Assembly: GCA_020354555.1 (NCBI GenBank)
Contig: CP070648.1
Location: forward strand, 3,751,601-3,793,107
DNA length: 41,507 bases
DNA from: Armatimonadota bacterium
GTDB lineage: Bacteria > Armatimonadota > Hebobacteria > GCA-020354555 > CP070648
Direction of reading: 5' to 3'
Shown here: positions 1-41,507 of the stretch, piece by piece
Layout of the letters: each line of letters opens with the position of its first letter
How positions within the stretch are numbered: the stretch's first letter is position 1
Translations under genes and position numbers: made by a program
The notes under the pieces: model-generated
Database searches by the model: none
The model's input: the letters and a program-made list of their open reading frames with translations, nothing else
Told to the model about the DNA's origin: nothing

Positions 1-1785
1 GACGCCTTTGCCGAGCAGGTTGCGCTCCTCCTTGGGGTCATCCCCGAGATCGAAGAAGTACCGAGGGACGTCGTTCTCCATGATCAGCTTGAAGCGCCCC
101 CGGCGCAAGGCGGTCATGTGGATCCAGTGGTCGTGCTCCCAGTGGACCCATGCCTCGCTGAGGATGGACCGCGGCGTCCACCTATGTCCTGCCATCAACC
201 TCGCCAGGGAGCGGCCGTGCAGGCCGCCTGGCGCCGCCAACCGGCACATGTCCAGCACGGTGGGATAGACGTCTGTCAACTGCACCGCAGTCGCGACACG
301 TTTGCCGGGCGGGACGCGGCCGGGACACGCCATTATAAGGGGCACGCGCAGCGCCGGCCGGAAGACGGTCAGTCCGTGGGCAACCGCCCGGTGCTCCCGG
401 AATTCCTCGCCGTGATCCGCGGTGAGGATCACCAGCGTACGGTCCGCGATGCCCAAGCGGCGCAGCTCTGCAAGGACGCGCCCGATCTGCTCATCGGTGA
501 AGCTGATCTCGCCGTCGTAGAGCGCTTCGAAGTAGGCCACGTCTTCTGTCGTCATGTCGCGGGCGGCAACCTGCAACTCGTCGTGGCTCATGGTCGGTGG
601 GAAGCGGCCTTTGTAGCCGCCGGTGTAATCGTACTTGGGCTGCGGCATATAGGGGTGGTGCGGATCGAAGTAGTGCGCGTAGATGAAGAGCGGTCGGGTG
701 CGGTTATGGCGAAGCCACGCGATCACGTTGTCTGACACGCGTGCGGAGGTCACGGCGGATTCGGGTTCGTCGAGCAGGGATTCGTCCATGTGCTGGAATC
801 CCTGGTGATGTCCGAAATGCGTGCTGACAAACGGAACCGTGACGAAGGACGCGGTGCGGTAGCCCGCTGCGGAAAGTTGCTCGGCCAGCGTCACTGCCCT
901 CTGGGGCAGCCCGATCCACGTCCACTTGTCTTCGCTCGTGCGGTACGAGCCCGCGCCGTGCGCGCTCGGGTAGAGCCCTGTCATGAAGCTGCTCATCGAG
1001 GGCAGCGTCCACGGCGCCTGACTCGTGGCATCCTCGAACAGCGTTCCCTCGCGGGCGAGGGCGTCAATGTTGGGGCTCGTCGGGCGCTGATAGCCGTAGC
1101 ATCCCAGGTGGTCCGCCCGCAGCGCATCCACGACAATGACGATGACGTTGGGCCGGGGCGACAGATGGTCCGAGGCAAGAACAAGCCCCGTGACTAGTGC
1201 CGACGCGACCACCGCGCTCGCCAGCAGAAGCCCATGCCATAGACGCCGGCGACGGGCTTTCTGCCCCGCGCCGGCAGCGGTTTCGCCGCGCCGCCTGCCG
1301 TCGGCGAGCGCGGCATGGGCGGCGCCTATGACCCAGCCGCTGAGAGCCGCGACGAGGATGAGGCCGCCGCTGAATCCCACCTTGCCCGCCACCGCCGGCG
1401 CCAGGCCCGATGTCAACGACCACAGGTTGTCCCCGCGGACGAGCCAGAGCCACCCCGCACACGCCGCCCACATCATAATGCCCACGGCGAGCAGCGCCCG
1501 CGCGGCGCCGGCGCGCCCGGAGAGCCGCAGGACCGCTCGCCCCGCGGCGATGCCGACGGCAAAGACGCCGAGAACGACCATGTGACTTGCCGCCCAGCTC
1601 GCCACATATGCGGCCAGCATTCGCGCCAGGTCGTAGTCGCCGAAGCGCAGCGCTGCCAGCCGCGGTATGGCGCGCGCAATGCCGATCACAAAGCCGGCCA
1701 AGACGCCGGTTGCAGCTATCGCGAGCGCATCGCGAAGCCATCGCCGGGCCTTGGGCTCGATTGCAGCAGCGTCAGGGGAACTCAT
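1..1785 (-). CDS. Membrane-anchored sulfatase-like hydrolase (C-terminus off the left edge)
   Basis: The frame is open from ATG at 1785 to base 1 without a stop, giving 595 residues in the window. Residues 1-205 contain about five hydrophobic helices. The alkaline-phosphatase-superfamily domain then starts at the motif VIVVDALRADHLGCYGY. Other family landmarks are SPNIDALAREG, the nucleophile region APWTLPSMSSFMTG and the late metal site LTADHGEEF. The usual sulfatase CxPxR is replaced by TxPxM, so formylglycine chemistry is not expected. Thr would be the nucleophile, as in other PWTLPS-type members. It could be a phosphodiesterase or phospho-transferase acting outside the membrane rather than a true sulfatase. 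It is the last gene of the run galactokinase-isomerase-sulfatase, 178 bases after the isomerase stop. The class is solid and the substrate is unknown. Confidence 0.88.
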   Translation of the reverse strand, partial: MSSPDAAAIEPKARRWLRDALAIAATGVLAGFVIGIARAIPRLAALRFGDYDLARMLAAYVASWAASHMVVLGVFAVGIAAGRAVLRLSGRAGAARALLAVGIMMWAACAGWLWLVRGDNLWSLTSGLAPAVAGKVGFSGGLILVAALSGWVIGAAHAALADGRRRGETAAGAGQKARRRRLWHGLLLASAVVASALVTGLVLASDHLSPRPNVIVIVVDALRADHLGCYGYQRPTSPNIDALAREGTLFEDATSQAPWTLPSMSSFMTGLYPSAHGAGSYRTSEDKWTWIGLPQRAVTLAEQLSAAGYRTASFVTVPFVSTHFGHHQGFQHMDESLLDEPESAVTSARVSDNVIAWLRHNRTRPLFIYAHYFDPHHPYMPQPKYDYTGGYKGRFPPTMSHDELQVAARDMTTEDVAYFEALYDGEISFTDEQIGRVLAELRRLGIADRTLVILTADHGEEFREHRAVAHGLTVFRPALRVPLIMACPGRVPPGKRVATAVQLTDVYPTVLDMCRLAAPGGLHGRSLARLMAGHRWTPRSILSEAWVHWEHDHWIHMTALRRGRFKLIMENDVPRYFFDLGDDPKEERNLLGKGV

Positions 1786-1963
1786 AGCGGTCTATTCTCT
1801 TGAATGCCCAAATCGGCGGGAAACTAACCCGCGGTCGTCGTGCGGCAAATCCCGCCCATCCGCGTCGACGGGGCATTCCGCGCGAGACCGAGGCACGCCC
1901 GACGCACGGCGCCGCGAGGAGCGCACCGCGGGGCCGATGCTCGTTGTCAGAGCGGGCTCAGGC

Positions 1964-2767
1964 TCACTCACCCACGGCGAGGCGCTCGAAGCGCCGCATC
2001 TGCTCGGCATAGCGGCTGAGGATGGTCTCCGGGCTGCCGGCATCGGGCCAGATCTCCGCCGACGCGTAGCCGTCGAAGTCCTGCCGCGCCAGAGCGCGCA
2101 CGTACTCAGCGATGGGCAGCCAGCCGTCGCCCGGGACGCAGGCGCTTCCTTCGTCGGTGCTGTCGTGAAAGTGGACGTGGGCGACGCGGCCGTCGAGCCA
2201 GCGCAGCGTCTCCGGCAGATCCTCGCGCGCGCGGTAGGGATGCATGACATCCCAATTCGCTCTAACGGAATTGTGGTTGGCGAGTTGCAGCACGCGACCG
2301 ACGCTGCTGCCGAGGCGGAAATCGTCGTGCGTTTCGAGGCAGATCGTGACGCCGCCCTCCGCCCCGATGTGGGCGGCCGCCCGCAAATCCTCCGCGACTA
2401 TCCCAATCGCCGTGTCGAGATCGAGACCCTCCGGTCGCTTGCCCCCGAAGACGCGCAGCCGCTCAGTCCCAACGTCCCGCGCCAATTCCAGGTGTCGCCG
2501 GAGCGATTCGACATTCTCCTTGCGCTTCGCGGCGTCATCGGTGGCGAACCGGCATGACGTCGCGACACAGCTGATCGCGAGCCCGGCGTCGCGCACCAAT
2601 CGTCCCGCCCGCTGCCGGTCCGCCGCAGACGCGCTGAGCTCGATCCCGTGAGCATGATCCGCTTGAACGCGCGGCTCGAAGCCGTCGAACGCGTGCTCCT
2701 TCGCGCCCTTGATGACGTCGGTCAGACTCCACTCGGGGCACGCGAACGTCATGAAACTGAGCTTCAT
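1964..2767 (-). CDS. Sugar phosphate isomerase/epimerase-like TIM barrel
   Basis: A 267-residue protein of the xylose-isomerase-like TIM-barrel family (AP endonuclease 2 fold). It begins MKLSFMTFACPEW, and typical metal-site segments follow: CLETHDDF, ANWDVMHPY, VAHVHFHD and SAEIWPD. These supply the acidic and His ligands expected for a divalent metal. Two tandem ATG codons lie at 2770 and 2767. GGAGG at 2779-2775 is 4 bases from the first and 7 from the second, so 2767 is preferred. The gene lies 33 bases after the galactokinase stop and is probably co-transcribed with it. The family isomerises or epimerises sugars and inositols, and the exact substrate cannot be read from the sequence. Confidence 0.88.
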   Translation of the reverse strand: MKLSFMTFACPEWSLTDVIKGAKEHAFDGFEPRVQADHAHGIELSASAADRQRAGRLVRDAGLAISCVATSCRFATDDAAKRKENVESLRRHLELARDVGTERLRVFGGKRPEGLDLDTAIGIVAEDLRAAAHIGAEGGVTICLETHDDFRLGSSVGRVLQLANHNSVRANWDVMHPYRAREDLPETLRWLDGRVAHVHFHDSTDEGSACVPGDGWLPIAEYVRALARQDFDGYASAEIWPDAGSPETILSRYAEQMRRFERLAVGE

Positions 2768-2800
2768 CATCTCTCCTCCGATCCTCGTGGGCACGTGCGT

Positions 2801-3967
2801 CTAAGCCGCTACCTCGTCGGCGCCGGCCGCCGCGCTCGTGGCAAACACCATCGGCTCGATGCCGGTTTCTTCGTGGTAGCGGCGGGCGACCCCTTCCTGA
2901 AGCGCCGGCACCGCGTCCGGGCGCACCAGGGTGATGGTGCATCCCCCGAAACCGGCGCCGGTCATCCGCGAGCCGTACACCCCCGGCATGCTCAACGCGA
3001 GTTCCACCAGGAGATCAAGCTCCGGACAACTCACCTCATAGTCGTCGCGCAAGCTGTGGTGGGATGCGACCATGAGTTCGCCGAAGGCGTCAAGGTTGCC
3101 GTCCTTCAGCGCCCGCACCGCCTGCAGCGTCCGCTCATCCTCGGTCACGACATGGCGCGCGCGGCGAAGCTCGACGGGCGCAAGGAGTTGCGCATGTTCC
3201 TCCAGTTGCGCCGATGACACATCGCGCAACGCGCTGATCCCGGGCAGCACCGGCGCCAGCTTGGCCACCGCCGATTCACACTGCGCGCGCCGCTCGCGGT
3301 ATTCGGAGCCAACGAGTTCCCGCCGTACGCCCGAATGTGCGATGACGAGCGATGCCGCGCTTACAGGCACGTATTCGTAATCCAGCGACCGGCAGTCGAG
3401 CAGGAGCGCGTGGCGTTCGCGCCCGAGGGCGGCGATGAACTGATCCATGATCCCGCAGGGCATGCCGACGAATGCGTTCTCGGCGCGCTGGCAGAGCTTG
3501 GCGAGGGCGGGACGTTCGATCCGCAGGTCGAACAGCGTCTGAAGACCCAACGCTGTGGCCAACTCCAATGCCGCCGAGGACGATAGCCCTGAACCGGGCG
3601 GGATCGTGCTCTGCAAGGCGATGTGGGCACCGCCGATTCGGTGGCCGGCATCCGACAGCGCCCATGCCGCGCCGGCGATATAGTTCGACCACGGCTCGTC
3701 CGCGTTTGGCTCGAGGCGCTCGACATCGAAGACTGCGTGCCGGTCGAAGTCAACCGAGAACGCGGTCAGCGACGAGTCTCCGCTGGGACCGACCGCCATC
3801 AGCACATCCCGCTCTATAGCAGCCGGGAGCACGAAGCCGTCGTTATAGTCCGTATGCTCGCCGATAAGGTTCACGCGACCGGGCGCGCGAACGAACCCCG
3901 CCGGCGGAGCGCCGAAGACGCGCTCGAAGTGTTCCCGAAGTGCTGTCACTCGCTGGGTCAACGTCAC
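2801..3967 (-). CDS. galK: Galactokinase
   Basis: A 388-residue GHMP kinase that phosphorylates galactose to galactose-1-phosphate in the Leloir pathway, in the cytoplasm. The galactokinase signature GRVNLIGEHTDYNDG is near residue 31. The GHMP ATP loop PPGSGLSSSAALE is near residue 128, followed by the catalytic-Asp region CGIMDQF and the C-terminal GSRMTGAGFGG. Length matches the family. Translation starts at GTG 3967, with AGGAGG at 3979-3974 six bases upstream. It is 39 bases downstream of the glycoside-hydrolase/propeller gene and 33 bases upstream of the isomerase. This implies a polycistronic sugar-use unit. No galT or galE is present in the window. Confidence 0.95.
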   Translation of the reverse strand: MTLTQRVTALREHFERVFGAPPAGFVRAPGRVNLIGEHTDYNDGFVLPAAIERDVLMAVGPSGDSSLTAFSVDFDRHAVFDVERLEPNADEPWSNYIAGAAWALSDAGHRIGGAHIALQSTIPPGSGLSSSAALELATALGLQTLFDLRIERPALAKLCQRAENAFVGMPCGIMDQFIAALGRERHALLLDCRSLDYEYVPVSAASLVIAHSGVRRELVGSEYRERRAQCESAVAKLAPVLPGISALRDVSSAQLEEHAQLLAPVELRRARHVVTEDERTLQAVRALKDGNLDAFGELMVASHHSLRDDYEVSCPELDLLVELALSMPGVYGSRMTGAGFGGCTITLVRPDAVPALQEGVARRYHEETGIEPMVFATSAAAGADEVAA

Positions 3968-4006
3968 GTCCTTCCTCCTGCGGCATCTCGGCGATCGGCG
4001 CGCGGG

Positions 4007-6655
4007 CTATCTCGCCAGGGCGCCTGTGTTCGCGGCGTTGCCCCGCGCGCCAGGCCAGGGACGCCGGTCTTTCATTTCCGCCGCAAGCGAGAAGCAGTAG
4101 AGCCGGCTGTCGGTGCCGCCGACGACGAGCTCAAGTGATCCGTCATCATTGACATCTGCGACCAGGGGCGTCGTGGCGACTTTGTCCCGCGCATCGAACT
4201 GCCACAGGAGATCCCCTCGGCTGTCGAGGCAGTGAACCACCCCGCCGGTATCGCCGAGTACGATTTCGAGGCTACCGTCGCCATCGAGGTCGGCGACCGC
4301 CGCCGCGCTTTCGGTCGTCGCGGCGACTCCCGCGGTCCACAGTTCGGCGCCGTCGCTGCGAATGCAGTAGATGCCACCCATGCCGTCGCCCGCGAAGATC
4401 TCCGGTTTGCCGTCACCCGTGACATCACCCGCGGCGAGCGTCGCGTCGAGCGCGCCGCGGACCGGGAATCGCCAGACCTGTCCCCCGTCGGTCCCGGAGA
4501 CGGCCGTGACGCTGCGGTCGGCGGAGGCGAAGATAACCTCCATGTGCCCGTCGCCATTGAGATCGGCAATGACCGGGCTCGAGTTGGCCGCGCCGCCGCA
4601 TCGCCATACCCAGCGCAAGCTGCCGTCAGGCTCATAGCAGCGGATGATGCCGTCGTCGCAGGGGAACGCCACTTCCAGCTCGCCGTCCGAATCCACATCG
4701 CCGACCGCCGGCTGGCCCCCGGCGTTGCCGCCGAGCGCATGACGCCACAGAACCTCGCCATCGGCGCTCACGCACGCCGCGAACCTCTCGCCGCTCACCG
4801 CGATCTCGGGCGTGCCGTCGCCGTCGAGGTCGGCGATCGCCGGGCCGCCCCACTCCGCGCGGCCATCGAGATCCGCCCGCCACAGCAACTCGCCCGCCGA
4901 ACTGAGCGCGAGCAGACCGCCGTCGTTGGGCAGCGCGACGATCTCCGACTTCCCGTCGCCATCCAGGTCCGCGACTGCCGGATTGGAGTTCATGGCGCCG
5001 GCGAGGTGATAGCGCCACTTCTCGCGGCCTTGCCCGTCGAGGCAGAAGATGTCCTGCCAGCGCCCCGCCCCGATAATCTCCGTCTTGCCGTCGCGGTCAA
5101 CGTCCGCCGTGACGCAGGAACTGTATATCGGCGAGCCCGCCTCGTAAGTCCACGCGAGCGGCGGGCGCACGGTGGCCGTCACGACCGCCGGGGCGGCGAA
5201 TGTCTTGCCTTCCACCCGAATGCGGCAATCGGCGCGCAGGACGCAGCGCCCGAGGCGCGCGTTCCGTCCGGCGCGGATGCGCCACCCCGTCATGCTCTGA
5301 TGGGTGCCATCGTAGGCCACCTTGTCAAAGCGGGCCGGCCGGGCGGACCAACCATCGGGAAGGCGCCAAGCAACGTCCGCTATCCGTGCCCCGGGCAGGG
5401 CTGACGTCACCCAGATCTTAACGGTCTCGCTTCTCCCGGGCGCCAACGACACTTCGCGCGGATAGACCTGCGCTGCAGCGCGGTGGATGGCATTGCTCCC
5501 CAGGCCGGTCACATATGTCACCGACGGCGTCAGCTCGACCGTCACCCGCGAGCCACGCACCGGCAAGGGCGCGCCGTATTGATCGAGGAGCTTCACGCCG
5601 TTCCCGCGCGCACCCAACGTCACCGTACTCTTGCCAAACGGACGCCAGAGCGCAGCCACTGCGCTGTCGGCATCAGCGAAGATCACCCCGTAGTCCGGCC
5701 ACGCGAGGGGCAGGAAACCGACGGGCTTGCGCGCGCCGATGACGTCGGTGAGGGTCTCGCACGCGCGGTACGCCGGTCGCAGCCCGTCGCCGCGCGACAG
5801 ACCGTAGCCGCCGCCCCAAGCGTACCATATGTGCACGGCGTTCCCCAGCGCCCAACTGATGAGCGTGGACCGCGCGAAGTAGTTGGCGTGCCATGCCTCA
5901 TCGGTCGGCGTACGCGGATCGTCGGGCAGGGACCAGCCTTCCTCCGTGATCCACACCGGCATGTCGGCCAGCCCGTACGTCGCGAGCAGTTCGCGGACCC
6001 GGTAGGCGGTCCGTGGTTGCCCCGCCTCGGGCATCGGGCGATAGGGATGCAGCGACAGCGCGTCCATGTAGCGCCCGGCGCCGAGGGCGAAGATCGCCTC
6101 GAGGTACGGCCAATCGAGCCTGCCCACGGCCGCTATGGAACCGCCGATGACGATAGCGTCGGGGTTGGCGCGCTTGATGCCAGCGTACGCTTCGCGCAGC
6201 ATCTCAACGTAATGGGCCGGGTTCGGCTCGCCGTGCCAGAAGCCGCCGAGGTTCGGCTCGTTCCATGCTTCGAACGCGTCTATGCGTCCCGCGTAGTGCC
6301 GCGCGGCTTCGAAGGCGAAGCGACCGTAGTCCTTGAACTCGGACCGCTGGTCCGGCTGCTCCTCTCCGTCCCCCCAGTAGCCGGGCCAATAGCAGAGGAT
6401 CGGCAGTATGTTCAGGCCGGCTTGCTCGCCGCGCTCGACGACGCCATCGTACCACGCCCAGTCGAACTTCCCCGGCTCGGGCTCGGCGCTCGACCACGTC
6501 AAGTCGTGGCGCGACCACCCGATGCCGGCTTCGACCATGGTTGGGTAGTCGCCGCCGTGGCACATGCCGAGGCGGTAGTCGGGCTTCGCCTGTCCAGGCA
6601 AAGCGCAAGCCGCCAAGGCCGCCGAGACGAGCCACGAGAGAAGCAGTAATCGCAT
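4007..6655 (-). CDS. Secreted glycoside hydrolase fused to a beta-propeller with FG-GAP-type repeats
   Basis: An 882-residue exported enzyme. The N-terminus is a signal peptide with a possible lipobox, LAAC (Cys17), so it may be a lipoprotein; ordinary cleavage after GQA is the alternative. Residues 27 to about 330 form a clan-A glycosidase TIM barrel. FEAWNEPN carries the likely acid/base Glu133, and VWITEEGWS the likely nucleophile near Glu238. A linker/beta domain follows. From about residue 560 there are eight repeats, each with a calcium-type DxDxDG loop (DVDRDG, DLDGDG, DVDSDG, DLNGDG, DVTGDG and so on) alternating with PQQ-like LLW strands, suggesting an eight-bladed propeller. The frame continues upstream to 7030, but ATG 6655 has GGAGGAG nine bases before it and begins the signal peptide. 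It heads the galK operon. GH family number and substrate are uncertain (GH39/GH5-like). Confidence 0.9.
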   Translation of the reverse strand: MRLLLLSWLVSAALAACALPGQAKPDYRLGMCHGGDYPTMVEAGIGWSRHDLTWSSAEPEPGKFDWAWYDGVVERGEQAGLNILPILCYWPGYWGDGEEQPDQRSEFKDYGRFAFEAARHYAGRIDAFEAWNEPNLGGFWHGEPNPAHYVEMLREAYAGIKRANPDAIVIGGSIAAVGRLDWPYLEAIFALGAGRYMDALSLHPYRPMPEAGQPRTAYRVRELLATYGLADMPVWITEEGWSLPDDPRTPTDEAWHANYFARSTLISWALGNAVHIWYAWGGGYGLSRGDGLRPAYRACETLTDVIGARKPVGFLPLAWPDYGVIFADADSAVAALWRPFGKSTVTLGARGNGVKLLDQYGAPLPVRGSRVTVELTPSVTYVTGLGSNAIHRAAAQVYPREVSLAPGRSETVKIWVTSALPGARIADVAWRLPDGWSARPARFDKVAYDGTHQSMTGWRIRAGRNARLGRCVLRADCRIRVEGKTFAAPAVVTATVRPPLAWTYEAGSPIYSSCVTADVDRDGKTEIIGAGRWQDIFCLDGQGREKWRYHLAGAMNSNPAVADLDGDGKSEIVALPNDGGLLALSSAGELLWRADLDGRAEWGGPAIADLDGDGTPEIAVSGERFAACVSADGEVLWRHALGGNAGGQPAVGDVDSDGELEVAFPCDDGIIRCYEPDGSLRWVWRCGGAANSSPVIADLNGDGHMEVIFASADRSVTAVSGTDGGQVWRFPVRGALDATLAAGDVTGDGKPEIFAGDGMGGIYCIRSDGAELWTAGVAATTESAAAVADLDGDGSLEIVLGDTGGVVHCLDSRGDLLWQFDARDKVATTPLVADVNDDGSLELVVGGTDSRLYCFSLAAEMKDRRPWPGARGNAANTGALAR

Positions 6656-6810
6656 GAGACCGGTCTCCTCCTCAGTGTCGCGGTAGCAACTTCTGCGCGG
6701 TGGCAATGCGTCCCTTGCGTTGGCGCCTTCAAGCGCGTCCGGATACGCTCCGCTGACGTGCCCCGTCAATCTCATATCGCCCTGCTGCTGTGGAATAAGC
6801 CGATGGAGCA

Positions 6811-6832
6811 GCCGGAGCGCCTTCACTCCGGC
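6811..6832. repeat. Small inverted repeat before the HEAT gene start
   Basis: GCCGGAG (6811-6817) and CTCCGGC (6826-6832) form a perfect 7-bp stem with an 8-base loop. It ends 10 bases before the chosen start codon at 6843. The place normally occupied by a ribosome-binding site holds this structure instead. The start codon itself lies in the 10-bp palindrome ATGACGTCAT (6843-6852). Either could be an operator or a translation-control hairpin, or chance in GC-rich DNA. Confidence 0.3.
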
Positions 6833-6842
6833 GCGAAATGTT

Positions 6843-9140
6843 ATGACGTCATCCGAGGACCGCCCGAGCGGGACCGCGCAGGCGGACATGGTGCTGCGCG
6901 CCCTGGACGAACTCGTGCGCGCTGCGCGCCAATGGTCCCTATACGGCAGCGAACATCGGTTAACGCGAGAGGCGTGCGATGCCGCCGCGGAGGCCCTGGT
7001 TGCCATGATGTCCGAGCGCAAGCAATTCACGCTCGCGGTAGCCGAGTCGGGGCTAGTGGCGGAGGGCGAAGAGCTGCCTGATCACGCGCCGCTTCAGCAG
7101 CTGCACGAGGCGATCAGCCGTCGTCAGATCGCCGCCGTCACCGTTCGCCCCGGCCTCACCCGTGGCGAGGTAGCGGCCGTCATCAGCGTCCTCGCGACCG
7201 ACCCCGACGAACTGCTCGAGCGAGGTGGCGCCGGGCGCGTCCTCAGCGAAGCCCAATGCCCACACGTTGACTTGACCGATGTGGACTATGGGCGCCTGGT
7301 GCCGGAGTCGCAGGCCGAGTGGATGTCTACCTTCGCGGGCTCTGAGATCGGCATCCAGGCGTCGGTGCAGAACCTGGCCAGCATTTGTTTGGACGCTCTG
7401 GGAGACCGCGTCGCCACGACCCAAGGCGGTCCGGCTTCGGACCGCGGGGTGCCCATGCCTTTTCCCATACCTGTCATCGAACCGAAGGATGGCGATGCGG
7501 AGTCCGAGGAATCGTCCCTGGAGGAGCAAGTTGGCGCCCTGCCCGACGTGTCGCCCGAGGACTATGTCGCGGTCGGGTTAGCGTGGCTTATACAGGCGAG
7601 CGGCGAGGCCGTGCTGGAGAGTCCTTCAAAGGTGCGCCGAGCGTGGCGGGAAACCGTCGCGCAGCGCGTCGCAAGCATCGATCTGCCACTGCAAGCACGC
7701 ATCTTCCGCGCCCCGCGCCAGGCTGGGAGCACCGCCCCCGACATGCTCGCCGCCCTCGCCGCCGACCGCTCGCCGGAGCAGATAGCGGATCTCATTCTAG
7801 CTCGACCTGCCGCTGTCGTTGGGGAGCCGTCAGGCTCTCTCGAGCGCATCCTGCGGCGTACCCTTACCGACGAACGCAAGCTCCTGGCGCTTGAGCCCCT
7901 GCTGCGCGAGCGCCTGATGGCGCGCGGAATGAGCCAGGACAGCTTCCGCAACGTCGTCGGGTTACTTCTCGATCAGATCGCGACTGACATGGCGATGCGC
8001 GTCGGCGGAGCCGTCGAGTGGATCGGTGACTTCGAGGATCTACCGCCCTCCGAGGGAGGCACCGTCGAGCAATGGCCCGAGCTGCTCAAGACGATCTCCC
8101 GGGAAGCCGTGGCGAAGTCGAGGGCGAGCATCTTGCTCAGCATGCTCAAGCACGATCTCGACGCCGCGCATTACCTCGATCTGGTCGGGCACATCGAAGC
8201 GTGCGCGACAGAGCGCGCGGCTGCGAACGATCCCGGCGTGTTGGACATCGTGTGCTCGCTGGCCGCGGAAGTGGATGCGGGCGATCCTACCAGATCTCCC
8301 ATCGCCAAGGCCGGCCTCGAGCGTTTAGCCACGCGAGAGATCGCGCACGCGATGAGAGCGGCTCTGGAGAAGGCATCCGCCGAGCAGCGCCTGGAACTCA
8401 TCGCCGTCATTGGCAAGATGGGTAACGAGTGCGCCGCAATTCTGCTCGAGCAAATCGAGACGGCAGAGGACCACCAAGTGCGGGCCGTGGCGGCGCGCTG
8501 TCTCGCCGAGGCCGGCGAGCGAGGAGCGTCGGAGGTCCGTCATCTCCTGGCACAAGGTCCGTTCGACGTCGCGATGTTTACGGCGGCGGCGCTCGTCGAG
8601 GGCGGCGACGAGCGATTCCTGAGCCTGCTCGCGGCCGGGTTCGATCACCGGCAGCCGGCGGTGCGCATGCGGCTCGCGGAGTGGCTCGGCCGCATCCCGG
8701 GCCTGGCAAGTGAACAACTCCTGATCCGCGCGCTGTACGACGAGGATCCGGATGTGCAGGCTCGCGCGGCGGAGAGCCTGGGAGCGCTGGGTGCCACCGG
8801 CGCTGTGCATGCGCTGAGCCTCGCAGCCAAGAAAGGCCCGCTGCACGGGCGTGCGCTCGAGGTCAGGAAGGCGGCGATCGAGGCGTTGGGCAAGCTCGGC
8901 TCGCCGGAGGGCGTGCCTGTTCTCGAAGAGATAGCGCGCAAGCGCAGCCTGCTGTTTCGGGACCGGACGCACGAACTGGCCGCACTGGCGGCAGCGGCGC
9001 TGGCGTGCATAGCCGGCCCGGAGGCGGAGCGCGCCCTCGCGGAGTGCGGCCTGAGGCAACGGGATATCGCGCGCCCACAGGACGGCGACGCGCCGACGAT
9101 CTCGGCGCCGGGGCTCGAAGGGAGACGCGGTCATGGCTGA
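6843..9140 (+). CDS. HEAT-repeat protein with an N-terminal domain shared with the downstream HD-GYP protein
   Basis: A 765-residue soluble protein with no signal peptide. The first 150 or so residues resemble the N-terminus of the next gene. Paired landmarks are LYGSEHRLT against FYPPEHPQV, and EVAAVISVLATDPDELLERGG against EVSELIKVLTTDPDEVSDQGG. The C-terminal half has alpha-helical HEAT repeats, for example VRAVAARCLAEAGE, VQARAAESLGALGA and VRKAAIEALGKLGS. HEAT arrays are usually protein-binding scaffolds. The stop overlaps the start of the HD-GYP gene by 8 bases, so the two are probably translated together. The ATG at 6843 is chosen because the upstream extension in the same frame looks non-coding. 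No good ribosome-binding site is visible. A biochemical role cannot be assigned. Confidence 0.85.
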   Translation: MTSSEDRPSGTAQADMVLRALDELVRAARQWSLYGSEHRLTREACDAAAEALVAMMSERKQFTLAVAESGLVAEGEELPDHAPLQQLHEAISRRQIAAVTVRPGLTRGEVAAVISVLATDPDELLERGGAGRVLSEAQCPHVDLTDVDYGRLVPESQAEWMSTFAGSEIGIQASVQNLASICLDALGDRVATTQGGPASDRGVPMPFPIPVIEPKDGDAESEESSLEEQVGALPDVSPEDYVAVGLAWLIQASGEAVLESPSKVRRAWRETVAQRVASIDLPLQARIFRAPRQAGSTAPDMLAALAADRSPEQIADLILARPAAVVGEPSGSLERILRRTLTDERKLLALEPLLRERLMARGMSQDSFRNVVGLLLDQIATDMAMRVGGAVEWIGDFEDLPPSEGGTVEQWPELLKTISREAVAKSRASILLSMLKHDLDAAHYLDLVGHIEACATERAAANDPGVLDIVCSLAAEVDAGDPTRSPIAKAGLERLATREIAHAMRAALEKASAEQRLELIAVIGKMGNECAAILLEQIETAEDHQVRAVAARCLAEAGERGASEVRHLLAQGPFDVAMFTAAALVEGGDERFLSLLAAGFDHRQPAVRMRLAEWLGRIPGLASEQLLIRALYDEDPDVQARAAESLGALGATGAVHALSLAAKKGPLHGRALEVRKAAIEALGKLGSPEGVPVLEEIARKRSLLFRDRTHELAALAAAALACIAGPEAERALAECGLRQRDIARPQDGDAPTISAPGLEGRRGHG

Positions 9141-10563
9141 TGTCACCGGCACTGCCTCGCCCGCCTCCGACCGCGAGATGGTCCAGGACGTCGTCAACGC
9201 GTTGAGCCGGGCGATGAAGAACGTCACGTTCTACCCGCCCGAGCATCCGCAGGTGGCGGAGATGACCGCCGAGGCGGCGCGCGCTGTGGGCCGTGCCGTG
9301 GCGCGCGGGGAATGCTTGATCAAGTTCATCGGGGCCAACGTCGTGCTGGATGACCGCCCGCTGTTCGACATGACGAGCTCCATCGGCAGCCTGGTCGGAG
9401 CGTGTCACAATCGTGGGATAGACGCCGTCACATTCGTGCCGGGCGTCAAGCCCAACGAGGTGAGCGAGCTGATCAAGGTGCTGACCACGGATCCGGACGA
9501 GGTGAGCGACCAAGGCGGTGCGTCGGCGGTGCTCGGCCGACGCGGGGTGACGCACGTGTCGGTGGATGCGCTGCAAGCGGTGGCGGAAGGAGCGCAGCGC
9601 CGCAAGCCGACGTCGCTGGCCCGAGGAACCTACGCGGGCGCGCTCGACGTGATGCGTGGCGCGGTGCGTCGTGCCGGAGCGGAGGCACCGCTTAACATCG
9701 AAGGCGCGGAGCGCGCCGTTGATCGGCTCATAGACGCCATCCTGCGCGAGCAGTCCGCAATGCTCGGTTTAGTGTCGGTGAAGAACTACGACGAGTACAC
9801 GTTCACGCACGCTTTGCACATCTGCATCCTGTGCCTGGGGCTCGGGCACGCGATCGGCCTGTCACACGACAAGCTCAAGGAGTTGGGCATCGCCGCCCTG
9901 CTGCACGACGTGGGCAAGGTGTTCGTGCCCCTGGAGATCCTGCGCAAACCCGACAAGCTCACGCCGGAGGAGTTCAAGGCAATCGCCCGTCACCCTGTGG
10001 ATGGCGCGCTGCTCCTGTTCCGCCAGGAGCGCGCGCCAGCAGTGGCCCCCGTCGTGGCATTCGAGCACCACATTCAATGCAACGGCACTGGCTACCCTCA
10101 GGTCAACGGCTCGTGGGAACTCAATCTCTACAGCCTCATCGTGAGCATCGCGGACGTCTACGATGCGCTGACCACCGAGCGCCCGTACCGCCCGCCGCTC
10201 TCGCCCGAACAGGCTCTGGAGATGATGCACGAGTCGCGGCGGGGCCAGTTCGACGAGCGGCTCCTGGGGCGGTTCACCGAGATGCTCGGCAAGTACCCGG
10301 CCGGAACGCTCGTGCGCCTGAGCAACGGTGACCCGGCCATCGTCTCGCGCCCCAATCCCGCCAACGCGGCACGGCCCTTCCTGCATCACATCGTCACCGA
10401 CGACGGTCGCGTCACGCTCGGCGGGGATGAGTTGGACACGACGCAGCGCGACCCGGAAACCGGGGAGTATGTCCTGAGCATCGTGCAGGTGCTCGACCCC
10501 GTCGCGGAGCGGATTGAAGTTGCCAGTTTGCTCGGCCAACTGGCGCAGCGCGAAACCACCTGA
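9133..10563 (+). CDS. HD-GYP domain protein (candidate cyclic-di-GMP phosphodiesterase)
   Basis: A 476-residue cytoplasmic protein. Residues 1-150 are the domain shared with the preceding HEAT protein. Residues 205-360 are an HD-GYP domain: LLHDVGKVFVP with the HD pair at 258-259, then KPDKLTPEEF, IARHPVDGA, EHHIQCNGTGYP near 311-322, and IADVYDALTTERPYR. HD-GYP enzymes hydrolyse cyclic di-GMP. The metal ligands and GYP are present, although the usual Glu after HH is Ile here. A C-terminal extension of about 100 residues follows. The start ATG at 9133 has GGGAG seven to eight bases upstream. It overlaps the HEAT gene and lacks a REC domain, so input probably comes through the N-terminal domain or the HEAT partner. 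Confidence 0.92.
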   Translation: MADVTGTASPASDREMVQDVVNALSRAMKNVTFYPPEHPQVAEMTAEAARAVGRAVARGECLIKFIGANVVLDDRPLFDMTSSIGSLVGACHNRGIDAVTFVPGVKPNEVSELIKVLTTDPDEVSDQGGASAVLGRRGVTHVSVDALQAVAEGAQRRKPTSLARGTYAGALDVMRGAVRRAGAEAPLNIEGAERAVDRLIDAILREQSAMLGLVSVKNYDEYTFTHALHICILCLGLGHAIGLSHDKLKELGIAALLHDVGKVFVPLEILRKPDKLTPEEFKAIARHPVDGALLLFRQERAPAVAPVVAFEHHIQCNGTGYPQVNGSWELNLYSLIVSIADVYDALTTERPYRPPLSPEQALEMMHESRRGQFDERLLGRFTEMLGKYPAGTLVRLSNGDPAIVSRPNPANAARPFLHHIVTDDGRVTLGGDELDTTQRDPETGEYVLSIVQVLDPVAERIEVASLLGQLAQRETT

Positions 10564-10723
10564 CGACGGTCGCCTGTTTCAGAACACCGAACGTACCGCA
10601 GACATCTGACCTGCAGCAACCGGCCTGAGGAGTCCTCGGGAACCCTGCAATCAACGGGCGTGGCCATGCCGTAAGTACACGGCGCCGCTCGCGAACAAGG
10701 ACTCCCGACCCCCAGGAAAAACG

Positions 10724-10750
10724 CAGGCCCCCGTGCGCTACGGGGGCCTG
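10724..10750 (-). terminator. Intrinsic terminator of the zinc-ribbon gene
   Basis: A perfect 11-bp stem, CAGGCCCCCGT (10724-10734) with ACGGGGGCCTG (10740-10750), and a 5-base loop. Read on the minus strand it is followed at once by CGTTTTTCC, a proper U-tract. It therefore ends transcription from the small gene at 10778-10975. It could also stop read-through from the plus-strand HD-GYP gene, though less efficiently because no T run follows on that side. Confidence 0.85.
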
Positions 10751-10777
10751 GTTCATCATCTTCGCGGGCGCCAAGTC

Positions 10778-10975
10778 TTACGCCATTTCCCCCAACTCGC
10801 CATAACGGCTGAGATCGTGCCGGTGGCGGCGATTGAGCAGTTCGTCAATCTCGGGCGACGCATCCTGCGGCGCCACGCCGAAACACTCCTGGCACTTTAT
10901 CTTCACCGCGCCGTCGAGGTAGCGGGGAAGCTCGACTATCAGGGCGCCACAGCTTGAGCAGCGCACCTTGGTCAT
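10778..10975 (-). CDS. Small zinc-ribbon protein, function unknown
   Basis: A 65-residue protein. CSSC and CQEC, about 24 residues apart, form a four-Cys zinc ribbon, followed by an acidic/basic helix ending RYGELGEMA. It is monocistronic, with its own intrinsic terminator at 10724-10750. The start is uncertain: AGGAGGT directly abuts ATG 10975 with only one spacer base, so the GTG four codons later (10966) may be the true start. ATG 10987 or 11020 would add an N-terminal tail without a ribosome-binding site. No family is recognised. It may be a nucleic-acid or protein-binding regulator. It lies between the HD-GYP gene (convergent) and the deacetylase gene (divergent). Confidence 0.75.
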   Translation of the reverse strand: MTKVRCSSCGALIVELPRYLDGAVKIKCQECFGVAPQDASPEIDELLNRRHRHDLSRYGELGEMA

Positions 10976-11153
10976 ACCTCCTGCCATGTCGTGATTACTA
11001 TTCCACATGGGCATATACATATTTGACAGTTCTTGGGGTTAAATAAACCTCCCGGGTGGCATGGCGGCCGCCAATGGCAACGCGCCGGGCGCGCCATCTG
11101 GGGCCCGAGGGGAGGGACGAGCACCCGCGGAGTCGAAAGCTACGTGGGAATCC

Positions 11154-11179
11154 CGGCGCCGGTGCGGCGCCTCCGGGAG
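11154..11179 (+). promoter_or_regulatory. Leader hairpin before the YdjC-like gene
   Basis: TCCCGG and CCGGGA flank an inner CGCCG/CGGCG stem, forming a GC-rich hairpin just before the AAGGAGGTG ribosome-binding site (11182-11190). A TTGACA hexamer at 11023-11028 may be the -35 box, but no -10 box at good spacing is visible. The hairpin could modulate translation, but no known riboswitch class is recognised. Confidence 0.3.
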
Positions 11180-11194
11180 ACAAGGAGGTGGACG

Positions 11195-12160
11195 ATGCGG
11201 AAGACGACGGTCATCATCGGTTGCGTAGTCCTATTCACGGTCATCGCGTGCGCGGCGAGCGCCGAGAGCCTCAACGAGTTGCTCGGCTACGAGCCGGATC
11301 AGAAGCTGTTGATCGTCAACGGCGACGACGCAGGCATGTGCCACAGCGCCAACCAGGCTGTCATGGATTGCATGGAGAACGGCCTGATGACGACTTCGAC
11401 GATCATGGTGCCGTGCCCGTGGTTTCCGGAAATCGCGGAATACGCGCGCGAGCACCCCGACAAGGACTTCGGGGTGCACCTGACGCACACGGCCGAGTGG
11501 GGCCTGTACCGCTGGGGGCCGGTGGCGGGGAAGGCCGCGGTGCCCGGTCTCGTGGACGAGCAGGGGTACTTGTGGAAGGACGACGAGCCGGTGTGGCAGC
11601 ACGCCACCGCCGACGAGGCCGAGCGCGAAGCCCGCGCGCAGATCGAGCGCGCGCTGGCGTTCGGCGTTGACGTGACGCACATTGACTCCCACATGGGCGC
11701 CATGCAGCTCAACCCGGCGTTCCTCGAGCGATACATCAAGCTCGCCCGCGAGTACGACGTCCCGATGCGCGGCGGGCCGAAGGCGATGATGACCGCCGTT
11801 CCCAATCTGGCGCAGGCCTTCGTCAAGGCCGGGGAACTCGGGATCATCTTCCCCGACGACCTGATTCACGGGCTGCGCAAGGAAGGCGAGCCGGTGGATG
11901 TGTTCTGGAAGCGCGTCCTGCGCAATCTCCAGCCCGGCGTCACGGAACTCTACATCCACACGAATCTCGCCAGCGAGGAATCCAAGGCGATCACCGGGAG
12001 TTGGAAAGAACGCGCCGAGGAGCACCGCTTGTTCACCACCGACCCCGAGGTGCGGCAGATCATCAAGGACGGGAACATCGTTCTCATCGGGTACCGCGAG
12101 CTGCGTGAGCTGCAGCGAGCGCGACGCAAGGCGGCGGCGCTCGTGCCCGCCGGGCAATAA
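11195..12160 (+). CDS. Secreted YdjC/ChbG-family carbohydrate deacetylase-like protein
   Basis: A 321-residue protein with an N-terminal signal peptide ending around CAASA-ES (VIAC could alternatively act as a lipobox). The YdjC fold is shown by LLIVNGDDAGMCHSAN with its metal-binding DD pair, then FGVHLTHT, and the second metal motif THIDSHMG. Family members deacetylate N-acetylated oligosaccharides such as chitobiose. Most are cytoplasmic, so an exported copy is somewhat unusual. ATG 11195 is supported by AAGGAGGTG six bases upstream. The gene stands alone on the plus strand. Family assignment is good, but the substrate is inferred only from the family. Confidence 0.9.
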   Translation: MRKTTVIIGCVVLFTVIACAASAESLNELLGYEPDQKLLIVNGDDAGMCHSANQAVMDCMENGLMTTSTIMVPCPWFPEIAEYAREHPDKDFGVHLTHTAEWGLYRWGPVAGKAAVPGLVDEQGYLWKDDEPVWQHATADEAEREARAQIERALAFGVDVTHIDSHMGAMQLNPAFLERYIKLAREYDVPMRGGPKAMMTAVPNLAQAFVKAGELGIIFPDDLIHGLRKEGEPVDVFWKRVLRNLQPGVTELYIHTNLASEESKAITGSWKERAEEHRLFTTDPEVRQIIKDGNIVLIGYRELRELQRARRKAAALVPAGQ

Positions 12161-12552
12161 TCGCGCACCGGCTCGCGCCGCGCGGAGACTTTGCGGATTC
12201 CTGCCGTAAGCGGGGTCCTTGGATCAACGCGGGGGCGAAGTCGGGCGGATCGTGCCCGACGACCCCATCCCGGAGGACCCCTCGGACGACGCGGCTGCGC
12301 CGCGCCTGAGCGCGGCAGGCGCACGGCTTCCGCAGCGCTTGCAGACCGGTAATGCTTGCGGCGCCGCGGGGAGTATGGACAGCGGGCCCGGCGACGCCGG
12401 GGAGACCGATCCGGAGCGGAGCCCCGGTGCGGGGGCGGCGCAAGCGACGCTCCGCTGATGCCGAGAATTCTCTATCTCTCATGTGGGCCGGTACGGGCAC
12501 GGCCCCAGCGTGGGGCGGCGGCAGCAGGTCGAAGCCTGGGCACTCATCTCAA
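12161..12552 (+). other. Leader or intergenic region before the histidine kinase gene
   Basis: About 390 bases of very GC-rich DNA with no gene I can support. An open frame at 12219-12458 begins with TTG, lacks a ribosome-binding site and has a composition-driven sequence. If the kinase starts at the alternative ATG 12481, the last 72 bases are coding. I see no convincing sigma-70 promoter or terminator. Confidence 0.4.
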
Positions 12553-14562
12553 GTGTGGACGATACGCGCTAAGCTGGCCGTTATCATGATCATGGCGCTG
12601 GCGCCGCCGATGGCGGTGCTGTCGCTCGGCACGACGCGTCTGATGCTGAGTACGCTCCAGCGTCAGGCCGACGCGACGCTCGGCTACGTCACCGACCAGA
12701 ACGCCATTGCCATCAACCGCGACCTGTCCGACCTGCGCACGCTGGTTGATCAAGGCGCGGAGCGCATCCAGCAAGCGGTAAGCACCGCGCTCGCGGAGGG
12801 GGCGGTTGGGGACCTCATCGCCCAAGGGCGGCATGAGGCGGCCGGCACCCGCCTCGCTTCCGCATTGCAGCCCTCGCGCACGAGCATGATCACCGTGCTC
12901 GACAGACGAGGCCTGGTGATTGCCCGCGCGACCCATCCCGCAGTTCACGGCGACCGCATGCTGTGGCATCAAGGCCAGGACACGGAGCCATACGTGACCA
13001 ATCTGCGGCCGTCGGTGCGTGCAGCATTCGCCGGACGTGAGACCACCGGGATCGTCGTGCTCTCGACCGCCGCCCTACGCGCGGAGAAGGTCACTCCCAG
13101 CTCTGTCGTCGCGGGCGTGACCGAGCCCGGCGGCGGGTTGAACGATCAGGCGGCGATTGCGCTGCCGAGCGGACGCAAGCGCGAGTCGAGGGGTATGGCG
13201 GTCGGAGCCGTGCTTCCGCTGCGCGATCGGCACGGAGTCATTCGCGGGGTCGCGGTGGCCGCCCAAGTCCTGAACCGCCGTACGGAGTTGGCAAAGGCGT
13301 ATCGCCACCTGACCGGACGCCGCATGGCCGCCTGCCTCGGGAGCGTCGTGGTCGCGGGAAACCTGCCAACCGACGGCGCGGGGAGCGCGGGAGACGTGAT
13401 GTTCCATGAGTGCGCGGCCCCGATCCTGGACGAAGGCAAGCAGCGCTGGACCGGGCGCCTGCATTCGACCGGCGTTGACCTCAACGCCGCCGCCAGCGCG
13501 CTGCGCGACGTCAACGGCACCGCGGTAGGCATGCTCGTCACCGCGTCGCCGGTGACCGAGCTGCAGCGAGTGGTTGATAACATGCAGGCCGATGCCGCCC
13601 GGTTGCGGAGCCGCGCGCTGATCGCGCTGCTGGTGTGGGTTTCGGTGGGTGCCGGACTCGCATTGATACTGGCCGCACTGGCTGCGCGCGGGATCACCCG
13701 TCCCATCCAGCAGCTCCAGGCGGGCGCTCGCCGGATCGGCGAAGGGGATTTCTCCTATCGGCTGCGAGTGCGCAGCGGCGACGAACTGGAGCAACTCGCC
13801 TCCGAGTTCAACCAGATGGCGGAACGTCTGGCGCGCGCCCGCGACGAGGAGCGCCTCGCGGTTATCGGCCGCACGGCAAGCAGCATCGTCCATGACATCC
13901 AGAACACCCTGACCAGCATCCGCGGCTACGCCCCACTCCTCGCGGAGGACGATTTGCCCTCAGATCAGCGAAAGGAGTTCGCCGCCATCCTGGTCGAGTC
14001 GGTGCAGCGCATCGCCGATATGGCGCACGACCTCTTGGAGTTCGCACGCGGCGAGGAGGCGAAGCTCGATCTGCGAGCCATAACCGTGGATCAGTATCTG
14101 ACCGAACTCAGACCACACCTCGAGCGTGACTTCCGCGAATCAAGCATTCGCCTCGCCTTCGATCTCGATTGTCCGACGCCCGTGCGCTTGGATCCCGGGC
14201 GCATGAACCGGGTCATCTTCAATCTCGCCGTCAATGCCCGCGACGCGATGGGCGAGACGGGAGTGTTTACCATCACCAGCCGCTGCGAGCGCGGCTACGC
14301 CGAGATCCGCTGCTCCGATACCGGGCCGGGGATAGCGCCGCAGATGGCAGGGCGGCTATTCCAACCATTCGTGAGCTTCGGCAAGCCGTATGGCACTGGC
14401 CTCGGGCTTGCCATCTGTAAGCAGGTGGTCGAGGCCCACGGGGGCACGATCGAGGCGCGCTCCGAGCCGGAACAAGGGGCGACTTTCATCCTGCGCCTCC
14501 CCCTGGTCGAGACCGTGGAGACGCAAGGCGAAGGAGACGGCGACGCCGCGGCCGACGGCTGA
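12553..14562 (+). CDS. Membrane sensor histidine kinase (orphan)
   Basis: A 669-residue protein. The first transmembrane helix is at residues 5-28, followed by an extracytoplasmic sensor of about 320 residues, probably double-CACHE-like. A second helix lies near 353-376. A HAMP domain with RPIQQLQ and the GDELEQL turn follows at 379-430. The dimerisation/phosphorylation helix has IVHDIQNTLTSIRGY with likely phospho-His447. The HATPase domain has an N box NLAVNARDAM, G1 DTGPGIA and G2 GTGLGLAICK. It autophosphorylates and passes phosphate to a response regulator, but none is encoded in this window. GTG 12553 is chosen because WTIRAKLAVIM is a typical kinase N-terminus. ATG 12481 is the alternative, and neither has a ribosome-binding site. 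An alkaline-phosphatase-superfamily gene follows. Confidence 0.9.
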   Translation: MWTIRAKLAVIMIMALAPPMAVLSLGTTRLMLSTLQRQADATLGYVTDQNAIAINRDLSDLRTLVDQGAERIQQAVSTALAEGAVGDLIAQGRHEAAGTRLASALQPSRTSMITVLDRRGLVIARATHPAVHGDRMLWHQGQDTEPYVTNLRPSVRAAFAGRETTGIVVLSTAALRAEKVTPSSVVAGVTEPGGGLNDQAAIALPSGRKRESRGMAVGAVLPLRDRHGVIRGVAVAAQVLNRRTELAKAYRHLTGRRMAACLGSVVVAGNLPTDGAGSAGDVMFHECAAPILDEGKQRWTGRLHSTGVDLNAAASALRDVNGTAVGMLVTASPVTELQRVVDNMQADAARLRSRALIALLVWVSVGAGLALILAALAARGITRPIQQLQAGARRIGEGDFSYRLRVRSGDELEQLASEFNQMAERLARARDEERLAVIGRTASSIVHDIQNTLTSIRGYAPLLAEDDLPSDQRKEFAAILVESVQRIADMAHDLLEFARGEEAKLDLRAITVDQYLTELRPHLERDFRESSIRLAFDLDCPTPVRLDPGRMNRVIFNLAVNARDAMGETGVFTITSRCERGYAEIRCSDTGPGIAPQMAGRLFQPFVSFGKPYGTGLGLAICKQVVEAHGGTIEARSEPEQGATFILRLPLVETVETQGEGDGDAAADG

Positions 14563-14664
14563 CGGCGGCTCCCCCAGTCGCCGGTGAGCATCCGTGAGAG
14601 GACTGGCGGCGACGACGGCGAAGCGAAGCACATCACCGAAGATGCCGAGAGCCGCATAGCCTTC

Positions 14665-16383
14665 ATGCAATCACCTCACGTCAAGCCCGCCGGTCGCCCG
14701 CGCGTGCTCATCATCGGCCTTGACGGCGCGCCCCCGGCACTCGTGGAGCGCCTCGCGGCGGCGGGAGTAATGCCTAACTGCGCCCGGCTGCTGCGCGAGG
14801 GCGCGTTCGGCATTCTGCGTTCGACCCCGAACTACAACAGCTTCTCCGCGTGGTGCTCGTTCATGACCGGCGTCAACCCGGGAAAGCACGGCATCTTCAA
14901 CTTCCTGAACCGCATCTCAGGCACATACGACCTGCGCCGCGTGCACAGCGGCATGCGTCAGGTGCCGTCCGTTTTTCAGATCCTCAGCGACGCCCGTAAG
15001 TCAGTGATCTCGCTCAACGTGCCGTCAACGTACCCGGCGGAAGAGGTGCGCGGGCTGGTCGTCGCCGATTGGATGACGCCGTCGGTTCGCAGCGAGGGCT
15101 TCACCTACCCGGCCGAGTTGGCGGCCGAATTGCTGGCGGCGACCGGCGGCGAGTACCATTTGCATACCGAGGTGCGCAAACCGGCGTTGTCCCGTCGTTA
15201 CGATCAAGCCTTTCGCAATCTCGCGGATTCCTTCCGCAGCCGCCTCGCAGCGGCGGAGTTCTGCTTGCGCCGGGTGGACTGGGATGTCGCCGCCGTCGTC
15301 TTCACCGAAACGGACGCGGCGAATCACTACTTCAGCCATTTCGACCGCGATCATCCCCAGCACGACTGCCGCGCGTTCGACAAGTACGGCGACGTGCTCG
15401 CCGGCGCTTACGCCGAGGCCGACGCCGTGATCGGGCGGCTGCTGGCGCACGTCGACGAGAATACGACGGTCGTCATCCTGTCGGATCACGGGAGCTGCCC
15501 GGAATCGCGCGGCAAGGCCTTCACGCGCGGCATTCTGGAGGCGATCGGCGCCCTGACACCGCGGCGCGGGGGCGCCTTGAGCCCCGTCAAGTCGCTTCGC
15601 TCCGCTGCGGCGCGGGCAGGCAAGCGTTCCTTCGAGGCGCTCAACCGCATGCTCCCGCGCGGCCTCAAGATGCGCCTGGACGAGCGCTTCCGCGGCCTCT
15701 CCCACCGCATGATCGCGGGGTCCTTTATCTTCGACGTGGACTGGGCGCACACGACGGCATACTGTTATTACTGGGACACCGACCCGTACGTGAATCTGCA
15801 GGGGCGCGAGCCACACGGCATTGTGCCTCCCGCCGAGTACAACGCCGTGCGCGACGGCATCGCCGAGCAGCTCCTTGCGGCACGCGACGCAGCGACCGGA
15901 CGACCCGTGGTGAAACACGTGCTGCGATGCGAGGACGCGTATCACGGGCCGTGCGCGGACAGTTCGCCGGACCTCATCGTGTGGTGGGACGATACGGGGC
16001 CGATTGAGCGCATTCGACTGGGCGACTCCGCCGACGGCACCCCCGACGCGCTGCCTTCGACAACGCTGTGGGATGTGGTGACGGGCGGACATCATCCCGA
16101 CGGCACGGTGATCCTGTGGGGCAGGGGCGTGCGACCCGGTTGCTCATTGACCGGCGCCAACATCATGGACATTGCCCCGACCACGTTGCACTTGCTCGGC
16201 GAGCCGGTGCCGACCAACATGGATGGCAAGGTGCTGACCGACGCGCTCGTCGCCGGGCTCGCGGAGGTCAGGCACAGCGCCGGAGCCGAGGCCGGCGTGG
16301 CGGAAGCCGCGCCCGACGAGGGCTACTCCGACGAGGAACTGGAACTCGTTGAGAAGCGGCTACGCAACCTGGGCTATCTGTAA
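14665..16383 (+). CDS. Alkaline-phosphatase-superfamily phosphodiesterase/nucleotide pyrophosphatase-like protein
   Basis: A 572-residue soluble protein of the type I phosphodiesterase/nucleotide pyrophosphatase group. RVLIIGLDGAPP gives the first metal Asp. NSFSAWCSFMTGVNPGKHG matches the nucleophile region, with Ser where many relatives have Thr. FTETDAANHYF and VVILSDHGS give further metal ligands. The C-terminus EKRLRNLGYL is the tail common in this superfamily. No signal peptide is visible, so it is probably cytoplasmic. ATG 14665 is preferred. A GTG at 14584 would add 27 polar residues, and neither has a clear ribosome-binding site. It lies about 100 bases after the histidine kinase gene and may share its transcript. 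Substrate unknown. Confidence 0.85.
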   Translation: MQSPHVKPAGRPRVLIIGLDGAPPALVERLAAAGVMPNCARLLREGAFGILRSTPNYNSFSAWCSFMTGVNPGKHGIFNFLNRISGTYDLRRVHSGMRQVPSVFQILSDARKSVISLNVPSTYPAEEVRGLVVADWMTPSVRSEGFTYPAELAAELLAATGGEYHLHTEVRKPALSRRYDQAFRNLADSFRSRLAAAEFCLRRVDWDVAAVVFTETDAANHYFSHFDRDHPQHDCRAFDKYGDVLAGAYAEADAVIGRLLAHVDENTTVVILSDHGSCPESRGKAFTRGILEAIGALTPRRGGALSPVKSLRSAAARAGKRSFEALNRMLPRGLKMRLDERFRGLSHRMIAGSFIFDVDWAHTTAYCYYWDTDPYVNLQGREPHGIVPPAEYNAVRDGIAEQLLAARDAATGRPVVKHVLRCEDAYHGPCADSSPDLIVWWDDTGPIERIRLGDSADGTPDALPSTTLWDVVTGGHHPDGTVILWGRGVRPGCSLTGANIMDIAPTTLHLLGEPVPTNMDGKVLTDALVAGLAEVRHSAGAEAGVAEAAPDEGYSDEELELVEKRLRNLGYL

Positions 16384-16447
16384 GCGCGGCGTCGGTGGCG
16401 ATGCGGTCATCGGGCAGCATGACTCCCGACGGTTGAGGAGATCATAG

Positions 16448-17008
16448 GTGGTGCGTCATTATCGCGCGATGCTGAGGTCCGGCTGCAATGCGGCGGCCGC
16501 CCGAGCGCGCTGGGTATCGCGGTTGTGCGTGACCGCGCTCGTGGTCGCGTTGTCTCAGTCAATCGTTGCAGCCGCGGACGACGACGTGCGACGGTGCGAG
16601 CGCTGCGACGGCGTCATCGTCGAGAAGCTGAGAGTTGTGGGCACCGACTTCGCCGACGACCAGGAGCGTCTGTACTGCAACGTCGGCTGCGCGATGGCGG
16701 ACATGATGGAGAAGTTCCCGACGTCGCGGGTGGTCGCCCACGATCCGTTTGCGGGCAAGGAAGTGAGGGTGATCCGCACCGGCGCGAAGTGGGTGGCGTG
16801 GCCGAAGTCGGCGGTGTTCCTATTCCTACCGGGGGCGAAAGAACTCGATCCGGCGCAGAGGTGTCAGGCGTTTCCGCGACAAGTCGAGTATGTGCAGTAC
16901 CTCGCGACACACCCCAAGGTCGCCGTGTTTAAGCCGCGCCCCTTGCGGCTCGATGACATGCTGGCGGAGTTGAAGCGACACACGAAGCAAGCGCCGGCTG
17001 CGGACTGA
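16448..17008 (+). CDS. Secreted Cys-rich protein with a TRASH/NosL-like metal-binding look
   Basis: A 186-residue protein. A long basic N-region and the hydrophobic segment VTALVVALSQSIVAA form a signal peptide. The mature part starts with DVRRCERCDG, followed about 35 residues later by LYCNVGC. This CxxC...CxxxC arrangement resembles TRASH-type metal-chaperone domains. The central part (FADD near the second pair, WVAWPKSAVFLF) recalls NosL family proteins that bind copper. The resemblance is by eye and may be wrong. Translation begins at GTG 16448 with GAGGAG seven bases upstream; a second GTG follows at 16451. It follows the phosphodiesterase gene by 64 bases and is the last gene of the plus-strand block. 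Confidence 0.75.
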   Translation: MVRHYRAMLRSGCNAAAARARWVSRLCVTALVVALSQSIVAAADDDVRRCERCDGVIVEKLRVVGTDFADDQERLYCNVGCAMADMMEKFPTSRVVAHDPFAGKEVRVIRTGAKWVAWPKSAVFLFLPGAKELDPAQRCQAFPRQVEYVQYLATHPKVAVFKPRPLRLDDMLAELKRHTKQAPAAD

Positions 17009-17191
17009 CAGCGCGACGCACCCGGGACTCCCCGTCCGGAGGCCGCGTACGGTCAAGCCACGCGGCTCGCTCCGCTAACCCGCATTACTCGTGCCCGCGA
17101 CGGGTCGGCGAGGCCGGCCGTTCCTCAACCGGGCCTGAGGGCTCGGGGTGATTCATGACGGCGGATCTGACCTCGTCATGGACAACCCACG

Positions 17192-18679
17192 CTAATCCTC
17201 CGGGAACTTGTCCATGGCGAAGATGGAGCTGTAGTTCGGGTTTTCCCGGGTGATCCACACATCGTGGGGATGGCTCTCCCGCCAGCCCGCGGTGGTCATG
17301 CGGACGAAGCGCGCCCTGCCGCGCAACTCGGCGAGGGTGTTGGCGCCGCAGTAGCCCATTCCCGAGCGCAGTCCGCCCACGAGCTGATGCACCGTCGCGG
17401 AGAGCGGCCCGCGATGCGGCACGCGCCCCTCGACGCCCTCGGGCACGAGCATGCTCTCGTCGAGGTGCGCGTAGCGGTCGCTCGATCCCTCCTTCATGGC
17501 GCCGATGGACCCCATCGCGCGGTACACCTTGAAGCTCCGGCCGCGATAGATCTCGATGTCGCCGGGGCTCTCGTCGGTGCCAGCGAAGAGGCTGCCGATC
17601 ATCACCGTGTCGGCGCCGCCGGCGAGGGCTTTCACGACATCGCCGCTGTAGCGCACGCCGCCATCCGCGATGACGGGGATGCCCTGAGCGCGCGCCTCGG
17701 CGGCACATTCCATGATCGCCGTGAGCTGGGGGACGCCGATGCCGGCCACAACCCGCGTGGTGCAAATGGACCCAGGCCCGACGCCGACGCGGATAGCGTC
17801 TGCGCCTGCCTCAACTAAGCAGCGTGTGGCCTCGGCGGTTGCCACGTTGCCCGCGATCACCGGCAGCTTCCGGTGGGCGCGCTTGATCTGGCGCACCGCC
17901 TCGATGACACCGCGCGAATGACCGTGGGCGCTGTCCACGACGATCACGTCCACCTCGGCTTTGACCAACGCCTCGACGCGCTCCCTGAGCCCGATCAGCG
18001 GGCCGACCGCGCCGCCAACCCGCAGGCGGCCGTTGTGGTCCTTGGTCGCGGCGGGGAATTGGCGAATCTTCTCGATGTCCTTGATCGTCACCAGGCCCTT
18101 GAGGCGGTCTTGGCCGTCCACGATCGGCAGCTTCTCGATCTTATGCTTCTGCAGTATCGCCTTGGCCTCGTCCAGGGTCGTGCCCTCGCGGCCGGTGATC
18201 AGGCGCTCCTTGGTCATGACCTCGGAGATTTTCTTCGAGTAGTCATCCTCGAAGCGGACGTCGCGGTTGGTGATGATGCCGACGAGCTTGCCGCGGCGGG
18301 TAACGGGGACGCCGGAGATGTGGTAGCGGGCCATGGCATCGAGGGCATCGCGCACGGTGTGCGACGGCGACAGCGTAATCGGGTTGCGGATCATGCCGTG
18401 CTCGGAGCGCTTGACGCGATCCACTTCCTCGGCCTGGGCCGCGACGGGCATATTGCGATGGATGATGCCGATGCCGCCCTCGCGGGCCAGAGCAATGGCG
18501 AGGCGAGACGTGGTAACCGTGTCCATGGGGGAACTGACGAGGGGGACACGCAGAGTGATGTCGCGAGTCAGGGCAGTCGAGGTGTCGACTTCGGCCGGCA
18601 ATACCTCGGTCTGCCGGGGCACCAGCAGCACGTCGTCGAAACTCAGACCTTCACCACCCGCGATGGACTCCTCTGCCAT
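17192..18679 (-). CDS. guaB: Inosine-5'-monophosphate dehydrogenase
   Basis: A 495-residue enzyme converting IMP to XMP with NAD, the committed step to GMP. The N-terminal part is [17 protein letters not shown]. Two CBS domains follow at about residues 95-210 (the first includes [10 protein letters not shown] and VGIITNRDV). The barrel contains VDSAHGHS and the catalytic loop [12 protein letters not shown] with Cys306, then the flap [11 protein letters not shown]. The frame runs upstream to 18730, but that start lies inside the promoter at 18712-18741. ATG 18679, 26 bases after the expected transcription start, is therefore the start. It is divergent from the nucleotidyltransferase gene. The promoter has an inverted repeat just upstream. 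Confidence 0.97.
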
Positions 18680-18711
18680 GAGCTGACCTGCCTCTACTAG
18701 GTTAAATAGAT

Positions 18712-18741
18712 AGTTTATTGTAAAGAGCACGGCTGTGTCAA
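18712..18741 (-). promoter_or_regulatory. guaB promoter (sigma-70 type)
   Basis: Minus strand: perfect -35 TTGACA at 18741-18736, an 18-base spacer and -10 TAAACT at 18717-18712 (4 of 6 matches). Transcription would start near 18705 and leave a leader of about 26 bases before ATG 18679. The AT-rich stretch between the genes stands out from its GC-rich surroundings. Confidence 0.65.
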
Positions 18742-18766
18742 TAGCGCAATGCAGGGCGTTTCCGCC

Positions 18767-18785
18767 GTTACCATACGTAGGTAAC
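18767..18785. promoter_or_regulatory. Inverted repeat between guaB and the nucleotidyltransferase gene (candidate operator)
   Basis: GTTACC (18767-18772) and GGTAAC (18780-18785) are perfect 6-bp arms separated by seven bases that include the palindrome TACGTA. A further TACC arm lies at 18789-18792, so GGTA/TACC half-sites recur. It sits 26 bases upstream of the guaB -35 box and 128 bases before the divergent gene. A dimeric regulator controlling either gene is plausible, but its identity is unknown. Confidence 0.45.
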
Positions 18786-18912
18786 AGCTACCGTAGTCTC
18801 AGCCCCGCCCAGATCGACGGTGACGCGCGACCCCAGCCGCCGTCAGGCTACTGTCGAGCAGTCGCGCGAGGAACGGCCCACACCCGCGCCGAACTCGACA
18901 GCGAAGACGAAC

Positions 18913-19653
18913 ATGATCGAGCAAGCACTCATCCTCGCGGCGGGCAAGGGCACGCGCATGGGCAGCCTGACGGAGCGGCGCCCCAAGCCGCTGCTGCGGG
19001 TCGCCGGGACGCCGATCCTGGAGCACATCCTGCTTCGCCTCGCCGACGTCGGCGTCAGGCGGAGCGTGTTGGTCATCGGGCATCTCGGCGACCAGATCGA
19101 GCGCTATTTCGGCGACGGCGCCGGCGTGGGGATGGCGATAACCTATCGCACACAGGAGCAGCGGACGGGCACGGCGAAGGCCGCGCTTCTCGCGCAGGAT
19201 GACCTGACGGCGGCGCCGTTTGTAATGAGCTTCGGCGACATCCTGTGCGCTCGCGCCAACTACAGGGGGCTGGTCACCAGCTTCGAATCGAGTTCGTGTG
19301 ACGCGCTGCTCGGCCTCAACCCGGTTGATGACCCCTGGGAGGGCGCGGCCGTGTACCGGGACGGCGATCGCGTGACGAGGATCATCGAGAAGCCTCCGCG
19401 CGGGACATCCTCGACGAAGTGGAACAACGCCGGCGTCATGGTTCTGACCGCCGCTGTGTGGCCGGTCCTCGCGGGGCTCGAGCCGTCGGCGCGGGGCGAG
19501 TACGAGCTGCCGGTGGGCATTGGGCGCATGGTCGAGTCGGGATGCGACATCCGGGGCATCGAGTTCGATGGCTTCTGGTCCGACGTCGGCCGGCCGGAGG
19601 AGCTGGACAGGATCAACGCTCTCGCGGCGCGCGGCGCTCTCGACCTGTCCTGA
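18913..19653 (+). CDS. Sugar-1-phosphate nucleotidyltransferase (NTP_transferase family)
   Basis: A 246-residue cytoplasmic enzyme that would join an NTP and a sugar-1-phosphate to make an NDP-sugar and pyrophosphate. The nucleotide-binding signature is at the N-terminus, ILAAGKGTRMGSLTERRPKP, followed by GTPILEHIL. Later come FGDIL (metal-binding Asp), IIEKPPRG, WNNAGVMVL and FWSDVGRPEEL, all typical of RfbA/GlmU/ManC-like transferases. There is no left-handed helix domain, so it is a short, single-domain form. ATG 18913 fits the family start. The frame extends further up but without support. No ribosome-binding site is obvious. It is divergent from guaB, and the sugar specificity cannot be assigned. 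Confidence 0.92.
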   Translation: MIEQALILAAGKGTRMGSLTERRPKPLLRVAGTPILEHILLRLADVGVRRSVLVIGHLGDQIERYFGDGAGVGMAITYRTQEQRTGTAKAALLAQDDLTAAPFVMSFGDILCARANYRGLVTSFESSSCDALLGLNPVDDPWEGAAVYRDGDRVTRIIEKPPRGTSSTKWNNAGVMVLTAAVWPVLAGLEPSARGEYELPVGIGRMVESGCDIRGIEFDGFWSDVGRPEELDRINALAARGALDLS

Positions 19654-19685
19654 GATGCGCGGCGCCGGGCCGCTCCGGCATCAGG

Positions 19686-20027
19686 TCAGCGCTGGAGCCC
19701 CATGAGGCGCTTGACGATCTCGATGCGCTGCACCGGGTCTTCGTGGTATGCGCTGCTCAAGCCGTCCATGAGCGCGCGCATGTCCGGGTCGCGCGTGTAG
19801 CTGTAGAGCACGTACTTGCCGCTGCCGAGTTCGAACCGCTCCAGCAGCCCGCCGTCTGCGAGCGCGCGCAAGGCGTCCTCGACCATCCTCGGATCGTGTC
19901 CCACTCGGCGGGCGATGCCCTCCAGGCGGTCCACGAAGCCGGGGTTCTGCTGGAAGAACAGCGCCAGCTCCAGCTTCACTAGATCGTCAATGCGCCCGCT
20001 TATGAGCCTTTCGATTTCGTCGCGCAC
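19686..20027 (-). CDS. Small winged-helix protein
   Basis: A 113-residue protein beginning MRDEIERLISGRIDDLVKLEL. A winged-helix-like middle follows: DRLEGIARRVGHDPRMVEDALRALADGGLLERFELGSGKYVLYSYT has the helix-turn-helix plus wing pattern (quoted here as landmarks LEGIARRVG, VEDALRAL and GKYVLYSYT). The C-terminal helix is HEDPVQRIEIVKRLMG. It is probably a DNA-binding or protein-docking module, perhaps a regulator. Translation starts at GTG 20027. A 234-base gap with nothing recognisable separates it from pyrE upstream, and it converges with the nucleotidyltransferase gene 32 bases away. No family name is assigned. Confidence 0.78.
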   Translation of the reverse strand: MRDEIERLISGRIDDLVKLELALFFQQNPGFVDRLEGIARRVGHDPRMVEDALRALADGGLLERFELGSGKYVLYSYTRDPDMRALMDGLSSAYHEDPVQRIEIVKRLMGLQR

Positions 20028-20261
20028 TTGAGCCGCCCCGGGTGTCGTTCAACCGCTCGCGATCGTCGCTGTCCGCTTCCGCGCGGCGACCACTCCTCGC
20101 CGCATCGCGGCGGCATACCGCAATGACAGAGCATGATGGCTCGCCCACAAGCAGCTCGTTCCATGTGTATCTGCGACGATTGCGCTGTCGGTTCGACTCT
20201 CGCTCACACCTCGCGGCAATCGCGGCCCCCCGACGGCCGGTCGGCTTCGTGAGCGTCGAGA

Positions 20262-20831
20262 TCATACGCTTCGACTCCCCGGCTTGACGAGCGCGACGCC
20301 TCGAGCGCACAGCGGGCATGAGTCGGGGGAGTAGTTCTCCACCGTGACGCGCGCCAGCGCCTCTATGCGCATGCCGAAATCAACGCCGCCGCTGCGGTCG
20401 AGAATCACGCCCGCGCCCACTACCTCGCCGCCGCAAGCGCGCACGAGTTCGGCGGACTCAAGCACCGAGCCGCCCTTGGTGATGACGTCGTCTGCGATGA
20501 GGACGCGTTCGCCCGGGGACACAGTGAACCCTCGCCGGAACGCGAGGCGATCGTTCTCGCGCTCCGCGAAGACGGATCTGACGCCGAGCTGGCGCGCGAG
20601 TTCGTAGGCGACCACGATACCGCCGAACGCCGGCCCCGCCACCACTTGAGCCCCGAGTTCACCCACGCGCAGTGCCAACTTCTGGCACAGCCGCTCGGTC
20701 TGCTCGGGGTATTGCAGGACCTGGGCACACTGGAAATACCGACCGCTGTGCAGTCCGGAACTGAGCACGAAATGGCCGTCCTGCGCGGCACCCGTCTCCT
20801 CCAGTATGCGCAGCACCTCGGCGTCCGTCAT
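20262..20831 (-). CDS. pyrE: Orotate phosphoribosyltransferase
   Basis: A 189-residue enzyme converting orotate and PRPP to OMP. It contains GHFVLSSGLHSGRYFQC, FAERENDRLAFRRGF, and the PRPP-binding loop VLIADDVITKGGSV. It ends with a CPLC-containing tail and the KPGSR motif typical of one subgroup. ATG 20831 overlaps the pyrF stop as ATGA (20831-20828), so the two genes are translationally coupled and share the pyrF promoter. The frame runs on upstream inside pyrF, but that extension is a shadow. Together with pyrF this makes the last two steps of UMP synthesis. Confidence 0.95.
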   Translation of the reverse strand: MTDAEVLRILEETGAAQDGHFVLSSGLHSGRYFQCAQVLQYPEQTERLCQKLALRVGELGAQVVAGPAFGGIVVAYELARQLGVRSVFAERENDRLAFRRGFTVSPGERVLIADDVITKGGSVLESAELVRACGGEVVGAGVILDRSGGVDFGMRIEALARVTVENYSPDSCPLCARGVALVKPGSRSV

Positions 20832-21547
20832 GAGCCGGCGAGCTCCTGTGAGATTCGCATTGCCGCTGCGGCCGGATCGGGCGCTTGCGTGATCGGCCTG
20901 CCGACCACGACGTAGTCGGCTCCGGCCTCCGCCGCCTCGCCCGGCGTCATCACTCGTTTCTGATCCCCGCGGCTGGCCCACGTCGGGCGCACGCCGGGGG
21001 TCACGACCAGGAAGTCGCTCCCGCACGCAGCCCTGACGTCGCCGATCTCCTGCGGCGAAGCGACGACGCCATCAAGGCCCGCCTCGCGCGCCGACAGCGC
21101 CAGCGCGACGACTTGCTCGCGCATCGGGCGCGCCACGCCAGCCTCTCGCAGGTCGTCGTCGTCCATGCTCGTCAGGACAGTGACGCCGACCACCCGCGGC
21201 CGCTCGATGCCCAACTCTTCCGCCTTGTGAGCGGCGGCGCGTACAGCGGCGCTCATGACCTCACGCCCGCCCATCGCGTGCACGTTGAACATGGCGACGC
21301 GCTGGGCGGTGATGCTCCCTGCGGCCCCGGCGACGGTATTCGGAATGTCCAACAGCTTCGCGTCGTAGAAGACCGGTCCGGCGATGTCGGCAATCGCCCG
21401 CAGCACCCCCGGGCCCTCGGCGCTGAACAGCTCGAGCCCCACCTTGAACACGTCCGCCAGACCCGCCAGTTTCTCCGCCACTTCCCGTGCTTCGCTCAAA
21501 GCGGGGAAATCGAGTGCGACGATTAGCTTCGGGCGGGAGCGCGCCAT
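20828..21547 (-). CDS. pyrF: Orotidine-5'-phosphate decarboxylase
   Basis: A 239-residue TIM-barrel enzyme that decarboxylates OMP to UMP. It begins MARSRPKLIVALDFP. The catalytic signature FYDAKLLDIPNTV (DxKxxD) is near residue 69. Later come NVHAMGG, VVTPGVRP and the phosphate-binding region YVVVGRPI. ATG 21547 is the only start that fits the family. A longer frame to 21586 would start inside the promoter. The predicted transcription start is about 21551, so the mRNA has almost no leader. The gene's stop overlaps the pyrE start (ATGA). Confidence 0.96.
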   Translation of the reverse strand: MARSRPKLIVALDFPALSEAREVAEKLAGLADVFKVGLELFSAEGPGVLRAIADIAGPVFYDAKLLDIPNTVAGAAGSITAQRVAMFNVHAMGGREVMSAAVRAAAHKAEELGIERPRVVGVTVLTSMDDDDLREAGVARPMREQVVALALSAREAGLDGVVASPQEIGDVRAACGSDFLVVTPGVRPTWASRGDQKRVMTPGEAAEAGADYVVVGRPITQAPDPAAAAMRISQELAGS

Positions 21548-21557
21548 CTCATCGGCG

Positions 21558-21586
21558 ATTATAGCACGCGGGACATCCCTTGGCAA
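21558..21586 (-). promoter_or_regulatory. pyrF-pyrE promoter with extended -10 (near-leaderless)
   Basis: Minus strand: -35 TTGCCA at 21586-21581 (5 of 6), a 17-base spacer, and -10 TATAAT at 21563-21558 (6 of 6) preceded by TGC, an extended -10. Transcription should begin near 21551, only about four bases before ATG 21547. There is no room for a Shine-Dalgarno sequence, so translation would be leaderless or nearly so. The box lies in the short gap after the DUF4132 gene stop. Confidence 0.85.
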
Positions 21587-21603
21587 CGCGCCTCAGCGCG
21601 ACA

Positions 21604-24405
21604 TTACTGAGGCCGCGTCAGCTCCGCCAGCCGGGCGAGACATTCGCGGAACTGCTCGTCCTCGATGGCGTCATCCCGGCTCAATGCGGTGATGACGCGC
21701 AGCACCTCCGCGGTGCCCGAGTCCACATCTTCGAAGGGCAGAAAGCCGACGGAGGCGGTGGGGCGCCGCGGCGGAGGCAAGTGCGCGCCAGTGGGCTCGA
21801 TAAAAACACTCGCACTTCCGAGATGGACGCGATACGTCGCGAGCCGCCCTTGCACGACGACGTAGCTGCCCTCCTCAGGGGCGGCGACGTTGTGCAACTC
21901 GAGGATGCGTGCGAGCTGACGCGCCAGCGCCCGGCGGAACTGCACCGTCTGGTCGGACGTGAATCCGAGTTCGCCCGCGGTCGCGAGTGACACGACGAGA
22001 TCGGCATCGCGCATCGTCTCACTGTAGACGAGCGGAGGAACCTCCCCGATGGCAACCGGCTCCCCCCGCTTGCCGTCCGCCAGCAGCCGGTAGAACGCGA
22101 CGTCGCCGGTTGTCACCGGCTCCGCGCGTCCCTCGCCGCCGAGGTGGTAATCGAGCTTGGGCCGGTCGCGCCCCCAGGTGAAGTGAGCCTGCATGCGCGC
22201 GTGGGGCCAGTCGCGACGGGCTTCGCCCCGACCGGGCGAGTAGCCTCTCGACCGCAGCAGCGCGAAGGCGCGCGGGACCAGAACCTGGTGTCCCGCGAAC
22301 CTCGCGGACCGACCGGCGTTCGCCTCGTCCGGCAGCGGCCGGTAGACCTCGCGGAAACACTGCTTGAACGGTTGGACGATGCGCTCGTCGAAGATCCTGT
22401 GCTGCCAGGACTCCAGAAGCCCCGCGTTGAGCAGCTCCACGGGATGGGCGACCCGCGCCGGCCCGGCTGCGGCATCGCGGCCGAGCGCCACCTCCTGCCC
22501 CACCCACAGCACCAGGCGCTCGCTCAGGTCGTCGAACACCGGGTTCGACCGCAGCACGGTCAACTCCGACGCCGCATAGACCCGCGAGGTGACCATGGAC
22601 TCCTCGAGGCTCTTGCGGAACTCCGCGTATTGCTGCGCGAGTTCGCGGCGCGCATCGCTGATCTCTTCGAAATCCGGGTGCTCGCGCACCGCCTTGGGGA
22701 TCGTCTTGAGCGGCCCGCGCCGGCCATAGACCGTGACCTTCACTTTGCCATGAGCGGCCGACAGCCGGACCCGATAATCCCCGATATTCCACCATACTTT
22801 CGAGCGATGCCCCTCGAGGCCGGCGTCCGACCACGCGAGCGCCAACTCCTTGCGGCGTTCCAGTTCGCCGGTATCGGTCAGGCCGTGCCGCCGCGCGACG
22901 AGCATCAGCGCATCTTCGGCAGCGGCACGCGTCGAGCGATTGCCCCGCTTCTTGAGCGCGAACAGTTCCGCGACCAGCCTGCTTTCGTCGCCATCGAGCA
23001 ACCCGAGCGCGCGGATAGCGCTCACCGTGTCGTCGTGCGCGCGCCGGATGAGCGCGTCCTCGTTCCGGCCGGCCAGCGCATCGGCGTAGTCGAGGTTGAG
23101 GCTGACGCGGGTGAAGCCCGGGCACAGGTGCGCCGACACGAACCTCTCGACCAGGACGTACCGCTGCGATTCGGCGGACACTGCTCCATCGTCGGGTGCG
23201 TCCCGCAGCATCTCCAGCGACCGCGCGGAGATCATCGGAGGCAAGCCAAGCAGCCACAGCTTTTCCACTGCGTCGGCGACCACTTCACTCGAGCGCGCGC
23301 ACCACTCCACGAGCCAGTCGGGCGCTGCCACGGCGAGCGCCCACGCCGCCTGAGCGGACGTGCGCAGCCACGCCATCGCCTGCGCGTGCGCCTCCGCGTC
23401 GAGCGCCTCGCCAATCTCGCGATCGAGGTCGTCCCGGAGCAGTGACACCAAAGCCAGGGTCTGCGGCGCGAACGCCGACAACCGGCGACTCAAGTCCGGG
23501 CCGCGTTCGCCGAAATCAAAGCCCCACTTCGCGGCGTGAAGCGCATGCAAAGCCGAGGGATCGGCCTCCAACTCCTCGAGCGCGCGGAAGAAGTAATCGC
23601 GCCCGCTCAGCATTCGCAACCACCAGACATCCTCCCAGCGCCCGGCTCGATCCGGATCCGTCTGCTCGTGCGCGAGCCGCTGATACATGAGCCGGAAGTA
23701 CCGGCTCCGGGTGAGCCCGAGGGAATCGAGCACCGGCTGATAGAACGGTGGCCCTGCGCGGCGCCCGCTATAGTGAGCGGGGTGGAACGCGCCCCCGCAG
23801 CGCGCGGCATCGGCGAACTCGTCGTAGGACAGTAGCCGGTGTTGCAGCAACTTGAGGAAGACGAGGAACAGGGCCGGATCCGGCTCGCGGTCCCTCGCAG
23901 CGTAATGGCGCGCGGCCTGAGATAGCCTCGGCAGCACGCCGCGCCACATCGCCAGGGTTGCGGTGGTGTCGGTGCCCACGAGCGCGAGGACGCACTGCTC
24001 TCCGCGGCGTCTTTCGTGCCAGGGCAGGTCCTCGCCTCGCGCGGCCGCTTCGCTCCAGGCCGCTACCGCATCCGAAAGACCGTCCGGCCGTTGCAGACGC
24101 CGGCCGCCGAGCAGCGCCGCCACCGGTCGCCACAGCGCCACCGCCGATGGCGTGGGCGGACCGAGCAACAGGTCCGCCGCGCTCTGCTCCCATCCCGCCG
24201 CCTCGCGGTCGAGACGCGAGATCAGCTCGTCGAAAGCGTCCAGCAGCCGCGAGCGCACCTGCGTGCCCGAGGCGCGCCGCATCCAGTCCTGCACGACGGT
24301 CGGCATGGCGCGCTGCCAATACGAGGCAGGAAGGCGCATTTCGTCGAGGGCGTCCTCGATGATGGCCTGGGCCTTCTGCCACTTGGAGCGCTTGCGTTGT
24401 GTCAT
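21604..24405 (-). CDS. DUF4132-domain giant protein
   Basis: A 933-residue soluble protein. It begins with a basic helical stretch, MTQRKRSKWQKAQAI. The DUF4132 (MolR-like) signature is toward the C-terminus: IVQPFKQCFREVYRPLPDE, ARFAGHQVL and LRSRGYSPGRG. The last 150 residues have the RDADLVVSLATAGELGF and LHLGSASVFIEP-type segments seen in the C-terminal portion of these proteins. The N-terminal two-thirds is helical with many Trp and Arg residues and no domain I can name. No signal peptide or transmembrane helix is seen. The family has no established enzyme activity, although WGR/DUF4132 proteins occur near molybdate and defence loci. It is separate from both neighbours and its start lacks a strong ribosome-binding site. 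Confidence 0.88.
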   Translation of the reverse strand: MTQRKRSKWQKAQAIIEDALDEMRLPASYWQRAMPTVVQDWMRRASGTQVRSRLLDAFDELISRLDREAAGWEQSAADLLLGPPTPSAVALWRPVAALLGGRRLQRPDGLSDAVAAWSEAAARGEDLPWHERRRGEQCVLALVGTDTTATLAMWRGVLPRLSQAARHYAARDREPDPALFLVFLKLLQHRLLSYDEFADAARCGGAFHPAHYSGRRAGPPFYQPVLDSLGLTRSRYFRLMYQRLAHEQTDPDRAGRWEDVWWLRMLSGRDYFFRALEELEADPSALHALHAAKWGFDFGERGPDLSRRLSAFAPQTLALVSLLRDDLDREIGEALDAEAHAQAMAWLRTSAQAAWALAVAAPDWLVEWCARSSEVVADAVEKLWLLGLPPMISARSLEMLRDAPDDGAVSAESQRYVLVERFVSAHLCPGFTRVSLNLDYADALAGRNEDALIRRAHDDTVSAIRALGLLDGDESRLVAELFALKKRGNRSTRAAAEDALMLVARRHGLTDTGELERRKELALAWSDAGLEGHRSKVWWNIGDYRVRLSAAHGKVKVTVYGRRGPLKTIPKAVREHPDFEEISDARRELAQQYAEFRKSLEESMVTSRVYAASELTVLRSNPVFDDLSERLVLWVGQEVALGRDAAAGPARVAHPVELLNAGLLESWQHRIFDERIVQPFKQCFREVYRPLPDEANAGRSARFAGHQVLVPRAFALLRSRGYSPGRGEARRDWPHARMQAHFTWGRDRPKLDYHLGGEGRAEPVTTGDVAFYRLLADGKRGEPVAIGEVPPLVYSETMRDADLVVSLATAGELGFTSDQTVQFRRALARQLARILELHNVAAPEEGSYVVVQGRLATYRVHLGSASVFIEPTGAHLPPPRRPTASVGFLPFEDVDSGTAEVLRVITALSRDDAIEDEQFRECLARLAELTRPQ

Positions 24406-24504
24406 GGCTGCGGAGTGCGAAACCGGCGATATCGGGATCGGACTTGCCCGGCGCGGACGCGCGTCACGTCGCCGTCACGGCGTCTGGGGACGCGCGCCTG
24501 CAAC

Positions 24505-25449
24505 TCACACCTCGCGGAGCGGCGTCGAACTCATAAACTGCTGCGTCTCGTCCATGCCCCTGATGCCGGCGGTAGTACCGATGGCCAGAGTGCAGAGAGC
24601 GCCGACAGCGTTGGCGAAGCGCGCCGTCTCGCGCAGATTCCATCCTTTGACCACGCCGGCGAGGAACCCTGCCGCGAACGCGTCACCCGCCCCAGTCGCA
24701 TCAATCGGCGATACCTCGTAGGCAGGGACGCGCAGGGCCTCGTTGCCGTTCGCCACATAGCATCCAGCCTCGCCCATCTTGAGCGCCACCACGCCCACAC
24801 CGCGTGCGAGGAAGAACTGCGCGACGTCCTCCGGCGTGTCGACGCCGCTGAGCATGCGCGCTTCCTCGATGCTCGGCAGGAAGTAATCGACATGCTCGAG
24901 GCACGGCGCGAGCGCTTTCATCCAGCGGCCGGTGCCATCCCAGACGGTGTCGAGGCTGGTCGTAACGCCGCGGCTCTTGGCGTGCGCCATCAACTCCGCC
25001 GTCGGTTCACCGTCCAGCGCCGGCATGAGCAATGCGCCCGCGACGTGAAGCACCTTGGCGCTCGCCACGCGGTCGAGGTCAACGTCCTCGGAGCGCAGCG
25101 TGCCGTTGGCGCCGATATAATGGATGAAGGACCGCTCGCCGTCCCCATGCACGAGCACCATCGTGCTCGACGTGTTGGCCGAGTCGTCGCGCACGATGCC
25201 GCCGGCGTCCACGCCTTCGCTGGCCATCGCGGAGAGGAAGAAGTCGCCGAATCCGTCGTCGCCGACCTTGCCGATGACGCTTGCCGGGATGCCGATGCGG
25301 CTCAGCCCGATCGCCGTGTTGCCCGCGCAGCCGCCACTGTGGAGCTCGATGCGGTCAACCAACACCAGCCGGCCGCGCTCGGGGTATCGCTCCACCGGCC
25401 GCGCGAGGACGTCAGCTACCAGGATCCCCAGGCAGACTACCTCCGACAT
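24505..25449 (-). CDS. PfkB-family carbohydrate kinase
   Basis: A 314-residue ribokinase-like kinase. N-terminal parts are EVVCLGILVADVLARPVE and HSGGCAGNTAIGLSRIG (the sugar-binding GG motif), then VGDDGFGDFF. The catalytic signature DATGAGDAFAAGFLAGV has Asp as the base, near residue 254. ATG 25449 has AGG-rich sequence upstream. Its first 38 bases overlap the 3' end of the membrane protein gene at 25412-26218, so coupling is likely. It phosphorylates a sugar or nucleoside. The substrate cannot be told from the sequence; ribose, fructose, adenosine and inositol relatives all share this pattern. The DUF4132 gene follows 99 bases later. Confidence 0.93.
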   Translation of the reverse strand: MSEVVCLGILVADVLARPVERYPERGRLVLVDRIELHSGGCAGNTAIGLSRIGIPASVIGKVGDDGFGDFFLSAMASEGVDAGGIVRDDSANTSSTMVLVHGDGERSFIHYIGANGTLRSEDVDLDRVASAKVLHVAGALLMPALDGEPTAELMAHAKSRGVTTSLDTVWDGTGRWMKALAPCLEHVDYFLPSIEEARMLSGVDTPEDVAQFFLARGVGVVALKMGEAGCYVANGNEALRVPAYEVSPIDATGAGDAFAAGFLAGVVKGWNLRETARFANAVGALCTLAIGTTAGIRGMDETQQFMSSTPLREV

Positions 25450-26218
25450 CGTCCTGCCTCTCCGACCGTTCGTACTTGCGCAGCAGTTCCAGGAGCGCGT
25501 TATTCGCCACGAGCGCGACAAAGCCTGCCTCGACGAAGCAGAGCACGAGCGCCGATAGTCCGACCAGCACCGGGATCGCCAGGAGTGCCGGCAGGACCGC
25601 GACGAACGTCCACAACACGAGCGCGCCCGCCACGCCGAGGGTGTATCCCGGGTTGTCGAGGGTGAGCAGCACGGAGCGTTTCATCGCCGTCAGCGGCCCG
25701 CATCCCTGCTCGACCAGGAGCGGGTAGCAGTAGAGCATGGCGAGCGCGAACATGACGACGACGTAGCCCCAGACGACGCCGATGACGCGCCACCACGGTC
25801 CGGAGACGACCTGGAGATAGAAATACACGTTGAAGGCGCCGAGAGCGAGTATCGCCAGGAGAACGAGGACGAGCGCGAGACTGCCCGCGGAGTAGCGTGC
25901 GAGCGCGTCGCGGAAATCGCGCAGGGACACGTCGCCGTGGGCCATACGATTGGCAAGGCGGAAGAGCATGGCGTTGCCTGCCGCGAGGGTCAGCACGGTC
26001 GTCAGCAGGCCGCCGACGGCCACCGCGGGGTTGAGGGCGAGGCGGCCGAGCAAGCCGAGGGGCAAGCCGAGCAGAATCACCCAGATCACGTTGACGGCGA
26101 CGAACAGCCCGAGGTAGAGCCACGCGTCGGCAATTGACTTGCGCAGCGCGCGCATGACACTGGGGTGATGCGCCGCGGCTTCGCCCTGGCTGTCGGTATC
26201 GGCGCGATCATCGCTCAT
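25412..26218 (-). CDS. Multi-pass membrane protein (YesL/DUF624-like)
   Basis: A 268-residue protein. A hydrophilic start of about 25 residues is followed by about five or six long hydrophobic helices with Pro and Gly in them, for example VAVNVIWVILLGLPLG, GLLTTVLTLAAGNAM, LALVLVLLAILALGA, VVMFALAMLYCYP and GVAGALVLWTFVAVLP. A cytoplasmic tail ends in EQDDVGG-type acidic sequence. The pattern with an internal DFRDALARY segment recalls the YesL (DUF624) family, which often sits by sugar-transport or degradation genes. This assignment is weak. Its end overlaps the PfkB kinase gene by 38 bases, so both probably act on the same pathway. ATG 26218 is the only good start. Confidence 0.82.
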   Translation of the reverse strand: MSDDRADTDSQGEAAAHHPSVMRALRKSIADAWLYLGLFVAVNVIWVILLGLPLGLLGRLALNPAVAVGGLLTTVLTLAAGNAMLFRLANRMAHGDVSLRDFRDALARYSAGSLALVLVLLAILALGAFNVYFYLQVVSGPWWRVIGVVWGYVVVMFALAMLYCYPLLVEQGCGPLTAMKRSVLLTLDNPGYTLGVAGALVLWTFVAVLPALLAIPVLVGLSALVLCFVEAGFVALVANNALLELLRKYERSERQDDVGGSLPGDPGS

Positions 26219-26258
26219 GAGCGCGCGGTTGCCCCTGCTCCCTGCGTAAGCGCCCGGG

Positions 26259-27932
26259 CTACATGCTCTCCGGGGCCGAAACCCCGAGCAGCCGCAGCAC
26301 GTTGCGCAGCGTGATCAGCGCGGCGCCCACCAGCGTCAGCCGCGCCGCAGTCAACGCCGCGTCATCGCCGAGCACCCGACAGTTAGTGTAGAAGACGTGG
26401 AACACGCCGGCCAACTCGGAGGCGTAGCGTGTCATGCGGTGCGGCTCATAGCGCTGCGCGGCCACGGAGACTTCGTCCGGGAAGTCGGCGAGCTTGCGCA
26501 TCAGGGCCAGCTCATCCGACTCCCGCAGCAGTGACAGGTCGGCCTGCGCGGGATCGGGCAGCGCGACGCCCTGCTCCTGCGCGTTGCGCAGGATGCTGCT
26601 GATGCGTGCGTGGGCGTACTGCACGTAATAGACGGGGTTCTCGGCGGTCTCCTGCTTGGCCAACTCGAGGTCGAAATCGAGGGGGCTGTCGGAGGAGCGC
26701 ATCAGGAAGAAGTAGCGCGCAGCGTCGGCGCCGACCTCCTCGGTCACCTCCTCGAGCGTGATGATTTCGCCCGCGCGCTTGGACATGCGCACCATCTCGC
26801 CTGCGCTGAACAGCCGGACGAGCTGGTGAATGATGATGTCCAAGTTGTCGGCGGGGTACCCGAGCGCCGCCGTCGCCGCCTTGGTGCGCGCCACGTAGCC
26901 GTGATGATCCGGGCCCCAGATGTCAATCAGCCGGTCGAAGCCGCGGTCGAACTTGTTGCGGTGGTACGCAGTGTCGGCCGCGATGTAGGTCGGCTTGCCG
27001 TTGCCCCGCACCAGCGCCCGATCCTTATCATCGCCGAATGCGGTCGAGCGCAGCCACAGCGCGCCCTCGGACTCATATGCATACCCGCGCTGCTTGAGCA
27101 AGTCGAGCACCTCGTCCACCTCACCGCGCTCGAACACGGAACTCTCGCGGAACCAGTTGTCAAACGTCACGCCGAACGCTTCCAGAACGCGCCGGTGATC
27201 CTCGACGAAGCTCCGCTCGGCAACCGAGGCGAACGCGGCAAGCCGCTCCGCCTCGGGCATGGCCAAGTACCGGTCGCCCTCGCGCTCGATGATGTCCTGG
27301 GCCATCCGCGCCAGGTACTCCCCTTGATAGCCGTCTTCCGGCACGGCTTTGTCTTGCCCCAGCGCTTGCCCGTACCGCGCGTCCAGGGATGCCGCCAGCT
27401 TCTGTATCTGCGTGCTGCTGGCAGCGTCGTTGACGTAGTACTCGCGGGACACGTCATAGCCGCGTGCTTCGAGCAACCGCGCCAGCGTGTCACCGATCGC
27501 CGCAGCGCGCCCCTGTGCGACGGTGAGCGGCCCCACGGGGTTCGCGCTGACGAACTCGATGAGGATTCTCCGACCGGCGCCCTCAGCGCCGCCGCCGTAG
27601 CGGTCGTCCAACGAATGCACGGCGCGCACCACTTCGTCCAGCCAGGTCGGCTTGAGGTGGAAGTTGATGAAGCCGGGGCCGGCGATCTCGGCCTTCTCGA
27701 CGATGTCGTCGAGCCCGGACAGCCGCTCCAGCAGAATCGCGGCGACCTCGCGCGGCGGTCGGCCCTGCTCTCCAGCCGCAGTCATTGCCAGGTTGGTGGA
27801 GAAATCGCCGAACCTCGGATCCGGGGGCGCAAGCAGCTCGATCTCGGGTTGCGGCGCCGAGCCCAGTTCTCCAGCCTCAATGGCGGCGGCGAAGGCCTGA
27901 GCCAGCGCCTCGCGCAGTTTGTCCTTGATCAT
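26259..27932 (-). CDS. argS: Arginyl-tRNA synthetase
   Basis: A 557-residue class I synthetase that charges tRNA-Arg. The N-terminal Add1 domain is residues 1-100 (FGDFSTNLAM, GPGFINFHL). Then comes EFVSANPVGPL, which normally runs into the HIGH motif. Here HVGH is replaced by TVAQ at 137-140, followed by GRAAAIGDTL. ILRNAQEQ and RMTRYASEL are in the anticodon-binding domain. The second signature is MVRMSKRAGEIITLEEV, a normal KMSK variant. Length is standard. The gene starts at ATG 27932. It is downstream of the PHP gene by 88 bases, which contain the small hairpin ACGCTC-AAG-GAGCGT at 27961-27975. Function is safe from overall similarity. Confidence 0.95.
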   Translation of the reverse strand: MIKDKLREALAQAFAAAIEAGELGSAPQPEIELLAPPDPRFGDFSTNLAMTAAGEQGRPPREVAAILLERLSGLDDIVEKAEIAGPGFINFHLKPTWLDEVVRAVHSLDDRYGGGAEGAGRRILIEFVSANPVGPLTVAQGRAAAIGDTLARLLEARGYDVSREYYVNDAASSTQIQKLAASLDARYGQALGQDKAVPEDGYQGEYLARMAQDIIEREGDRYLAMPEAERLAAFASVAERSFVEDHRRVLEAFGVTFDNWFRESSVFERGEVDEVLDLLKQRGYAYESEGALWLRSTAFGDDKDRALVRGNGKPTYIAADTAYHRNKFDRGFDRLIDIWGPDHHGYVARTKAATAALGYPADNLDIIIHQLVRLFSAGEMVRMSKRAGEIITLEEVTEEVGADAARYFFLMRSSDSPLDFDLELAKQETAENPVYYVQYAHARISSILRNAQEQGVALPDPAQADLSLLRESDELALMRKLADFPDEVSVAAQRYEPHRMTRYASELAGVFHVFYTNCRVLGDDAALTAARLTLVGAALITLRNVLRLLGVSAPESM

Positions 27933-28020
27933 GACCGCTCTAGCCTGGGCTATTCATACTACGCTCAAGGAGCGTGCATCTCACATGCGATGCGTGCGCG
28001 CGGAAACACTGCGCGCCAGC

Positions 28021-29349
28021 TCAGCGCACGTAGATGGGATTCGAAAGTATCCAGGGGCGCAGTTCGCCGACAAGCTGCACGTAGGCCTCAACTCGATAGA
28101 CGCCGGGCTGCGAGATCGGCCATGTCGCGCGGCGACCCGTGATCTCGCCGCACTGCTCGCCGTTGCGGTAGAGGCGCACGACAGCCTCGGCCGGCAGCGC
28201 GGCCTCCAATGCAAGGCCGGGCGCGCAGGCCGTCTCCTGGCCCATGATCGCCACCGGGCGGTCGTCCTTAACCGCCGTGAAGCGAAAGCCCTCGGGGTTG
28301 GCGATCCAATCGAACGCCACGTAGCAGCGGCCGGCGCGCAGGCCGGCGAGAAACTCCTGTGGAGTGAGATCCTTGGCGAGAACGAACGTGCCGACGTGTC
28401 CCATGCTGGCATCGTACGGATCGAGTTGCAGCTTGAACAGCACGTCGCCGGGCTGCGCGTCGGGCCGGACGACGCCGGGGAAAGGCACTGCCGCCGCGTC
28501 GAGGACGGCGATCTCATCGCCGAGGAGTTCCTCGACGCGCACCTTGCCGTCCTCGGCGGCCTTGAGCACGATTCCCGTATTGCTGTGCGAGTCGGGGGCG
28601 GCAACGCCGGTGAGCGGGTACTTCTGCGTCATCTCATCGAACCGGCGCAGATACAGGTCGGGGCGGAAGGCTATCGCCGCCAGGGCCTCGCGCGGGTAGG
28701 TCTGAAACGCCTGCACCAGGATCATGAGCCGGGCAACGTCCTGCGCGCTGCGCGGCGTGATGACCTGGAAGATGCCGGGGGCCTCGTACGCCGCCGCGTG
28801 CAGGTTGTAGATCTCCATGCCGGTCACGCCGGTGAGGTCGAAGTCCTGATGCCCCTCGATGTGGGACAGGAAGGTCGTGCCTCCCTTCGATTCGACGAGG
28901 TCAATCAGATCCTGAAGCGTCGTCGGCGCGTCAATGTCAATCGAAGTCGGCGTGTAGATGAGGAGGCCGCGCGCCTCCGAGCCCGGGAAGAACAACACGC
29001 CGTCGTGCATGCCCGAGAACCCTTCGGTCAGCACGTCCTGCTCCTGGGAACGATGGTCGGTGAGCATAACGACGTCGGTGCCGGACGCGTGGGCCGCCGC
29101 AACCATTTCCTCGAGCGTGCCTCTACTATCGTGCGAGAGGTAGGAATGGGAGTGGATAACCGCCCGCAAGTCCTTGTACTGATCTCCCGTCTCGACCGGC
29201 GTCAGGGTCTCGGCGAGGTCCTTGACCTCCTCGCGCAGCGCAGTGAGCTTGCCGAGCTGCAGGCGCTCGAAGACGGTGTCGGTGTGGTCCGCAGTGACGA
29301 CGCCGCAAACGAGCACAAGCGCCGCAACCGCAAGGGCGAATCTGGTCAC
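28021..29349 (-). CDS. Exported PHP-family metallohydrolase (CehA/McbA-like)
   Basis: A 442-residue protein. The N-terminal signal peptide FALAVAALVLVCGVVTA precedes the mature chain. The PHP motifs are AVIHSHSYLSHDSRG, VVMLTDHRS, PGSEARG, FLSHIEGHQ and AAPDSHSNTG, which provide the metal-binding His and Asp set of CehA/McbA-type hydrolases. The C-terminal third has beta-sandwich-like sequence. Start: GTG 29349 with GGAGGAG six bases upstream. The frame extends to 29484, but that part lies in the next gene. It is 23 bases downstream of the CBS-DUF1385 gene and should be in its operon. CehA hydrolyses carbamates; the natural substrate here is unknown. Confidence 0.9.
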   Translation of the reverse strand: MTRFALAVAALVLVCGVVTADHTDTVFERLQLGKLTALREEVKDLAETLTPVETGDQYKDLRAVIHSHSYLSHDSRGTLEEMVAAAHASGTDVVMLTDHRSQEQDVLTEGFSGMHDGVLFFPGSEARGLLIYTPTSIDIDAPTTLQDLIDLVESKGGTTFLSHIEGHQDFDLTGVTGMEIYNLHAAAYEAPGIFQVITPRSAQDVARLMILVQAFQTYPREALAAIAFRPDLYLRRFDEMTQKYPLTGVAAPDSHSNTGIVLKAAEDGKVRVEELLGDEIAVLDAAAVPFPGVVRPDAQPGDVLFKLQLDPYDASMGHVGTFVLAKDLTPQEFLAGLRAGRCYVAFDWIANPEGFRFTAVKDDRPVAIMGQETACAPGLALEAALPAEAVVRLYRNGEQCGEITGRRATWPISQPGVYRVEAYVQLVGELRPWILSNPIYVR

Positions 29350-29372
29350 GTGGATCTCCTCCTCGATGCGAA

Positions 29373-30602
29373 TTACCACCGCCCGAACGGGAACAGGCCG
29401 AGGTGCAGCCAATCCGACAGATAACCGGCAGCCGACCAGGTTGCGATGAAGCCGAGGGCGACCTGAACGATGCCGACGTTCCACAGCCTCGCCAACCCGC
29501 CGGCGTGGTATGAAGGCCGTTGCTGATAGCGCGACAGCAATTGTCGCGCGGCGCGGATAGCGCCTTCGAGCTGTCGCCGACTGGGCGGCTTGGTGGTCAG
29601 GAATCGCTGGATGCCAGCCCCGACCCCGCGCCAGATCAGATAGACGACGATCAAAAGCATACCGAGTCCGGTGATGGCGCCGATGCTGCCGAGGTAACTC
29701 TCCATAGACATGATGAGCGAGCCGCCGGCGAACACGATGAAGACGAGAGCCATGAGGTTGGTGCCGCAGCGCGGGTGTACACGTGGTTTCCTGGCTACGG
29801 TGTCGATGGTGAGTTCCTCACCTTCTTCGATGGCGTGAACCACCATGTGCTCGGCGGCGTGCGTGCCGGTCAGTGGCGCGAGGCGCAGCAGGATGAAGAA
29901 GATCGCAAGTTGCAGGCCAAGGATCAGCAGACTGCCGAAACCGGCGATGCCGGCGCCGGCATAGTCCCGGTTCACGGCGACCTCCTGCGCGATAGTCATG
30001 GCGAAGATCGGCCAGCCCAGCCACGTCTCGATCCCGAGCGCGATGAGGTTCGTTAGGAAGCTCGCGGCCAGGAACATCAGCACGAGAGCGACGCCGCTCA
30101 GAAACAGGCCGATGTCGCCTACCCCTCCGCGCGTGTGCCCTGTGGTAAGGAAGACGCCGAGCGGCGTCGCCAGGCCGCCCACACGCGGCGGGCTGGTGAC
30201 GCCGAACAGCGCGGACATGACGTCCGCCCGCGTCACGACTCCGCGGAAGGTCCCGGCGGCATCAATCACCGGCAGCACGCGCAGGTCGGATGACGCGAAC
30301 AGGTCGCGCGCGTGCGCCAGCGTCTGCCCGCCGTACAGAGCGACGATGGGGACGGACATGGCACGGCTCACGGGAGTCGTGCGCAGGCTCTCGACATTGC
30401 CGCGGGCGGCTTCCTGCGTGAGCAGGCGCATGATATCGCCCTCGGTGACCATGCCGAGCAGCTGCCCCGAAGCGACGACGGGCAGCGCCGAGAGCCCCGC
30501 CTGACGCAACGCTTCGACCGCCTTGCCTAGGCCGTCGGTGGCATCCAACGTGCGGCAGGGATGGGCCAGTGTCTCGATTCTCTGGTCGCCGAGCGATTCC
30601 AT
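29373..30602 (-). CDS. CBS-domain pair fused to a DUF1385 membrane protein
   Basis: A 409-residue protein. Two CBS domains fill residues 10-140 ([19 protein letters not shown] and [19 protein letters not shown]). They normally bind adenosine nucleotides. The rest is a DUF1385 (YqhQ-like) membrane protein: [16 protein letters not shown], then several hydrophobic helices and the signature [19 protein letters not shown] plus [11 protein letters not shown] with conserved His and Cys. The family is otherwise usually a stand-alone membrane protein. Helices near 285-335 and 380-409 end the chain. It starts at ATG 30602 with only a weak GGGAG site 13 bases upstream. It is divergent from rpmB and precedes the PHP gene by 23 bases. 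Confidence 0.9.
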
Positions 30603-30647
30603 GGTGTGCGTGCGCTCCCGCGTCCGCCGGGCGGGTTCCGTTCGTCC

Positions 30648-30676
30648 TTGCTAAACCTTACTCATTATGATAACAT
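30648..30676 (+). promoter_or_regulatory. rpmB promoter candidate
   Basis: -35 TTGCTA at 30648-30653 (4 of 6), a 17-base spacer and -10 TAACAT at 30671-30676 (4 of 6) preceded by TGA, an extended -10. Transcription would start near 30683, giving a leader of about 76 bases before ATG 30759. The surrounding AT-rich DNA is unusual in this window. Confidence 0.5.
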
Positions 30677-30705
30677 GATTCAGTTCCACGGGGAAAGACC
30701 ACCTT

Positions 30706-30743
30706 CCACGGCCTTGCTGGAAACCGGCAGGGCTGTGGCTTTT
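30706..30743 (+). promoter_or_regulatory. Attenuator-like hairpin plus U-tract in the rpmB leader
   Basis: Fifteen-base arms at 30706-30720 and 30724-30738 pair completely around an AAA loop (12 Watson-Crick pairs and three G-U wobbles), followed by CTTTT (30739-30743). That is a textbook intrinsic terminator shape, placed between the predicted transcription start and the rpmB ribosome-binding site AGGAGA (30748-30753), so it should limit L28 expression. A repeated TTCCACGG (30684-30691 and 30704-30711) could make an alternative antiterminator pairing. Confidence 0.65.
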
Positions 30744-30758
30744 CAACAGGAGACCGCC

Positions 30759-30950
30759 ATGGCACAGCGCTGCGCCGTCTGCGGAAAAGCGCCTCAAGTC
30801 GGATACAACGTGAGCCACTCCCACGTGCGCACCAAGCGCCGCTGGTTGCCCAACCTGCAACCAGTGAAGACCGCCGGACCCAAGGGAAAGAAGACCCTGC
30901 GCGTCTGCGCGAAGTGCCTCAAGGCGGGGAAGGTCAAGCGCGTAGTGTAA
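30759..30950 (+). CDS. rpmB: Large ribosomal subunit protein bL28 (zinc form)
   Basis: A 63-residue L28. [20 protein letters not shown] begins the chain, then [13 protein letters not shown], then [14 protein letters not shown]. The CxxC near the N-terminus and a second CxxC at the C-terminus give the four-Cys zinc-ribbon (C+) form. The ribosomal protein sits in the 50S exit region. The chosen start ATG 30759 has AGGAGA six bases upstream. The upstream frame is only leader sequence. It is monocistronic and preceded by an attenuator-like hairpin. Confidence 0.96.
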
Positions 30951-31192
30951 ACCGGGCTCGGGCGCTGCCATAAGCCGCGCAGACCTCGGAACCACCCTCA
31001 CCGACTCCGGTGAGGCTTGGCTTCACCTCCGGCCTCCCCCCAACGGGATCCCGCGAGCGTCTCAGTTGCTTCGCAGATAGCCGAGACCCTCGAACAGCCC
31101 GGACTCCGTGGGTCGCCATTCCACAGGCGTGGTGCGGGCCGGGGGGCCACAGCCGTACGCAGCCCACGCAGTTCACCTCAGGCGGTCGTCGG
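30951..31192. other. Convergent intergenic region with several hairpins
   Basis: The 242 bases between rpmB (plus) and rluB (minus) contain no gene I can support. A perfect 8-bp stem CCTCACCG/CGGTGAGG with loop ACTC lies at 30996-31015. A larger two-part stem-loop, CGAG..GTCTC pairing with GAGAC..CTCG, spans about 31055-31094. They may be the terminators of rpmB and rluB, although no U-tract follows either. I checked by eye for RNase P, SRP, 6S and tmRNA core motifs and found none. Confidence 0.4.
30996..31015 (+). terminator. Hairpin terminator candidate after rpmB
   Basis: CCTCACCG (30996-31003), loop ACTC, and CGGTGAGG (31008-31015) form a perfect 8-bp stem 45 bases after the rpmB stop. 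The following bases CTTGGCTT are only mildly T-rich, so it may terminate weakly or act through Rho. Confidence 0.4.
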
Positions 31193-31924
31193 TTACCGGC
31201 GCCGCGGGGAGGGCTGACGTGTTGCCGCAGCGATGCAGGCGCGCACTTCGGAGTCGCTCAACTCGCGCGATTCGCCGCGCGGCAGACCGCCGAGCCTGAG
31301 CGGCCCGAATCCCGTCCGCTTCAATACTACGACGGGATGGCGCACTTTCGCCATCATGCGCTTGACCTGACGCTTGCGTCCCTCGTAGATGGTGAGTTCG
31401 ACGATGGCTTCGTCGTTCTGCCGGTCAATGAGCCGCGCCTTCGCAGGCGCCGTGAGGCCATCTTCCAGCTTCACGCCCGATCTCAGACGCTCGAGATCGC
31501 CGTGCGACGGTACCCCTCGCACGCGGGCCAGGTACACCTTCTCTATCTCCTGCGAAGGACGGGTGAGAGCGGCGGTGAGGTCGCCGTGATTCGTGAGCAG
31601 GAGCAGACCCTCCGTGTCGGCGTCGAGCCGTCCCACGGGATGCGTCCCGGGCGGCGCATCCGGGATCAGGTCCATGACGGCGCGCCGTCCGAAGCGGTCC
31701 GACACCGTCGTGAGGTAGCCCTTCGGCTTGTTGAGCATGAAGTACGCGTGGGCCACCGATGCCACCGGCTGCCCGTCAACGGCAACCGTCTGGCGGCTCG
31801 GATCGGCCTTGTCGCCCAATGTGGCCACTTTCCCATCAACTGTCACGCGCCCGGCGGCGATAAGCTCCTCGGCGCTCCTGCGCGAGGCGACGCCCGCGGC
31901 GGACAGGTACTTCTGAAGGCGCAT
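31193..31924 (-). CDS. rluB: 23S rRNA pseudouridine synthase (RluB-type)
   Basis: A 243-residue enzyme of the RluB/RsuA family. The N-terminal S4 RNA-binding domain (MRLQKYLSAAGVASRRSAEE) is followed by YFMLNKPKGYLTT and the catalytic GRLDADTEGLLLLTN with Asp101. The last landmarks are YEGRKRQVKRMM and LPRGESREL. It isomerises uridine in 23S rRNA. RluB is more likely than RsuA by its sequence layout, but this is a judgement. ATG 31924 is chosen because GGAAGG lies four bases before it. It is the last gene of the trpS-scpA-scpB-dacA-rluB run, 125 bases after dacA. Confidence 0.9.
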   Translation of the reverse strand: MRLQKYLSAAGVASRRSAEELIAAGRVTVDGKVATLGDKADPSRQTVAVDGQPVASVAHAYFMLNKPKGYLTTVSDRFGRRAVMDLIPDAPPGTHPVGRLDADTEGLLLLTNHGDLTAALTRPSQEIEKVYLARVRGVPSHGDLERLRSGVKLEDGLTAPAKARLIDRQNDEAIVELTIYEGRKRQVKRMMAKVRHPVVVLKRTGFGPLRLGGLPRGESRELSDSEVRACIAAATRQPSPRRR

Positions 31925-32049
31925 AGGCCTTCCACTACCTTGTTCGTTTACGGCCAAGGTGGGGACTCCTGGGGATCCCGCACGCTCCGCGCATCGCGGC
32001 GCTCACGCCCGGTTAATCAACTCGACGCCTGTGCCAGAGGAAAGCGCGC

Positions 32050-33306
32050 CTACTGCGGCAGTATGTCGGAACGGGGCTCTCGCTGCGCAGGTGTCAGCCG
32101 CACGTGGATACGCCTGGTGCGGTGCTTCTTGGTCGCCACGGAATAGCCACGTACGGCGATCACGGCAGCGACAAGGCACAGCATGGTCCGGCTCATCCCA
32201 AGCCAGATGCTCGACAGCAGCGATCGCGGGATCGTCTCGCCGGCGAGCAGATCCACCGCCGCCAGCTCTGTGTCGCCGGCGACGAGGACCATGCGGCCCA
32301 TTTGTTGTCCCGCGCGTACCGGGGCTCCCAAGCGCGAGCGCGACAGGTCGATGCGAGGCATGTAGCCGTAGTCCTGCCGGCTCCACTTCGGCAGTACGAG
32401 CATCAGGCTCGCGGAGGGAACGAGAGGCACCCGTGGGCTCTCGCCTCCTTGCACCTCAACCGAGGCCACCGGTTTACCGCGCTGGGCGAATTGCAGCGCA
32501 CGGAAATTGTCAAAGCCGTAGCCGAGCAGTGCTTCCGCCTCCGTCCACAGATCGGGGCTGTCGAGCAGTACGGCCATCAGTCGCCATCCATCACGCGTCA
32601 CCGACGCGACGAGGCACGGGCCGGATTCCTTCACGTAACCCGTCTTCACCCCGTCGGCGCCGGGCATGAGACTCAACAGCCTATTCTTGTTCGCCAGGCG
32701 TCGCTCACAATCCTTGCCCGGCCAGGGAATCGTGCAGCTCTTGGTGCTGACGAGATCCGCGAACCGTGGTGAATGCATCGCCTCGCGCGCCATGAGGGCG
32801 AGATCGCGCGCGGTGGAGAAATGCTCGGCATCGTACAGCCCGTGCGGATTGGTGAAATGCGTGTTCGTCGCGCCTAGTTCGCGCGCCCGCTGGTTCATCG
32901 TGTCCACGAAAGCCCGTTCGCTGCCCGCCACCGCCTCCGCCGCGGCCACCGCGGCATCGTTCGCCGACTTCACCAGCACCGCGGCCAACAGGTCATCAAG
33001 GCGCAGTCGCTCGCCGGGGTCCAACGAGATCGAGCTCTGGGGCGTTTCGGCGGCCCGCTTGCTCACGCTGCACACCGCGTCGAGCTGGCCCCGCTCGATG
33101 ATCAGCAACGCGGTCATGATCTTGGTTGTGCTCGCGATGGAGCGCCGCTCGTCGGCGTTCTTCTCGTACAGCACCTGGCCCGTCTCGGCGTCCACCAGGA
33201 TGGCCGCCGTCGCCTCGATTCTAGGTGCGTCCGCGCGCGCGTGTGCGGCCGCCGCGCATGATGTCGTGATGATTGCTGCGACTAGTGCTGCGATGCCTGC
33301 TCGCAA
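32050..33306 (-). CDS. dacA: D-alanyl-D-alanine carboxypeptidase (penicillin-binding protein, S11 family)
   Basis: A 418-residue exported carboxypeptidase that removes the terminal D-Ala from peptidoglycan side chains. All three catalytic motifs are present: STTK (Ser59-Lys62), SAN (114-116) and KTG (221-223). A signal peptide occupies about 1-24. The S11 C-terminal domain follows and a hydrophobic anchor (SRTMLCLVAAVIAVRG) with basic residues ends the chain, unlike the usual amphipathic tail. The start is TTG 33306, six bases after AGGAGG. The longer frame to 33363 would start in scpB. It is 22 bases after scpB. The activity class is certain, while the exact homologue name is only by similarity. 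Confidence 0.94.
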   Translation of the reverse strand: MRAGIAALVAAIITTSCAAAAHARADAPRIEATAAILVDAETGQVLYEKNADERRSIASTTKIMTALLIIERGQLDAVCSVSKRAAETPQSSISLDPGERLRLDDLLAAVLVKSANDAAVAAAEAVAGSERAFVDTMNQRARELGATNTHFTNPHGLYDAEHFSTARDLALMAREAMHSPRFADLVSTKSCTIPWPGKDCERRLANKNRLLSLMPGADGVKTGYVKESGPCLVASVTRDGWRLMAVLLDSPDLWTEAEALLGYGFDNFRALQFAQRGKPVASVEVQGGESPRVPLVPSASLMLVLPKWSRQDYGYMPRIDLSRSRLGAPVRAGQQMGRMVLVAGDTELAAVDLLAGETIPRSLLSSIWLGMSRTMLCLVAAVIAVRGYSVATKKHRTRRIHVRLTPAQREPRSDILPQ

Positions 33307-33328
33307 AACGCTCCTCCTCTCGCGTGAG

Positions 33329-34186
33329 TTATGAAGCCTGCGGGTCGGACAGCGGCGTCTCATCGCGAGGCTCCGCCGCCTGCTCCTCGCCGCCGCCGGT
33401 GTTTGCTTCGACTGGCTCCGACGCCTTCCCTTCGGGGGCGGATCCTTGCTCCGTCGGCGCTTTCCGGTCGTCCGCTGCCCCGTCGTCTTCCGCCGTTTCC
33501 CCCATGACCTCCGTCGTCTGCGCGTCGTGTTGTTCCGTTTCCGACCCCGGCTCGTCGGCTTCCGCCTCGGCGGGCTCCGTCTCCGCGTCGTCCTCTTCCG
33601 TCTCCACCTCGTCCTGCCGCCCGAGACGATCCAGGTCGGGCAAGTCTTGCAGCGAGTTGAGTCCGAAGTGCGTGAGGAAATTCTCGGTGGTGGCGTACTG
33701 GATAGGCCGTCCGGGGCTGCGCCGGCGCCCGCATTCGCGGACCAACTCGTGCTGGAGCAGGGTCTCCATCACCCCATCGACATTGACGCCGCGGATTTCC
33801 TCGACCTCCGGGCGCGTGGCGGGCTGCTTGTACGCGACAATCGCCAGCGTCTCGAGGGCGGCGCGAGAGAGGCGAAAGCGCTTCGGCTGGAGCAACTTGG
33901 CGACCAGCTCGCCGTACTCGCGCCGCGTTACCAACTGAAAGCCGCCAGCAACGCTGGCAATGTGCACGGCGCGCCGCTCGCAGTCCTGGCGCAGCAGATC
34001 GAGCGCTGCGTTGACCTGCTCCGGCGCCTCGCCCGTCAACTCGCACAGATCGTCGAGACTCAGCGAGGCGCCTGACATGAAGAGCAGGGCCTCGACCGAT
34101 CGCGTCAGCCGCGCCACATCGTCATCGCTGCGGTCGTCGGCATCCGCTGCGGCCCCAGATTCGGTTTCAGTCCTTTCCATTAGCAT
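33329..34186 (-). CDS. scpB: Segregation and condensation protein B
   Basis: A 285-residue ScpB. Residues 25-175 carry the two winged-helix domains: RSVEALLFMSGASLSLDDL, GGFQLVTRREY, SRAALETLAIVAYKQPATR and HELVRECGRRRSPGRP. With ScpA it bridges the SMC ring for chromosome condensation. From about residue 190 there is a 95-residue acidic tail rich in Glu, Asp, Ala and Gly (QDEVETEEDDAETEPAEA and so on) that is much longer than in common relatives (normally about 190-200 residues in total). It overlaps scpA by 20 bases. ATG 34186 has only a weak GGA upstream, and ATG 34180 is an alternative. Confidence 0.95.
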   Translation of the reverse strand: MLMERTETESGAAADADDRSDDDVARLTRSVEALLFMSGASLSLDDLCELTGEAPEQVNAALDLLRQDCERRAVHIASVAGGFQLVTRREYGELVAKLLQPKRFRLSRAALETLAIVAYKQPATRPEVEEIRGVNVDGVMETLLQHELVRECGRRRSPGRPIQYATTENFLTHFGLNSLQDLPDLDRLGRQDEVETEEDDAETEPAEAEADEPGSETEQHDAQTTEVMGETAEDDGAADDRKAPTEQGSAPEGKASEPVEANTGGGEEQAAEPRDETPLSDPQAS

Positions 34187-34943
34187 GGATCCAGATCGCT
34201 CCGAACGCGTGCTTCTGCACGACCCGTATAAGCTGCCGGCGCATCATCTCCAGGATCGCGAGAAAGGTAACGATGACCTCGAGCTTGGTCACGACTTCCG
34301 GGAACAGGGCGACGAAATCCAGCCCCTCTTCGCCGGCGTCGCGCAGGCGCGCCGCCACCTGGGCGACTTTCATGGCGACGGTCACGCGCGGCCGACGCAG
34401 CTCCGCGACGGGAGTATCCTGCGCGCGCGCGAGCACGTGCTGCAGCGCCGACCACAGGTCGAACGCCGTGGCCGCGTTGAGCATCAGGTACCCGCTGCTC
34501 TCCTCCTCCTCGCCCAGCAGCGAGCGGCTGAAAACCCAACGCTGGATCTCGGCGCGCTCGCCGAGGCCGGCGGCGACCTCCTGATACTTCCGGTATTCGA
34601 GCAGACGCTCCACCAGCGCGGCGCGTGGGTCCGGGCCCTCTTCATCTTCCTCCGGCACCGACTCGCGCGGCAGCAGCATCTTCGACTTGATCTCCAGCAG
34701 CGTCGCCGCCATGACCAGGAATTCGCCGGCGACCTCGAGGTTAAAGGACTCCAGCATGGTCAGATAGTCGAGATACTGCGCGGTAATGCGCGCGATGGGG
34801 ATGTTGTAGATATCAATCTGGTCGCGGTCAATCAGGTACAACAGCAAGTCGAGAGGGCCCTCGAAAACGGGGAGCCGAACGGGGTGGCCGGTGAAGTGCG
34901 TGTGTATCTCGGGCTCAGTCTGCGGCTTGGGAGCCGTGATCAT
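34167..34943 (-). CDS. scpA: Segregation and condensation protein A
   Basis: A 258-residue ScpA, the kleisin that closes the SMC ring. The N-terminal SMC-head binding part is VFEGPLDLLLYLIDRDQIDIYNIPIA, followed by VAGEFLVMAATLLEIKSKMLLP, an acidic linker around residue 97 (EEDEEGPD) and a C-terminal winged-helix end containing VVTKLEVIVTFLAILEMMRR. ATG 34943 has GGAG seven bases upstream. Its stop overlaps the scpB start by 20 bases, so the pair is coupled. trpS is 71 bases upstream on the same strand. Confidence 0.96.
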   Translation of the reverse strand: MITAPKPQTEPEIHTHFTGHPVRLPVFEGPLDLLLYLIDRDQIDIYNIPIARITAQYLDYLTMLESFNLEVAGEFLVMAATLLEIKSKMLLPRESVPEEDEEGPDPRAALVERLLEYRKYQEVAAGLGERAEIQRWVFSRSLLGEEEESSGYLMLNAATAFDLWSALQHVLARAQDTPVAELRRPRVTVAMKVAQVAARLRDAGEEGLDFVALFPEVVTKLEVIVTFLAILEMMRRQLIRVVQKHAFGAIWIHANGKD

Positions 34944-35014
34944 TGCTGCTCTCCGTGCTGCGATTTGGCTGCGGGTTGGTCTGTTGCTCGACGCCGAGTT
35001 GTGTCGTTCTTCCG

Positions 35015-36022
35015 TTACTCCCTCGCGGTCGTCTTCTCCTGCGGCAATTTCATCGCCTCGCGCACCAGGGCCATTGTGCTGCGGGCGACGCGGCGCGCCC
35101 TCTCTGCGCCTTCGTGCAGAATCTCATCTACGAGGCCCGGCCGCGCCTCGATTTCCTGCCGACGTTCTCGAATCGGGGCGAGCGCGGCGATGATGGACTG
35201 CGCCAGCTTCTCCTTGCACTCGACGCAGCCGATCTGCGCGCCTTTACATTCCTGCTCTATCTCGCGCGTCACGTCGGTCGCGGTGTAAATCGAGTGATAC
35301 GTGAACACCGGGCAGATATCCGGGTGCCCCGGATCCGTGCGATAGGCCCGGCTCGGATCCGTGAACATGCCCTTGACCTTGGCGCGAATGGACTCCGGAT
35401 CCTCGGCGATGTATATCAGGTTGTCGTAGGACTTGCTCATCTTCCGGCCGTCGAGGCCGGGCAGCACAGCGTGCTTGGTAACCTTCGCTGCCGGCTCCGA
35501 GAACACCTCCCCGTAGAGGTAATTGAATCTGCGCGCGATCTCACGCGTCAGTTCCAGATGCGGGAGCTGATCCTGGCCGACGGGCACCGTATCTGACCGA
35601 TAGAGCAAGATGTCCGACGCCATGAGCACGGGGTATCCGAGCAGCCCGTAGCCGGGCGCCGCGCCGTGGAGGTCATCGACTTTCTCTTTGTACGTCGGCA
35701 CGCGTTCGAGCCAGCCGACGGGCGTGATCATGGACAGCAGGAGATGCAACTCGGCGTGCTCGCGCACGTGCGACTGCACGAGAATCGTCGAGAGCTCGGG
35801 GTCAATGCCCGCGGAGATGAAATCAACCGCCATCTGGCGCACGCGCGCGGCAAGCTCCGAAGTGTCCTCGTGGTCAGTCGTGAGCGCGTGCAGGTCAACG
35901 ATGCCGCAGTAGAGTTCGTACTCATCCTGCAGCGTGACCCATGAGCGCAGCGCACCCTCCAGGTTCCCCAAATGCACGGGCCCGGTGGGGCGCATGCCGC
36001 TGAATATGACCCCTTTCTTCAA
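35015..36022 (-). CDS. trpS: Tryptophanyl-tRNA synthetase
   Basis: A 335-residue class I synthetase that charges tRNA-Trp. The HIGH motif is PTGPVHLGN (residues 12-20), and KMSKS is in GRKMSKSYDN near 195. Other landmarks are VDLHALT, GYPVLMASDILLY and GQDQLPHLELTREI, the Trp/ATP pocket. The start is TTG 36022, five bases after GGAGG. It fits the common length, and the frame up to 36343 is non-coding. The promoter 36110-36139 lies about 80 bases upstream. It heads the run trpS-scpA-scpB-dacA-rluB. Confidence 0.96.
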   Translation of the reverse strand: MKKGVIFSGMRPTGPVHLGNLEGALRSWVTLQDEYELYCGIVDLHALTTDHEDTSELAARVRQMAVDFISAGIDPELSTILVQSHVREHAELHLLLSMITPVGWLERVPTYKEKVDDLHGAAPGYGLLGYPVLMASDILLYRSDTVPVGQDQLPHLELTREIARRFNYLYGEVFSEPAAKVTKHAVLPGLDGRKMSKSYDNLIYIAEDPESIRAKVKGMFTDPSRAYRTDPGHPDICPVFTYHSIYTATDVTREIEQECKGAQIGCVECKEKLAQSIIAALAPIRERRQEIEARPGLVDEILHEGAERARRVARSTMALVREAMKLPQEKTTARE

Positions 36023-36109
36023 CCGTACCTCCCAGTGCTGACGCCGGACGCTGCGCCCACGACGGCCGTTCTCCGCGGTGACGCCGCATTCCGCATCGGC
36101 GCGCCGCGC

Positions 36110-36139
36110 ATTATAGCACAGCCGCCGCTTTGTCAGCAA
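36110..36139 (-). promoter_or_regulatory. trpS promoter with extended -10
   Basis: Minus strand: -10 TATAAT at 36115-36110 (6 of 6) preceded by TGC. TTGCTG at 36139-36134 is 18 bases upstream (4 of 6). CTGACA at 36136-36131 is a better hexamer but only 15 bases away. Transcription should start near 36103, leaving about 80 bases of leader. The GTGCTATAAT string is identical to that of the pyrF promoter. Confidence 0.7.
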
Positions 36140-36224
36140 CTTTGCCGCGAGCAGCCGCTTGGTCGCCCGCCATGCCGCACCCCCGCCTGCACGGCGGCAT
36201 TCACTCGCCCGTGCGCCGACGGGT

Positions 36225-37364
36225 TCAGCCCGCCAGCAGCGATTCGTACAGCGCGAGCAGCCGGCCCGCCATTGCCGCGGCGGAGAACGCCCGGGCTGTC
36301 TCGCGCGCCGCCGCACCCATATGCGCCAGCCGGTCCGCGTCACGAAGCAGGGAGACAGCGGCGGCGGCCACAGCGCCGGCGTCGTGCTCGACGATCACGC
36401 CGTTGACTCCATCCCGCACCAGCCCCGTGACCGCGCCGCTCCGCGCAGCGATGCACGGCGTTCCCGCAGCCATTGCCTCCACGACGACCAGGCCTTGCGT
36501 GTCGGTGATGGACGGAAACAGCAGGGCATCCGCATCCGCGGCGCACCGTATGGCATCCTCGCGCGGGAGAGTGCCTGCGAAGCGCACCGAGTCCGCAATG
36601 CCCAGTTCCACTGCCATGGCGCGCGCCTGCGCGTCCCACGCCCCCGACCCCACGACGAGCAGCATGCACTGCGGCACCTGCGCCGCGACGAGCGCGAACG
36701 CGGCCAGCATCAGGTCGATGCTTTTCTCTTTCGCGACGCGCCCGACGTACGCGAGCAGCGAAGCCTGCGGCGGTATTCCCCAGCGCTCGCGGGTCGGAGT
36801 GAGGCGATCGGGGGCCGCGAGTTCCAGGTCGAGGCCGGTTGGTATGACCTCGATGCGCGAGGTCACGCCGTCGCGCCGCAGCATGTCGCGTATGCCGTCT
36901 GAGGGCGCCACGACGGCATCGCAGCGCTGTGCAAAGCCCCGACTGATGCGCCGCGCGAGGAACCTCGCGAGCGGCCGCGGCAAAGGGACATAATGAACGT
37001 ATTCCTCGTACACGGTGTGAAAGGTGAACACGAGCGGCCGGCGCAGTTTGCGCGCCACCCGCCTGCCGAGGCCGCCAGCGAGAAACGGGCTGTGGACGTG
37101 GACGACGTCCGGCTCTCGGCCGCGCAGGCGCGACGCGACGCGGGACCACCACGGTATCATCAGGGGATAATCGGGGCGCCACGGCGGTGTCACGGAGCGG
37201 AGTCGGAGCATGCCGTCGGTTATGTCGCTGTAGCCCGCATACCGCGGCGCGACGACGGTTACTTCCACGCCGAGCCGCCGGAGTTGCTCCGCAAACGTAT
37301 TCACCGAGACCACCACCCCATTGACCGTGGGGAGATAGCACTCGGTGAACATGCACACTCGCAT
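36225..37364 (-). CDS. GT4-family glycosyltransferase
   Basis: A 379-residue GT-B fold transferase. N-terminal domain: MRVCMFTECYLPTVNGVVVSV, then VVHVHSPFLAGGLG and FTFHTVYEEYVHY. C-terminal donor-binding domain: IPTGLDLE, AYVGRVAKEKSIDLMLAAF, LLFPSITDTQGLVVVEAMA (the E-x7-E motif of GT4). This set resembles enzymes making diglucosyl- or mannosyl-diacylglycerol lipids, so the product may be a membrane glycolipid, but the acceptor is not proven. ATG 37364 is preceded by a promoter at 37417-37445 (leader about 46 bases). It is monocistronic and 202 bases upstream of trpS. A decayed sugar-nucleotide dehydrogenase lies on its upstream side. Confidence 0.92.
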   Translation of the reverse strand: MRVCMFTECYLPTVNGVVVSVNTFAEQLRRLGVEVTVVAPRYAGYSDITDGMLRLRSVTPPWRPDYPLMIPWWSRVASRLRGREPDVVHVHSPFLAGGLGRRVARKLRRPLVFTFHTVYEEYVHYVPLPRPLARFLARRISRGFAQRCDAVVAPSDGIRDMLRRDGVTSRIEVIPTGLDLELAAPDRLTPTRERWGIPPQASLLAYVGRVAKEKSIDLMLAAFALVAAQVPQCMLLVVGSGAWDAQARAMAVELGIADSVRFAGTLPREDAIRCAADADALLFPSITDTQGLVVVEAMAAGTPCIAARSGAVTGLVRDGVNGVIVEHDAGAVAAAAVSLLRDADRLAHMGAAARETARAFSAAAMAGRLLALYESLLAG

Positions 37365-37416
37365 AGGAGTGCCATCCAGAAGGCGCCCCCAGCGAGCGCC
37401 CGGCGAAAGCGACGGA

Positions 37417-37445
37417 AGGATAGCACAACGCGGTGCTCAAGTCAA
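37417..37445 (-). promoter_or_regulatory. Glycosyltransferase gene promoter
   Basis: Minus strand: -35 TTGACT at 37445-37440 (5 of 6), a 17-base spacer, and -10 TATCCT at 37422-37417 (4 of 6) preceded by TGC. Transcription would start near 37410, about 46 bases before ATG 37364. It repeats the TGC-TAT element of the pyrF and trpS promoters. Confidence 0.7.
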
Positions 37446-37652
37446 TATGCGAGCAGGAGTTTGATGCGCGCCCAGGAAAGCTGTACCTGTCGCTGCAATT
37501 GTCGCACGTCGCTGTCGCACTCGTCCCTATCATTGCCTCGATCCTGACCCGTAGCCTGTATCGTGGCCGTACGGAGTGGGTCTGTGTCGCCATGGTGAGG
37601 GCGTACCGCGACGGATTGCTGCGGGCGAGTGCCGGGCTCTTGCGGGCGGACT

Positions 37653-37799
37653 CTACAGCTGCACGATGCTGTCCTCGAAGTAAACGCGCAGGCCGCTGCA
37701 TACGTCACGGATCATGCGGGAATGCGCGACGAGTTCGGCGTAGGGCAAGCGCGAGTGGTCGGTGACAATCACGGCGCAGTCGCCAGCGTCAGACGGCAT
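37653..37799 (-). pseudogene. C-terminal remnant of a nucleotide-sugar dehydrogenase
   Basis: A 48-codon stretch ending in TAG. It reads DCAVIVTDHSRLPYAELV, then MIRDVCSGLR. This matches the C-terminal substrate/NAD domain of UDP-sugar dehydrogenases (UDP-glucose or UDP-ManNAc type), which have the pattern DCVVIVTDHS.y...v and end shortly after a DxR-like region. The first 350-400 residues (Rossmann domain, catalytic Cys) are missing. No continuation is seen in the three frames upstream to 37920. It must be a relic. The assignment is by pattern only and a fold match has not been tested. Confidence 0.5.
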
Positions 37800-38011
37800 T
37801 GTTCGCTGCCGCGCACGGGAGTGCCATCGCAATCGCCCCGCGCCGACAGCGAGCAACCATCATTCGATCCTCTATCCGGTTAGTCGGGCACAGACACCTA
37901 CCTTCGGAATCAAGAGGCGGCTACAGTATAGAGAAACCGCAGAGTCGGGTCAGTTGCTCGATGGACCGGGGTGTGACTGCGGAGCTTTGGTATGCGGCCT
38001 CAGCTCCGCCG

Positions 38012-38056
38012 GGCGGCTCTGCGAGCCGCCTAGGCCCAGCCGAGGGCGGCTGGGCC
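38012..38056 (-). terminator. Tandem hairpins downstream of the BadF-kinase gene
   Basis: GGCGGCTC/GAGCCGCC (38012-38030, 3-base loop) and GGCCCAGCC/GGCTGGGCC (38033-38056, 6-base loop) form two perfect stems two bases apart. They lie 58 bases after the stop of the minus-strand kinase gene. No U-tract follows. They may protect or terminate the GH4-kinase transcript. Confidence 0.4.
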
Positions 38057-38114
38057 ACATCCGGTCGCGCGGCCCAGCCACCAACGAAAATCGGTCACAC
38101 CGATGGACCACACG

Positions 38115-39122
38115 TCAGCGCACGTTGTTCTGCGAGGGCACCGCGTAGGGGGCGACCAAGCGGTCGTTCCCCTGCTGAAGGTTCGCGCGGACCGCGTCGT
38201 CGGGCGTGACTCCGGCTTTCTCCAGAGCGAGGATTGCGGCGCCGATGACCGGCTCCATGGACGGCACGATCACGTCAGCGCCCGGCACCTGCGCGCGAAT
38301 CTTTTTCGTCGCGAGGTCGAGGAGCATTGCGCCTCCGGCCTTGTAGACGCCGCCGCCGAGCACGACGTCACACTCGCTCCCCTCCAGACCCACGCGGCGC
38401 AGCATCGCCAGAGCAGCGAGAGCCGTCTCCTCGGCGACGCGCTCGGCTATCCCACGGGCGACCGTATCGCCGGTCGCGGCTGCCTCGAATACGAGCAGCG
38501 TGAGGCGCCCTAAAGCGGCGGAGGGAATCTGCCCGTGGTTGAGCTGTCGCGTCAGGCCATCTATGTCGGGGACGCCGAGACGATCGAGGACCATCGCGGT
38601 CAGGGCGGTCGGCTCGCCCCGCCCGTCGTGGGCGCGAAAGACGCGGTGCATCACTTCGGAGCCGATGGAGCCGGCGCCGCCCCAGTCGCCGAAGAGGAAT
38701 CCTTCCCCCGGCAGGCGGCAGTCGCGGCCGTCGGGCGCGAAGCCCGCGGCATTCATGCCCGAGCCCATGATGACGACCGCGCCGTATCCGCGGCGGCTGC
38801 CCGCGGCGAACGCCGCGCGCGTGTCGTTGTAGACGATCACTGCGTCGGCCACATCAAGCGCGCGGACGGCCTTGGTCAGCATGTCGAAGTCTTCGGGGAA
38901 ATCCGCCCCCGCCAGGCAGAAGCACCCGACGTGCGCCCGCGCCGCGCCAGCCGCATCCACAGCGCCCCGACATGCCACGCCGATTTCAGCCATGGCGGCC
39001 TCGAGTCCAGGCCCCTCGTAGTTCCCGCAGCCGCCGCGACCGAAGCCCACCACGCGGCCACGCTCATCCGCCGTGACTGCGAACGTCTTGCTCCCACCAC
39101 CGTCAACGCCGAGGATGATCAC
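38115..39122 (-). CDS. BadF/BadG/BcrA-type sugar kinase (N-acetylglucosamine kinase-like)
   Basis: A 335-residue ASKHA-fold ATPase. The phosphate-1 motif is VIILGVDGGGSKTFAVTAD, phosphate-2 lies at VIMGSGMNAAGFAPDG, and the following GDWGGAGSIGSEV corresponds to the GDEGSG segment of N-acetylglucosamine kinases, with changed residues. VYNDTRAAFAAG is the catalytic-Asp region. The chain ends with EPVIGAAILAL, typical of the family. The start is GTG 39122 (a longer frame reaches 39212 inside GH4). It is 14 bases after the GH4 gene. A role in phosphorylating the sugar freed by that enzyme is likely but not proven. Confidence 0.9.
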   Translation of the reverse strand: MIILGVDGGGSKTFAVTADERGRVVGFGRGGCGNYEGPGLEAAMAEIGVACRGAVDAAGAARAHVGCFCLAGADFPEDFDMLTKAVRALDVADAVIVYNDTRAAFAAGSRRGYGAVVIMGSGMNAAGFAPDGRDCRLPGEGFLFGDWGGAGSIGSEVMHRVFRAHDGRGEPTALTAMVLDRLGVPDIDGLTRQLNHGQIPSAALGRLTLLVFEAAATGDTVARGIAERVAEETALAALAMLRRVGLEGSECDVVLGGGVYKAGGAMLLDLATKKIRAQVPGADVIVPSMEPVIGAAILALEKAGVTPDDAVRANLQQGNDRLVAPYAVPSQNNVR

Positions 39123-39136
39123 TGCGACCCCACTTG

Positions 39137-40399
39137 CTATGCGAACTGCGGCAGATACTCGTGATGCGCCTCCAGGAGCGCGTCGAGAAGCGACTCGGCG
39201 ACGCTGAAGCAAGGCACCAACGGGTGGTTCGTGAGCGCCAACAGCGCGGCCCGGCGATCACCTGCCACTGCGGCGTGCACGGTCAGTTCCTCGTACGCCT
39301 TCACCGCCTGCACCAGGCCGCGCACGTCGAGCGGCAGCTCGCCGACCGGCAAGGGATGGGCGCCGTCGGCACTCACCTGCGCCGGGACCTCGACCACCGC
39401 CTGATCGGGCAGATCAATGATGCAGCCGGCGTTGACGACATTGACGACGTGCCATTCGTCCTTATCGTTGTGGATGGCGCTGATAAGCGCCATCGCGGCC
39501 TCCGAATAATGGGCGCCGCCGCGCTTCTCGAGTTCCTTGGGCTTGCTGGTGAGAGCTGGGTCGCGATACATCCGCAGCAGGTCGGCCTCGACCTCGGCCA
39601 CGGTCTCACCCCGCGTCTGGCCGGCGCGCAATTGCTGCTCCACGACTTCATCCGTGAAGTAGTAGTAGCGCAGATAGCCTGAGGGAATCATCCGCAGCGT
39701 GCGGATGAGCGCCGCCTCTCGGTCGTTGTGCCGGGACGCCGCCGCCTCCAGAGCGCGCTCGGTGACGTCCTCGCCGCGGACGCGTACACCGCGCACCCAG
39801 GACAGATGGTTGAGGCCGAAGTAGTCGAGAACGACATCCGACGGCCGTGCGTCGAAGTGCTGCGCCAGCTCGCGCTGGAGACCGATAGGCGAGTTGCACA
39901 GGCCGATGACCTGAGCGTCGCTGTAGCGACCCAGCGCCTCGGTGATGATCCCGGACGGGTTGGTGAAGTTGATGATCCAAGCATCGGGCGCGAGGCGCGA
40001 CGCGTCGGCCGCGATATCGAGCATGACCGGTATCGTCCGCAGCGCCTTGGCGAACCCGCCGGGGCCCGTGGTCTCCTGGCCGACGACGCCGAACTTGAGG
40101 GGGATCTTCTCGTCCTGGATGCGCGCCGCGAGCCCGCCGACGCGGATCTGCACGATCACGTAGTCCGCATCGGCGAGCGCTTCCGCGCGGTCGGCCGTGA
40201 CGGTCAGCTCGAGGCCGCTGCCCGCCGCCTCGATCATGCGCTTGACGAGGCCGGAAACCGTGTCCAGCTTTTCGCGGTCAATATCCATCAGGGTCAGACG
40301 GGCGATGGGCAGTTCATCGCGGCGAGCAATCACCCCCTCGACGAGCTCCGGGGTATAGGTGCTCCCGGCCCCTATGACACACAGCTTGACACCGTCCAT
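39137..40399 (-). CDS. GH4 family glycosidase (6-phospho-glucosidase/alpha-galactosidase type)
   Basis: A 420-residue NAD- and Mn-dependent glycosidase. The N-terminal Rossmann fold is VIGAGSTYTPELVEGV, with MDIDREKLD next. NFTNPSGIITEA and GLCNSPIG carry the conserved Asn and the metal-binding Cys of GH4; FGLNHLSWV carries the metal-binding His. GH4 enzymes use a redox-assisted mechanism on phosphorylated or plain glycosides. Two tandem ATGs are at 40402 and 40399, and AGAGG is 3 or 6 bases away. The second is chosen. It is followed 14 bases later by the BadF-type kinase. A weak promoter candidate is TAGAAT at 40422-40417. Confidence 0.94.
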   Translation of the reverse strand: MDGVKLCVIGAGSTYTPELVEGVIARRDELPIARLTLMDIDREKLDTVSGLVKRMIEAAGSGLELTVTADRAEALADADYVIVQIRVGGLAARIQDEKIPLKFGVVGQETTGPGGFAKALRTIPVMLDIAADASRLAPDAWIINFTNPSGIITEALGRYSDAQVIGLCNSPIGLQRELAQHFDARPSDVVLDYFGLNHLSWVRGVRVRGEDVTERALEAAASRHNDREAALIRTLRMIPSGYLRYYYFTDEVVEQQLRAGQTRGETVAEVEADLLRMYRDPALTSKPKELEKRGGAHYSEAAMALISAIHNDKDEWHVVNVVNAGCIIDLPDQAVVEVPAQVSADGAHPLPVGELPLDVRGLVQAVKAYEELTVHAAVAGDRRAALLALTNHPLVPCFSVAESLLDALLEAHHEYLPQFA

Positions 40400-40402
40400 C
40401 AT

Positions 40403-40688
40403 ACACCTCTGCAGCTATTCTACGACGCACGGGTTTCGGCGTCACCGTCAGGCGCAAGCACGGCGGCATCTGCCCGAACCTACGGCTGAGTAGGCTGGTA
40501 CAGCGAGGGGCCTGACACGGGTCGAGCGTTGCTGCAGCGAAGTAGGGCGGCGCAGGCCACACGCGGCCGATCGCTTGGCCGTAGAATGATTCGAGGCCAG
40601 GTGTCGCAGCTCCTGGCCCCGATCCACGTCATCGTTCGACCATCCGCGCGGGCCGACGGCGCCGCGGCACGGAGGCACGTGCGCCGCG
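40403..40688 (-). other. Gap between ftsZ and the GH4 gene
   Basis: 286 bases of mostly GC-rich DNA. A TAGAAT at 40422-40417 with GTGACG 17 bases upstream (40445-40440) may be a weak promoter for GH4, but would leave almost no leader. A 5-bp stem follows the ftsZ stop with no U-tract. I see no gene. Confidence 0.4.
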
Positions 40689-41507
40689 TTACCTGCGGCG
40701 CACGAACGCAGGCACGTCCAAGTCCTGCGGCTCGGCCGGCTCCTCGGGCACCTCCTCAGCGAACGCTTCCACGACCTTCTGCCCGGTTTCGGCGTGCGGC
40801 TCGAAGCCGGTGGCGATGACCGTCACGCGAACGGCGTCGCTGACGTCCGGGTCAATGACCACGCCGAAGAGGACGTTGGTATCCGGGGTGTCGGAGGCGC
40901 TGGCGACGATCTGCGCGGCTTCCTCGACCTCAGACAATGCGAGGTCGGGCCCACCGGTGATGTTGAACAGTATCCGCTTGGCGCCCTCGATTGAGGATTC
41001 GAGCAGCGGACTCGATATGGCGGTCTGCGCGGCCTCGGCCGCGCGGTGCTCACCGGTCGCCTCGCCGATGCCCATGATCGCGGTTCCCGCCCCCGACATG
41101 ACGGCGCGGACGTCGGCGAAGTCGAGATTGATGCGGCCCGGGACAATGATGAGGTCGGAGATGCCCTGCACGCCCTGCCGCAGGATTTCGTCCGCCTGAG
41201 CGAACGCCTCGTCGAGGGTGGCGTGTTTGTCAACGATGCCAAGGAGCCGGTCATTGGGAATGGTGATAAGCGTGTCCACCTGCTCCTTGAGCGACTGCGT
41301 GCCGCGCTCGGCGACGGCCATGCGCCGGCCGCGCTCAAAGCCGAACGGCTTGGTGACCACGGCAACGGTCAGCGCGCCCAACTCGTGGGCCACCTCGGCT
41401 GCCACCGGGCACCCGCCGGTGCCGGTGCCGCCGCCCATACCCGCGGTAATGAAGACCATGTCCGCGCCCTCGAGCGCGTTCTTCATCTCCTGCCGGCTCT
41501 CCTCGGC
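40689..41507 (-). CDS. ftsZ: Cell division protein FtsZ (N-terminus off the right edge)
   Basis: The last 272 codons of the tubulin-like GTPase that forms the Z ring. The GTP motif GGGTGTG is in [18 protein letters not shown], where relatives usually have GTGAAPVVAE. The T7 synergy loop [15 protein letters not shown] and AIMGIG follow. The C-terminal domain ends with [18 protein letters not shown]. The conserved C-terminal peptide is [11 protein letters not shown]. The linker between the globular domain and that peptide is only about 20-25 residues, much shorter than the roughly 50 in model species. The frame is open to 41507, and the start is outside. Confidence 0.97.

Follow-up and report, generated by a model that had tools for sequence, protein, structure and literature searches.

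The window, that is, the whole 41,507-nucleotide stretch of Armatimonadota DNA that was analyzed, carries two adjacent genes on the forward strand, encoding a HEAT-repeat protein and an HD-GYP protein that begin with the same N-terminal domain (N domain; Table 1). The upstream product matches the Pfam family HEAT_2 (PF13646; E 2.6e-17, 63.3 bits against a cut-off of 27.7), and the downstream product matches PF13487 (E 2e-25) and HD_5/HD (89.9 bits), in agreement with the initial annotation, which had described one domain fused to HEAT repeats in the first gene and to an HD-GYP hydrolase in the next. The 8-base overlap of the two frames, also claimed there, is borne out by the positions of the HEAT stop codon and the HD-GYP ATG. 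The ATG at 6843 is a plausible start for the HEAT gene, the same frame being open further upstream. AlphaFold models of the HEAT and HD-GYP proteins reached pLDDT values of 84.8 and 89.2, respectively. The C-terminal beta domain of the HD-GYP protein is kept in relatives and gave a weak match to a MazF-like SH3 barrel (Z 6.9 over 75 residues). No Rfam RNA, riboswitches included, was found in the window, and no sigma-70-like promoter was matched near the pair.

Table 1. Features of the HEAT/HD-GYP locus (window coordinates)
Feature	Positions	Strand	Description and basis
HEAT protein CDS	6843..9140	+	765 aa; ORF; N domain, variable helical region, C-terminal HEAT solenoid
Shared N domain, HEAT protein	6903..7271	+	residues ~21-143; BLASTP/phmmer to partner, profile matches, secondary structure
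HEAT-repeat alpha-solenoid	8064..9044	+	residues ~408-734; Pfam, AlphaFold helices, structural match to alphaRep
Overlap of both reading frames	9133..9140	+	8 bases; HEAT stop ends 9140, HD-GYP ATG 9133
HD-GYP protein CDS	9133..10563	+	476 aa; ORF; N domain, helical linker, HD-GYP, small C-terminal beta domain
Shared N domain, HD-GYP protein	9193..9561	+	residues ~21-143; BLASTP/phmmer, profiles, AlphaFold
HD-GYP domain	9793..10260	+	Pfam; invariant or near-invariant columns
C-terminal beta-rich domain, HD-GYP protein	10300..10560	+	residues ~390-476; AlphaFold strands 393-453

The pair stands head to head with a divergent gene (4007-7030, minus strand) whose secreted-looking product combines a glycosyl-hydrolase-like part with FG-GAP/beta-propeller repeats. 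The pair is separated from a YdjC-family gene by an 80-aa ORF (10778-11020, minus strand) with two CxxC motifs (CSSC...CQEC), possibly a zinc-ribbon protein. Farther along are a membrane-type histidine kinase gene (12352-14562, plus strand; weak sCache, HAMP, HisKA, HATPase) and, next after it, a type I phosphodiesterase/nucleotide pyrophosphatase gene (14584-16383).

Over their N-terminal ~145 residues the two proteins are homologous, as had been proposed from the matching peptides EVAAVISVLATDPDELLERGG / EVSELIKVLTTDPDEVSDQGG and LYGSEHRLT / FYPPEHPQV, all of which were found and align without frame problems. BLASTP returned 42 identities over 131 positions (32%, E 3e-10) with two gaps, each of a single residue, phmmer gave an i-Evalue of 4.9e-14, and the local alignment scored 139, whereas the best of 2000 shuffles reached 56 (z about 19.6). 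Iterated profile searches recovered 134 copies of the domain in the first locus set, 68 of them in HD-domain proteins and 66 in proteins lacking one, and seeding from either window protein led to the identical set. Profiles built from the HD-linked and HEAT-linked copies matched at 99.7% probability over 124 columns, a result that is supportive rather than independent, both sets having been gathered with related profiles. Independent support is provided by the two AlphaFold models, which were made from separate alignments and show, mostly at confidence above 80, one order of elements (helix-helix-strand-strand-helix-strand-helix-helix-helix-strand): H10-33 H39-56 E61-66 E69-72 H82-93 E98-101 H107-118 H121-126 H130-136 E142-145 in the HD-GYP protein and H10-34 H39-56 E62-66 E71-73 H82-93 E96-101 H107-118 H121-126 H130-136 E142-146 in the HEAT protein. 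The structural similarity on which the initial annotation had staked its claim is therefore present. Helices 1 and 2 are joined by a Y(P)xxHP-like loop, the hallmark of the domain, in which the Tyr is conserved in more than 90% of copies.

Neither window protein matched a named Pfam or NCBIfam family above cut-off in this region, nor did Pfam name a family for any of 61 copies that were each run by themselves. Fold searches with the full-length models of both proteins returned match lists filled by HD and HEAT folds. A PDB sequence match to the designed protein Octarellin V.1 (E 1e-4, 38 positions) was taken as chance, and a UvrD helicase match (L114; loci in our collection are numbered with the prefix L) was rejected as a false positive. 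The domain was absent from the plasmid records searched.

The HD-GYP metal ligands of the window protein, H226, H258-D259, H287, H312-H313 and D341, are all present, as are the D220/K262 pair and G320-Y321-P322, the GYP motif following the HH within HHIQCNGTGYP (312-322); across 74 relatives these positions are invariant or near-invariant. Every metal ligand is kept in the window protein and in 88 of 101 pairs. At the position four residues ahead of the first His, where the trinuclear (E/D-T-G) signature has Glu or Asp, the window protein has Tyr222 (Y-T-F), which aligns with the third-metal-bridging Glu of PmGH. This places it in the Y/F subgroup of HD-GYP proteins, proposed to be binuclear by Bellini et al. 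(PMC4159591). Among solved structures, the nearest folds are those of Bd1817, PmGH, the DvhD HD-GYP domain and PA4781. The top profile match is V-cGAP3, a cGAMP enzyme, followed closely by PmGH, which acts on c-di-GMP, so the sequence does not single out one substrate. We regard the protein as probably a metal-dependent, two-metal (Y/F) cyclic-dinucleotide phosphodiesterase acting on c-di-GMP, with 3',3'-cGAMP as a possible substrate. The genome encodes seven GGDEF domains, so the substrate could be made there. Known HD-GYP phosphodiesterases (PmGH, 4mcw; PA4781, 4r8z; Bd1817, 3tm8; V-cGAP3, 5z7c) share the fold and metal ligands and are the best sequence and fold matches, but they have GAF, REC or PAS where the window protein has the unnamed N domain, and PmGH has the third-metal Glu where the window protein has Tyr. 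Further differences are the extra C-terminal beta domain and the obligate-looking HEAT partner gene.

For the HEAT solenoid, the best structural matches were designed alphaRep binders, followed by PP2A-A, importins and other scaffolds. The predicted fold thus points to a scaffold or binding surface, without naming a target. By analogy with PP2A subunit A, which like the alphaRep proteins is an alpha-solenoid of HEAT repeats, the HEAT protein might possibly serve as the scaffold subunit of a phospho-hydrolase. Unlike PP2A-A, however, it is bacterial and has an N-terminal alpha/beta domain in common with the enzyme, and beyond the repeat type we found no sign of common descent. A second comparison is with RpfG of Xanthomonas, an HD-GYP protein that works through a PilZ adaptor and GGDEF partners; the likeness lies in an HD-GYP protein acting through protein partners, whereas the partners and domains are others and no N domain is shared.

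The HEAT/HD-GYP pair is a real, widely conserved unit, and conservation in relatives was the other test that the initial annotation had set for its proposal. Under a strict adjacency rule, public-genome loci and whole-genome searches yielded 99 adjacent pairs from several phyla, with the HEAT gene upstream in 99/99 and the reverse order in none. With the best HD start chosen automatically, the HD start overlaps the HEAT stop in 38 of the first 72 pairs and lies within 30 bases of it in 57. Pairs occur in Desulfobacterota (Syntrophaceae and others), Nitrospirota, Myxococcota, Actinomycetota (Coriobacteriia), Planctomycetota, Krumholzibacteriota and the window's own phylum. The N domain itself was detected in 102/247 (41%), 75/118 (64%), 66/113 (58%) and 44/119 (37%) of the sampled Desulfobacterota, Nitrospirota, Myxococcota and Planctomycetota genomes (the phyla of L049, L037, L072 and L080, respectively), and in 23/291 genomes of the window's phylum. 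Where the genome lists seemed to show one gene on its own, the surrounding region mostly revealed a pair. Exceptions are HEAT proteins without an HD partner (L113, L115, L120, L121, L133, L134, L138), lone HD proteins (L116, L117), one genome in which the two genes are unlinked (L123/L124), and some loci interrupted by contig ends or a frameshift.

A second, diverged pair is found in the window's genome about 310 kb away (HEAT at 4068226, HD-GYP at 4070486), and the two HD proteins share 36% identity. In a tree of 81 N domains, which rests on few columns, HEAT-type and HD-type copies are mostly separate (8 changes against a shuffled mean of 32.7), and the branching within the two groups is alike. 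For both proteins, L091 falls together with the window pair and L097 with the second pair (L090), indicating that pairs were duplicated and inherited as units. One ancient split between HEAT-type and HD-type N domains appears likely from the tree, with a single HD-type clade lying close to the limit of rejection (p-AU 0.042). Because linked genes co-diverge anyway, we did not take mirror-tree or covariation signals as proof of contact; the matched trees are explicable by linked inheritance alone, without any contact between the proteins.

Two further observations bear on whether the products work together. In eight Myxococcota pairs (L169, L173, L174, L178, L179, L180, L181, L182) a Ser/Thr kinase domain precedes N-HEAT, and in 8/8 of these the HD-GYP ligands are gone from the N-HD partner while the gene pair is still present. 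Among the 93 other pairs, the N-HD protein is degenerate only in L166, L177 and L183, and it is cut short in L083 and L089. This pattern was spotted post hoc in eight probably related pairs from one phylum that may all stem from one event, and we claim no significance for it. It does show that the HEAT/N-HD partnership persists there without catalysis; the persistence of pairs with a dead HD argues that the N-HD protein is also a subunit and not merely a free enzyme. Separately, one Myxococcota metagenome assembly contains a single ORF, N-HEAT-N-HD, without an intervening stop and with the GYP motif lost (L151:4490-8035). The fusion had no match in 33 related genomes, and it could be true or the product of an assembly error or sequencing indel.

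On balance, we think it probable that the two genes encode one signaling complex, in which the HEAT protein would be the scaffold or regulatory subunit of the phosphodiesterase, docked through the shared N domains; we infer binding, docking, regulation by the HEAT protein and the substrate. The N domains would join the two chains as an evolved pseudo-homodimer (a heterodimer), and the HEAT solenoid would bring in whatever sets or localizes phosphodiesterase activity (a partner, a target or an input signal), and hence where or when the cyclic dinucleotide is degraded. Translational coupling through the overlapping frames would suit matched output of the two subunits. Consistent with such a complex are the homologous N domains, the fixed order, paired duplication, the L151 fusion, the pairs with a dead HD and the intact ligands; against it stand the lone HEAT or HD proteins, the genome with unlinked genes, the occurrence of the fusion in a single assembly and the perhaps single origin of the kinase-fused pairs. 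The initial annotation had suggested a dimerizing or inhibiting partner. Strict pairing and order, paired duplication, the fusion and the dead-HD pairs lend this idea indirect support, and do not distinguish inhibition from activation.

The main rival, which we consider unlikely, is that the N domain senses a ligand or signal as an input common to both proteins, so that one operon would answer to one signal with no complex formed. The domain does occupy the usual place of a sensor in other proteins: it is N-terminal, adjoining PAS, in a histidine kinase (L122), and it also occurs with REC-SpoIIE phosphatases (L163, L164), with kinases and with GGDEF-AAA proteins. Against a shared sensor stand the strict one-to-one pairing of HEAT and HD genes in fixed order and the pairs that persist with a dead HD partner. 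In Planctomycetota, N domains repeated in tandem within one protein are more suggestive of a built-in dimer, and a conserved pocket in the N domain was not identified.

That the HEAT protein specifically inhibits the enzyme, as in an enzyme-inhibitor pair, fits the strict linkage and the upstream, possibly translationally coupled position of its gene. We nevertheless give this idea a small chance, as inhibition is indistinguishable here from activation or localization, and cannot be the role in the kinase-fused pairs, where the HD partner is already inactive. Those same degenerate partners, and the joining of the N-HEAT module to kinase and GGDEF-AAA outputs, would suit an N-HD protein that is mainly a cyclic-dinucleotide receptor subunit controlling the HEAT protein, with catalysis secondary; the retention of all metal ligands in the window copy and in most partners makes this improbable. 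Simple tandem duplication that left two related but independent proteins would explain a shared domain in adjacent genes, and is scarcely credible given an arrangement kept across several phyla and N domains that fall mostly into a tree group of their own type.

The components of the favored complex are of known kinds, and their combination is new: our searches of open-licence PMC texts found no description of the HEAT/HD-GYP pair, in line with the earlier remark that no such unit was known under a name. Recurrence in the same order across at least six phyla suggests an undescribed signaling unit of an enzyme and a regulatory subunit. Explanations of HD-GYP enzymes usually rest on the sensor domains fused to them, and a widespread form made of two chains, one of them a dedicated HEAT subunit, would, if true, add a mode of regulation. 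A function for the N domain would also annotate many proteins now listed merely as 'HEAT repeat' or 'HD domain', and the change from active enzyme to inactive partner upon fusion of a kinase to the HEAT protein opens the scaffold idea to direct test.

More tentatively, and with less confidence than for the complex itself, the N domain may be an undescribed assembly domain of a multi-phylum system joining Ser/Thr phosphorylation to cyclic-dinucleotide turnover on HEAT scaffolds. The HEAT/HD-GYP pair would be its commonest form and the kinase-HEAT protein with a dead HD-GYP partner a derived one, in which the former enzyme is now a regulatory subunit. The proposed parts are kinases, SpoIIE phosphatases and FHA on the phosphorylation side, and GGDEF-AAA and HD-GYP proteins on the cyclic-dinucleotide side. 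The domain is found in a kinase-N-N-DUF4388 protein (L165), an HD-N-FHA-DUF4388 protein (L162) and a protein with a weak GGDEF match that adjoins a Ser/Thr kinase gene (L126). GGDEF-AAA_16-N-(N)-HEAT proteins are encoded at L112, L152, L154, L159 and L160, and a kinase-GGDEF-AAA-N-N-HEAT protein at L158. Large proteins (1184-2145 aa in frame) that carry two N domains in tandem and finish in a HEAT part were identified at L152-L158, L167 and L168; those scanned with Pfam (L152, L154, L158) also contain GGDEF and AAA_16, with a kinase in addition in L158, and sometimes several such proteins are encoded in a row, as with the three in L155.
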